Below are positions 1 through 42,070 of a stretch of DNA of 42,070 nt, piece by piece. Position 1 is the stretch's first letter. Each line of letters begins with the position of its first letter. The translations under genes and the position numbers were made by a program. The notes beneath the pieces were generated by a model, which worked only from the letters and a program-made list of their open reading frames with translations, made no database searches and was not told the origin of the DNA. Source of the DNA: Candidatus Peribacteria bacterium (lineage in GTDB: Bacteria; Patescibacteriota; Gracilibacteria; UBA1369; UBA12463); assembly GCA_943354965.1 (NCBI GenBank), contig CALRDN010000011.1, positions 1 to 42,070 on the forward strand, given 5' to 3'.

Positions 1-300
1 ATCTGACGGCTTTTTCTAGAATTTCTTTGGCATAGGGTTGGTCTTTGTAATAGGGAAAGCATTCAATGACTACTCTGGGATCTTTGTCTACAGCAGATCT
101 GACGGCTTTTTCTAGAATTTCTTTGGCATAGGGTTGGTCTTTGTAGCTATCGTAGCTATAAAGGGCTAATCCGGGTGCTTTGTTTATAGCAGATCTGACG
201 GCTTTTTCTAGAATTTCTTTGGCATAGGGTTGGTCTTTGTAGCTATCGTAGCTATAAAGGGCTAATCCGGGTTCTTCGTCTACGACAGATCTGACGGCTT
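1..300 (-). repeat. 96-bp coding tandem repeats in copy 2
   Basis: Units of exactly 96 bp begin at 1, 97, 193 and 289 (marker ATCTGACGGC). The units starting at 97 and 193 are nearly identical. Each encodes 32 aa around YKDQPYAKEILEKAVRS. They are coding repeats, not CRISPR. Confidence 0.9.
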
Positions 301-712
301 TTTCTAGGAAATGGAGATATCGCGGGTTTAGTTTTGCTTCTGGGCGCTCAATACTTTTAAAAAATATTCTTGGATATTGTTCACATATGTAATCTGACAT
401 GGGATCCATTTTTCTTGCAGCAGCAAATATCTTCACTAGTTCGCTTTGCATCCACTCTCTTAGCTCCTCAGGGGTTGAAATTTTGAGCTCGGGGAAGAGT
501 TTTTTTACTTTTCCTATGGCAACGCGAAGTGCATCTTCGCGATCTTTTTGATCTTCAATAATATCTACGTCATCAAGCCACTTTTGCATAGATTCAATTT
601 TTTGTTTCAGTGCAATATATTCCTGTTGCTCTATTGATTCTTTTGGAATATTTTTCTTGGATTCCTTGGAATCTTTTGGCTGATCTATTGATTGTGGCTG
701 TTCCGGGGGCAT
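1..712 (-). CDS. Helical-repeat protein, copy 2 (3' end lies outside the window)
   Basis: Only the N-terminal ~237 residues are present; the gene runs off the left edge. It starts MPPEQPQSIDQPKDSKES, matching the start of the complete paralogue at 1126-3240 (MPLEQPKNIDQPKKSKES), which fixes the start codon. Both have a charged N-terminus, a helical stretch, the shared stretch MDPMSDYICEQYP, then repeats. Here the repeats are 32 aa (96 bp; units begin near 1, 97, 193 and 289) around the core YKDQPYAKEILEKAVRS. They are most likely alpha-helical hairpins of a solenoid (TPR/HEAT-like in style; I recognise no named family). Whether this copy carries the putative peptidase domain of its paralogue cannot be seen. 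It follows the small ORF at 722-856 by 9 bp and probably shares its promoter. Function unknown. Confidence 0.85.
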   Translation of the reverse strand, partial: MPPEQPQSIDQPKDSKESKKNIPKESIEQQEYIALKQKIESMQKWLDDVDIIEDQKDREDALRVAIGKVKKLFPELKISTPEELREWMQSELVKIFAAARKMDPMSDYICEQYPRIFFKSIERPEAKLNPRYLHFLEKAVRSVVDEEPGLALYSYDSYKDQPYAKEILEKAVRSAINKAPGLALYSYDSYKDQPYAKEILEKAVRSAVDKDPRVVIECFPYYKDQPYAKEILEKAVR

Positions 713-721
713 AGGATGAAT

Positions 722-856
722 TTAGAGAGCGTTGAGTTTTGAGAGGATCGCATCTGTTTGTGCATCTTTTTCTGTGGATTCTTTTTTGGAAGAATACTCC
801 TGCTTCGCGAGGGCGAAGAGGCGGTCGAGGAAGGTGATTTTTTGTTGAGTAGTCAT
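722..856 (-). CDS. Small ORF (44 aa) preceding helical-repeat gene, copy 2
   Basis: Encodes 44 aa beginning MTTQQKITFLDRLFALAK and ending DAILSKLNAL. It is supported by its paralogue at 3264-3419: the stretch KITFLDRLF.LAKQEY.S.KES.EKD and the C-terminus LSKLNAL are conserved between the two, and each sits immediately upstream of a helical-repeat gene. It looks like one or two short amphipathic helices, with no TM segment. The stop codon is 9 bp before the start of the downstream gene, so the two are probably co-transcribed from the TATAAT promoter at 884-889. A partner, inhibitor or chaperone of the large protein is an inference from the pairing only. Confidence 0.7.
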   Translation of the reverse strand: MTTQQKITFLDRLFALAKQEYSSKKESTEKDAQTDAILSKLNAL

Positions 857-883
857 GGGGTTTGTTTGTTTTTGTGTCTATTC

Positions 884-889
884 ATTATA
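884..889 (-). promoter_or_regulatory. -10 box (TATAAT) of module copy 2
   Basis: On the minus strand a perfect TATAAT lies 27 nt before the ATG of the small ORF. The sequence AACC(C)TCA...ATGA..TATAAT is also found at the same place in module copy 1 (3449-3454), so the promoter was duplicated with the genes. No good -35 is visible. Confidence 0.6.
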
Positions 890-916
890 CCTCATTTTTG
901 AGGGTTTTACCATAGC

Positions 917-1117
917 TCATGCTGACCTTATCAAGTGATTCTTGGCTTCAGAATCACCTCCAGGGTATTCTTCGAGAAACACCCTGCCTGCCGTCTTGAA
1001 CTTCTTCTCGGAGCGCATCAAATACCAGTTCTTCTTGAACTGAACTTGGAAGTGGAATAAATAGTAACTATGGCGTGTATCCGCACCACAGACCGCAACA
1101 GCGGTCGGATCCCGATT
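917..1117 (-). pseudogene. Conserved intergenic coding-like element A
   Basis: An open stretch of 66 codons bounded by TAG upstream and TGA downstream, with no ATG, GTG, TTG or CTG before its conserved part. It contains ADTRHSYYLFHFQVQFKK, then NWYLMRSEKKFKTAGRVFLE. Its counterpart at 3533-3709 has HSYYLFHFGVQFKKNWY and KFKTAGRVYIEEF. The differences are synonymous or conservative (FLEEY versus YIEEF; GCA/GCG; AGG/CGG), as expected of coding DNA. The DNA also has two inverted repeats: a 6-bp stem at 1091-1106 whose sequence differs from that in element B but still pairs, and an identical CAGTTC/GAACTG hairpin at 1026-1042. It may be a gene remnant, a small gene with an unusual start, or a structured RNA. 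Confidence 0.5.
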
Positions 1118-1125
1118 CTATTTTT

Positions 1126-3240
1126 TTATTCCCTCTGATACGACTTCAGAAAATTTACCCCGAGATTTTTGTCGGGAGACACATAATTAGAAAAATTTTC
1201 ATTCTTTCCGAGTTTTTTCTCCGCTTCCGTCCAGAAAGTAGACCAGGTGATATCTTTGCCAGATAAGATCGTCTCGTTGAGAGCCTTGAGAAGTGGATCG
1301 TTGACCAGCATCGTACCGGTACCTTTGGTGGAAATAATATGAGCCTTTGGTGATTTGCCGAGCACTGCAGTAACTTCATTGTACCCTCCACATGACCCCA
1401 TCCAGACTATACGGGCGATATCCGTGATGCGAGCGATAGTTTTTGCTGCGTGAAAGCTGTGCCCACGATGAACAACGACGATGGTTTTGATGTTCTTTGT
1501 TGCAAATATTTTTTGGATGTCTTCGGGTCCATCATCTTCATTTTCCGGTTTGTTGGCATACATCTCTACCGTCTTGTCTTTTTCTTTTTTGGAGATTTGA
1601 ACGTAAGAGCCACGATCTTCTATTTTCCAGTCAGATTGAGCACGATAATAGCGGAGAAAATTAGCAAAAGAGTCTTTTCCGTCATTATCGTTGTAGAAGA
1701 AGTACTGCTGGATATTTTTTCCATCGGGATTGAATAATTCTTTGGAGGCAAGAGTAGAGACATTTTCTAGCGGATATTTGACTGCCATCTGGGAAAACCA
1801 TGGATCTGCAATTTTACTGGCAGCAACACTGGCGAGTAGGCCATAGAGCTTCATTGTTTTTTGGTCTCCCGCCTTTTCTGCCTTGACGTAGGCTTCTTTG
1901 ACGAACCCACTCATGGAAGACATAAGCGCAGGATCCTTGAGGACAGAGAAGGTATCCGCAAGCGTGACGGCGTTTTTGAGACGATCTTCTGGCTTGCCGA
2001 GGTCTATTACGGAACCCCTCAGGATTTGTTGCGCTTTGGTGGGGTCCATCGTTGCGAGAAATTCGCTGAGGCGATTGTAGCTAGCACAGAGCCGCAGGAA
2101 TGTTTTTGTACCATCTCCTGACTGCATCACCTGATCACCTTTTTTTCCTTCTGCATGCATTTTTGCGAGAAATCGATTGAACAATCCATTGAATGATGAA
2201 GTTAATATTTCTCGATCTCCTTCGACTATTATGTTATAAATAGTCGAGGCAGGTATCTTGCTTGTAATTGCAAAACGGAAATCATCTTTTAGCTCATGGA
2301 GACTATTAATGATTCTAACAATCCTTAATGCTGATTTTTCCGTAAGAGTGGCAGTCGAGAAAGATAGCCCGATCTTTTCCAGAACCTCTTTGGCATATGG
2401 CTGGGATTTGTAGAGGTCGAAGATATCAAAAACTAGTCCAGGATTTTTATCTGCTACTTTTTCCAGAACCTCTTTGGCATATGGCTGGGATTTGTAGAGG
2501 TCGAAGTAATTGTTAGTAAGAGCTAATTCAGGATCACTTCTTACTGCTTTTTCCAGAATCTCTTTGGCATATGGCTGGGATTTGTAGAGGTCGAAGTGAT
2601 CAAAAACTGATGCAGGATTTTTGTCTGCGACATTTCTTACTACTTTTTCTAGAATCTTTTTGGCATAGGGCTGGGATTTGTAGAGGTAGATACATCCAAG
2701 AGCGTATCCAGGTTCTTTGTCTGATGCTTTTTCCAGAACCTCTTTGGCATATGGCTGGGATTTGTAGAGGTCGGAGTAACTAAGAGCTAATTCAGGATTT
2801 ATGTCTGCAGCACTTCTGGCAGCTTTTTCCAGAAATTTTAAATACTTTTCATTTCGTCCGCTCTCCGGATGTTCGGCAATAAATTTGAGAAATTTTCCCG
2901 GGTATTGTTCGCATATATAATCGGACATGGGATCCATCGTATCGGCTTTCTCGTCGAGCTCTTTTAGTTCCTTCTGTATCCATTCGATGAGTTTGGGAGG
3001 GTCTTGGATTTTGAGTTCAGGTATGAGTTTTTTTAATTTTTCTGTAGCAGTGCGGAGAGCATCTTCGCGGGATTTGCGGTCTTCTTTATTTTCTGAGTTT
3101 GTCAGCCATTTGAAGATCATGGCTGCTTTTTGCTTCAAGACAAGAATATTTTCTTTCTCGGTTGATTCCTCGGGGGTCTTATGAGCAGACTCTTTTGATT
3201 TTTTTGGTTGGTCGATATTTTTTGGCTGTTCGAGAGGCAT
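1126..3240 (-). CDS. Helical-repeat protein with C-terminal caspase-like (clan CD-like) domain, copy 1
   Basis: A complete 704-aa protein without signal peptide or TM segment. Residues 1-60 are charged. About residues 140-300 hold five repeats of 28-32 aa with the core LYKSQPYAKEVLEK, probably a helical solenoid. A helical middle region follows. The last ~160 residues form an alpha/beta region in which strand-like KTIVVVHRGHS (His594) is followed by a helix and strand-like IVWMGSCGGYNE (Cys617). A His after a hydrophobic strand and a Cys after the next one is the layout of clan CD peptidases (caspase, CHAT, gingipain), though the 23-residue spacing is short. Peptidase activity is inference. 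It follows the small ORF at 3264-3419 by 23 bp. Its partial paralogue lies downstream at 1-712. Confidence 0.85.
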   Translation of the reverse strand: MPLEQPKNIDQPKKSKESAHKTPEESTEKENILVLKQKAAMIFKWLTNSENKEDRKSREDALRTATEKLKKLIPELKIQDPPKLIEWIQKELKELDEKADTMDPMSDYICEQYPGKFLKFIAEHPESGRNEKYLKFLEKAARSAADINPELALSYSDLYKSQPYAKEVLEKASDKEPGYALGCIYLYKSQPYAKKILEKVVRNVADKNPASVFDHFDLYKSQPYAKEILEKAVRSDPELALTNNYFDLYKSQPYAKEVLEKVADKNPGLVFDIFDLYKSQPYAKEVLEKIGLSFSTATLTEKSALRIVRIINSLHELKDDFRFAITSKIPASTIYNIIVEGDREILTSSFNGLFNRFLAKMHAEGKKGDQVMQSGDGTKTFLRLCASYNRLSEFLATMDPTKAQQILRGSVIDLGKPEDRLKNAVTLADTFSVLKDPALMSSMSGFVKEAYVKAEKAGDQKTMKLYGLLASVAASKIADPWFSQMAVKYPLENVSTLASKELFNPDGKNIQQYFFYNDNDGKDSFANFLRYYRAQSDWKIEDRGSYVQISKKEKDKTVEMYANKPENEDDGPEDIQKIFATKNIKTIVVVHRGHSFHAAKTIARITDIARIVWMGSCGGYNEVTAVLGKSPKAHIISTKGTGTMLVNDPLLKALNETILSGKDITWSTFWTEAEKKLGKNENFSNYVSPDKNLGVNFLKSYQRE
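2370..2830 (-). repeat. 84-96-bp coding repeats in copy 1
   Basis: Five units sharing the plus-strand block CTTTGGCATATGGCTGGGAT followed by TTGTAGAGGTC. They encode LYKSQPYAKEVLEK-type segments of 28, 30 or 32 residues. Copies within this gene are more alike than to those at 1-300. Confidence 0.85.
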
Positions 3241-3263
3241 ATGAGGGCTGGTTAGAGCCTAAT

Positions 3264-3419
3264 TTAGAGTGCATTGAGTTTAGAGAGAGCAGCATCTACT
3301 TGAAAATCCTTTTCTTTGGATTCCTTGTTGGAGGCATATTCTTGTTTGGCGAGCTTGAAGAGACGATCAAGGAAGGTGATTTTTTCCACAAGGGATGCTC
3401 CGGTATGCTTGGGGGTCAT
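3264..3419 (-). CDS. Small ORF (51 aa) preceding helical-repeat gene, copy 1
   Basis: Encodes 51 aa: MTPKHTGASLVEKITFLDRL, a helical middle, and the C-terminus LSKLNAL. It aligns end to end with the 44-aa product at 722-856 apart from 7 extra residues near the N-terminus, and holds the same position ahead of a helical-repeat gene. Conservation of this pair after divergence of the copies suggests it is translated. No Shine-Dalgarno is seen; a TATAAT box at 3449-3454 gives a leader of roughly 20 nt. Function unknown; a partner of the downstream protein is the simplest guess. Confidence 0.7.
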   Translation of the reverse strand: MTPKHTGASLVEKITFLDRLFKLAKQEYASNKESKEKDFQVDAALSKLNAL

Positions 3420-3448
3420 AGAAGTTTTGTTAGTTTTTGCTTCTTTGA

Positions 3449-3454
3449 ATTATA
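3449..3454 (-). promoter_or_regulatory. -10 box (TATAAT) of module copy 1
   Basis: Perfect TATAAT on the minus strand, 29 nt before the small ORF ATG, in the same context as the box at 884-889. It separates this module from the element at 3533-3709, which therefore lies upstream of the promoter and is not part of the module mRNA. Confidence 0.6.
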
Positions 3455-3532
3455 TCATAATTCTGAGGTTTTTGCTATGCATGGTTCATGCATGCTCCTG
3501 GGGAAGTAGGTAGCTTCAAAAACTACCTTCCT

Positions 3533-3709
3533 TCAAGAGAATTCCTCAATATACACCCGCCCCGCCGTCTTGAACTTCCTGTCTTTCGGGCTTACATACC
3601 AGTTCTTCTTGAACTGAACTCCGAAGTGGAATAAATAGTAACTATGGCGCGCATCCGCACCACAGACACTGAAGGTGTCGGATTCCAATTCCGTTCTGGA
3701 TTTTGACCA
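3533..3709 (-). pseudogene. Conserved intergenic coding-like element B
   Basis: An open stretch of 58 codons between a TAG (3710-3712) and a TGA (3533-3535). It contains CGADARHSYYLFHFGVQFKK followed by NWYVSPKDRKFKTAGRVYIE, matching element A at 917-1117. A TTG eight codons in is the only possible start before the conserved part, and element A lacks it. The inverted repeat at 3665-3679 (GACAC...GTGTC) replaces the GACCGC...GCGGTC of element A, so pairing but not sequence is kept; the loop region differs by 1 nt, so this hairpin is not itself coding. The CAGTTC/GAACTG hairpin at 3600-3616 is identical. Unnamed; the duplication unit appears to be element + promoter + small ORF + large gene. 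Confidence 0.5.
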
Positions 3710-3743
3710 CTACTGCTGTATTACTTAGCGCCTCAATTAGGCT

Positions 3744-4244
3744 CTACAGCCTTCCTAATACCTCCCTCAGTTCATCTCCCGTGCTATTTGCTACTTTCAT
3801 TACAGGAGTTGCGGATTTTCTCTTCAGATCATCAATTTTATCAAGAAGCGCTATCACTAAGGGCATATCGGCACTCTTATCCGTTAAGAACGTCCCATTT
3901 AAAGATACTTTGCCCAATGGGGAAAGTGTATGAAACGAGAGCTGCGTTAATTTATCTCCCTGTCCTGTAGCACGGCTAACCATAATTTCAATTCTCTCCA
4001 GATTCTTCCTCGCTTCCTGGTCACCGCGTGGACCCGTTATAGTTCTCAATTTTATCTTCACGCCATCCCCCATCACGGTTTCATCAACTGCGCACAATGC
4101 TCTCATGCGTGGAGCGACGATAGCTGTTGCACGAAGCACGGATGCCTCAAGCTCTATCTGGGCAGGTGTTTGATGGACTTCCATGCGGCTTTCACCGCTA
4201 TCTTGATGACCATCGTTGAGGCCGGATTGAGATGGGTTTAACAT
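3744..4244 (-). CDS. Hypothetical protein (166 aa)
   Basis: A 166-aa soluble protein starting MLNPSQSGLNDGHQDSGES. The first ~25 residues look disordered. The rest mixes helices and strands (LRTITGPRGDQEARKNLERI; LSFHTLSPLGKVSLNGTFL) and ends in a helix (ELREVLGRL). No catalytic motif, signal peptide or TM segment is seen, and I do not recognise the family. It lies upstream of the duplicated module, separated from it by element B and a promoter, so it is probably a separate transcript that reads into element B. An AT-rich stretch (4245-4340) lies upstream. Confidence 0.65.
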   Translation of the reverse strand: MLNPSQSGLNDGHQDSGESRMEVHQTPAQIELEASVLRATAIVAPRMRALCAVDETVMGDGVKIKLRTITGPRGDQEARKNLERIEIMVSRATGQGDKLTQLSFHTLSPLGKVSLNGTFLTDKSADMPLVIALLDKIDDLKRKSATPVMKVANSTGDELREVLGRL

Positions 4245-4376
4245 AGAATATTTGGTTATATTGAGCTAATTTTTATATTGTTATTATAAACTATATTCGA
4301 TAATTTTGCAAGTTTCTTGAATTTGACTTATTCTTTTAATTATGTTTAAATGAGTATCCACTTAATATACACTTCT

Positions 4377-4994
4377 ATGCTTACGTCAAAGCCAGAGTTA
4401 GCACTGCCGGAGGAAAAAGAATTCAGCTACGAACATGCTGGGTTTGAGTTTCGTGGGGCAAAGTTGGACTGGAAAAATAATTATCTCAATGGAAAATATA
4501 GCGTTATCGTGTCGGCTGGAGGTGAGCCAGTAGGACGATTTACCTTTTTCACATCGGATGTATATGGATCGGAAATTATTTTTGAAGGTATGTTTATTGA
4601 GCCAACACTTCGAAAACGTGGTATTTCCGCAACGCTCATGGAGTCACTTTTTCGTGTAGCACATGCTTCAGGACGAGAAATGAATCATGCTTGGCCACAG
4701 AGAAAGCCACTTATGGGTCTCATTTTGCATAAGTATGGGTTCGAGCCTGTGTCACTTGGAAAAAGGGAGTTACAGGAAACTGTTTACGTAGGCAGAGGAG
4801 ATACATCAGGTCAGACAAAGTTGTGGTTTCCTATGTCTGCAAAAGCGAGAGAGTTTAGAAACTCAAACATCGGGAAGGTGCAACCATACATTATCGTTGA
4901 ATCGCTCCGACAAATTCATGATGCGGTTCGAGTGGTGTTGAATACTGATTATATTTTGTCGTATCCGGAGCGAGCGCCACTGGTTCGCTCGTAG
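4377..4994 (+). CDS. GNAT-family N-acetyltransferase
   Basis: About 205 aa, with a GNAT acetyl-CoA-binding core: strand EIIFEGMFIEPTLRKRGISA carries the R-x-x-G-x-A pyrophosphate loop (RKRGIS), followed by the helix TLMESLFRVAHASG and the C-terminal HKYGFEPVS typical of the fold. The acceptor substrate cannot be read from sequence. An in-frame ATG at 4350 would add nine residues (MSIHLIYTS). I prefer 4377 because TATACA at 4366-4371 lies just before it, and a TTGACT at 4323-4328 with TTTAAA at 4345-4350 would put the earlier ATG at the -10. It is convergent with rnc, whose stop is 3 bp away. Confidence 0.75.
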   Translation: MLTSKPELALPEEKEFSYEHAGFEFRGAKLDWKNNYLNGKYSVIVSAGGEPVGRFTFFTSDVYGSEIIFEGMFIEPTLRKRGISATLMESLFRVAHASGREMNHAWPQRKPLMGLILHKYGFEPVSLGKRELQETVYVGRGDTSGQTKLWFPMSAKAREFRNSNIGKVQPYIIVESLRQIHDAVRVVLNTDYILSYPERAPLVRS

Positions 4995-4997
4995 TAC

Positions 4998-5693
4998 TTA
5001 CGCCTTGTCCCAGCCCTGAGCCTTTACGGCTTCTGTGGCAGCGTTTTCTTCGGCCTTTTGCTTACTGGCACCGTGGCCTTTGGCTATCAGCTCTTCGCCG
5101 ATGTATGCGCCCATGGTAAATACCTTGTTGTGGTCTGGTCCGGTCTCACTGAGGAGAATATAGTGCGGAGTTGTGTTTACTTTCCCCTGAGCCATTTCCT
5201 GGAAGAGTGATTTTCCATCGATGTGGAGGCCTTTTTCGATAATTACATCGAGCTTCGTCAAGATATAGTCGTCAATGAATTTTCTGGCAACCCGATAACC
5301 ACGGTCGATAAATATGGCTCCGATAAGCGCTTCGAGAACGTTGGCGAGGATGTGTGGTTTTTCGCGGCCGCCCGAGTGCTCTTCGCCACGGCTGAGATTC
5401 AGATATTTTCCGAGGTTGAGTTCGCGTGATACTTCCGCTAGGTGATTTCCTTTTACGAGGGCGGAGCGCCAGTTCGTGAGCTCTCCTTCTTGCTTGAGTG
5501 GATAGTACTTAAATAAATATTCCGTTGTTACCAGTTCGAGAACGGCATCGCCGAGAAATTCGAGACGTTCGTTGTGCTCCTTGAGACCCTTTTGTTCATT
5601 CACATACGATTTGTGAATAAAGGCCAACTTGAGAAGATCCTGGTTTTTGATCTGAACACCTATTTCTTCGAGAAGTTTTGTGTAGTCGTGCAT
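4998..5693 (-). CDS. rnc: Ribonuclease III
   Basis: A 231-aa protein of standard length. The endonuclease domain (about 1-155) has the signature HNERLEFLGDAVLEL with the acidic residues E42, E45 and D49, and the second acidic patch LANVLEALIGAIFIDRGY. In the latter, E. coli Asp114 is replaced by Asn while the catalytic Glu (E117 equivalent) is kept. The dsRNA-binding domain follows (about 158-228: GKSLFQEMAQ...GHGASKQKAEENAATEAVKA). It cuts double-stranded RNA in rRNA and mRNA maturation. It is last of the yceD-rpmF-nusB-rnc run, 25 bp after nusB. It also appears to have its own promoter: TATAGT at 5700-5705 ends 6 nt before the ATG, predicting a leaderless transcript. Confidence 0.97.
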   Translation of the reverse strand: MHDYTKLLEEIGVQIKNQDLLKLAFIHKSYVNEQKGLKEHNERLEFLGDAVLELVTTEYLFKYYPLKQEGELTNWRSALVKGNHLAEVSRELNLGKYLNLSRGEEHSGGREKPHILANVLEALIGAIFIDRGYRVARKFIDDYILTKLDVIIEKGLHIDGKSLFQEMAQGKVNTTPHYILLSETGPDHNKVFTMGAYIGEELIAKGHGASKQKAEENAATEAVKAQGWDKA

Positions 5694-5699
5694 AGAAAT

Positions 5700-5705
5700 A
5701 CTATA
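5700..5705 (-). promoter_or_regulatory. -10 box before rnc, predicting a leaderless mRNA
   Basis: Minus-strand TATAGT, then 6 nt (ATTTCT), then the rnc ATG. With usual -10 to +1 spacing the mRNA would begin at the A of the start codon. The -35 region (around 5723-5729, TAGTAA) is poor. Confidence 0.45.
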
Positions 5706-5718
5706 CCTTATTTGATAC

Positions 5719-6165
5719 TTATTTTACTATCGGATTGCCCGTCTTGTGATCGCGATGTACGCAGTATTTTTCCAAAATTTTACTCAAAACGCCATTAATA
5801 AATTTCGGGGCGTTGACGTCGGCGTAATCTTTTGCGACTTCGATAGCCTCGTTAATGGCTACGATAGGCGGAACTTCTGCGGAGAACATAATCTCATATG
5901 TTCCGATCTCGAGAATGCCACGATCGACCGGGGCGATTTTTTCTAATGGCCACTCAACGGCGAATTCTTTGATTAATGGCAGAATCTCTTCACGATACTT
6001 CAAAACTCCCTCTAGCGTTGCCGAGGCGAAGGTGATGACGTCAGGTCCTGCCGGATACTCATTGATCACGTACTGCAAAATATCCTGCGGCACGCCACCG
6101 TGGGTCTCATAGGCAAAGAGCGTCTGCATAACCGCTATTCGAGCTGCGCGACGTGGGCTTGGCAT
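5719..6165 (-). CDS. nusB: Transcription antitermination factor NusB
   Basis: 148 aa, the normal NusB length. The N-terminus MPSPRRAARIAVMQTLFAYE is the family pattern (R..AR..A.Q.LY..E), and the C-terminal half has the conserved WPLEKIAPVDRGILEIGTYE and PPIVAINEAIEVAKDYA. NusB binds boxA RNA with NusE (S10) in the rRNA antitermination complex. Placement between rpmF and rnc links it to ribosome production. Spacing to rpmF is 58 bp and to rnc 25 bp. No Shine-Dalgarno is seen. Confidence 0.95.
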   Translation of the reverse strand: MPSPRRAARIAVMQTLFAYETHGGVPQDILQYVINEYPAGPDVITFASATLEGVLKYREEILPLIKEFAVEWPLEKIAPVDRGILEIGTYEIMFSAEVPPIVAINEAIEVAKDYADVNAPKFINGVLSKILEKYCVHRDHKTGNPIVK

Positions 6166-6223
6166 CGGGAAAAGCTTAAAGTTTATGTAAAAGGATTCAG
6201 TTTCTCCAAGGGGGAGAAGCCAA

Positions 6224-6463
6224 CTAAGCCTTAATCTTTGTTACTTTATCGAGAGGGCTAGCTTTGTTTATAACCTTCTTTCCTCGGTAGTAACCACAAG
6301 TTGGGCAGATACGGTGATTAACCTTTGGCTGCTTGCACTGGGTACAAGTAACGATTGGAGCTGAGTCTGTTAGCTTTCTTCGTGCGTTTGTAGCGAATGT
6401 AGTATAGCGAGATCTAACACGTGAACGTGATAGTTTTTGCTTGGTGGTAGGATGTTTTGCCAT
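6224..6463 (-). CDS. rpmF: 50S ribosomal protein L32
   Basis: 79 aa. It has the L32 N-terminus [20 protein letters not shown] followed by the zinc-ribbon pattern CTQCKQ...[12 protein letters not shown] (two CxxC pairs). It is slightly longer than the ~57-60 aa norm because of a C-terminal tail ([14 protein letters not shown]). It follows yceD by 33 bp, the widely conserved yceD-rpmF pairing. Confidence 0.95.
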
Positions 6464-6496
6464 GGTATTATGGGGTTGTTTGGGGTATTTGAGAGA

Positions 6497-7204
6497 TTAT
6501 TTTTTGCGATGAATCATGTCTTTCAGGCCTTGGAACGGCTTTACCGACTCCTCCTGATCGTGTGGATTGTCGACCTGTTCGACGAGTTCGTGACCACACT
6601 TAGCTTTGTTCTGATCTTTGCCGCAGACGGGACAGATCCCTCTACACGAAGGAGAGCATACTGGAAAAGCATCAAAATGCAAGAGAATTTCTTGACGAAA
6701 CATGTTCCGTAGGTCCACCTCCATCCGCTTCAAATCGGTCGTATAGACGTCCTCGACGTCCGCAATGTCCTTTGGCCGGAGAAAGAGGAACTCTCGCTGC
6801 GCCTGATCGATGACCATTTTCTTCATATAGGTCTTGAGACACCGGCAGCAAGTTTCACGAATAGTGTAGGTGAAATTTTCTAACAAAACTGATATTCCAT
6901 TCTCTGTTTTCATGAAAATAACATCCGTCGCGATGTCGGAACCGAGCACGAAATCGTTAGGATCAAAATCCTCGGATACCTCGAGATGAAACTCGCGACT
7001 CTGACCTGCATCGGCTCGGATAAGATCCGATACATCGAAGGTAAGATTTTTGTCGACCTCGTTTGCGTCGCTTGGCTCGGCCAATTTACTTGGCACGTGT
7101 TTTGCAATTTTTCTCTTTGTTGGCTCTCGGTGAAGTTTTTTTGGAGCTGTTTCCAGGAGCTTCTTGGTTGTCTTGTTTTTCGTCTTTTTGGATAATTCCT
7201 TCAT
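6497..7204 (-). CDS. yceD: YceD/DUF177 family protein
   Basis: 235 aa. The central and C-terminal part match the DUF177 (YceD, 23S rRNA accumulation) family: a first Cys pair in RETCCRCLKTY, the stretch EFLFLRPKD, and the C-terminal CSPSCRGICPVCGKDQNKAK. About 60 N-terminal residues are unusually Lys-rich (KELSKKTKNKTTKKLLETAP), which may aid RNA binding or be disordered. The neighbour rpmF supports the assignment. The family is needed for normal 23S rRNA levels in several bacteria and plants; the molecular role is not settled. Confidence 0.9.
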   Translation of the reverse strand: MKELSKKTKNKTTKKLLETAPKKLHREPTKRKIAKHVPSKLAEPSDANEVDKNLTFDVSDLIRADAGQSREFHLEVSEDFDPNDFVLGSDIATDVIFMKTENGISVLLENFTYTIRETCCRCLKTYMKKMVIDQAQREFLFLRPKDIADVEDVYTTDLKRMEVDLRNMFRQEILLHFDAFPVCSPSCRGICPVCGKDQNKAKCGHELVEQVDNPHDQEESVKPFQGLKDMIHRKK

Positions 7205-7246
7205 AACAATAGTAGTAATAATTTGTGATGGTATTGACGTGGCGAC

Positions 7247-7915
7247 TTAGCGATCGCGGGAGATGAAGCGGAGAATATAAAGGAAGAGATTGAAAATGTC
7301 CAGGTAGAGCTGCAGCGCGAGGTCCATTTCGTTCTGCGCCATGGCATATTTCACGCGCTGCATGTCAAACATAACAAAGCCGGTAAATATCATGATGCCG
7401 AAGAAGCTATAGACACCCTCCATAGCTGAGCTAAACGGGAAAAATACCCCGAGGAGCCCTACAACGATGAGACCGATTACACCGAAGAATAGGAGGCCCT
7501 GGAAGCGGAACATGTCGATATTGGTCTTCCAGGCGACGAGGCCGGCGGCGGCGAAGGTGAGCATGGTCGCGGTAAGCGCGCGGAAAATAATCTCGCCGCC
7601 ACCACTCTGCGTCATATACATATATATTATCGGCGCAAGCGTTACGCCACTCAGAAATGCAAATACTGAAAAAAGTATGTAGTTAAGCGGCTTAATCTTC
7701 TGCCATGTACGAGAGGTAAAGATTAGTATGAGTTCCGCGGCAAATATGGCCCACATGTATCCCGGATGCGCGATCATCAAATCGAGCCCCTGATTGAAGC
7801 CAATATAGGTGCCAAGCGCTGACACTCCGAGCGCTAATCCGAAGAGCATCATTACCCGACCGAAAAATGTCGTTGAAATTTGTGTGGATCCTGATTCTAC
7901 GCGTGTGATTTCCAT
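7247..7915 (-). CDS. Bax inhibitor-1 / YccA family membrane protein
   Basis: About 222 aa with six to seven TM helices, including FFGRVMMLFGLALGVSALGT, MIAHPGYMWAIFAAELILIF and GLLFFGVIGLIVVGLLGVFF. It has the family C-terminus FVMFDMQRVKYAM...LALQLYLDIFNLFLYIL. Members are inner-membrane proteins, some acting as pH-gated Ca2+ leak channels; the bacterial role is uncertain. An ATG at 7972 would add 19 residues, but an extended -10 (TGCTAGAAT, hexamer 7954-7959) lies between the two starts, so the ATG at 7915 (MEITRVESG) is preferred. Divergent from alr. Confidence 0.9.
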   Translation of the reverse strand: MEITRVESGSTQISTTFFGRVMMLFGLALGVSALGTYIGFNQGLDLMIAHPGYMWAIFAAELILIFTSRTWQKIKPLNYILFSVFAFLSGVTLAPIIYMYMTQSGGGEIIFRALTATMLTFAAAGLVAWKTNIDMFRFQGLLFFGVIGLIVVGLLGVFFPFSSAMEGVYSFFGIMIFTGFVMFDMQRVKYAMAQNEMDLALQLYLDIFNLFLYILRFISRDR

Positions 7916-8019
7916 ATATTGTTTGGGTAAGTATGGTAGTTCTACAGGCCGACATTCTAGCAGAGTTGGCAAGAAATTTCCAGTTTTCTCCAGCTTTTCC
8001 TATGATGCGCTGTTTTCTG

Positions 8020-8025
8020 TATAAT
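8020..8025 (+). promoter_or_regulatory. -10 box before alr, predicting a leaderless mRNA
   Basis: TATAAT followed by exactly 6 nt (ACCCCC) and then the alr ATG at 8032. The -35 is weak (TTTTCC at 7995-8000). No Shine-Dalgarno could fit between TSS and start, so a leaderless mRNA is predicted. Confidence 0.55.
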
Positions 8026-8031
8026 ACCCCC

Positions 8032-9189
8032 ATGAATCAGCTTACAAAGAGCCTCCTTTCGTGGGTAGAAATTGATGGCAAGGCGCTTGCCGCCAATGCT
8101 CGAACCTTGCGGGCGCAGACCGGTCCTGATGTTATTTTTTGCAGTGCACTCAAGGCAAATGCCTACGGACATGGACTCACCTTGTGTGCGAATATCCTGC
8201 AGCGAGAACGCGCCACTGACTGGATAGCCGTGAACTCACTCTGGGAAGCGGAAAAACTTCGAGCTAACGGCATTACCCTTCCCCTGTACATCATGGGATA
8301 CATTCCCCTCTCGGAACTTGAGAGCGTTTTCACTCATGACGTTCGTATCGTTGTTTATAATCAAGAGACCGTTATGCAATTAGAAGAAATTGGCAAGAGA
8401 TTAGAAAAAACCGCACGAGTACATTTAAAAGTAGAAACTGGTAATCATCGTCAGGGCGTATATGAACAAGACATCCCTTCTTGGATTGCACTTTTTGCCG
8501 CGTGCAAACATGTCGTACTCGAGGGGCTATCCACGCATTTCGCCAATATTGAGGATACCCATGATCACTCCTATGCACAGCAGCAGACACAACGTTTCGA
8601 TGGATATATTTCCCAATTCAAACAGGCGGGAATGCCTATTCCTTTTCTCCACTCCGCGAATAGTGCGGCTACTATTTTATTTTCAAAAACTCATGGAACC
8701 ATGGTACGAACCGGAATTGCGCTCTATGGTTTGTGGCCGTCAGATGAGGTAAAACAGGAGGTGAGTATATCGAGAGAACAAAAGATATCCCTATCCCCCG
8801 TCCTGAGCTGGCGAGCGCGCGTCGCGCAGGTGCGACCTATCTTGAAAGATTCACTCATAGGATATGGCTGCTCATTCAGGGCAGAAAGAAATATGGTTAT
8901 CGCCATCATTCCTGTGGGATATTATGACGGATTCGATCGCGGACTTTCGAGTGGCGGAGAGGTGCTTATTCACGGGCGACGAGCGAAATTATGCGGTCGC
9001 GTGTGCATGAATATGATTATGGTTGATGTAACTGATATCGGCGATGTTCATATCGAAGACGAGGTCACACTGATCGGTCGTGATGGTGATGAGGAGATTA
9101 CTGCCGGCGAGATGGCGGGGGAAATCGGAACGATTCATTACGAAGTCGTGACGAGAATACGCGAAGACATTCCGAGAATTGAAGTTTAG
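8032..9189 (+). CDS. alr: Alanine racemase
   Basis: 385 aa, PLP-dependent fold-type III, converting L-Ala to D-Ala for peptidoglycan. Visible motifs are the start LLSWVEIDGKALAANARTLR, the PLP lysine in SALKANAYGHG (K41), MVRTGIALYGLWPS, the C-terminal catalytic-Tyr loop IPVGYYDGFDRGLS, and GRVCMNMIMVDVTD. The open frame extends to 7933, but the family N-terminus begins near WVEID and the TATAAT at 8020-8025 lies inside the longer frame, so ATG 8032 is the start. It is followed by a terminator at 9197-9226. D-Ala synthesis implies the cell makes or modifies its own wall. Confidence 0.96.
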   Translation: MNQLTKSLLSWVEIDGKALAANARTLRAQTGPDVIFCSALKANAYGHGLTLCANILQRERATDWIAVNSLWEAEKLRANGITLPLYIMGYIPLSELESVFTHDVRIVVYNQETVMQLEEIGKRLEKTARVHLKVETGNHRQGVYEQDIPSWIALFAACKHVVLEGLSTHFANIEDTHDHSYAQQQTQRFDGYISQFKQAGMPIPFLHSANSAATILFSKTHGTMVRTGIALYGLWPSDEVKQEVSISREQKISLSPVLSWRARVAQVRPILKDSLIGYGCSFRAERNMVIAIIPVGYYDGFDRGLSSGGEVLIHGRRAKLCGRVCMNMIMVDVTDIGDVHIEDEVTLIGRDGDEEITAGEMAGEIGTIHYEVVTRIREDIPRIEV

Positions 9190-9196
9190 ATTTTTT

Positions 9197-9226
9197 AAAA
9201 CCCCTCCTTTTTGGGGAGAGGTTTTT
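9197..9226. terminator. Bidirectional intrinsic terminator between alr and the 9253 gene
   Basis: AAAACCCCTCC-TTTTT-GGGGAGAGGTTTTT: a GC-rich stem flanked by A-run and T-run, usable on both strands, between two convergent genes. Confidence 0.7.
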
Positions 9227-9252
9227 GTACGTGTGAATATGTTCCACTACTG

Positions 9253-9525
9253 TTACTTACTCAACTCGCATGGTGCCGTAGTAATACTCTCTCCTGATGG
9301 TGTTCTAAAAATAGGACATGGGTCGATGCTTACCTTGGACAACTGCTGCTGGGCGTATTCCTGTGCATCGAGTACTGAGGCTCTGATGTAAGCGCCAACC
9401 GGTACAGATGCCATGAGGGCGACTAAAATTCCTGCTGCTACCATGAGGTGCGGCAAGTGCCACTGGCTGACCTTGCGTGCTTTTGTTGCGCGCTTCTTGG
9501 GTGCAGGGGTGCGTTTCTTGGCCAT
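9253..9525 (-). CDS. Small single-TM membrane protein (90 aa)
   Basis: 90 aa: a strongly basic N-terminus (MAKKRTPAPKKRATKARKVS), one TM helix (about 27-48, LMVAAGILVALMASVPVGAY), and a ~40-residue external tail with two cysteines (SIDPCPIF...ITTAPCELSK). Topology by the positive-inside rule is N-in, C-out. I do not recognise the family. It is divergent from ftsA and ends at the terminator it shares with alr. A single-TM partner of the envelope or division machinery is possible but unsupported beyond location. Confidence 0.6.
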   Translation of the reverse strand: MAKKRTPAPKKRATKARKVSQWHLPHLMVAAGILVALMASVPVGAYIRASVLDAQEYAQQQLSKVSIDPCPIFRTPSGESITTAPCELSK

Positions 9526-9642
9526 GATCGATATGGATTAAGATGTATGTATTTTTGTTTTGAAATCTGCAGATTTATGCTTATTTCAATAATGTATTGT
9601 ATCATATTTTTACATATTCGTATAGTATAACTTAAAAAAGAG

Positions 9643-9807
9643 ATGAAAAAGAGTGGCTCCGCTTCCTTGAGTTTCAAAGCAAGGTGTGCTTTACTATTTG
9701 TGACCATTTTTACTTCATTTTTTTCTTTCTTGTGGGCTTTTTTTCCCGCCGCATTCGACGAAGAGGCAATTTTTATCTCGCTCTCGACATTGGAACTGAT
9801 GTTGTAA
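9643..9807 (+). CDS. Possible 54-aa ORF overlapping the start of ftsA
   Basis: ATG preceded by AAAAAAGAG opens a 54-codon frame: MKKSGSASLSFKARCALLFV, then a hydrophobic stretch and FFPAAFDEEA. It resembles a signal peptide or single TM helix. Its second half overlaps the ftsA coding start in another frame, so that composition is partly forced. A TATAGT at about 9620-9625 lies upstream. It could be a leader ORF coupling translation into ftsA, which has only a GTG start after a poly-T run and no Shine-Dalgarno. It could equally be chance. Confidence 0.3.
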   Translation: MKKSGSASLSFKARCALLFVTIFTSFFSFLWAFFPAAFDEEAIFISLSTLELML

Positions 9808-10982
9808 AAGCTCTTATTTGCTCTGCAGAGGGCGCAAAAGGCAAGGTCATAGGCGTTGGCCGCAAGTCCCAGCGTGTTGGCGATATGCATAGCGGTGTTG
9901 TTACTGATATCGCGAGCGTGATTCGTAACTGCCAGGATGCTATTCGTGATGCCGAGAAAATTGCAGGAGTTCATCCCGAGCAGATGGTGATCGGTATCGC
10001 TGGTGAGCTTGTAAAAGGTGCAACCATTACGACGAGTTACACCCGACGAGATCCTGATACCAAAATTGATTTATCCGAGTTAAAAAATATCGTTCACAAA
10101 GTGCAGTGGAAAGCTTTTGAACAGGTGCGCTCTCAGCTCTCCGAGGAGACCGGCTATAATGAAATTGATGTGAAGCTCGTAAATGCAGCAATTGTTGATG
10201 TGCGCATTGATGGCTACAAGGTGAGCAATCCAATCGGTTTTCAGGGACGCGAGGTGGTGATGTCGATATTCAACGCTTTTGCGCCACTCGTGCATTACGG
10301 AGCACTTCAGACGATTGCAGCGGAGTTGGATATTGAGCTTCTATCAGTCATTGCCGAGCCTTATGCCGTGAGTCGATGCTTGAGAGAAGAAGATGGTGGT
10401 GGAAACGTGAATGCGATTTTTATTGATGTTGGTGGTGGAACGACGGATGTTGCCCTGGTGCAAAACGGTCGAGTGGAGGGAACAAAAATGTTTACCCTAG
10501 GCGGAAGAACATTTACCAAACGATTGAGTCATAGTTTGAATATTTCCTATGAAGAAGCGGAGACGATTAAACTGACCTACAGCGATGATAAATTAGAAAA
10601 ACATTCTCAGAAGATTGTTCGCGAGGCGATGAAGAGTGATTGTGACGTATGGCTCAGCGGCATTATTTTGACACTAAGTGAATATGCAACCGAGAGTCTT
10701 CCGACGAAGATTTATTTGTGCGGAGGCGGTTCTCGATTGCCGGAAATTTTTGAGGTTTTAGATTCGCGAGAGTGGATTAAAACCCTTCCCTTTGCCAAAA
10801 AACCGCAGGTGAGTTTCTTGAATCCCAAGATGGTAGCTAATATGTTCGATGAGACGAAGATGCTCAAAGATATTCAAGATGTCACCCCAATGGCACTCGC
10901 CAATATGGCTCTGGATTTCGCCGGGGAGGAGCACATTCTCTCTACCCTTCTCAAAAAAGTTGTTCGCCTTATGCAAATATAA
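9732..10982 (+). CDS. ftsA: FtsA-family cell division ATPase
   Basis: About 416 aa from GTG 9732 (VGFFSRRIRRRGNFYLALDI). It is an actin/Hsp70-fold ATPase: phosphate-1 motif YLALDIGTDVVKALI, the inserted 1C-like domain (about 85-180), phosphate-2 motif AIFIDVGGGTTDVALVQ, and adenosine motif KIYLCGGGSRLPEI. FtsA links FtsZ filaments to the membrane; PilM is the close alternative, but no pil genes are nearby. A GTG at 9684 would add a hydrophobic leader unusual for FtsA. It is followed after 12 bp by the baseplate-J-like gene, with which it probably forms an operon. Confidence 0.85.
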   Translation: MGFFSRRIRRRGNFYLALDIGTDVVKALICSAEGAKGKVIGVGRKSQRVGDMHSGVVTDIASVIRNCQDAIRDAEKIAGVHPEQMVIGIAGELVKGATITTSYTRRDPDTKIDLSELKNIVHKVQWKAFEQVRSQLSEETGYNEIDVKLVNAAIVDVRIDGYKVSNPIGFQGREVVMSIFNAFAPLVHYGALQTIAAELDIELLSVIAEPYAVSRCLREEDGGGNVNAIFIDVGGGTTDVALVQNGRVEGTKMFTLGGRTFTKRLSHSLNISYEEAETIKLTYSDDKLEKHSQKIVREAMKSDCDVWLSGIILTLSEYATESLPTKIYLCGGGSRLPEIFEVLDSREWIKTLPFAKKPQVSFLNPKMVANMFDETKMLKDIQDVTPMALANMALDFAGEEHILSTLLKKVVRLMQI

Positions 10983-10994
10983 TTCTTCTCCCTC

Positions 10995-12773
10995 ATGGCT
11001 GAAAAAAAAGATACTAATAAGGAAAAAATTCTGGATCCTACGAAAACCGTTTCGTCACGCAAGATTTTTTATTGCGATATTGACGATGAGGTTACGATGA
11101 TTTTTGATCGCGTGAAAGGAACCAAATTGAAAGATGTATATTTAGTTATTCCACGGCAGGCTACGATGTTTCAGAGCCTGGTAAATTTAAAAATTCTGAA
11201 GAGAAAAGTGGAAGAGGCAGGAAAAAAACTTCATATTATTACCGATGATGTGAATGGCGTACACCTCACGCATCAGGCGGGAATCCCCGTCTATGAGCGA
11301 TTAGAGACGCAGGGTGGATATGTTCCAAAACCAGAGGATGAGAAGATGAGAATTACTCCGCTGAAAGCAACCGTGAATGCACTGGAAGACGATACGCCGA
11401 CCAGACTTTCCGAGAAGAAGCTCTCTATATCCGAGCTCCTCGGCCGTGGTCGTAAGCGCAAGATTCCATTTGTGAGCAGCGCTCTTCATTTTATCAAATC
11501 CAAAGAGAAGAAGGAGCGAGATATGAAGTTCGTCGTTGTTTCTCCTAATAGACAGGCGCTTATCGCCCTTGTAACTATTAGTGTTCTTCTCGTTCTTATT
11601 ATTTTCTACATTGCCCTTCCTGGATCTACTCTCTATCTCACACCTAAATCGAATGTGATCGACCACTCGGTGAATTTAGTTTTTGCGGATTACGAATCGA
11701 ATAAAGCGGAGCTCGATAATCATCCTCCAAAAGTTCTCGGCTCCCACAAGATTACGACGACCGTTCGTCGAACTATCCTCCAGGGATCTACCGGGAAGAT
11801 ATTTCAGGGACAGAACGCACGTGGTCGCCTCACCGTCTATAACACGCAGCCAAAACCGTGGCCCCTGATTCCGAATACCCGCTTCCAGACTACCGAAGGA
11901 GTTGTCTTCCGTATTCAGCAGTTCGTCACTGTTCCACCTAATCGTGGTGGAGTAAACGGATCAATCGATGTGGATGTGACTGCCGATGGACTTGATGCCT
12001 ACAATCAGCCTGCTGGCGATCGTGGCAATATCCAGCCATCCAAACTCTTCCTCCCTGGACTCAATGCTGACAATCAAAAAAAGATTTTTGCTGAGTCGAA
12101 AATCGCTTTTGTAGGTGGCTCGACAGCCGTGAAGAAAAAAGTTTCACCTGAAGATATCATTGCCGCTACGAACAAACTTAAAAAGGATCTCGAGGACTCC
12201 GTAGAGGCTGAACTTGATCGAGCTATCCAGGAAAAAAATAATAACCTGGCCGATAGATCTAACTTTGCCCTCCTCAAGGGAAAGCTCGCATATACAATCT
12301 CAGAGCCACGAATCTCTATCGCTTCTGATGTAGCCGGTAAAGAATTGGATCAGTTTGAGGCGGTCGGCGAGATGGATGTGACTGGCGTGTATTTCAATCT
12401 CCAAGAAGTTCTCTCTATTATGAAGGCGGAGTTGAAAATCCGAAAGAGTCCGGATAAACGAATCGTGAAAATCGATGAGTCAACTATCACCTATCGTATC
12501 TTCGATGTTGACCCTGGCACGAAGAAGATCAAGGTAACCGCCACGCTCAAGGGCCTGGAGGAGTATGACATCAATCCTACGAGAGAAAACGGCGAGAGAC
12601 TCATCCAGAAGATTAAGGACCATATCGTCGGCCGCAAGACGCAGGACGCCAAGGAGTACATCCTCAGCCTCCCCGAGATTGCCACTGTCGAGATCAAGAA
12701 CTGGCCTATCTGGGCTCCTACCATCCCGGGCATCCCGGACAACATCAGCGTTGAGCTCGTTTCCTCTCCGTAG
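10995..12773 (+). CDS. Membrane protein with baseplate J-like extracytoplasmic region
   Basis: 592 aa. A cytoplasmic N-terminal domain (about 1-105, with VYLVIPRQATMFQSLVNLKI and LHIITDDVNGVHLTHQAGIP) looks alpha/beta. A linker follows, then one TM helix (about 186-208, LIALVTISVLLVLIIFYIAL), then a large external region. The part ARGRLTVYNTQPKPWPLIPN...VVFRIQQFVTVP...FLPGL resembles the baseplate J/gp47-like domain commonly annotated in CPR membrane proteins. It follows ftsA closely. A role in the envelope or division complex is inference; there are no phage genes here. Confidence 0.75.
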   Translation: MAEKKDTNKEKILDPTKTVSSRKIFYCDIDDEVTMIFDRVKGTKLKDVYLVIPRQATMFQSLVNLKILKRKVEEAGKKLHIITDDVNGVHLTHQAGIPVYERLETQGGYVPKPEDEKMRITPLKATVNALEDDTPTRLSEKKLSISELLGRGRKRKIPFVSSALHFIKSKEKKERDMKFVVVSPNRQALIALVTISVLLVLIIFYIALPGSTLYLTPKSNVIDHSVNLVFADYESNKAELDNHPPKVLGSHKITTTVRRTILQGSTGKIFQGQNARGRLTVYNTQPKPWPLIPNTRFQTTEGVVFRIQQFVTVPPNRGGVNGSIDVDVTADGLDAYNQPAGDRGNIQPSKLFLPGLNADNQKKIFAESKIAFVGGSTAVKKKVSPEDIIAATNKLKKDLEDSVEAELDRAIQEKNNNLADRSNFALLKGKLAYTISEPRISIASDVAGKELDQFEAVGEMDVTGVYFNLQEVLSIMKAELKIRKSPDKRIVKIDESTITYRIFDVDPGTKKIKVTATLKGLEEYDINPTRENGERLIQKIKDHIVGRKTQDAKEYILSLPEIATVEIKNWPIWAPTIPGIPDNISVELVSSP

Positions 12774-12812
12774 TGCCATATTCTGAGGTTATTCATCCCT
12801 TATTTTACCATC

Positions 12813-12842
12813 TGGACAAATGTGTCTAAATCATGGTATAAT
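12813..12842 (+). promoter_or_regulatory. Promoter of the secreted repeat protein gene
   Basis: TGGACA (12813-12818), 18-nt spacer, TATAAT (12837-12842). It gives a leader of about 20 nt before ATG 12868, without a Shine-Dalgarno (ACCAAACAAACAT). Confidence 0.6.
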
Positions 12843-12867
12843 AATAAAAAAATAACCAAACAAACAT

Positions 12868-13815
12868 ATGAAATTCTACCAGGACTCAGGATTCAAGTGG
12901 ACCGTTGCATCAACGTTCGTCCTCGCATCAATTCTTGCCATGACGAGTTTTGGCGCTAGTGCAGGTGCACCGATCGCCAATCCACCCGGTGGAAATATCT
13001 CCCCTACATTTACCAATCTTACCACTGCCACCGACGTTATCGTCGGAAAGAATCTCCGTGTTGGAGACTCCATCGTGCCTAATATTGGAAAAAGTTTTGC
13101 GCTGGCCGCCGATAAAGTGAACTTTACGAAGGATATTGAAGCAAAGGGAAATATCGTATCAAGTGGTGGCGGCATTACTGCTGAGGGCGGTGGATGGGTT
13201 ACCGGCTGGAACCTCAAGGCAGTTAGCACTCTTATGGCTACCAATGCTGATATTTCTCAAAATATTAAGGCTCTCGGTACTATTACCGGCAAGGATGTTG
13301 TCGCCGATGGGGGCAGCATTAGTGCAACTGGCGGGGGAGAGATTAAAGGCTGGAATTTAAAGGCAACAAGTACCGTCTCGGGCACCAATGCCAGTTTTTC
13401 TCAGGATATAAATGCTGTCGGCAAAGTTACCGGCGCAAGTATAGTCTCGCAAGGCAACATCAGTACAGCTACTGGTACAATCTCTGGCAAAGATCTATCA
13501 ATATCTGGACATCTAAAAACCGGATCCGTCGGAGCGTTTAATCAGATGAACACTCTTGGTAATAACGGTGGCAATTCAGTTCTTGTTGCTCCCGGAAAAG
13601 TCGGGGCCGTATCAACAGTCAACTGCGCGGCAAAATATGAACAGATGCTAAGCTGTTCAGTATTCTCATATCAAAATACCCTAACGGCATCAACAATCAT
13701 TAGCTCGAAGTCAGGCTGGGGCCAGGACTGGAGTTGTAGCGTTGTTGCTAAAAACAGCGGAGCAGTAAATGCGATCTATAGCGCACAGGCCGTATGCTTT
13801 GATCCAAATAAATAA
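12868..13815 (+). CDS. Secreted Gly-rich repeat protein
   Basis: 315 aa with a signal peptide (TVASTFVLASILAMTSFGAS, cleavage near ASAGA). About residues 45-230 are short beta-type repeats built on Thr, Gly, Ile and Val, including two copies of a longer unit: GGGWVTGWNLKAVSTLMATN and GGGEIKGWNLKATSTVSGTN, each preceded by a GG.I.A.GGG-type lead. This suggests a beta-helix or fibre. The last ~75 residues form a domain with four Cys (VNCAAKYEQMLSCSVFSY; WSCSV; QAVCFDPNK), probably two disulfides. No LPxTG motif is seen. It has its own promoter and converges with the lipoprotein gene 9 bp away. An extracellular fibre or adhesin is inference. Confidence 0.7.
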   Translation: MKFYQDSGFKWTVASTFVLASILAMTSFGASAGAPIANPPGGNISPTFTNLTTATDVIVGKNLRVGDSIVPNIGKSFALAADKVNFTKDIEAKGNIVSSGGGITAEGGGWVTGWNLKAVSTLMATNADISQNIKALGTITGKDVVADGGSISATGGGEIKGWNLKATSTVSGTNASFSQDINAVGKVTGASIVSQGNISTATGTISGKDLSISGHLKTGSVGAFNQMNTLGNNGGNSVLVAPGKVGAVSTVNCAAKYEQMLSCSVFSYQNTLTASTIISSKSGWGQDWSCSVVAKNSGAVNAIYSAQAVCFDPNK

Positions 13816-13824
13816 ATTCTGAGA

Positions 13825-14340
13825 CTATTGCACATCTACACCGAGTGATATTTGACACATTTTTCGTGCACCCTCCCTGTTAATCTGTAGACATATCTTC
13901 TCATCCCCTTTGTCGTATGCCATTTTAGATAAAATCGCGATCTTACACTGGTCTTTCGCCTGATCGCTCTCCAGCACATCACATGCTGCAAGCGATGTCC
14001 CATTTTGAGCTTTCTGAAGCTTATCATTTTCCTCCTTTTCTCTCTGCATTTCACGCTCCTTAGATGTCGTAGCGAGCTCGCATGCCTTTCTATACTCTTC
14101 GTTGAGAATTGTCGCACATGCCCCCGAATCACCAGATGCTAGAGCCACCGAATCCTTTACCATGTTCGTACAAAATGTTCGAGAATCAGCATCCTGGAGA
14201 CTTTCACAGATTGTCCCATCCTTGGATGCAACTGCCCTCTTTGTAATATCATCAGTCAATAACGATACTGACTTATTTGATGAACAACCGGCCAAAAGTA
14301 ATAGGGCAAGGGTAAGCGCAGTGAGAGAGGTTTTTTTCAT
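13825..14340 (-). CDS. Cys-repeat lipoprotein
   Basis: 171 aa from ATG 14340: lipoprotein signal MKKTSLTALTLALLLLAGCS with lipobox LLAGC, so the mature N-terminal Cys would carry lipid. The mature part is helical with paired cysteines at regular spacing: ICESLQDADSRTFC, ACATILNEEYRKAC, ACDVLESDQAKDQC and ICLQINREGARKMC. These are four helical hairpins each closed by a likely disulfide. A charged linker (KEREMQREKEENDKLQ) separates pairs 2 and 3. An upstream in-frame start (14469) would bury the signal peptide and is rejected. Function unknown. Confidence 0.75.
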   Translation of the reverse strand: MKKTSLTALTLALLLLAGCSSNKSVSLLTDDITKRAVASKDGTICESLQDADSRTFCTNMVKDSVALASGDSGACATILNEEYRKACELATTSKEREMQREKEENDKLQKAQNGTSLAACDVLESDQAKDQCKIAILSKMAYDKGDEKICLQINREGARKMCQISLGVDVQ

Positions 14341-14392
14341 AATGTGAGGTGGGGTTTTATGAGGTTTGCCGAGTTGTAGTTGTAGTTTTTTT

Positions 14393-15295
14393 TTAGAGAC
14401 CGAGCTGTTTTCTAATTTCCTCGGCTTTTTTGGCATCTTCATCTGCCTTGCCCTGCTGCTCAAACTCACCCTCTAGATCCATCCATTCTTCGTAGTGTTT
14501 TTGAGCGAGCTTTTCGAGCTGCTCGACGTGCTTCTTGGATAGTTGAGCGAACTTCTCTCGCTCCTCTTCGAAAATACGAATTAATTCATCTATTTGAGAC
14601 TGTTTAAGTTTTGGAACGGACTCGACGATCTTTTTCTTTTCATCTTTCGTGAGAGAGATTGATCCGGCAAGCATGTGGAGGAAGTACTGCTCATCAAACG
14701 AGAGCTCGTGTGGTGGAATTTTCACTCGTAGTACGGCAGGAAGTTTGTCGCCTACCTTGAAGTTTGCGGGAGTTTCGTCTTCTTGTGGTGGCAATGGAGG
14801 AGGTGGCGGCATAGGTGTTCCACCATATCCACCTTGCATGCCTTGTTGCCCCTGTTGTCCGCCGTACGGATCCATTGGCATTCCGCCCTGTGGCATACCC
14901 ATGCCTGGCTGTGGGTACCCGCCCTGATATTGAGGAGGCATTGGTTGCTGAGGGTATGGAGCATATCCCGGTTGTGGATATCCGCCTAATTGCTGCTGTG
15001 GATCACCGTAGTAACCCTGTGGTGGTTGAGGAGGTTGCTGATACATTCCCTGAGGGGGCATCGGTGGCTGAGCCATCGGCTGCTGCTGAGGGGGCATCTG
15101 GTAATACGGCTGTGGTGGTAGTTGAAAAGTAGCATCCTGCTGAGGTTGCTGTACTGGCAATGGAGGTGGCGGAGGAAGTGGCTGTCCTGCACCAGCAGAA
15201 GCGCCTGAGGTATTATCCTGAGGTGGAGGTGTTGGCTGGAAGCCGCCTTGTTGGCCTGCTGTTCCCTGATTTTGTGGATCTTGGTTGTCTGACAT
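14393..15295 (-). CDS. Pro/Gln/Gly-rich protein with C-terminal coiled-coil domain
   Basis: 300 aa. Residues 1-175 are low-complexity (P, Q, G, Y, M; for example PPPPPLPVQQPQQD, MGMPQGGMPMDPYGGQQGQQ), likely disordered. Residues about 180-300 form a helical domain (ELSFDEQYFLHMLAGSISL; QIDELIRIFEEEREKFAQL; KHYEEWMDLEGEFEQQGKA). The domain resembles most of the 167-aa protein at 29651-30154, sharing K..I..S.P.L...QI..L..I...ER and a Q.H.EEW/H.SEW motif. No signal peptide or TM. A TTGCAA-17-TAAAAT promoter ends 7 nt before the ATG, implying a leaderless mRNA. Function unknown. Confidence 0.75.
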   Translation of the reverse strand: MSDNQDPQNQGTAGQQGGFQPTPPPQDNTSGASAGAGQPLPPPPPLPVQQPQQDATFQLPPQPYYQMPPQQQPMAQPPMPPQGMYQQPPQPPQGYYGDPQQQLGGYPQPGYAPYPQQPMPPQYQGGYPQPGMGMPQGGMPMDPYGGQQGQQGMQGGYGGTPMPPPPPLPPQEDETPANFKVGDKLPAVLRVKIPPHELSFDEQYFLHMLAGSISLTKDEKKKIVESVPKLKQSQIDELIRIFEEEREKFAQLSKKHVEQLEKLAQKHYEEWMDLEGEFEQQGKADEDAKKAEEIRKQLGL

Positions 15296-15302
15296 CGTGG
15301 GT

Positions 15303-15331
15303 ATTTTACGGGTCTAGCGCTCGCGTTGCAA
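15303..15331 (-). promoter_or_regulatory. Promoter of the Pro/Gln-rich gene
   Basis: Minus-strand TTGCAA (15326-15331), 17-nt spacer, TAAAAT (15303-15308), then 7 nt to the ATG at 15295. Confidence 0.5.
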
Positions 15332-15358
15332 GCTGATTCACAGCTTTGGTTTTTCTAC

Positions 15359-16120
15359 TTACTTCTTCTTTGCGGTTGGCTGAGGTGCGACGACTGCCGG
15401 AGCAGGAGGTGCTGTGACGGCCGAAGGAGCAGTCTGCTTGTTGAAAGGTGCCATCATTGCAGGATAAGAATACTGATTTTGCCCCTGTGCTCCCCACTGT
15501 TGCATCATGCGAGGACCTCCAAATGAATATTTAAATTTACCATCAAAACCTCTCGAAGACATGGATGCGAAAAAAGCAAAGTGAACAGCACAAACTACAG
15601 AGACCATTATGATGCCAATCGCGATCAATGATGTAATGATATCTGTCTTATAAAGCGTGGCGAGGGCTTTGAGTGAAACTGATACGGTGATAAGCATACC
15701 TAACATAAGTATCATTGCGGCAAGTCCGAAGCCTACCATTGGAATAGTCGCAACGATAATGGCGAGAAGGAGATAGACTGACATCAGGAAGCAGTTGACG
15801 GTTGAGACCTTGAACGCGTCCAGGAGTGTTCCCTTTTCTGAGAAAATCCTCATGACAAGGTGGATAAGTGCTGCCCTCACTGTGTTGATGATATAAATTC
15901 CTACGAGGAGGACGATAAAATATCGCGCATAGCTCCATGATGACCATTGGAATCCTTTCATCGCATCTTTTGCCCATAGTGATGAGGCGCAGTAAAATGC
16001 CAACATTACGGCGAGCGACGAGAGAGCTGACGCTGCGAGCATCATCAAGACGAAGGCACGTTCGGAGCCCTTCTTTATCATATCAACAGCCTCGAAAGGC
16101 TTGAAAAACATTCTGTACAT
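15359..16120 (-). CDS. Polytopic membrane protein (Yip1-like in style)
   Basis: 253 aa with five predicted TM helices (about 25-48, 66-85, 110-130, 133-155, 160-182) and a cytoplasmic-looking N-terminus MYRMFFKPFEAVDMIKKGSE. The C-terminal ~70 residues are disordered and rich in Pro, Ala, Gln and Met (MMQQWGAQGQNQYSYPAMMA...). The N-terminal PFEAVDMIKKG and helix layout recall Yip1-domain proteins, but I would not assign the family firmly. It lies between the doxX gene (33 bp upstream) and the Pro/Gln-rich gene on the same strand. A second in-frame ATG four codons in is possible. Confidence 0.65.
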   Translation of the reverse strand: MYRMFFKPFEAVDMIKKGSERAFVLMMLAASALSSLAVMLAFYCASSLWAKDAMKGFQWSSWSYARYFIVLLVGIYIINTVRAALIHLVMRIFSEKGTLLDAFKVSTVNCFLMSVYLLLAIIVATIPMVGFGLAAMILMLGMLITVSVSLKALATLYKTDIITSLIAIGIIMVSVVCAVHFAFFASMSSRGFDGKFKYSFGGPRMMQQWGAQGQNQYSYPAMMAPFNKQTAPSAVTAPPAPAVVAPQPTAKKK

Positions 16121-16153
16121 GAGAGAGGTGAGTGAGGAAATAATGAGGGCGGC

Positions 16154-16570
16154 CTAAAAAAGGCCGAAAATAGTATTGTCGAGGGCTATCTTGCCGGCAC
16201 CGAGAATGAAAATAGCCACGCAAGATGCAAGCGTTACGAGGTCAAACTCCCATCCTGTCTTGTCGTGCGCCGTGAACTTCACATTCCATTTGAATGCCTT
16301 GAGATAGATTGCCCCAAGCATGATAATTGCCAGCCCCGCTGCGGCTATTTGCGTGAGGAAACCCGAGAGAAGTGCGAGAGAACCAAAAAATTCCGCTACA
16401 CCAAGTGCGCTAAAAAACCATCCACTTCCGGGCATTTCCATACTCTCCGCCATCTGTTTTCCATTCTCTATCTTCCACATTCCGTGAACCATGAATACAG
16501 CAGCCACTCCTACCCTGAGGATGAAAAGTGCTATATCGCCGAACTGATGAAGCTGTGCCAGTTGTTCCAT
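16154..16570 (-). CDS. DoxX-family membrane protein
   Basis: 138 aa with four TM helices and the DoxX pattern: LFILRVGVAAVFMVHGMWKI (first helix with HG..K), GSGWFFSALGVAEFFGSLAL, FLTQIAAAGLAIIMLGAIYL, and the C-terminal DLVTLASCVAIFILGAGKIA. Family members are small quinone-oxidoreductase-like or redox-stress membrane proteins; the exact role is unknown. TATAAT at 16577-16582 lies exactly 6 nt before the ATG, so a leaderless mRNA is predicted. Confidence 0.88.
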   Translation of the reverse strand: MEQLAQLHQFGDIALFILRVGVAAVFMVHGMWKIENGKQMAESMEMPGSGWFFSALGVAEFFGSLALLSGFLTQIAAAGLAIIMLGAIYLKAFKWNVKFTAHDKTGWEFDLVTLASCVAIFILGAGKIALDNTIFGLF

Positions 16571-16576
16571 GTATTT

Positions 16577-16582
16577 ATTATA
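16577..16582 (-). promoter_or_regulatory. -10 box before doxX, predicting a leaderless mRNA
   Basis: Minus-strand TATAAT, 6 nt (AAATAC), then the ATG at 16570. No convincing -35. Confidence 0.5.
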
Positions 16583-16612
16583 GTAGTACCATTATTTACC
16601 TCTACGTGCAAT

Positions 16613-17239
16613 TTATTTCTTGTTTTCTACCGTGACTGTCTCCATTACATCCCCTATCTGAATTTTCTTTACTACGTCCATGCCTGAGGTGACTTTTCCA
16701 AAGATCGTATAGAGTTTAGGAAGTGGTACGTTGTCTAACATAATGAAGAACTGTGAGCCATTCGTATTTGGACCTGAGTTAGCCATAGCAACGATACCCT
16801 GATCGTAATTTCTGACGACTTTTTCATCCGCAAATTTGTAGCCCGGACCGCCCGTGCCGTTTCCCGTTGGATCTCCTCCCTGTATGACGAAGTTCGCTAC
16901 TACTCGGTGAAATGTTAGGTTGTCGTAATACTGCTGATCAGCGAGATAGACGAAATTGCTAACAGTCTTTGGAGTCTCCTGCTCAAACATCTCAAAGGTG
17001 ATGTCTCCTTTCTTCGTCTTGATCGTTACTTTTTTGTTGGCAATTCTTTCCGCAGGAAGTACTCCTGGGAAGGTATAGGTTACCGGGGCTTTTGCTACTT
17101 TCTGTGCCTCATCGGTCGTCACAGTCTTCTTCATATCAGTTGGGTTAGAAGGTGTATAATTTTTATAAATAATAGCTCCTGCTGCGGCACCTATAATAAT
17201 CGTGACTACTAGATACCAGATTTTCTGTGAATTTTCCAT
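16613..17239 (-). CDS. Membrane-anchored cyclophilin-type peptidyl-prolyl isomerase
   Basis: 208 aa. An N-terminal uncleaved anchor (about 7-26, IWYLVVTIIIGAAAGAII) is followed by a linker and a cyclophilin domain (about 70-205). Signatures are LTFHRVVANFVIQGGDPTGN with the catalytic Arg, GIVAMANSGPNTNGSQFFIM, and PKLYTIFGKVTSGMDVV. It would speed proline isomerisation during folding of exported proteins. A TTGGAA-16-TAAAAT promoter lies at 17285-17312. It is first of the minus-strand run ending in the lipoprotein. Confidence 0.95.
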   Translation of the reverse strand: MENSQKIWYLVVTIIIGAAAGAIIYKNYTPSNPTDMKKTVTTDEAQKVAKAPVTYTFPGVLPAERIANKKVTIKTKKGDITFEMFEQETPKTVSNFVYLADQQYYDNLTFHRVVANFVIQGGDPTGNGTGGPGYKFADEKVVRNYDQGIVAMANSGPNTNGSQFFIMLDNVPLPKLYTIFGKVTSGMDVVKKIQIGDVMETVTVENKK

Positions 17240-17284
17240 GATTTAGTGGAGATTAATTGATAAGACACTATTTGTTCGGGTTTG

Positions 17285-17312
17285 ATTTTAGCGTATTTTT
17301 GGGCAATTCCAA
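17285..17312 (-). promoter_or_regulatory. Promoter of the cyclophilin gene
   Basis: Minus-strand TTGGAA (17307-17312), 16-nt spacer, TAAAAT (17285-17290); leader about 40 nt before ATG 17239. Confidence 0.5.
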
Positions 17313-17333
17313 AGCGGGAATAGGTTAATATTG

Positions 17334-17362
17334 TTGACCAACCGTGGGGTTCATGCTAATTT
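17334..17362 (+). promoter_or_regulatory. Promoter of tRNA-Val
   Basis: TTGACC (17334-17339), 17-nt spacer, extended -10 TGCTAATTT (hexamer 17357-17362), about 25 nt before the tRNA. Confidence 0.55.
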
Positions 17363-17387
17363 TTCATGGCAAAAAAACGGAATATCT

Positions 17388-17463
17388 GGACGATTAGCTC
17401 AGTTGGTAGAGCGTCTCGTTGACGTCGAGAAGGTCAGTGGTTCGAACCCACTATCGTCCACCA
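17388..17463 (+). tRNA. tRNA-Val (GAC)
   Basis: 76 nt with encoded CCA. The acceptor stem GGACGAT pairs with ATCGTCC, followed by discriminator A and CCA. The D-arm is GCTCAGTTGGTAGAGC, the anticodon stem TCTCG/CGAGA with loop TTGACGT (anticodon GAC at 17421-17423), and the T-arm GTGGTTCGAACCCAC. It is not followed by another tRNA; the next genes are the toxin-antitoxin pair. Confidence 0.97.
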
Positions 17464-17483
17464 AAGTGTTCCTCTGCTCGGTT

Positions 17484-17762
17484 TTAGTAAACCTTGTTGT
17501 GTCCGCCGATATCAACAAATTTAAAAATTAGAATTTCTTTTTCGTATGTTGAGTGTTTTTCGTAAATTGCCCGAATGTCATCGGTGATCGAAAAAGCATA
17601 TTCATTTTGACGCTTTCCTTTTAACTTATGAGTTTTTAAAGAAGTGGAATATTCATCATCGATAAAGATTCCAAGCTTTTTGATGAATTGTTTCTGCGTT
17701 TTTACGTTTAATTTTCCAAATGATTTTTCAAATCTTCCGGTACGCTGGATAATTTTCTTCAT
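17484..17762 (-). CDS. RelE/YafQ-type mRNA interferase toxin
   Basis: 92 aa, the usual size of RelE/ParE-superfamily toxins. It has a basic N-terminal helix pair (MKKIIQRTGRFEKSFGKLNV; KTQKQFIKKLGIFIDD), the strand KLKGKRQNEYAFSITDDIRA with the D-x-R-A-I-Y core, and the C-terminus ILIFKFVDIGGHNKVY, matching the iG.H..VY ending of YafQ/HigB-like toxins. Members cleave mRNA on the ribosome. The start overlaps the antitoxin stop by 4 bp (ATGA), the standard coupled arrangement. Confidence 0.85.
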   Translation of the reverse strand: MKKIIQRTGRFEKSFGKLNVKTQKQFIKKLGIFIDDEYSTSLKTHKLKGKRQNEYAFSITDDIRAIYEKHSTYEKEILIFKFVDIGGHNKVY

Positions 17763-17995
17763 TTAATGAGAGATTCGAAGTTCTTGATACAAGCCTTTTT
17801 TCCCCCTTTCGTGGAAACGTCAAAAGAGGCCGTGACATCATCGTCGTCCGACACCAATCCAAATTTTAATTTGTTATCGTTATAAGCCTTTAGGGCCTGT
17901 ACCACTACAAAAGTCAAGGTAACCCCATCCTTTTGTGCTTTTTTCTGAGCAGTAAATTTTAGCGGTTCTTCTATGTTGATTGTTAATGAAGTCAT
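17759..17995 (-). CDS. Antitoxin of the RelE-type pair
   Basis: 78 aa. The N-terminal MTSLTINIEEPLKFTAQKKA...LTFVVVQALKAYND has the strand-helix-helix shape of RelB/DinJ- or RHH-type DNA-binding antitoxins. The acidic C-terminus (GLVSDDDDVTASFDVS) probably wraps the basic toxin. The promoter just upstream contains two direct repeats placed between its -35 and -10, consistent with autorepression. Confidence 0.8.
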   Translation of the reverse strand: MTSLTINIEEPLKFTAQKKAQKDGVTLTFVVVQALKAYNDNKLKFGLVSDDDDVTASFDVSTKGGKKACIKNFESLIK

Positions 17996-18012
17996 ATGAG
18001 GTAGTAATAATG

Positions 18013-18042
18013 ATTATGCACTAATATTACACTAATAATCAA
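18013..18042 (-). promoter_or_regulatory. Toxin-antitoxin promoter with operator repeats
   Basis: Minus-strand TTGATT (18037-18042), 18-nt spacer, CATAAT (18013-18018). The spacer holds two direct copies of CACTAAT on the plus strand (18019-18025 and 18030-18036), 11 bp apart, one helical turn. A further ATTAGTGT occurs at about 18065-18072. This is likely the operator bound by the antitoxin. Confidence 0.6.
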
Positions 18043-18080
18043 ATGAGGTCAACGGCATTTCAAATTAGTGTATTGCAAAG

Positions 18081-18995
18081 TTACCTGTTTTTATTAAAAA
18101 CTAATAGATCCTTTTTATAAGTGTCGGGAAATATCTGGAGTCGCCCCTTTACCGAAGAAGATCTGGCGTTCACACCCGCCATTCTCAGACAATCCATAAT
18201 TCTTTCCGTGACACCCACGACTAGCTCTTGCTCATCCGAAAGCCGTTTTCCCGCTAAGGCTTCGAAAATAGTTAGGTGAAAATCCGCACGTATCATCGCC
18301 AATCGTTTCCATGTTTCCGAATCGGCTGTTTCCTCTATCTGGTTTTCGTTTTTGCCGTATCCGTACCATTCAGAAGGAAGTATCGTTACACTCTGTGGTA
18401 TTTCCTGTGGTGGCGTTTCCATTAATCTTTTTATAATGGTTGCTGTCATATCTTTTGGCCTTCTTGCCATCCAATATTCATCACTTCCATCATGTTTCTG
18501 AAGATCAGTGGTCCTAATATCGCGGCATAAATACTCGGCAGATTTTGGATGTATTTGTAAACATGTTAACAGCCATTCAAATGGAACTTTATTATTATTC
18601 GTATCAAAACAAGTAGCTGTAGCGCTATTATCTCGTTCTCTTATAGATAGAGGCAACAAAGAAGCGCGCCCATCCCCTGCGCACAAATCCTGAATATGAA
18701 TATTTCCCGGGTTCAACAATGCTCCTGCGTAATATGCCATCCACAATATTCCTAAAATTTCTTCGTCTATAATCGGAATAGTATCCGGCTCCCGAGCTGC
18801 GCCATTTACTGCCGTGCTTATTTTTTGTTGAAAAGATAGTATTTGCGCAGCGACTAATTCGGATGGATTATGGGGTTGAATTAATGCCGACATATCTAAT
18901 CTTTCGGCCGTGCGAAGCAAATAATCTGAGTCTTCTTTTTTAACAATTTGTGATAGTTCGTCGTATTTTATGAGATCACTCATACTTTTAGTCAT
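18081..18995 (-). CDS. Class I SAM-dependent methyltransferase-like protein
   Basis: 304 aa. Motif I is clear, IHIQDLCAGDGRASLLPLSI (about 100-119), followed by an acidic strand end ATATCFDTNN (motif II position) and EYLCRDIRTTDL (motif III-like). No NPPY/DPPY catalytic motif is seen, so the substrate cannot be guessed. The N-terminal ~90 residues are helical. No signal or TM. Its own promoter (TCGACA-17-TATAAT, 19023-19051) lies upstream. A second in-frame ATG (18983, MSDLIKYDELS) is an equally good start. It sits with the toxin-antitoxin pair beside tRNA-Val, so it may be acquired DNA. Confidence 0.65.
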   Translation of the reverse strand: MTKSMSDLIKYDELSQIVKKEDSDYLLRTAERLDMSALIQPHNPSELVAAQILSFQQKISTAVNGAAREPDTIPIIDEEILGILWMAYYAGALLNPGNIHIQDLCAGDGRASLLPLSIRERDNSATATCFDTNNNKVPFEWLLTCLQIHPKSAEYLCRDIRTTDLQKHDGSDEYWMARRPKDMTATIIKRLMETPPQEIPQSVTILPSEWYGYGKNENQIEETADSETWKRLAMIRADFHLTIFEALAGKRLSDEQELVVGVTERIMDCLRMAGVNARSSSVKGRLQIFPDTYKKDLLVFNKNR

Positions 18996-19022
18996 ACTAT
19001 TTCGAAATTGAAATAAGAGGGT

Positions 19023-19051
19023 ATTATAAAGATAAATTCCAATTTTGTCGA
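19023..19051 (-). promoter_or_regulatory. Promoter of the methyltransferase-like gene
   Basis: Minus-strand TCGACA (19046-19051), 17-nt spacer, perfect TATAAT (19023-19028). Confidence 0.6.
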
Positions 19052-19189
19052 GAAGTGAAAACCGGCGCCTTTTAACATATTCAGCTTCGTACTAGGACAA
19101 AGCTAAACAGCTTTGAAAATTTACTTTTTTTGTAATTATTTCATGCACGTGTCAGGTTTTTGTTAGGGCGGCGTGATAGTGTTGCCGTT

Positions 19190-19897
19190 ATGATGGATTT
19201 TTTATACGCGTTGTCGAGGATAATTAGGAAGATGTGGCTTTTGGGAATTAATCTCATTTTTCCGCAGAAGTGTGCGGGATGTGGAATGGTGGTTGGATCT
19301 TTGTGCGGGAAATGTAAGTGCGAATTGGATGCGTTATTTATATGTGGAGAGGTAATGGTTGATGAATTTTGTGTGTTTGTTGCATCCAGTCATGGAAATA
19401 TTTTGAAAAAAGTTTTGCATCGATTTAAATATATCTCAGATGTGTGTTTGGCCGAGGCGTTGAGCGGATTATTGGCTAGAAGGTTACGATCTATTGGGCT
19501 TGATTTTGATAGTGGTGAAATTATTATCGTGCCCATTCCTTTGCACGTGCGGAGGGAAAGAGACCGCGGATTTAATCAAAGTGAAGTTTTGGCGAAGTTG
19601 GTTGTGAGGGATATTAGAGGGAGGGTGATGAATTTGTTGGAGAGAAGTAGGGAAACCGAGCCGCAGGCGAGGTTGTCGCGGAGCGAGAGAATGGTGAATG
19701 TGAAGGGAGCATTTCGAATGAGGGAGGATTTTCATGGAGAAATGCCCCCAAGGGACGCCTCTACCAAGGCACCTACTACAGTTTTCGTGCTTGATGATGT
19801 CATTACGACGGGATCGACGTTTAGGGAGTGCGCCAAGGTATTGAAGGAGGCGGGCGTAGAGAGGGTGTATGGTATTATGCTGGCGCATGGGTTATAG
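19190..19897 (+). CDS. comF: ComF-family phosphoribosyltransferase-like protein
   Basis: About 235 aa. An N-terminal zinc-ribbon-like region (FPQKCAGCGMVVGSLCGKCK, two CxxC pairs) precedes a phosphoribosyltransferase fold with IIIVPIPLHVRRERDRGFNQ and the PRPP-loop motif VFVLDDVITTGSTFRECAKV. ComFC proteins support uptake of transforming DNA in naturally competent bacteria and are widespread in CPR. A TTG start at 19160 is possible but ATG 19190 (or 19193) fits better. The following GT4 gene starts 27 bp downstream, so the two are probably co-transcribed. Confidence 0.92.
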   Translation: MMDFLYALSRIIRKMWLLGINLIFPQKCAGCGMVVGSLCGKCKCELDALFICGEVMVDEFCVFVASSHGNILKKVLHRFKYISDVCLAEALSGLLARRLRSIGLDFDSGEIIIVPIPLHVRRERDRGFNQSEVLAKLVVRDIRGRVMNLLERSRETEPQARLSRSERMVNVKGAFRMREDFHGEMPPRDASTKAPTTVFVLDDVITTGSTFRECAKVLKEAGVERVYGIMLAHGL

Positions 19898-19924
19898 TTT
19901 TTATCGATTTTTCACTTTTTTGGT

Positions 19925-21043
19925 ATGGTACTTGGCATAGATGCATCGCGGTGTGGAGCGAGTAATGGCACAGGAGTTGAGGCTTATTCTACGGCTGTCG
20001 TGCGAGCGATCCTGAAAGAGTTATCCGTGAGTACCCATCCGAAATTTGATCAGGTGGTTTTGTATACACCACATCATCTGTCACCAGAAATACTTGGTGG
20101 AAGATATTCGTTTGTCCTCCAGAGAGTTATCCCCTTTCCGCGACTATGGACCCAGGTGCGACTTTCGGCCGAGATGGTACATGAAGAGCCTGATGTTTTG
20201 TTTGTTCCATCTCATGTCTTGCCGCTTATACATGCCGATAAGAGTGTGGTGACTATCCATGATACGGCGTTTGTACATTTTCCAAAATCGTATTCATTTT
20301 TTCAGAGGAAATATTTAACATTTACGACGTGGTTGACGGTACGAGAGGCGAAAAAAATTATCGTACCGAGTGAGGCGACCAAGCAGGACCTCATGAAGAC
20401 CTTTACATGTCCTGAGGAGAAAATTTCAGTCGTACTGCACGGATTTGAGAGTAGCCCTCACGTAGAGAGTAAAAAGGATGTGGAACTATTGGGAGAGTTT
20501 GGGTTAGACATGAATTCAAAATATATTTTTTATGTAGGGAGATTGGAGGAGAAGAAAAATCTCGTGAGACTCGTGAAGGCTTTTATGAAATTTAGAGAAA
20601 ATTTTCCGGAGTGGAGACTCGTTTTGGCGGGAAATAGAGGCTTTGGATTTGAGAAGCTTTTTCAAGAAGTTGAGAAAAATAATCTCTGGGATAGCGTGAT
20701 GATGCCAGGATATGTGACGGACGAGGAGCGAAGTGTGCTTTATCGGCACTGTCGGTTTGTGGCTTTTGTATCCCTTGCGGAGGGATTTGGTTTCCCGGTG
20801 TTGGAGGCGGCGAGTTTCGGGAAGCGCGTGCTGGCCAGCGACATTGCGGCACTACGGGAAGTAGGTGAAGATACTCTTACGTACTGCGATCCTTTCGATG
20901 AGGAAAAGATTTTTGAAGGATTGGTTAAAATTGTCAGTATGGATGAAGGAGATTTGAAAGGTACACTCGAAAAATTGGTGAAAAAATATTCCTGGGAAAA
21001 GGCGGGCAAAGAAACATTACGCGTTTTAGAGAGCGTGATATAA
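19925..21043 (+). CDS. Glycosyltransferase family 4 protein
   Basis: 372 aa, GT-B fold. The N-terminal domain starts MVLGIDASRCGASNGTGVEA and includes VVTIHDTAFVHFPKSYSF. The C-terminal nucleotide-sugar domain has FYVGRLEEKKNLVRLVKAFM, LVLAGNRGFG and the GT4 E-x7-E motif in SLAEGFGFPVLEAASFGKRV. It would transfer a sugar from a nucleotide donor in cell-surface glycan synthesis; specificity cannot be told. The 3' end contains the promoter of polX, which starts 7 bp later. Confidence 0.93.
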   Translation: MVLGIDASRCGASNGTGVEAYSTAVVRAILKELSVSTHPKFDQVVLYTPHHLSPEILGGRYSFVLQRVIPFPRLWTQVRLSAEMVHEEPDVLFVPSHVLPLIHADKSVVTIHDTAFVHFPKSYSFFQRKYLTFTTWLTVREAKKIIVPSEATKQDLMKTFTCPEEKISVVLHGFESSPHVESKKDVELLGEFGLDMNSKYIFYVGRLEEKKNLVRLVKAFMKFRENFPEWRLVLAGNRGFGFEKLFQEVEKNNLWDSVMMPGYVTDEERSVLYRHCRFVAFVSLAEGFGFPVLEAASFGKRVLASDIAALREVGEDTLTYCDPFDEEKIFEGLVKIVSMDEGDLKGTLEKLVKKYSWEKAGKETLRVLESVI

Positions 21044-21044
21044 T
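21039..21044 (+). promoter_or_regulatory. -10 box before polX, predicting a leaderless mRNA
   Basis: TATAAT overlapping the end of the GT4 gene, then 6 nt (AGAGCC), then the polX ATG at 21051. The -35 region has TTACGC at 21017-21022 (16-nt spacer). Confidence 0.55.
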
Positions 21045-21050
21045 AGAGCC

Positions 21051-22808
21051 ATGGATAATCAGCGCATCGCCGAAATTTTTGAGGAGATCGCCGACATGAT
21101 GGATATCAAGGGCGAGGATTTTTTCCGTGTGAATGCGTATAGGCATGCGGCACGAGTTATTAGCAATACTCCGTATGATATTGCGGATGCGTATGCGAAA
21201 CAAAAAAGAATCGGAAAGATCCCTGGAGTCGGAAAAGCACTAGAAGAGAAAATTATTGAGATGATTAAGACGGGTAGGTGCACTTTTCATGATGAGTTGA
21301 TAAAAGGCTTCCCGAAGGGGTTATTGGATATGCTTCGAGTGCGAGGTATTGGTCCGAAGAAGGTGAAATTATTTTTTGGGGAGTTGCAAATTCACACCTT
21401 GGCGCAGCTCAAAAAAGCGGCCGAGGACGGTCTCCTGCAGAAATTACCAAAGATGGGCAAGAAGAGCGAGGCTGATATTCTCAGGGCTATTCAGGATTAT
21501 GAGGCGATGCCTCACGAGAGAAAATTACTCCACGAGGGGCTACTGGAGGCGCAAAAAATTATCAATTATTTGCGTAAGGCACCGGGGATAGTGCGCATAC
21601 AATACGCCGGTAGTTTACGGCGTGGCGTAGAGACGATTGGCGATATTGATATTTTGTCTTCCGTGAAAAATGCTGAAAAAAATGTGAAACTTATCGGAGA
21701 GATTATGGAGTATTATGCAAAATATCCCGAGATTGGCCAGGTCATAAATCGAGGAGATACGAAATCATCGGTACTCTTGAAATCCGGTCTGCAGGTGGAT
21801 TTGCGAGTAGTAGATGATACTATTTTTGGAGCAGCCCTACACTACTTCACCGGATCAAAAGCGCATAATATTCATATTCGTGAACGGGCAAAAAAGATGG
21901 GACTCAAGGTAAGTGAGTATGGCGTTTTCAAGGTGAGTGGCAAAAAAGAAACTCTGGTAGCGGGAAAAACCGAGGAGGAACTTTTTGCCAAACTCGGACT
22001 CCCCTATATCATTCCGGAAATGCGCGAGGATCAGGGAGAGATTGAGTATGGCTTGAAACATAAGAAAATGCCGATTGCGATTGAGTTTGATGATTTAAAG
22101 GCCGACTTGCATACGCACTCAAAATGGAGCGATGGGTCAGAAGAGATTGATGTTTTGGCGGCGCAGTATCAGAAGGCAGGGTTTGAGTATATGGCGCTTA
22201 CAGATCACTCAAAAGCGGTTGGAGTAGCAGGAGGAATGGATGAGAGTAAAGTGATGAAGCAGTGGAAAGAAATCGATAAAGTTACTAAAAGTTTTGGTGG
22301 AAAATTTCGCATATTGAAGGGCAGCGAGGTTGATATTTTGAAAGACGGGTCTCTGGATTTTAGCGATGCGGTTTTGAAAAAATTGGAGGTTATAAATGCC
22401 TCTGCGCATTTGCATCATCAGCTCGATGAAAAAACTCAAACGAAACGATTATTGCGTGCGATTGAGTCCGGCTATGTGAAAATTTTATCTCACCCTACAG
22501 GAAGACTTATCAATCAGCGCAAACCTATTTCTTTTGATGTGGAAGCAGTATTCAAGGCATGTGCCGATCACCGTGTCGCCCTGGAAATAAATTCATCTCC
22601 TGATCGCATGGATCTCAAAGATACCCATGTCCGTATGGCAAAAGAGCTTGGCTGCAAATTCGCTATCAACTCCGACAGTCATCACTCTTCGCAAATGGGT
22701 TTTCTTCAATATGGCATCACGATTGCGCGGCGCGCGTGGCTTACAAAAGAGGATGTCATCAATACGATGACATTGAAAGAACTGTTGAAGTATTGGAATA
22801 TTACGTAG
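21051..22808 (+). CDS. polX: DNA polymerase X family protein with PHP exonuclease domain (PolX)
   Basis: 585 aa, the full bacterial PolX architecture. Residues 1-145 are the helix-hairpin-helix 8-kDa-like region (KIPGVGKALEEKIIEMIKTG; MLRVRGIGPKKVKLFFGELQ). The Pol beta-like palm follows, with the nucleotidyltransferase motif YAGSLRRGVETIGDIDILSS and the third Asp in LQVDLRVVDD. The PHP domain (about 340-580) keeps its metal ligands: ADLHTHSKWSDG, ALTDHSK, KGSEVDIL, INASAHLHHQ, ILSHPTGRL and INSDSHHSSQ, so 3'-5' exonuclease activity is likely. The role is base-excision or gap-filling repair. The stop overlaps the convergent SLT-like gene by 8 bp. Confidence 0.96.
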   Translation: MDNQRIAEIFEEIADMMDIKGEDFFRVNAYRHAARVISNTPYDIADAYAKQKRIGKIPGVGKALEEKIIEMIKTGRCTFHDELIKGFPKGLLDMLRVRGIGPKKVKLFFGELQIHTLAQLKKAAEDGLLQKLPKMGKKSEADILRAIQDYEAMPHERKLLHEGLLEAQKIINYLRKAPGIVRIQYAGSLRRGVETIGDIDILSSVKNAEKNVKLIGEIMEYYAKYPEIGQVINRGDTKSSVLLKSGLQVDLRVVDDTIFGAALHYFTGSKAHNIHIRERAKKMGLKVSEYGVFKVSGKKETLVAGKTEEELFAKLGLPYIIPEMREDQGEIEYGLKHKKMPIAIEFDDLKADLHTHSKWSDGSEEIDVLAAQYQKAGFEYMALTDHSKAVGVAGGMDESKVMKQWKEIDKVTKSFGGKFRILKGSEVDILKDGSLDFSDAVLKKLEVINASAHLHHQLDEKTQTKRLLRAIESGYVKILSHPTGRLINQRKPISFDVEAVFKACADHRVALEINSSPDRMDLKDTHVRMAKELGCKFAINSDSHHSSQMGFLQYGITIARRAWLTKEDVINTMTLKELLKYWNIT

Positions 22809-24285
22809 GATTTGAGTCTGAGCTTGTGGCACGATTTCTGGCTAATTCGTTCCTTTGTTGGATGAAGTTTGCGACCTTTGATTCATATGAATCTGCGTTT
22901 CTTGCGATATTATACGCCCATCCGATAAGTCCGTTTGTTCCCTCACTATTATTCATACCTCTCCTTCTCTGAAATCCGGCTTTTAGGTATTGCAATGCTG
23001 TCTCCTTATTTGGAAATTTCGGAATCACATCTGGCGACCCCTGACTCTTCCACCAGCGAATATATCCATTCACACCGCCTTGTCCATCGTGATGAGCTAT
23101 TGCCATAAATGCCATACTGATCTCGTCCGGATTGCTCAAAGGATCATGACCTGGCACTTTGCGTGCGATACTTCTCGCTTCGCTCTTCACAAGACGTACG
23201 AATGTAGCTATTTGAAGTCGCGCGTCTGTTTTTACCATTCTCATAAATTCCCCTTTATCCTGAGGAATATCCTTTCTTCCTGATTTAATCAGTCCTCTGT
23301 ACATGGCCCTTGTCGTCGAATCGAGCAACTGTCCTACTCCATATGCGCTGGAGGTTGGATTGTCGGCGTGCATACTCCATTTTGATTCCTCGTGGGAAAG
23401 TGCGTACATGAATTTTATTAATTTCAATGGAACGCCCTGCTTCTCGCACTCGCTCATATATACGTCGCCATATGTCTCGAGTGCACTATCTATTGTCTTT
23501 GGCTTGTTCACATTGATTGGAGCCTCGCTGCCCGTGGTAGGCTCTGCATAACGTATGGCTGGTGCTGCGGCTGGCTGCTCCGCCCTGGCTAGTTCTGCTT
23601 TTTTTGCCTCTGCAAGTTCTGCGCCTGAGAGCGTTTTGTCGATCGTCCATGTATCTCCATCAAAAATTCGCAAGTATCCATCATCGTTATAAAAACTACC
23701 ACCCTCGCGTTTCGTGCTTTTTCGTTCGAAAAAGATAATCCTTGATGGATTTTCCTGATAGGCCGCATATGCGTCCTTTGCCTTTTGATTATTTTCGAGG
23801 AAGTTCTTATTCGCGGCCTTGGTAAGATTTTTTGGGTGGATGTACAGTGTAATCTCCGCGACATTTTCGTCTACAAGATCCTTGAGACCTTTTTGCCACT
23901 CAACATCATGATTATTATGCGCTGAAAATTTTTCTTTTTTGTCCTCTTGAATCTTTTTGAAAAGTATTTTTGTGATGCCAGGCTCCTTTGTTTCGGCAGC
24001 GCTTAGCTCATCTAATGTCATGGAAGCGAGAGCTCTTGGCTCCAAATCTTTGTCGAAAGCTTTCTTGTATTTTAATTTTTCTTCGTCATTAAAAACATAG
24101 ACCTCGTCCCTGAGCTCTTCTCGACTGGCGGCAGCGGAGGCTTCGGTTTGATCTGCAGCGAGTTCGCTTCTTTCTGATTTTGCACCCTGTTGAATCAGTG
24201 TTTTTCCTGTGACCTCAGGCGAAACAGCCAATGTCATCAGAGGAGCGTCTTCCGGTCGTGACTGATTTTTGTCTAGTGGTGCCAT
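22801..24285 (-). CDS. SLT/lysozyme-like domain protein without signal peptide
   Basis: 494 aa. Residues 1-270 are charged and of unknown fold, with no family recognised. The C-terminal ~215 residues have a soluble-lytic-transglycosylase-like core: KFMYALSHEESKWSMHADNP (candidate catalytic Glu), SSAYGVGQLLDSTTRAMYRG, and MAFMAIAHHDGQGGVNGYIR, then NGLIGWAYNIARNADSYESK. Such enzymes cut the glycan strands of peptidoglycan. No signal peptide or TM is present, so export is unexplained. A good promoter (TGGACT-17-TATAAT, 24309-24337) precedes it. Enzyme activity is inferred from motifs only. Confidence 0.75.
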   Translation of the reverse strand: MAPLDKNQSRPEDAPLMTLAVSPEVTGKTLIQQGAKSERSELAADQTEASAAASREELRDEVYVFNDEEKLKYKKAFDKDLEPRALASMTLDELSAAETKEPGITKILFKKIQEDKKEKFSAHNNHDVEWQKGLKDLVDENVAEITLYIHPKNLTKAANKNFLENNQKAKDAYAAYQENPSRIIFFERKSTKREGGSFYNDDGYLRIFDGDTWTIDKTLSGAELAEAKKAELARAEQPAAAPAIRYAEPTTGSEAPINVNKPKTIDSALETYGDVYMSECEKQGVPLKLIKFMYALSHEESKWSMHADNPTSSAYGVGQLLDSTTRAMYRGLIKSGRKDIPQDKGEFMRMVKTDARLQIATFVRLVKSEARSIARKVPGHDPLSNPDEISMAFMAIAHHDGQGGVNGYIRWWKSQGSPDVIPKFPNKETALQYLKAGFQRRRGMNNSEGTNGLIGWAYNIARNADSYESKVANFIQQRNELARNRATSSDSNPT

Positions 24286-24308
24286 TTATTTTTTTATTAT
24301 TTCTTTTC

Positions 24309-24337
24309 ATTATAGCACAGACTTCAGCTTTAGTCCA
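24309..24337 (-). promoter_or_regulatory. Promoter of the SLT-like gene
   Basis: Minus-strand TGGACT (24332-24337), 17-nt spacer, TATAAT (24309-24314), about 24 nt before ATG 24285. The rest of the 24338-24497 gap is AT-rich with no gene seen. Confidence 0.6.
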
Positions 24338-24497
24338 CGTATCTTACGAAACATCATTATGGGCAACTTTCCTCCTTGTGGCAGAGTACAAAGCTGCATA
24401 TGTTTGCTATACTTATATTTTATTTTTTAATATGTATTCTCGGACGTCCAGAAGAGCATTTCTACCTCTAATTTTATATTGTCAAGTTTCCAGTGAC

Positions 24498-24526
24498 TTG
24501 TGGTCATGTATGAAACTTTCTATACT
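24498..24526 (+). promoter_or_regulatory. Promoter of the second GT4 gene (leaderless)
   Basis: TTGTGG (24498-24503), 17-nt spacer, TATACT (24521-24526), then 6 nt (CTCCTC) and the ATG at 24533. Confidence 0.6.
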
Positions 24527-24532
24527 CTCCTC

Positions 24533-25621
24533 ATGAAAATAGCTTTGGTTCATGACTTTTTGCTTCGATATGGGGGTGCCGAACGGGTGCTGAAGGTTTT
24601 TAGTGAGATGTATCCGGAGGCGCCGATTTATACACTTATGTATGATCAGGCGAGCATGGCGAGCCATTTTCCCCCTGAGAGAATTATCACTTCATCGATG
24701 CAAAAGTGGGCGCGGTGGCCGGGAAGGCTGTATCGGTTTTTCTTTGCGGGGATGCCCAGAGCGATTGAGGAGTTTGATTTTTCCGGATTTGATATTGTTC
24801 TGAGTTCGAGTCAGTCGTATGCGCATGGTGTTCTGACTCCTGTCACCACGAAACATATCTCCTACTGCCACTCACCTACTCGATATTTGTGGGATTATAC
24901 CCATCAGTATATGGAGGATAATGCGTACCGAGGACTGAAAGGATTATTTATTGCGAAGAAAATGCAGTATGTGCGCGAGTGGGATTTTTTGGCGAGCGAT
25001 AGACCCGATTACTACTTGGCGAATTCCGTGAATGTACAAAAACGTATTCAGAAATATTACGGAAAAGAAAGTGATGTGATTTATCCGCCGGTGGACGTCG
25101 ATCGATTCGAGGTGAGCCATGAGAGTGAAGATTATTTTCTCATTGTTTCACAGTTGAGTCCGTATAAGCGCGTGGATTTGGCGGTACAGTTATTTAATAA
25201 GTTGGGAAAACGGTTAATGATTATTGGGTCTGGTCCGCAGGAGGCCTATTTGCGCGGTATAGCAGGACCAACGGTAGAGATTCTTGGGTCGAAGAGTGAT
25301 GCCGAGGTGGCTACGTACATGAAATACTGCCGAGCGGTGATTTTCCCGGGAGAAGATGATTTCGGAATTGTGCCCGTAGAGGCGATGGCCTGCGGAAAAC
25401 CAGTATTGGCCTATGGAAGTGGTGGAGCGATTGAAACGGTCGTGCCTGGTGTCACCGGGGATTTGTTTCGTGAGGCGACTGTTGATGGGCTTGAGGCTGG
25501 ATTGGCAAGATTATTGCTGAATATGACCGTATATCGACCAAAGAGAATACGAGAACATGCAGAGAGATTTGCAAGGCAGGTATTTGAAAAAAGGATTCGC
25601 GAGTTTGTAAAAATGTGCTAG
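24533..25621 (+). CDS. Glycosyltransferase family 4 protein
   Basis: 362 aa, GT-B fold. It starts MKIALVHDFLLRYGGAERVL, the usual GT4 N-terminus; an upstream in-frame start at 24500 would precede the promoter. The acceptor domain has ISYCHSPTRYLWDYTHQYME. The donor domain has FLIVSQLSPYKRVDLAVQLF, LMIIGSGPQE and the E-x7-E motif in PGEDDFGIVPVEAMACGKPV. It resembles mannosyl/rhamnosyl-transferases of surface polysaccharide clusters, but the sugar is not predictable. dnaX starts 13 bp downstream. Confidence 0.93.
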   Translation: MKIALVHDFLLRYGGAERVLKVFSEMYPEAPIYTLMYDQASMASHFPPERIITSSMQKWARWPGRLYRFFFAGMPRAIEEFDFSGFDIVLSSSQSYAHGVLTPVTTKHISYCHSPTRYLWDYTHQYMEDNAYRGLKGLFIAKKMQYVREWDFLASDRPDYYLANSVNVQKRIQKYYGKESDVIYPPVDVDRFEVSHESEDYFLIVSQLSPYKRVDLAVQLFNKLGKRLMIIGSGPQEAYLRGIAGPTVEILGSKSDAEVATYMKYCRAVIFPGEDDFGIVPVEAMACGKPVLAYGSGGAIETVVPGVTGDLFREATVDGLEAGLARLLLNMTVYRPKRIREHAERFARQVFEKRIREFVKMC

Positions 25622-25634
25622 CATCGGCTCACCT

Positions 25635-27212
25635 ATGAGTGAAATTTCCCTTTACCGCAAGTACCGTCCACAGACCTTTGGCCATTTGGTCGGTCAGGAT
25701 CATGTTCGCGTGACGCTGATGAATGCCGTGCGTACGGATAAGTTGTCGCATGCGTATCTGTTTACCGGGCCACGTGGGACGGGAAAGACTTCGACGGCGA
25801 GATTGTTTGCAAAGGCGATAAATTGTGAAGATCGGGGCGAAACCGGTGAGCCATGTGAGAAGTGCGATATTTGTGTCGATATTACCTCGGGGAGATTGAT
25901 TGATGTTATTGAAATTGATGCCGCTTCCCATACGGGCGTGGATGATGTACGAGAATTGATTGATAAATTACACTTTGCGCCGACTCGCGCGAAGAATAAG
26001 GTCTACATCGTAGATGAAGTACATATGCTCTCTAAGGGTGCTTTTAATGCATTCCTGAAGACTCTCGAGGAGCCACCGACGAATGTTTATTTCATTTTGG
26101 CGACGACGGAGGCACACAAAGTTCCGGAGACCATTATTTCCCGATGTCAGCGATTTGATTTCAAACGTATCGATGCGAAAACGGTGATGGCACGACTGGC
26201 TTATATCGCGCAGAGTGAAAATATTACTGTTGAGGAAGAGGCATTGGCGATGATTGCACAGCATGTAGATGGAGGCCTACGCGATGCGATTGGTTTATTT
26301 GAGCAACTGATTGTTGACGGAAAATTAGTAGCTGCGCATGTACGAGCGATTCTTGGAGTAGCAGGAAGTAGCGCTGTTGAGAAATTTTATGCACTGTTGA
26401 TGGGCAAGGATTCTGTTGAAACGCTGCGGTTTATCCAGGAGCTGTATGGTGAGGGCGTCGACTTCGGACAGTTCACGAAGGAGCTATTAGAAAAAATGAG
26501 ATTGGAAATGTTGAGAGCAATTGATGCGAAAAAAGTTGAGGAGGCGAAGGAGTGCGTACGCATGATTGAGTGCTTCCAGAAGGCTTTTGATCAACTTAGA
26601 AATTCATTGATTGTGCAGTTACCACTCGAAATGGCAGTCGTGAGATTTCTGCATGGTGAGACTGTTTTGGCGCCGGTCGTGATGGCTGTTGCCCCTGTGA
26701 TTCAAGCAGTGGCCGCTCCTCAGTACGCTATGCCTACTATTTCCACTCCCGCTCCTGAACAAAAAATTAGTTCATTTAAAATGCCAGTGGCTACCCCTGT
26801 TTCTGCCGAAGCCGCTCCTGAAAAGGCGATGTCAGGAAAAACAATTACCCAAGATGAACTTACAAAAAATTGGCCACGGGTTATTGAGAGAATCAAGACG
26901 CCTAAATTACGAATTTCGCTGAAGGATGTAAAACATTTCAACGTGGAAGGGTATGTTATTACCTTATCATTTTCTGCAAAATTTCATCAGGATACCGTGA
27001 TGGATAGTGCCATTCGCAGCGAGTTAGAGAAATTGATCGAAGAGGTTTTTGGCACGTCGGTTCGAGTCGAATCACGTATCGAGCGAATTGAACTTCACTC
27101 CTCTATCGAGCGCCATGAAGAAACCGTAAGTCGCAGTCAGGCTGTCAGCAGTGACACTACTGATTTCGCCGATGATGTTGCGGCGATGTTTGGTGGTGAG
27201 GTGGTGGATTAG
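25635..27212 (+). CDS. dnaX: DNA polymerase III subunit gamma/tau
   Basis: 525 aa. AAA+ clamp-loader: SEISLYRKYRPQTFGHLVGQ, Walker A GPRGTGKTS (45-53), zinc-finger cysteines 64, 74, 77 and 80, Walker B IVDEVHMLSKGAFNAFLKTL, and sensor-1/arginine region ETIISRCQRFDF. The C-terminal part (about 350-525) is a Pro/Ala linker and a tau-like tail, so this is the long form. It loads the sliding clamp and bridges the replisome. No obvious slippery A-run for a short gamma form was noted. Converges with ligA. Confidence 0.96.
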   Translation: MSEISLYRKYRPQTFGHLVGQDHVRVTLMNAVRTDKLSHAYLFTGPRGTGKTSTARLFAKAINCEDRGETGEPCEKCDICVDITSGRLIDVIEIDAASHTGVDDVRELIDKLHFAPTRAKNKVYIVDEVHMLSKGAFNAFLKTLEEPPTNVYFILATTEAHKVPETIISRCQRFDFKRIDAKTVMARLAYIAQSENITVEEEALAMIAQHVDGGLRDAIGLFEQLIVDGKLVAAHVRAILGVAGSSAVEKFYALLMGKDSVETLRFIQELYGEGVDFGQFTKELLEKMRLEMLRAIDAKKVEEAKECVRMIECFQKAFDQLRNSLIVQLPLEMAVVRFLHGETVLAPVVMAVAPVIQAVAAPQYAMPTISTPAPEQKISSFKMPVATPVSAEAAPEKAMSGKTITQDELTKNWPRVIERIKTPKLRISLKDVKHFNVEGYVITLSFSAKFHQDTVMDSAIRSELEKLIEEVFGTSVRVESRIERIELHSSIERHEETVSRSQAVSSDTTDFADDVAAMFGGEVVD

Positions 27213-27234
27213 TGTCGTTGTGTTTTTGGCATGT

Positions 27235-27415
27235 ATATCAGGTGATATCCTTTCGGGCAGCTGAGGGGTGTTCTCTTTGGCCACTTTTGATATGATATCA
27301 ATTTGATAGCATTTTAGTATCAACTTGCTATGGGTTTGTATATCGTAGGATAGCTTTTCAAAAGTACAGGAAAGGAGGGGGCAGAAGGTTCATGAATGGA
27401 TATCAGGGGATATCA
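27235..27415. repeat. GATATC-rich intergenic segment between dnaX and ligA
   Basis: ATATCAGGTGATATC at 27235-27249 recurs as ATATCAGGGGATATC at 27400-27414. Between them TTGATATGATATCAA (27287-27301) is a perfect 15-nt palindrome. Each GATATC is itself palindromic. Both flanking genes converge on this gap, so it is not a 5' regulatory region of either. No ORF or T-rich terminator is evident. Function unknown. Confidence 0.5.
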
Positions 27416-27437
27416 CTTTTACCTGATAATTCTCAAT

Positions 27438-29468
27438 TTACCCTTCGAGCATTTTTAAAAATTCCTTCTCCTCTACTATTTTTATATTTAATTCTTGCGC
27501 TTTTTTGAGCTTGCTGCCAGCGTCTTCTCCGACGATGAGGTAGTCGGTGTCGTGGGTAATGGCGGAGAGAACTTTGCCGCCGAGGGATTTGATCTTGTCC
27601 TTGGCTTCGTTGCGGGACATACCCGCTAGAGTGCCGGTGAGGACAAATGATTTTCCGGTGATGGCAGTTTGTTTTTTTGGAGGTTCGATTTCTATGGTGA
27701 TTCCGTGATTAGAGAGCTTTTCGATGAGGGAGAGATGGGTTTTGTTCTGGAAATATTCGTAGAGAGAGGTGGCGACCTTTTCGCCGATGCCTTCGAGGTT
27801 ATTTAGTTCGTCTTTCGTAAGGTTTTTGATGAAGTGAAGGAATTTTTCGATGGAGTAGTGTTTTGGATGACCTTCTTTTGCGAGAATAAATTGGGCGAGT
27901 TCGGATGAGCCTTGTTCGCCGAGATAACGAATGCCGAGGGCGTAGATGAAACGGTCGAGTGTGACGTTTTTACTTTTTTGGATGGCGGCGAGGATGTTTT
28001 CGGTTTTCTTTTCTTTGAATAACGGGAGGTCGATCAGATCCTCCTGCGTGAGAGTGTATAGGTCGGAAGGATCAGCGATGATGCCGTTTTCGAGGAGTTG
28101 GATAATCACCTTCTCGCCGAGACCATCGATGTTCATGGCGTCGCGACTGACGAAGTGGAAGAGGCGCTCGGACTTCTGGGCGAAGCAGTCGTGGTTCGTA
28201 CAGCGATAGGCAACTTCTTCGGGCTGTCGGATCACGGGAGAGCCACAAATAGGACAGTCCTTCGGAAAGTGGAAGTGTTTTTCGTGGCCAGTGCGAAGGT
28301 CAGTGAGGACAGATACGACCTCGGGGATGACGTCGCCGGCGCGCTGGATAATCACGGTGTCGCCGATGCGGACGTCTTTGCGCGCAATCTCGTCTTCATT
28401 GTGAAGGGTAGCGCGGGTCACCGTGACGCCGGCGACCTCGGTGGGCTTGAGGTGCGCGACGGGCGTGAGCGTGCCGGTGCGACCGACTTGAACTTGGATA
28501 TCGAGAATTTGGGAGGTTGACTGTACAGCAGCGAACTTGAAGGCTATGGCATATCGTGGAGCCTTTGCGGTGAATCCAAGTCGGGCCCAGAGCGCTTTGT
28601 TATCTACCTTTACGACGATACCATCAATTTCATAAGCGAGCTTATCCCTATCTTCTCCTACCTGTTTGCGGAACTTCATAATGTCTTGGACATCCTTTAG
28701 TCGCCTGTGCCCGGGATTGATGGGCAAACCGAGCTCGGCGAATTTTCGCAATGTTTCGGTTTGGGAAACGGGATCCTGGAGCGTGCTCGCTCCGTATTCA
28801 TACATATACGCTTGGAGCTCGCGTTCAGCTGCGACGGCAGGATCGAGCTGTCGAACTGAGCCGGCTGCGGCGTTGCGAGGGTTGGCAAATGGCTCCTCTC
28901 CTTCATCTGTAAGCTTTTTATTTATCTTTTCAAATGCCTTTTTTGTCAAAAAAACCTCTCCAGATACCTCGAGATCAATAGGCTCATTCAGCTCCAGTGG
29001 AATAGAATCAATGGTTCGAATAGTATGCGTCACATCCTCCCCCATTGCACCATCTCCGCGAGTGATTCCCCTCACCAGATGCCCATTTTTGTAATGTAAT
29101 GTGATATTGAGGCCATCAATCTTGAGCTCACCGATAAAGTCGAACTTCTCATTTGGGATAAATCGCTCCGTGCGCTCAATCCAGTCGCTCAACTCTGCCT
29201 CGTTGAACACATCCTGCAAACTCCACTTCTTCGATATATGGCTTATCTTCGCGAATCTACCGCTCAATACGCTACCTACTCGCTGCGTAGGAGAGTCGGG
29301 CGTAATATATTCTGGATACTCCGCCTCAAGTGCCCTTAATTCCTTCTTCAGGGAGTCCCTTACCGCTTCATCCACCTCGGACTTGTCCAAAACAAAGTAT
29401 TTGTAATTCAGGCCTTTGATTTTCTCACGTAATTTTTCTATTCTGAGTTGAGCCTCGGGTTTTTCCAT
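27438..29468 (-). CDS. ligA: NAD-dependent DNA ligase LigA
   Basis: 676 aa from ATG 29468. Domain Ia is followed by the nucleotidyltransferase with the AMP-accepting lysine in GELKIDGLNITLHY (K116) and GVTRGDG-like GITRGDGAMGEDVT. The OB fold holds GRTGTLTPVAHLKPTEVAGV, the zinc finger has CPICGSPV and CTNHDC, helix-hairpin-helix repeats follow (LNNLEGIGEKVATSLYEYFQ), and the C-terminal BRCT holds GKSFVLTGTLAGMSRNEAKD. It seals Okazaki fragments and repair nicks. An in-frame ATG at 29531 lies upstream of the TATAAT promoter and is rejected. Confidence 0.97.
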   Translation of the reverse strand: MEKPEAQLRIEKLREKIKGLNYKYFVLDKSEVDEAVRDSLKKELRALEAEYPEYITPDSPTQRVGSVLSGRFAKISHISKKWSLQDVFNEAELSDWIERTERFIPNEKFDFIGELKIDGLNITLHYKNGHLVRGITRGDGAMGEDVTHTIRTIDSIPLELNEPIDLEVSGEVFLTKKAFEKINKKLTDEGEEPFANPRNAAAGSVRQLDPAVAAERELQAYMYEYGASTLQDPVSQTETLRKFAELGLPINPGHRRLKDVQDIMKFRKQVGEDRDKLAYEIDGIVVKVDNKALWARLGFTAKAPRYAIAFKFAAVQSTSQILDIQVQVGRTGTLTPVAHLKPTEVAGVTVTRATLHNEDEIARKDVRIGDTVIIQRAGDVIPEVVSVLTDLRTGHEKHFHFPKDCPICGSPVIRQPEEVAYRCTNHDCFAQKSERLFHFVSRDAMNIDGLGEKVIIQLLENGIIADPSDLYTLTQEDLIDLPLFKEKKTENILAAIQKSKNVTLDRFIYALGIRYLGEQGSSELAQFILAKEGHPKHYSIEKFLHFIKNLTKDELNNLEGIGEKVATSLYEYFQNKTHLSLIEKLSNHGITIEIEPPKKQTAITGKSFVLTGTLAGMSRNEAKDKIKSLGGKVLSAITHDTDYLIVGEDAGSKLKKAQELNIKIVEEKEFLKMLEG

Positions 29469-29509
29469 GCGTGAGTGCGTTTTATCTTGAAAGAAATTCG
29501 TTTTTCTGG

Positions 29510-29545
29510 TATGATTATACGAAAAATACACATAAAAACAATATG
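29510..29545 (-). promoter_or_regulatory. Promoter of ligA
   Basis: Minus-strand TTGTTT, 16-nt spacer, TATAAT (around 29512-29517), about 40 nt before ATG 29468. Confidence 0.55.
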
Positions 29546-29650
29546 CACGAAGAATATTTACAAAAAGAAGAAATTATACACGAAATAACGGTGTCATTTA
29601 TTCACGTCGAAAGTATTGGATATGATATTTTTATCATGTAACATGTCGAC

Positions 29651-30154
29651 ATGAGCGACGATCAGACTATTCCTACCGGAGGACAGCCACAGCCACCAAT
29701 CGATCCGAAGATTCTTCAGGATTTTGGTCTTACTACTGCGCAAATCACTGAGGCAGAGGCAAAACATGCGGTTCCGGCTTCCGTGAGGGAACACTTCCCC
29801 GACCTCGTCCCACTCTTGATCAAAACAGAGTCGATGAATACGGAGGAGCGTGATTATTGGTTCCAGGTATTACCGATTATGAATGATGATCAGATCGTGA
29901 AGCTTCGCACTATTCTCGTGAATGAGCGTGACCAGTTGAAAAAAATTGATTCTGAATACAATCAAGAGATTGGAAAAATTAATCAAGAACACAAAAGCGA
30001 GTGGAATGCTTTTGAGGCACAGGAAAAAAAGAAAATTCTCCAAGATACAGAAAAAAGATCAGAGGTAGAGGAGGCTGGAGCCGAGGAGGCCCTCCTTCAA
30101 AAACTTGGTCAGGTTGGTGATCAACCAGAGCCGCCACCCCAAGAAGCTCCGTAA
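29651..30154 (+). CDS. Coiled-coil protein related to the Pro/Gln-rich protein
   Basis: 167 aa. A short Pro/Gln N-terminus (GGQPQPPIDPKILQDFGL) is followed by a helical domain: REHFPDLVPLLIKTESMNTE, DQIVKLRTILVNERDQLKKI, and the coiled coil QEHKSEWNAFEAQEKKKI. This resembles residues ~190-300 of the protein at 14393-15295 in pattern and order. The C-terminus is Pro-rich (DQPEPPPQEAP). No signal or TM. Its stop codon abuts that of the convergent sortase gene with no gap. Family unknown to me. Confidence 0.75.
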   Translation: MSDDQTIPTGGQPQPPIDPKILQDFGLTTAQITEAEAKHAVPASVREHFPDLVPLLIKTESMNTEERDYWFQVLPIMNDDQIVKLRTILVNERDQLKKIDSEYNQEIGKINQEHKSEWNAFEAQEKKKILQDTEKRSEVEEAGAEEALLQKLGQVGDQPEPPPQEAP

Positions 30155-31015
30155 TTATGATTGAATTTTGATAAGCTTCGCCTCAACGATGAGTCTTTTT
30201 AGATTTGTTCCAATTGGAGTACAGGTAATAAGTGTTAATTTATTTTCCGTTGATGGCTTGAGTACCTCTAATTCTGATGGCCAGACTTTTCTAATACTCG
30301 TTACCTCATAAATATACTGCTGCTGATTGTAATAGAGGAGAATCTTGTCACTCTCCCGCACGTCATGAAGCACGGCAAATACGTCTTTGAAACGACCCGG
30401 ATCCCATGGAAGATAAGAACTGTGACCCGTAATAACAACATTACCTTGCTGACCTGGGCGAGCCGTTCCAGGATAGTGGATGACCCCAAAGCGAAGTGCC
30501 TCCTGCATTTCCGCCTCTAACTTTGTCCAATCCTTTGTGATCAGACTTTCCGTTGTAACATTTATCACCGGCACATTGCGATTAATTCTTGGAATAATCA
30601 GTCGCGTATCCGGTGGAGCCACAGCCATACCTAAATTTGGTATCTGGGCATTTGACTGCGTGGCTGTCTTTACGAGCGGAAGTGGCTCTTGGGCAACCGG
30701 CTTTTTCTCCTCCACTAATGTATAAAGTGCATTTGCTTGATCGGTTTTGCCTGTAAATTTTGAAATTTCCCATGAGACATTCTGCATGATCGCACCCCAG
30801 TTCATGATGACAAAAAATGCGGCAAAAATAAGTACCGTTACTATTGCCTGTCGAATGTACTCACCTACCTTCCCTCGGATGGGACTGTGCATTTTCTTGG
30901 GCATCACATCAGGATACACCTGCATGAGCTTCATCACGGCTACATGTTCCCTTTGCGCAGAAGAGGAATCGTCGAGTGGCCTGAGGCTAGAATATGTAGG
31001 ATCTATCTGAGACAT
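30155..31015 (-). CDS. Sortase-family transpeptidase
   Basis: About 286 aa. A cytoplasmic N-terminus (~55 aa) is followed by one TM helix (about 57-77, AIVTVLIFAAFFVIMNWGAI), a linker, and a sortase beta-barrel. The catalytic triad is visible: His198 in NVVITGHSSYLPW, Cys265 in LTLITCTPIGTNLKRLIV, and Arg273 in the same strand. The TCxPxGT..R signature is typical. Sortases cleave LPxTG-like signals and join proteins to the wall or to each other. A longer start at 31054 (MIKCIEVLKQIIP) is possible. The only candidate substrate in the window is the MPxTG/MPQSG-bearing protein at 40965. Confidence 0.92.
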   Translation of the reverse strand: MSQIDPTYSSLRPLDDSSSAQREHVAVMKLMQVYPDVMPKKMHSPIRGKVGEYIRQAIVTVLIFAAFFVIMNWGAIMQNVSWEISKFTGKTDQANALYTLVEEKKPVAQEPLPLVKTATQSNAQIPNLGMAVAPPDTRLIIPRINRNVPVINVTTESLITKDWTKLEAEMQEALRFGVIHYPGTARPGQQGNVVITGHSSYLPWDPGRFKDVFAVLHDVRESDKILLYYNQQQYIYEVTSIRKVWPSELEVLKPSTENKLTLITCTPIGTNLKRLIVEAKLIKIQS

Positions 31016-31178
31016 TGGTATAATTTGTTTTAGTACTTCGATGCATTTTATCATATTTTCAGCTTTATAACAAGCCTGGTGGGCTGTAGCGCTTCGTAAT
31101 TATCAAAAATGCATTTGACGAATTCAGCTTTAAGTGGCATTATTATCATACTTTTATATCACTTGTCACGTCATACCT

Positions 31179-33500
31179 ATGGCCATGGATGCCCTCCTTG
31201 CTGAAGTTCATGACATTGCTAAGCAGGTAAAGCAACAGCTTCCCGGCTTTGATGTGAAGAAATTTATCTCAGTATATGAGTTCGCTAAACAGGCACATGA
31301 GGGTCAGCTTCGTAAGGATGGAAGCCCCTATATTATTCATCCTATCGCTACCGCGCGAGTACTTTCTACTCTCAAGGTTGATGAAGATACCCTGATTGCA
31401 GCGCTCCTTCATGATGTCCCTGAGGACACTTCACGAACTGTCGAGGAGATTGGGGGGCTTTTTGGTGAACGAATCGCCTTCTTGGTCGAAGGGATTACCA
31501 AACTCTCCAAGGTTCACTATCAAAACGATATGGAGGGGCGGCAAATTGAGTCGCTCAAAAAACTCCTCATTCATACGGCGAAAGATCCTCGCGTGATTCT
31601 GATTAAGTTGGCCGATAGACTTCATAATATGCGAACCCTTAACTTTGTAACAAAGCCTGAAAAACAGATTCGTATTTCCCGTGAGACGCTGGAGGTATAT
31701 GTACCTATGGCGAGTCTGCTCGGTATTCAAGGTATTAAATCCGAGCTGCAAGATTTGTGTTTCAAATATCTCCATCCTGCCGAGAATGAGCATTTTTTTC
31801 GTAAGATTTCGGAGTCTGAATCACGCCTCATGCCAAAAACCGAGGAGACCATGAAGCGCGTTTCCGATGTACTCAAGGGTCACCATATCGACACTCAGGT
31901 ATTTATTCGCAACAAAACTATTTACAGTATTTTTACCAAGATGAGTGCCGAACGGAAGACGTTTGATGATGTTCATGACCTAATTACCCTTCGCGTTCTG
32001 GTACCTACCATTGAGGATGCTTACCGTGCCCTTGGCATTATTCATGTCATGTTTAAGCCAAAAAGTGGCTCATTCAAGGATTATATCGCCGTTCCAAAAA
32101 TTAATGGATATCGCAGTCTTCACACTACTGTGTTCGGTATTGATGGAACATTGACTGAGTTTCAGATTCGTACCTACGAGATGGATAACGAGGCGGAATA
32201 CGGCATTACGACGCATTATTTCTTGGGTTCAAAAAGGAATGGAAAGAATAGCAAAAAGTCTGTCGATCCTGAGTGGCGGACACAGTGGATGACGGATATA
32301 CTTGATCTCGAACAACAGGAACTCACGAGTAGAAGTTTTGTTGAGAAGGTGAAGTCTGACCTCTTTGAGGATAAAATTTTTGCCTTTACTCCAAAAGGGG
32401 ACGCCATTCATCTTCCAAAAGATGCATCAGCTATTGATTTTGCCTATGCTATTCACAGCGATGTGGGCAACCAGGCCGTAAGTGCGGAAATTAATGGGCA
32501 GAAAAAATCACTTTTCTCCGCACTAAAAAGCGGAGATACCGTCTGTATAATAACTTCTCCTCAGAGCGCAGGACCACAACGAGACTGGCTCGACTTCGCT
32601 CGTACTAATATTTCCAAGAATAAAATTCGTTACTTCCTGAACAAGGAAAATGCCGAGACAAAAGTACGCATTGGTAAACAGCTCCTTCAAAAGGCATTCA
32701 ACCGTTTAGGTATCGGACTTATAGACGAGATTCCTTATCGAAAAATTCAAAATGCACTCATTACATCTCATCACTCCAATTATCCAAATCTCAAAGCTCT
32801 TCTTTCGGCGATTGGAGATGGAACGCTTGATGCATCCGATGTTATCCATAGCCTCTATCCTAGGCAGCAATTGAGCTCTATATCGCGTGGTAGCGAGCAT
32901 ATTGAACTTAAAATTGCCGTACTAGATCGAGAGGGAATGGTTGCAGATATTCTTCAGGTTCTCTCACGTTTTCGCGTGAATATTATTGACCTCAACGCTC
33001 ATGCAAAAAACTTATTTGCCAAACATGGAGAGGTGATAATAGTTCTTAACCTAGAACAGTTTGACACGCTGCAATCTATATTCACTCAACTTGAGCAGAT
33101 CGATGGAGTGTACAGCGTTTCCCGTGTTTTTAGGGCGCAACAAATTGGCTTCAATGTATTCGCTTTCATTACTGTATGTTTCTGGTTGTTACATCCAATT
33201 TATATTGAATATTTCACTCGATCATCTAATGATGCCGTTGTTTATATCGGCCTATTCCTCCTCTTGGTTCTTGCCTTTTCAATGCGCCATTTTACTCCGC
33301 GATATGTCGCTAAATTTCAAGAAAGACGATCGATGCTCATTGCTACCGGCTTTATCACTCTTTTTGTTCTCGCCACTCTCGTATGGGAAATAACCACGTA
33401 TCATATTACTGCCAGCTGGGGCGTAGTGACCCTTATTTTCTTGGCGGTTTTTTATTTAGGAGTTGAATATTGGAACTACAAAAAGAAAAAGCTGTACTAG
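31179..33500 (+). CDS. Bifunctional (p)ppGpp synthetase/hydrolase RelA/SpoT with C-terminal membrane domain
   Basis: 773 aa. The HD hydrolase domain (about 35-160) keeps its metal residues: H54, H78-D79 in LLHDVPEDT, and KLADRLHNMRTL. The synthetase domain (about 235-350) keeps FKDYIAVPKINGYRSLHTTV and TEFQIRT with the key Glu. TGS (about 398-460, FAFTPKGDAIHLPKDASAID) and ACT (about 575-650, ELKIAVLDREGMVADILQVL) follow. Unusually, the last ~120 residues form about four TM helices (for example NVFAFITVCFWLLHPIYI, MLIATGFITLFVLATLVW, WGVVTLIFLAVFYLGVEYW). Both activities look intact, so this is a SpoT/Rel-type enzyme tethered to the membrane. The start could also be 31185. Confidence 0.93.
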   Translation: MAMDALLAEVHDIAKQVKQQLPGFDVKKFISVYEFAKQAHEGQLRKDGSPYIIHPIATARVLSTLKVDEDTLIAALLHDVPEDTSRTVEEIGGLFGERIAFLVEGITKLSKVHYQNDMEGRQIESLKKLLIHTAKDPRVILIKLADRLHNMRTLNFVTKPEKQIRISRETLEVYVPMASLLGIQGIKSELQDLCFKYLHPAENEHFFRKISESESRLMPKTEETMKRVSDVLKGHHIDTQVFIRNKTIYSIFTKMSAERKTFDDVHDLITLRVLVPTIEDAYRALGIIHVMFKPKSGSFKDYIAVPKINGYRSLHTTVFGIDGTLTEFQIRTYEMDNEAEYGITTHYFLGSKRNGKNSKKSVDPEWRTQWMTDILDLEQQELTSRSFVEKVKSDLFEDKIFAFTPKGDAIHLPKDASAIDFAYAIHSDVGNQAVSAEINGQKKSLFSALKSGDTVCIITSPQSAGPQRDWLDFARTNISKNKIRYFLNKENAETKVRIGKQLLQKAFNRLGIGLIDEIPYRKIQNALITSHHSNYPNLKALLSAIGDGTLDASDVIHSLYPRQQLSSISRGSEHIELKIAVLDREGMVADILQVLSRFRVNIIDLNAHAKNLFAKHGEVIIVLNLEQFDTLQSIFTQLEQIDGVYSVSRVFRAQQIGFNVFAFITVCFWLLHPIYIEYFTRSSNDAVVYIGLFLLLVLAFSMRHFTPRYVAKFQERRSMLIATGFITLFVLATLVWEITTYHITASWGVVTLIFLAVFYLGVEYWNYKKKKLY

Positions 33501-33519
33501 TTCACACGTGAGTACTAGT
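33496..33519. terminator. Inverted repeat between relA/spoT and ychF stops
   Basis: ACTAGT (33496-33501) and ACTAGT (33514-33519) flank TCACACGTGAGT, an imperfect stem with central CACGTG, lying across both stop codons of convergent genes. No T-run, so termination is uncertain. Confidence 0.3.
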
Positions 33520-34609
33520 TCGCAAATCGGAAGTGCATAACATCTCCATCTTGGACGACGTAGTCTTTTCCTTCGAGGCGCATTTTGCCTTTTTCTTTGG
33601 CTCCGGCCTCGCCGCCACACTGAATGTAGTCATTGTATGCGATGACTTCAGCGCGAATAAATCCTTTTTCAAAATCCGTATGAATAACGCCTGCAGCCTG
33701 CGGTGCCATCGTGTTGCGCTTGATTGTCCAGGCGTGAATTTCCTTTGGGCCTGCGGTAAAATACGTAATTAAGTTGAGGATTTCATAGGCCTTTTTGATC
33801 ATCATATTTATTCCAGAATCTTGAATGCCGAGATCGTCGAGAAATACCTGTGTATCTTCCGGCGAAAGATCAATGAGTTCTTCTTCAATTTTGGCACAAA
33901 TAGGAATAATGATGGCGTCAGGCGTAAGACCCCAATCTGCTTTTGCCTTTTGCATGTCGAATGTTTTGAGATCTTTTTCGTGAACATTGGCAACGAAAAG
34001 TATTGGCTTCGCGGTTAAAAGAAATAGATCCTGAATAACCAAGAGCTCCTCGGCCGTGAGCGGAACATCTTTCACGAGCGTTCCCTTTCCGATGGCGTCA
34101 GATACCCTTTGCAGTACATCGAGCTGTTTGACCGCCCCCGGTTTTCCTGATTTTACATCGTTATTCGCTTTTCCTAAGCGCTTCTCCATAGTCTGAGAGT
34201 CAGCGATCAAGAGCTCTGCGTGGATAACCTCGATGTCGTTTTTTGGATCGATTCCTCCATGGACGTGGATAACGTTATCATCGGTGAAGGCGCGCACAAC
34301 GTGCGCGATGGCATCACACTCACGAATATGGGAAAGAAACTTGTTCCCTAGACCTTCGCCAGTAGATGCACCCTTTACGAGGCCGGCAATATCATGGAAC
34401 TCTACAACTGCCGGAAGTACTTTTTCAGAATTTTCAATTTCTTTCAGTTTCTTTACGCGCTCGTCTGGAACCTCGACGATGCCCACGTTCGGATCGACCG
34501 TGGCGAAAGGATAGTTTGCCGCGAGCGCGGCCCTATTCATTATCAGGGCGTTGAAGAGCGTAGACTTACCTACGTTTGGAAGACCGACGATGCCAATGCT
34601 TAGACTCAT
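33515..34609 (-). CDS. ychF: Redox-regulated ATPase YchF (Obg-like)
   Basis: 364 aa, the family length. The P-loop is IGIVGLPNVGKSTLFNALIM (near the N-terminus), followed by the YchF switch FHDIAGLVKGASTGEGLGNK and LSHIRECDAIAHVVRAF. The G4-like region has ILFVANVHEKDL, and the C-terminal TGS domain has LEGKDYVVQDGDVMHFRFAN. YchF binds ATP rather than GTP and associates with ribosomes and stress responses. The promoter TTGAAA-17-TAAAGT (34619-34647) overlaps the divergent glutaredoxin promoter region. Confidence 0.97.
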   Translation of the reverse strand: MSLSIGIVGLPNVGKSTLFNALIMNRAALAANYPFATVDPNVGIVEVPDERVKKLKEIENSEKVLPAVVEFHDIAGLVKGASTGEGLGNKFLSHIRECDAIAHVVRAFTDDNVIHVHGGIDPKNDIEVIHAELLIADSQTMEKRLGKANNDVKSGKPGAVKQLDVLQRVSDAIGKGTLVKDVPLTAEELLVIQDLFLLTAKPILFVANVHEKDLKTFDMQKAKADWGLTPDAIIIPICAKIEEELIDLSPEDTQVFLDDLGIQDSGINMMIKKAYEILNLITYFTAGPKEIHAWTIKRNTMAPQAAGVIHTDFEKGFIRAEVIAYNDYIQCGGEAGAKEKGKMRLEGKDYVVQDGDVMHFRFAN

Positions 34610-34618
34610 AGTGGCGGA

Positions 34619-34647
34619 ACTTTAGCCTACTTGCGGACTTTTTTCAA
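34619..34647 (-). promoter_or_regulatory. Promoter of ychF
   Basis: Minus-strand TTGAAA (34642-34647), 17-nt spacer, TAAAGT (34619-34624), 9 nt before the ATG, leaving a leader of at most a few nucleotides. Confidence 0.6.
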
Positions 34648-34660
34648 TCGAAAAACCGTG

Positions 34661-34666
34661 TATACT
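34661..34666 (+). promoter_or_regulatory. -10 box before the glutaredoxin gene, predicting a leaderless mRNA
   Basis: TATACT, then 6 nt (TGCCTT), then ATG 34673. The -35 region is T-rich and poor. Confidence 0.5.
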
Positions 34667-34672
34667 TGCCTT

Positions 34673-34927
34673 ATGCCACATATCACCATCTATACATCCC
34701 CTACCTGCCTCTTTTGTCGGCAGCTACGCGATTTACTCGCGTCGAATACCCATCCTTTTACGGAATATAACATCATTGATGAGCCGGAAAGACTCACGGA
34801 GATGCGCAGCCTCACGCGGGGCGTATCTGCCGTACCTGTCATCGTCCTCGACAAGGGTACCCCTGATCAGAGAGTGCTCATAGGTTTTGAGTCTGTCTCG
34901 CTCGAGGCGATGCTCTCAAAAGCCTGA
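34673..34927 (+). CDS. Glutaredoxin-like protein
   Basis: 84 aa. It has a thioredoxin-fold N-terminus MPHITIYTSPTCLFCRQLRD with active-site CLFC (C12, C15) and the cis-Pro motif SAVPVIVLDKG, ending with IGFESVSLEAMLSKA, the glutaredoxin G(F/Y)...L pattern. It is a thiol-disulfide reductant of NrdH/Grx type. A start at 34631 would precede the promoter and is rejected. The last 61 bp overlap the end of hpf on the other strand. Confidence 0.9.
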   Translation: MPHITIYTSPTCLFCRQLRDLLASNTHPFTEYNIIDEPERLTEMRSLTRGVSAVPVIVLDKGTPDQRVLIGFESVSLEAMLSKA

Positions 34928-35316
34928 TCATCGTCGAATATGGCTCGATGTACCCTATCATCACCCAGCTCCTTTATTCCTCGTTTCAGAGATGAGTTTG
35001 ATTTTCCTTTATTTCTCAATTGATCCTCGTGTTTCTTGATCTGATTCAAGAGACGATCCTTGGAGAGATCGACTGCTTTTTCGATGGTATGACTGTCTTC
35101 GTTCCCGACGAGTAATTTCCCTGGAATTTCTAAAACAAGTTCAACTCGGTAAGCATTATTTTTCTCAAATCTTTCTGCACGAACCGTGAGACTCACGGTA
35201 TCATTTTCAAAGTGCGACAAAAGCTTCTCTAACCTAGGGATCTTGCTCTCCATGTACTCCTTCATGCGCTTCTCCTCCCAAACATCCATACTCTTCATGG
35301 AATATTGTATTTTCAT
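34867..35316 (-). CDS. hpf: Ribosome hibernation-promoting factor (HPF/RaiA family)
   Basis: 149 aa from ATG 35316. The N-terminal ~100 residues show the HPF fold: MKIQYSMKSMDVWEEKRMKE, ENDTVSLTVRAERFEKNNAY, RVELVLEIPGKLLVGNEDSH and TIEKAVDLSKDRLLNQIKKH. The tail (about 105-149) is polar and does not resemble the long-HPF dimerisation domain. Part of it is antisense to the glutaredoxin gene (61-bp overlap), which may have fixed its sequence. HPF silences ribosomes in stationary phase, fitting the nearby (p)ppGpp enzyme. A start at 35397 would extend into the divergent promoter region and is not preferred. Confidence 0.88.
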   Translation of the reverse strand: MKIQYSMKSMDVWEEKRMKEYMESKIPRLEKLLSHFENDTVSLTVRAERFEKNNAYRVELVLEIPGKLLVGNEDSHTIEKAVDLSKDRLLNQIKKHEDQLRNKGKSNSSLKRGIKELGDDRVHRAIFDDDQAFESIASSETDSKPMSTL

Positions 35317-35375
35317 AGAAAATGGGGTTAAAGGAATGTAAAGTGACTGATTTGTAGATATTATCGTATTCTTTT

Positions 35376-35404
35376 TTGTCTTTTTCATCAAACTCAATTA
35401 TCCT
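35376..35404 (+). promoter_or_regulatory. Promoter of the ECF sigma gene
   Basis: TTGTCT (35376-35381), 17-nt spacer, TATCCT (35399-35404), then 7 nt to GTG 35412. Confidence 0.5.
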
Positions 35405-35411
35405 GTTTCCC

Positions 35412-35921
35412 GTGAAAGACCTCGCATCATTTCAGAAATATTATGAAGAGTTCATGCCGAAGATCTTTCGCTATGTATATAGCAAGGTCAGCGACCGTGA
35501 GTTGACCGAAGATTTAGTCTCGGAGATCTCGCTGAAGGCGTTCGAACACTTCGAGTCCTATGACGAGCAGTACTCGTTTGGGGGATGGTTTTATGGTATT
35601 GCCCGTAACCACTTGATTGACCACTACAAGAAGTTTGCGAAGCAGAAGCACACGTCGCTGGATGAGATTGAAAATCTGGTGCCTGATTCAAGCAGCCCGG
35701 TTGCGGATACGGAGCGAGCCCTTAAAGAGGGCGAGCTCAAAGCTGCTATGGCGAAGCTAAGCGATAATGAAAAAGAACTTGTAACCTTGCACTACCTTTC
35801 CGGGTATTCCTATAGTGAGATGGGCGAAATGTTCAATAAAGAGGAAAATACTATCAAAGTTGCCACTCACCGCGCCGTTACTACCTTACGAAAATTACTC
35901 CCTTCCCACGTTGCCGACTAA
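35412..35921 (+). CDS. ECF-type RNA polymerase sigma factor
   Basis: About 169 aa from GTG 35412. Region 2: YYEEFMPKIFRYVYSKVSDR, ELTEDLVSEISLKAFEHFES and SFGGWFYGIARNHLIDHYKK. Region 4: KLSDNEKELVTLHYLSGYSY and EMGEMFNKEENTIKVATHRA, a helix-turn-helix reading -35 elements. No region 3 and no C-terminal extension. The frame is open to TTG 35376, but the family begins near FQKYYEE. It is followed after 11 bp by its anti-sigma, so the pair is co-transcribed. Confidence 0.93.
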   Translation: MKDLASFQKYYEEFMPKIFRYVYSKVSDRELTEDLVSEISLKAFEHFESYDEQYSFGGWFYGIARNHLIDHYKKFAKQKHTSLDEIENLVPDSSSPVADTERALKEGELKAAMAKLSDNEKELVTLHYLSGYSYSEMGEMFNKEENTIKVATHRAVTTLRKLLPSHVAD

Positions 35922-35932
35922 CCCTCCCACCC

Positions 35933-36808
35933 ATGCACGATATTGACGACGAGTTTGAACAATTTGAAAAAACCCTTACCTCCTTCCAGAAGGAGCTCTC
36001 CCCTACGCCCGAGTTCAAGGTACGCATGTCCAAGCGTCTGGCGCGCCATGATGTACTCCTGCGAGAGGCAAAGCACGAGAATGCTCGAGGTTTCTGGTTC
36101 TTCCTGGGAACACGCAGTTATGCGGCCGCGACAGCTTTTGTTTTTGTTCTCTTCACCGGTGGTGTCTCTACTTTTGCTTATACAAATGATACTGTTACGA
36201 ATGGCAATCCTCTCTATCCCGTGAAGCGTGGTCTGGAAAAAATTGAAGAAACGTTTTCCGGTTCCCCTGAATCGCATGCGGAATTCCAAGTAAAAATGTT
36301 GGGACGAAGACTCGCCGAATCGAGAAACTTAACGCTGAACGGAATTGTCGATGAGTCGACGTCGAATGAAGTTTCTACTGTAGTAGATAACGGCATTCAG
36401 GCCATTGCGGCTGTTGAAAAGAGTGACTATAGAGATCAACTCCTCGATCGCGTTACTACGATGCTCAAAGATGAAGAGAAGAGAATCTATGCTACCGCCG
36501 GAGTTCCGTACCCGGCTGAGCCGGCTGTTGAAGCTCCTACCGTGAATACTGCATCCGTTATTGCGCCTGCTACCCTATCTACAACTTCAATTGAAGAAAA
36601 AAGAATACCAGAAGAGACAACCGTTCGCACTGAGATACAAGACCCTTCTCCTCGTCCTACCGAGGCGACTATGCAAATCACAACTACCTCAGAGGACAAT
36701 ATCCCTACCTCTCTCGGCGCCCCTACAGAGGTTATGACCGCCCTCGAAAAACATTCCCAAAATTTACGACAGATTGAATTAAGAGTGACTCAGGTAAGAA
36801 GAAGGTAA
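35933..36808 (+). CDS. Membrane anti-sigma-like protein with DUF5667-type domain
   Basis: 291 aa. The N-terminal ~60 residues are cytoplasmic (DDEFEQFEKTLTSFQKELSP; FKVRMSKRLARHDVLL), where the sigma would bind. One TM helix (about 62-83, SYAAATAFVFVLFTGGVSTF) follows. The external part has NPLYPVKRGLEKIEETFSGS and ESHAEFQVKMLGRRLAESRN, the DUF5667 pattern, then a Pro/Thr/Glu-rich tail. The gene order and small gap suggest it sequesters the upstream sigma at the membrane. The signal sensed is unknown. Confidence 0.85.
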   Translation: MHDIDDEFEQFEKTLTSFQKELSPTPEFKVRMSKRLARHDVLLREAKHENARGFWFFLGTRSYAAATAFVFVLFTGGVSTFAYTNDTVTNGNPLYPVKRGLEKIEETFSGSPESHAEFQVKMLGRRLAESRNLTLNGIVDESTSNEVSTVVDNGIQAIAAVEKSDYRDQLLDRVTTMLKDEEKRIYATAGVPYPAEPAVEAPTVNTASVIAPATLSTTSIEEKRIPEETTVRTEIQDPSPRPTEATMQITTTSEDNIPTSLGAPTEVMTALEKHSQNLRQIELRVTQVRRR

Positions 36809-36920
36809 CATCACCATATCGCGCAACTGCTGCCCTTTTATTTAGTGGCCCAGTTTTTTAGTCATGCTGAGGGCATATTAATTTATCCTGTATCGCTTTT
36901 GCTATCTTTTTGCTGTATAT

Positions 36921-36949
36921 TTGGACATACTCTCTATCCCATATTTAAC
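36921..36949 (+). promoter_or_regulatory. Promoter of the RHH-like gene (leaderless)
   Basis: TTGGAC (36921-36926), 17-nt spacer, TTTAAC (36944-36949), then 6 nt to ATG 36956. Confidence 0.5.
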
Positions 36950-36955
36950 CTATAC

Positions 36956-37258
36956 ATGAAGAAAATAAAACAACTTACTGTACGTATGGATGCTGAATTG
37001 TACGAAATGGCTCAGGAAAAATGCTATTCACAATTTGGTATAGGCCTCAGTCCTTTAATAAAGGTATTTTTAAAATCCTTTGTTACGCAAAAAGGTGTTG
37101 GATTTTATGTAGGAGACGATGACCTATGTAATCTTTTCGCAAAGTGGCTTATTAAAAAGCGTTATAATCAAGGAAAAAAAGGTGGAAGCCATCTCTATGG
37201 TCCGTATCTCAAAGATTTGTATGATTTAGGGAACGCAGGGAAGAAGCTTCCGCAATAA
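36956..37258 (+). CDS. RHH/RelB-like small DNA-binding protein
   Basis: 100 aa. MKKIKQLTVRMDAELYEMAQ followed by KCYSQFGIGLSPLIKVFLKS has the strand-helix-helix form of ribbon-helix-helix antitoxins. The C-terminal half (LFAKWLIKKRYNQGKKGGSH) is basic, unlike the acidic tail of most antitoxins. No toxin gene lies next to it: the downstream gene is an ABC exporter on the same strand with its own promoter. It may be an orphan antitoxin or a transcriptional regulator, possibly of the exporter. The longer frame from 36845 includes its promoter and is rejected. Confidence 0.6.
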   Translation: MKKIKQLTVRMDAELYEMAQEKCYSQFGIGLSPLIKVFLKSFVTQKGVGFYVGDDDLCNLFAKWLIKKRYNQGKKGGSHLYGPYLKDLYDLGNAGKKLPQ

Positions 37259-37287
37259 AATCACTGCTGCTCCGACCCTCTGGGCCG

Positions 37288-37316
37288 TTGACAAATACGT
37301 TAAAAACTAGTATTAA
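37288..37316 (+). promoter_or_regulatory. Promoter of the ABC exporter gene
   Basis: Perfect TTGACA (37288-37293), 17-nt spacer, TATTAA (37311-37316); leader about 20 nt. Confidence 0.65.
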
Positions 37317-37344
37317 TAGTGTCTCAAGTTTCTAATCCCACAGC

Positions 37345-39141
37345 ATGAAGCCATATCTTCGTTACATTTTTAAGCTGATTTGGGAGCAAAAGAAGATGTT
37401 TCTCCTTTTGCTAGGCTTGGTGGTTTTCGAGACGTTGGCTCGGTTGGGGCAGCCCTATTTGTATAAAATATTGGTAGATAATTTGGCAAATGGATTGATG
37501 GCAAGGGTTTTTGATTCAGAAACGGCACGCGTATTAGTGGAGGTAGTGGCGGCCTGGTTCTGTCTCTCTGTCATAAATAATCTCCTGAATGCAGAGACGC
37601 AGTATCTTGGCTGGGAGATTGGCAATGTGGCCTCACAGGTCGTACATCTCGATGGATATCATAAACTCTTGCAGCTCGATTATTATAAGCATACCCAAAA
37701 ACACTCAAGTCAGTTTGCGAAGATTGTGGATGAGGCGGATACCGCATCGTGGGAGATGATTAACTGGTGGCTGAATCGTTTCTTGCCTGCAGCACTTGGT
37801 TTTGTCGGCATGATTGCGATTGCAATTACGGTAAATATTCAGATGACACTGCTCTCCCTCGCTGTGATTCCACCAGGACTGATTTTAATTATTACGATCA
37901 TTAAACGGAATGAAGAGGAGCAGCATCGTATTAATAAATTATGGAATTTGAAGCATGAACATCTGAGCGATCAGGTTACGAATATTATTACCTATAAGTT
38001 GAATCAAGATGAGGAGAGATTTTTGGATGTTCAGAGAGGTTATAGCTATAGTGCCTCTGATGCGCAGCGTGCCCTGAATAAAAAATGGAGAATGGCGAGC
38101 ATGCTTAATCCTGATGTACTTGCGAGATTTCTCGTTATGGGACTTGGAGTTTTTATGGTGAAGGATGGGAAAATTACTATCGGTTCGCTTTTTATGTTTA
38201 TGGGTTTGCTGAATGAAATTCTCGCGCCACTTCATTTACTTGGAGATATTCTTCCGCAGTATAGTCGTCGTGCGCGACATATTGATCGATTTCTGGATTT
38301 ACAGAATGAGAAGAGCGAGGTGAAAGAGCCGGAGAAACCTGTCCATATTAAGCTCGAAAATATTAAGGGGCGAATTGAGTTTCGGGATGTGTCATTTTCC
38401 TATCGTGAGGTGGAGAGTGTTGAAAATGATACCGTCGTTGTCAAAAAAGGATTCGGACTGGAGCACGTTTCGTTCACGGTTGAGCCGGGACAGCACGTGG
38501 CACTTGTTGGGCATTCCGGTGCGGGGAAATCAACTATTGTGTCGTTGATTACGCGATTGGTGGATCCGACTGATGGGCAGATTTTGTTGGACGGGAAAGA
38601 TATTCGTGAGTTTGCACAGGAAGAGTATCGATCATTTTTCGGAACGGTTTTGCAGGAGCACTCACTGTACAATGAGACGATTGCGCAGAATATTGCCTAT
38701 GGAAAATTCGATGCTTCGAGGGAGGATATTGTGAGCGCCGCCAGAGCGGCGCAAGCGCATGACTTTATCGAGAAGCTTCCGAAGGATTACGACACATTGA
38801 TTGGTGAGCGCGGGGTTCGATTATCCGGAGGGGAGAAGCAGCGACTCGCTATCGCTCGCGCAATGCTCAAACGCCCGAAGGTAGTCGTCCTGGATGAGCC
38901 TACGAGCGCGCTCGATAGCATTACGGAGTCAAAGGTTCAGAAAGCACTTACAGCGCTTGTAGAGGGCCGTACGACGCTTACTATCGCCCATCGACTCTCA
39001 ACGGTTCGCAACGCAGATATTATTATCATTATCAATGGCGGAAAAATTCTCGCCAAGGGTTCACATGCACAACTTCTTCACTCTTGCGGCGAGTACCGAG
39101 AAATGGTCGACCTGCAGACAGGTGGATTTTTGAGTGAGTAA
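37345..39141 (+). CDS. ABC exporter, fused permease and ATPase
   Basis: 598 aa half-transporter that would work as a dimer. The N-terminal ~310 residues form a six-helix exporter domain (MFLLLLGLVVFETLARLGQP; FVGMIAIAITVNIQMTLLSL). The ATPase domain has Walker A LVGHSGAGKST, Q-loop VLQEHSLYNE, signature VRLSGGEKQRLAIARAML, Walker B VVVLDEPTSALDS and H-loop IAHRLSTVRNAD, all intact. Substrate unknown: lipid, peptide or drug export are the usual options. It converges with the gene at 39195 across a 9-bp hairpin. Confidence 0.95.
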   Translation: MKPYLRYIFKLIWEQKKMFLLLLGLVVFETLARLGQPYLYKILVDNLANGLMARVFDSETARVLVEVVAAWFCLSVINNLLNAETQYLGWEIGNVASQVVHLDGYHKLLQLDYYKHTQKHSSQFAKIVDEADTASWEMINWWLNRFLPAALGFVGMIAIAITVNIQMTLLSLAVIPPGLILIITIIKRNEEEQHRINKLWNLKHEHLSDQVTNIITYKLNQDEERFLDVQRGYSYSASDAQRALNKKWRMASMLNPDVLARFLVMGLGVFMVKDGKITIGSLFMFMGLLNEILAPLHLLGDILPQYSRRARHIDRFLDLQNEKSEVKEPEKPVHIKLENIKGRIEFRDVSFSYREVESVENDTVVVKKGFGLEHVSFTVEPGQHVALVGHSGAGKSTIVSLITRLVDPTDGQILLDGKDIREFAQEEYRSFFGTVLQEHSLYNETIAQNIAYGKFDASREDIVSAARAAQAHDFIEKLPKDYDTLIGERGVRLSGGEKQRLAIARAMLKRPKVVVLDEPTSALDSITESKVQKALTALVEGRTTLTIAHRLSTVRNADIIIIINGGKILAKGSHAQLLHSCGEYREMVDLQTGGFLSE

Positions 39142-39142
39142 A

Positions 39143-39165
39143 GGGCTGCACTTTTCGTACAGCCC
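39143..39165. terminator. Hairpin between the exporter and the 39195 gene
   Basis: GGGCTGCAC-TTTTC-GTACAGCCC: a 9-bp stem (one wobble) between convergent genes. No long T-run follows on either strand, so termination is probable rather than certain. Confidence 0.5.
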
Positions 39166-39194
39166 CACACCCTTCAACTCATACTTTTCACCAC

Positions 39195-40352
39195 CTAGAG
39201 CGATGTCAGTATTTTTCTTATGCGCTCATTCACGTCCAAAACTTTATTCATGACACCCTCCTCCTTGCTGAATGGATCGAGAATTCCATTCATCCATTTC
39301 GCGTACTTACCATCACCTTCTAGTATTTTTGCCACCTTATCCGGCTGATCCTGCACGTAAATATTTCTTCTCCCAATGGGATATTTTTCAAAAGGCCTAC
39401 TATACCAGAAAAAATTATAGGAAGATTTATCTCTCATGACATCGGCAATAATATTGTCAAAAGCCACCTCGGAGGTAGGTCCGAGCTTTGCCTGGATGCC
39501 ATTTTGCTCCATGAAATACAGCGCTTCCGCTACTACTGCCGGAGTGTAGGTTTTCGAAAACTCCTTTCCGTATCTCCGATATTCCACAAATCTGTCCACC
39601 CTCAGGAGTGAGTTACTCCTGGACCTCCTCACACCGCACCACTCACATGCCTCCTCAAAGGCACGCAGAAGTACCGGATCTCTCGCCTTGATCAAATCAA
39701 GCGCGGATACGACCTTTCCATTGATACCGGTCGCTCCAAGTAGAGCTCTCAAATACAAACCCCGAAGTCTGCAATTTTCCTTCATTTCCGGATCGTCCTC
39801 AACTCCTTTTTCGATCAGTCCATAAAACCAATCGGCGAATTCGCTATCAGGTAAATCCCTGGGAACGTCCATATCCTTCATTTGATTTATCACCTGATAC
39901 GGACTCGCATCAAGAATCGTAAGCTCGAAATCTGGAACTTTTTCTTGCACCCCTTTCGCCCATGCAAAAAAATCAATGTTATCCAATTTTTCACCATCCC
40001 TCACGAGATTAGGATTATAGCTCACTCCCTTATAGGCATTACGCGGAGCGCCTCCTCGCATTACTTCTGCAAAAAACTGTTTAACGCATAAGCTTGGAAC
40101 AAATGCTTGATACGGCTGATTTGGCTTAAGAAAGGCCTCAAATGTCTTCAGGCGATCTTCTAACTTCATCGTATCTAAATTAAAAGGCTCCTGGCCATCG
40201 AATCGTATCTCATTATAAAACCCAACAAGCTCCGCCCCCTTCCTTCCTCGAGATTTACCGGCAGCTAGCTGTGGCTGTCTCACGCCCCAATCCGGATCGT
40301 ATTTCTTTGGGTCAAATAGATCTGCAATTGATTGATATAATCGTTCTTTCAT
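39195..40352 (-). CDS. Unknown 385-aa protein, possibly remotely cyclodipeptide-synthase-like
   Basis: 385 aa, soluble, no signal or TM, family not recognised with confidence. Three spaced segments recall tRNA-dependent cyclodipeptide synthases: AYKGVSYNPNLVR (their GIS.xN loop with the catalytic Ser), FELTILDASPYQVINQ (strand plus helix), and PAVVAEALYFMEQNGIQAKL then GPTSEVAFDN (their Y..xE.P..F...G......S..Y segment). The key Tyr residues are not at the expected places, so this is a weak hint. The protein is also longer than the ~240 aa usual for that family. Many Arg and Trp residues. It stands alone, with a TATACT-like -10 near 40370. Confidence 0.6.
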   Translation of the reverse strand: MKERLYQSIADLFDPKKYDPDWGVRQPQLAAGKSRGRKGAELVGFYNEIRFDGQEPFNLDTMKLEDRLKTFEAFLKPNQPYQAFVPSLCVKQFFAEVMRGGAPRNAYKGVSYNPNLVRDGEKLDNIDFFAWAKGVQEKVPDFELTILDASPYQVINQMKDMDVPRDLPDSEFADWFYGLIEKGVEDDPEMKENCRLRGLYLRALLGATGINGKVVSALDLIKARDPVLLRAFEEACEWCGVRRSRSNSLLRVDRFVEYRRYGKEFSKTYTPAVVAEALYFMEQNGIQAKLGPTSEVAFDNIIADVMRDKSSYNFFWYSRPFEKYPIGRRNIYVQDQPDKVAKILEGDGKYAKWMNGILDPFSKEEGVMNKVLDVNERIRKILTSL

Positions 40353-40373
40353 AAAAAATAATTAATAGTATAT

Positions 40374-40402
40374 AAAAAACTCCGCGCTCAAATGATGCGG
40401 AG
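40374..40402 (-). terminator. Intrinsic terminator upstream of the 39195 gene
   Basis: On the minus strand CTCCGC, an 11-nt loop, GCGGAG, then TTTTTT. It would stop transcription coming from tRNA-Phe before the 39195 gene. Confidence 0.65.
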
Positions 40403-40665
40403 CTATAAGGAAAACTTACTTTTCTTTCAATGGAATAAAGAAAAAAGTTTCACGCAAGCACCGCCGCACCATACGTGGCGATGGAAGCGATTGATACCTA
40501 TAATGAGATTTTGATAACTACAATAATTCATAATGATACATTTAAAAAACGCCTGGAAATACATCCGAGGCGTTTATATTTTATTACATATAACAGCACC
40601 TCAGATTATGAGGCGTTGTGATGATTTACTTGTTGCTGGGAAAAATTAGTATTCATGTAATAAGA
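40403..40665. other. Non-coding stretch with stem-loops
   Basis: No gene seen. It contains AAACGCCT...AGGCGTTT (about 40548-40577), with an inner GGA/TCC pairing and a T-run on the minus side, so probably another terminator. It also holds CCTCA-GATTA-TGAGG extended by ACAGC/GTTGT (about 40590-40617), and a GC-rich patch at 40450-40500 (CACCGCCGCACCATACGTGG). A small RNA is possible. Confidence 0.35.
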
Positions 40666-40690
40666 ACATTATCATATTACTACATAATGT
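40666..40690 (-). terminator. Possible terminator of tRNA-Phe
   Basis: ACATTAT, 11-nt loop, ATAATGT: a 7-bp AT-rich stem just 3' of the tRNA on its strand. Weak, with only a short T-rich tail. Confidence 0.35.
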
Positions 40691-40695
40691 CAACC

Positions 40696-40770
40696 TGGTG
40701 CCGAAGGTCAGAATCGAACTGACAACGCCTGCCTCTTCAGGGCAGCGCTCTACCACTGAGCTACTTCGGC
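40696..40770 (-). tRNA. tRNA-Phe (GAA)
   Basis: 75 nt with encoded CCA. The acceptor stem GCCGAAG pairs with CTTCGGC, followed by discriminator A and CCA. The D-arm is GCTCAGTGGTAGAGC, the anticodon stem CTGCC/GGCAG with loop CTGAAGA (anticodon GAA, complement at 40736-40738), and the T-arm GTCAGTTCGATTCTGAC. Confidence 0.97.
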
Positions 40771-40801
40771 ATATGGTACTTTTTTCAATCTGTGCTGCAA
40801 G

Positions 40802-40829
40802 AGTATAGCAGATTTTTCCTGCGGTTCAA
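40802..40829 (-). promoter_or_regulatory. Promoter of tRNA-Phe
   Basis: Minus-strand TTGAAC (40824-40829), 16-nt spacer, TATACT (40802-40807), about 25 nt before the tRNA. Confidence 0.6.
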
Positions 40830-40878
40830 CGAAGATTTTAGCTTTCGCTGCCGTAAAGAGTTTGCGCATGTAAGATGC

Positions 40879-40907
40879 TTGCTATTTTATGTTTTTCATG
40901 TTATAAT
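40879..40907 (+). promoter_or_regulatory. Promoter of the secreted MPQSG-repeat protein gene
   Basis: TTGCTA (40879-40884), 17-nt spacer, extended -10 TGTTATAAT (hexamer 40902-40907). The ~50-nt leader holds a perfect 8-bp inverted repeat, TAAACAAA-AAAC-TTTGTTTA (40916-40935), right at the expected transcription start: an operator or a 5' RNA hairpin. Confidence 0.65.
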
Positions 40908-40964
40908 ATGTCACGTAAACAAAAAACTTTGTTTATCCTCTTTTATCCTTTAACAAAAATAAAA

Positions 40965-42070
40965 ATGAGGAAATCACACAAGGGGCACAAAAAGTCCCTA
41001 GCATCTAGTCTCGCGGCGGGAGCCGCACTTTTAGCGCTCGTACTCTCACCGGTCAGCGCAGCATATCTTTTCCAGGCCAGTGTTATTGGTCAGGATTTTG
41101 GTGGCGGTAGCGGAGGTGGAATGCAACAGCAAGGTCCTTCATTTGGCGGCCCTATGGGTGGTCAAAATTTCAAGGGTGAAATTACTAAGGCCGAAAAAGC
41201 TTTAGACCTCCTCTCGAAACTCACATATGACTCAACGAAGTGTACTGCCGTAAAAGAGTCATCCGCTCTCTACGACGAAGTATCTAGTGAACTTTCCGAA
41301 CTTAAGGATTCTTTTGAATTCCTTGATCCACAAGATGATGCTACAGAAGTTAAGGAGCTAACATCTAAAATGGCAGCACTCAAAAAAGAATTAAGCGCAG
41401 CCAAGAAAGACAAGACAAAAGCAGCTTCTAAATGTAAGAAGGAGGTCAAGAAAGCAGATAAGGTTCTCAAGGCATTACGTTCACTTCCTTTGAGTGATAT
41501 CGACGGTGCTATGGAAGCAATGGCAGACTTTCAGGCCTGCTCATCTTTGACACGTCCTCAGCCTATGGGAGGATTTAATGGCCCCCAGGGTCCAATGGGT
41601 GGCGATATGAATGATTCAGATGGCGATTGTGCCAATCTTGGAGCTAGTCTCCAGGCTACGGCTGACGGTCTCTCTGCATTCGTTCAAGAACGAAATGATT
41701 CTGCAGCTGAGGAAGAAACAATGAAAGAGCAGTTCAAACAGGAACGTGAATCAAATTCAAAGATGAACCAAGAGTTCAACAAGAATACGATCACAAATCC
41801 ACAGACCATGCCAACTACTGGCGATTTCAGCAAGTTTGGTACAACCAATACGCAGACAATGCCACGTAACGACAAACAGGGTTTTATGCCACGAACAGGA
41901 ATTACTAATCCTCAGACTAAGACAAACGACATGAATAATCAGGGCTTCATGCCACAGTCAGGCAGCAACTTCATGCCACAGTCAGGCAGCAACTTCATGC
42001 CACAGTCAGGCAGCAACTTCATGCCACAGTCAGGCAGCAACTTCATGCCACAGTCAGGCAGCAACTTCAT
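40965..42070 (+). CDS. Secreted Gly/Met/Gln-rich protein with MPQSG repeats (3' end outside the window)
   Basis: At least 368 aa; the gene runs off the right edge. Signal peptide: KKSLASSLAAGAALLALVLS, cleavage near VSAAY. A Gly/Met/Gln-rich stretch follows (GGGSGGGMQQQGPSFGGPMG), then a helical region with four spaced cysteines and many Lys/Glu (about 65-215, coiled-coil-like). Next is a Thr/Asn/Gln segment with MPTTG and MPRTG, then exact 8-residue repeats FMPQSGSN from 41946 on. No Shine-Dalgarno (ACAAAAATAAAA). The MPxTG/MPxSG motifs resemble sortase signals, but no TM and basic tail is seen before the edge. Extracellular structural or adhesive protein is inferred. Confidence 0.8.
   Translation, partial: MRKSHKGHKKSLASSLAAGAALLALVLSPVSAAYLFQASVIGQDFGGGSGGGMQQQGPSFGGPMGGQNFKGEITKAEKALDLLSKLTYDSTKCTAVKESSALYDEVSSELSELKDSFEFLDPQDDATEVKELTSKMAALKKELSAAKKDKTKAASKCKKEVKKADKVLKALRSLPLSDIDGAMEAMADFQACSSLTRPQPMGGFNGPQGPMGGDMNDSDGDCANLGASLQATADGLSAFVQERNDSAAEEETMKEQFKQERESNSKMNQEFNKNTITNPQTMPTTGDFSKFGTTNTQTMPRNDKQGFMPRTGITNPQTKTNDMNNQGFMPQSGSNFMPQSGSNFMPQSGSNFMPQSGSNFMPQSGSNF
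41946..42070 (+). repeat. Exact 24-bp tandem repeats
   Basis: Five complete identical 24-bp units (TTCATGCCACAG + TCAGGCAGCAAC) start at 41946, 41970, 41994, 42018 and 42042, and a sixth begins at 42066. Each encodes FMPQSGSN. No base differences between units, so expansion is recent and length variation between cells is likely. The total number is unknown because the window ends inside the array. Confidence 0.95.

What the first reader, a model, noticed from the sequence alone, without database searches (positions are those of the whole stretch)
1..3712. Tandemly duplicated module: intergenic element + promoter + small ORF + helical-repeat protein
The same four-part order occurs twice on the minus strand: a conserved coding-like element, a TATAAT promoter in matching context, a 44/51-aa small ORF, and a long helical-repeat protein. 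Both proteins have diverged in sequence but not in layout, so the unit seems to be kept as a unit. I know of no named system with this composition. Duplication and repeat expansion suggest a fast-evolving interaction surface, for example conflict, surface recognition or regulated proteolysis.
Basis: partly seen in the sequence, partly recalled or inferred. Interest (0 to 1): 0.72.

Follow-up and report, generated by a model that had tools for sequence, protein, structure and literature searches.

The report
Tandem mobile cassettes at tRNA-Leu
The repeated stretch is a pair of mobile gene cassettes stacked behind a leucine tRNA gene in a tiny uncultured bacterium; the puzzling 'coding-like element' at each boundary is the cut-off tail of the DNA-integrating enzyme, whose own gene is cut whenever such an element inserts.

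Summary
The layout is real, but 'local tandem duplication' is not the best reading. The block between window ~4250 and contig C10:~1700 is absent in two genus-mates, where rnc-side genes abut tRNA-Leu(CAG). It consists of two cassettes (promoter, 44/51-aa ORF, large protein) stacked at the tRNA 3' end. Cassette 2 is a recent arrival: dS 0.008 to its copy in a sister species, against dS 0.99 for rnc. The 'coding-like element' is the severed 3' end of a large serine recombinase gene. In five genomes the recombinase body overlaps a tRNA 3' end and its displaced tail lies at the island's far end, joined in frame at a shared GGT (antisense of tRNA ACCA). All 10 recombinases examined run antisense into a tRNA. 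Two islands with intact pairs carry restriction-modification cargo. So window elements A and B are attachment scars, not part of the two-gene module. The cargo pair is under purifying selection; the large protein combines helical repeats with a C-terminal domain holding invariant HRGHS...GSCGG. It is probably a conflict or defence effector; a caspase/CHAT identity was tested and not supported. Precedents: archaeal suicidal integrases and Dehalococcoides ssrA islands. New variant of a known kind.

The parts
2..712 (-). Cassette 2 large helical-repeat protein, N-terminal part (continues at G000:C10:3-1652; C-terminal domain with HRGHS/GSCGG there)
   Evidence: ORF; continuation; 100% DNA identity over its first 411 nt to the sister-species copy
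722..856 (-). Cassette 2 small ORF, 44 aa, ends 9 nt before the large gene
   Evidence: identical DNA in G003; dN/dS 0.11 against the 51-aa ORF
884..889 (-). -10-like box TATAAT of cassette 2
   Evidence: sequence
917..1087 (-). Element B: severed C-terminal tail of a large serine recombinase gene (GADTRHSYYLFHFQVQFKKNWYLMRSEKKFKTAGRVFLEEYPGGDSEAKNHLIRSA*)
   Evidence: homologous, in frame, to tails displaced from recombinases in five genomes
1080..1089 (+). TCCGCACCAC, repeat of the tRNA-Leu(CAG) 3' end; att-core-like boundary between cassettes 1 and 2
   Evidence: same 10-mer at tRNA-Leu (C10:1710) and at element A
1091..1106 (-). Hairpin GACCGC-TGTT-GCGGTC directly beyond the core
   Evidence: sequence
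1126..3240 (-). Cassette 1 large protein, 704 aa: low-confidence N-terminus, helical repeats (~130-300), helical middle, alpha/beta C-terminal domain (~505-704)
   Evidence: AF2 model pLDDT 82.8; no Pfam/NCBIfam/PADLOC family
1390..1470 (-). Codons of His591 (1468-1470) to Cys617 (1390-1392), invariant HRGHS and GSCGG motifs
   Evidence: invariant in 7 full-length homologues; His and Cys columns invariant in 15 C-terminal domains
3264..3419 (-). Cassette 1 small ORF, 51 aa
   Evidence: dN/dS; divergent relative upstream of the G003 paralogue
3449..3454 (-). -10-like box TATAAT of cassette 1
   Evidence: sequence
3533..3661 (-). Element A: severed recombinase tail (GADARHSYYLFHFGVQFKKNWYVSPKDRKFKTAGRVYIEEFS*)
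3654..3663 (+). TCCGCACCAC tRNA-Leu 3'-end repeat, distal boundary of cassette 1
3665..3679 (-). Hairpin GACAC...GTGTC beyond the core
   Evidence: sequence
3744..4244 (-). 166-aa accessory gene of the island; relative (155 aa) at the same place in G003; no known family
   Evidence: absent from the empty site of G001
4245..4323 (.). Distal edge of the island; homology to the empty site of G001 resumes at 4323

Best explanation
Window 1-~4250 is the distal part of a composite genomic island at the 3' end of tRNA-Leu(CAG). SHOWN: the island is absent in sister genomes. It contains two cassettes bounded by repeats of the tRNA 3' end. Each boundary carries the cut-off 3' end of a large serine recombinase gene. 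Relatives keep the matching recombinase bodies overlapping tRNA 3' ends, with the tail displaced to the far end of the island. INFERRED: the attachment site lies inside the recombinase gene, so the circular element encodes the full enzyme, and integration exchanges its last ~40-55 codons for antisense-tRNA codons. The severed tail then stays as the distal attachment scar. In this genome the recombinase bodies are gone and the cassettes are non-autonomous, probably moved in trans or by homologous recombination between scars. INFERRED, less certain: the two-gene cargo (small coupled protein plus helical-repeat protein with a conserved His/Cys domain) is a conflict or defence unit. In that model the repeats sense or bind, the C-terminal domain is the effector, and the small protein is its partner, chaperone or inhibitor.
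For: Empty sites in G001 and G004 at tRNA-Leu. tRNA 3'-end 10-mer at both elements and at the tRNA. Recombinase PF00239+PF07508 at tRNA-Leu in G003 ending ..GDS|GADERT*, elements reading GAD-ARHSYY.. in the same frame. Five body/tail pairs (tRNA-Leu-CAG, Leu-CAA, Met, Tyr, Ile) with a common in-frame GGT. A fused body+tail profile finds bodies and tails separately but no contiguous gene in 380 genomes. 10 of 10 recombinases overlap a tRNA antisense. Tails have dN below dS. Cassette 2 dS 0.008 against rnc dS 0.99 between the same genomes. Restriction-modification cargo in G060 and G094; SoFic and helicase genes beside an orphan tail in G059. Small ORF and large domain under purifying selection. 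Family patchy: 2 of 5 genus genomes, 3 of 380 phylum genomes.
Against: No circular form and no unsplit recombinase gene has been seen. No recombinase of this family is left in G000, so how its cassettes moved is not shown. The defence role of this cargo is association only: the large protein matches no defence model, and G002 carries efflux and copper genes at the same site. The profile comparison with CHAT is not significant and fold searches give weak Ras-like hits. C10-C11 adjacency is inferred from the split gene.
Confidence: 0.74

Rival explanations
1. Local tandem duplication: one four-part module duplicated in this lineage and then diverged, with the intergenic element as a functional part.
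For: Same order twice; 77-81% DNA identity between copies.
Against: Cassette 2 is 99-100% identical to the sister species' cassette at dS 0.008 against core dS 0.99, so it moved horizontally after the two copies diverged. Boundaries are tRNA-end repeats with recombinase tails. The element also occurs without the pair.
Confidence: 0.08
2. The element is a cis-acting RNA or an independent small gene that regulates the small ORF and large protein.
For: It sits directly upstream of the promoter in both cassettes and is conserved.
Against: No Rfam match. Substitutions favour third codon positions and dN is below dS. It equals the displaced recombinase tail in frame in five genomes. Orphan copies lie beside unrelated genes.
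Confidence: 0.06
3. The cargo pair is not defence but a cell-surface, predation, host-interaction or regulated-proteolysis unit that happens to ride on the element.
For: Some distant homologues have hydrophobic N-terminal segments (L009, L014). G002 carries efflux/copper genes at the same site. Azospirillum homologues sit among metabolic genes.
Against: Body/tail-bounded islands elsewhere carry restriction-modification systems; distribution is patchy and mobile.
Confidence: 0.35
4. Cassettes spread by natural transformation and homologous recombination between the tail repeats rather than by the recombinase in trans.
For: No recombinase of the family in G000. Tail repeats are 80-90% alike. Identity between G000 and G003 ends just after the large gene's stop and drops within the upstream tail (93%).
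Against: Boundaries coincide with the tRNA-Leu attachment core.
Confidence: 0.4

Closest known systems
Archaeal SSV-type ('suicidal') integrase elements (review PMC8371274)
   Same: Attachment site lies inside the integrase gene; integration at tRNA genes splits the gene and leaves fragments at the two ends; tandem fossil fragments remain.
   Different: Those are tyrosine recombinases of archaea, with the catalytic domain separated. Here it is a bacterial large serine recombinase that loses only its last ~40-55 codons. The 2021 review states that self-disrupting recombinases are found only in archaea.
Dehalococcoides ssrA genomic islands with DsiB serine recombinase (McMurdie 2011, PMC3146451)
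   Same: Serine recombinase whose 3' end overlaps attL and takes its stop from outside; tandem islands; islands without recombinase; the authors suggested a 3' fragment might complete the gene on the circle or from an adjacent island.
   Different: Target there is the tmRNA gene, with a second recombinase DsiA. Here targets are many tRNAs, no second recombinase was seen, and the displaced 3' fragment is identified as a conserved coding tail in five pairs.
Staphylococcal SCC composite islands (ccr serine recombinases)
   Same: Tandem accretion of units, some without recombinase, at one site (from established knowledge and PMC3146451).
   Different: SCC inserts in a protein gene and no tail swap is described there to my knowledge.
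TPR-CHAT / Csx29 caspase-like proteases (PMC9729208, PMC10028731)
   Same: Helical repeats followed by an alpha/beta domain with His then Cys after successive strands.
   Different: No HMM, profile-profile or fold support for membership; His-Cys spacing is 26 residues here; no gRAMP/Cas7-11 partner.

Membership tests
Archaeal suicidal (SSV-type) integrase | Attachment site inside the integrase ORF, gene split by integration | tested here: met
   Five body/tail pairs with common in-frame GGT
Archaeal suicidal (SSV-type) integrase | Insertion at the 3' part of tRNA genes | tested here: met
   10 of 10 recombinases overlap a tRNA 3' end
Archaeal suicidal (SSV-type) integrase | Tyrosine recombinase | tested here: not met
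   PF00239 Resolvase and PF07508 Recombinase
Archaeal suicidal (SSV-type) integrase | Integration inactivates the enzyme | not testable with these tools
   Only the C-terminal tail is exchanged; activity unknown
[quoted passage not shown]
   compare PMC3146451
Dehalococcoides ssrA-GI / DsiB type | Target is ssrA (tmRNA) | tested here: not met
   Targets are tRNA-Leu, Met, Tyr, Ile, Thr, Cys, Lys
Dehalococcoides ssrA-GI / DsiB type | Second small serine recombinase beside the first | tested here: not met
   None in the ORF lists upstream of the recombinase in G003 and G060, by inspection
Dehalococcoides ssrA-GI / DsiB type | Tandem islands, some without recombinase | tested here: met
   G000 cassettes lack any recombinase body
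CHAT / caspase clan (large protein C-terminus) | Significant HMM or profile match | tested here: not met
   Pfam; hhalign probability about 1% though the GSCGG/SACE motifs align
CHAT / caspase clan (large protein C-terminus) | Fold match to clan CD peptidases | tested here: not met
   Listed Foldseek hits are helical-repeat proteins or Ras-like GTPases, TM about 0.3-0.5
CHAT / caspase clan (large protein C-terminus) | Conserved His and Cys after consecutive beta strands | tested here: met
   His and Cys columns invariant; strand positions in the models
Toxin-antitoxin-like pair | Small gene coupled upstream of the effector gene | tested here: met
   All four large genes in the genus have it, one with a stop-start overlap
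Toxin-antitoxin-like pair | Toxicity of one partner neutralised by the other | not testable with these tools
   needs expression experiments

The most novel reading that the evidence does not exclude
Patescibacteria carry a widespread class of tRNA-targeting elements whose large serine recombinase has its attachment site inside its own gene. Integration swaps the enzyme's C-terminal tail for an antisense-tRNA tail, acting as an integration-dependent switch. The severed tails left behind form a readable record of successive cassette insertions that often bring defence genes, including a previously undescribed two-gene system with a His/Cys effector.
Probability: 0.5. Interest if true: 0.76.

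Novelty: new variant of a known kind. Interest (0 to 1): 0.63.

Why it matters
A 2021 review holds that self-disrupting integrases are confined to archaea; these genomes show a bacterial serine-recombinase counterpart, with the displaced 3' fragment identified across five tRNA targets. The conserved tail is a simple sequence marker for finding otherwise invisible mobile cassettes, including candidate defence genes, in reduced Patescibacteria genomes. It also makes a clear mechanistic question testable: does loss of the tail lock the element in place?

Tried and rejected
RNA element: no Rfam family. Element as part of a conserved module: rejected because copies occur without it. Small ORF as an obligate partner of the large family: rejected outside the genus; weak hits in G078, G075 and G030 are chance-like, and the two inspected (G078, G075) are not next to a large protein. 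Large-protein family in known libraries: none in Pfam, NCBIfam or PADLOC. CHAT/caspase membership: not supported, although the active-site-like motif pattern keeps the idea alive. Viral contigs hold no relative of the large protein or of the recombinase; phage records were searched with the large protein only, also without a match. Tyrosine integrases exist in all five genus genomes, were not seen near the island, and were not pursued. A first structure job was interrupted and rerun. The large protein has homologues on Azospirillum megaplasmids, so it is not confined to Patescibacteria.

Full report
CHECK. The four-part order is present twice on the minus strand as described. The second large gene leaves the window and resumes at the start of contig C10, where it ends 50 nt before tRNA-Leu(CAG). 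There are therefore two copies, and the contig break lies in the ~96-bp coding repeat. Both small ORFs are real: dN 0.15, dS 1.35 between copies; the large C-terminal domain has dN 0.10, dS 0.83.

THE ISLAND. In genus-mates G001 and G004 the genes next to rnc lie directly beside tRNA-Leu(CAG), with nothing between but a short spacer. In the window's genome the same place holds the 166-aa gene and the two cassettes. In G003 it holds one cassette plus a recombinase element; in G002 efflux and copper genes with a copy of the element. This is a tRNA-Leu insertion hot spot. Cassette 2 and the G003 cassette are 99-100% identical in promoter region, small ORF and most of the large gene, with dS 0.008, whereas rnc of the same two genomes has dS 0.99. 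Cassette 2 was thus exchanged between species recently, long after the two tandem cassettes diverged.

THE ELEMENT. Each element begins with GTGGTGCGGAT, the complement of the tRNA-Leu 3' end ATCCGCACCAC, and continues as an open frame with dN below dS. In G003 a 556-aa large serine recombinase (PF00239, PF07508) runs into the tRNA from the antisense side and ends ..NEGDS-GAD-ERT*. The elements read GAD-ARHSYYLFHFGVQFKKNWYV.. in the same frame. The element is therefore what would follow in the recombinase gene if the island were closed into a circle. Independent pairs of recombinase body at a tRNA and homologous tail at the far end of the island were found in G060 (tRNA-Leu CAA), G011 (tRNA-Met), G008 (tRNA-Tyr) and G094 (tRNA-Ile). 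All five share an in-frame GGT codon at the junction, which is the complement of the tRNA ACCA end. A profile of body plus tail, run over 380 genomes of the phylum, found bodies and tails but never a joined gene. All 10 distinct recombinases inspected overlap a tRNA 3' end, on eight different tRNA types. Elements A and B of the window are thus attachment scars; their recombinase bodies are not present in this genome.

CARGO. In G060 the island between body and tail carries an EcoRII-type restriction enzyme, a C5 methyltransferase and Vsr. In G094 it carries a type III restriction-modification system. Beside an orphan tail in G059 lie a SoFic-like Fic protein and a helicase. This makes a defence or conflict role for the window's two-gene cassette plausible but not shown. 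The large protein has a low-confidence N-terminus, ~30-residue helical repeats, a helical middle and a 200-residue alpha/beta domain predicted with good confidence. That domain holds invariant HRGHS and GSCGG motifs, with His and Cys columns invariant in 15 sequences including Azospirillum homologues. The layout recalls a Cys-His hydrolase, but CHAT/caspase membership failed by HMM, profile comparison and fold search. The family is sparse: 2 of 5 genomes of the genus, 17 of 99 relatives with any match (about nine beyond the repeats), 3 of 380 in the phylum.

SMALL ORF. It precedes all four large genes known in the genus, including a divergent paralogue in G003 whose small ORF overlaps the large gene's start. 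It is not found next to the more distant homologues examined. It is most likely a translationally coupled partner, chaperone or inhibitor.

KNOWN RELATIVES. Archaeal suicidal integrases split their own gene at tRNA sites and are described as exclusively archaeal (PMC8371274). Dehalococcoides ssrA islands have a serine recombinase overlapping attL, tandem arrays and recombinase-less units; their authors speculated about a completing 3' fragment (PMC3146451). The present case combines both: serine recombinase, many tRNA targets, and a displaced 3' coding tail that can be recognised by homology. Literature searching was limited to open-access papers, so an unseen description is possible.

LIMITS. 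No circular form, no unsplit gene and no activity data are available. The host belongs to the order of a record titled Candidatus Peregrinibacteria (L012 and G082 are the same sequence). C10-C11 adjacency rests on the shared split gene, the 33-nt shared end and synteny with G001.

Noticed in passing
L110:8494-8679; L041:86-292; L077:11203-11385: A conserved ~61-aa gene (..YPEENPxxxIDDITxxxxHIGxFxGI..) lies just upstream of the recombinase in G060 and G003, and beside the tail in G002 in the opposite orientation; candidate directionality factor.
   Followed up: partly
L042:1255-4403: Divergent 995-aa paralogue with its own small ORF in G003, on a 4.5-kb contig next to a sugar transferase gene; no recombinase tail seen there.
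   Followed up: partly
L008:4096-4125 (G000:C1:124095-124124): A 30-nt hairpin almost identical to the one beyond element B lies between sufC and an Rrf2-type regulator; probably a repeated terminator.
   Followed up: no
L010:920-3034 and L011:100-2571: Homologues of the large protein that read through only with TGA=Gly (table 25), so the family crosses genetic codes.
   Followed up: partly
L052:5440-7215 and L053:5296-7320: Azospirillum megaplasmids carry shorter relatives of the large protein, annotated hypothetical, in conserved neighbourhoods (DUF1194, LysE).
   Followed up: partly
L125:10145-10264, L127:6296-6415, L128:5990-6109: Orphan recombinase tails without a detectable recombinase body nearby: likely fossils of lost insertions.
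   Followed up: partly
L124:6398-7078: A trypsin-like protease gene sits between the two genes of the type III restriction-modification system inside the G094 island.
   Followed up: no
window:3744-4244: The 166-aa island gene has no family match but a relative in the same place in G003.
   Followed up: partly
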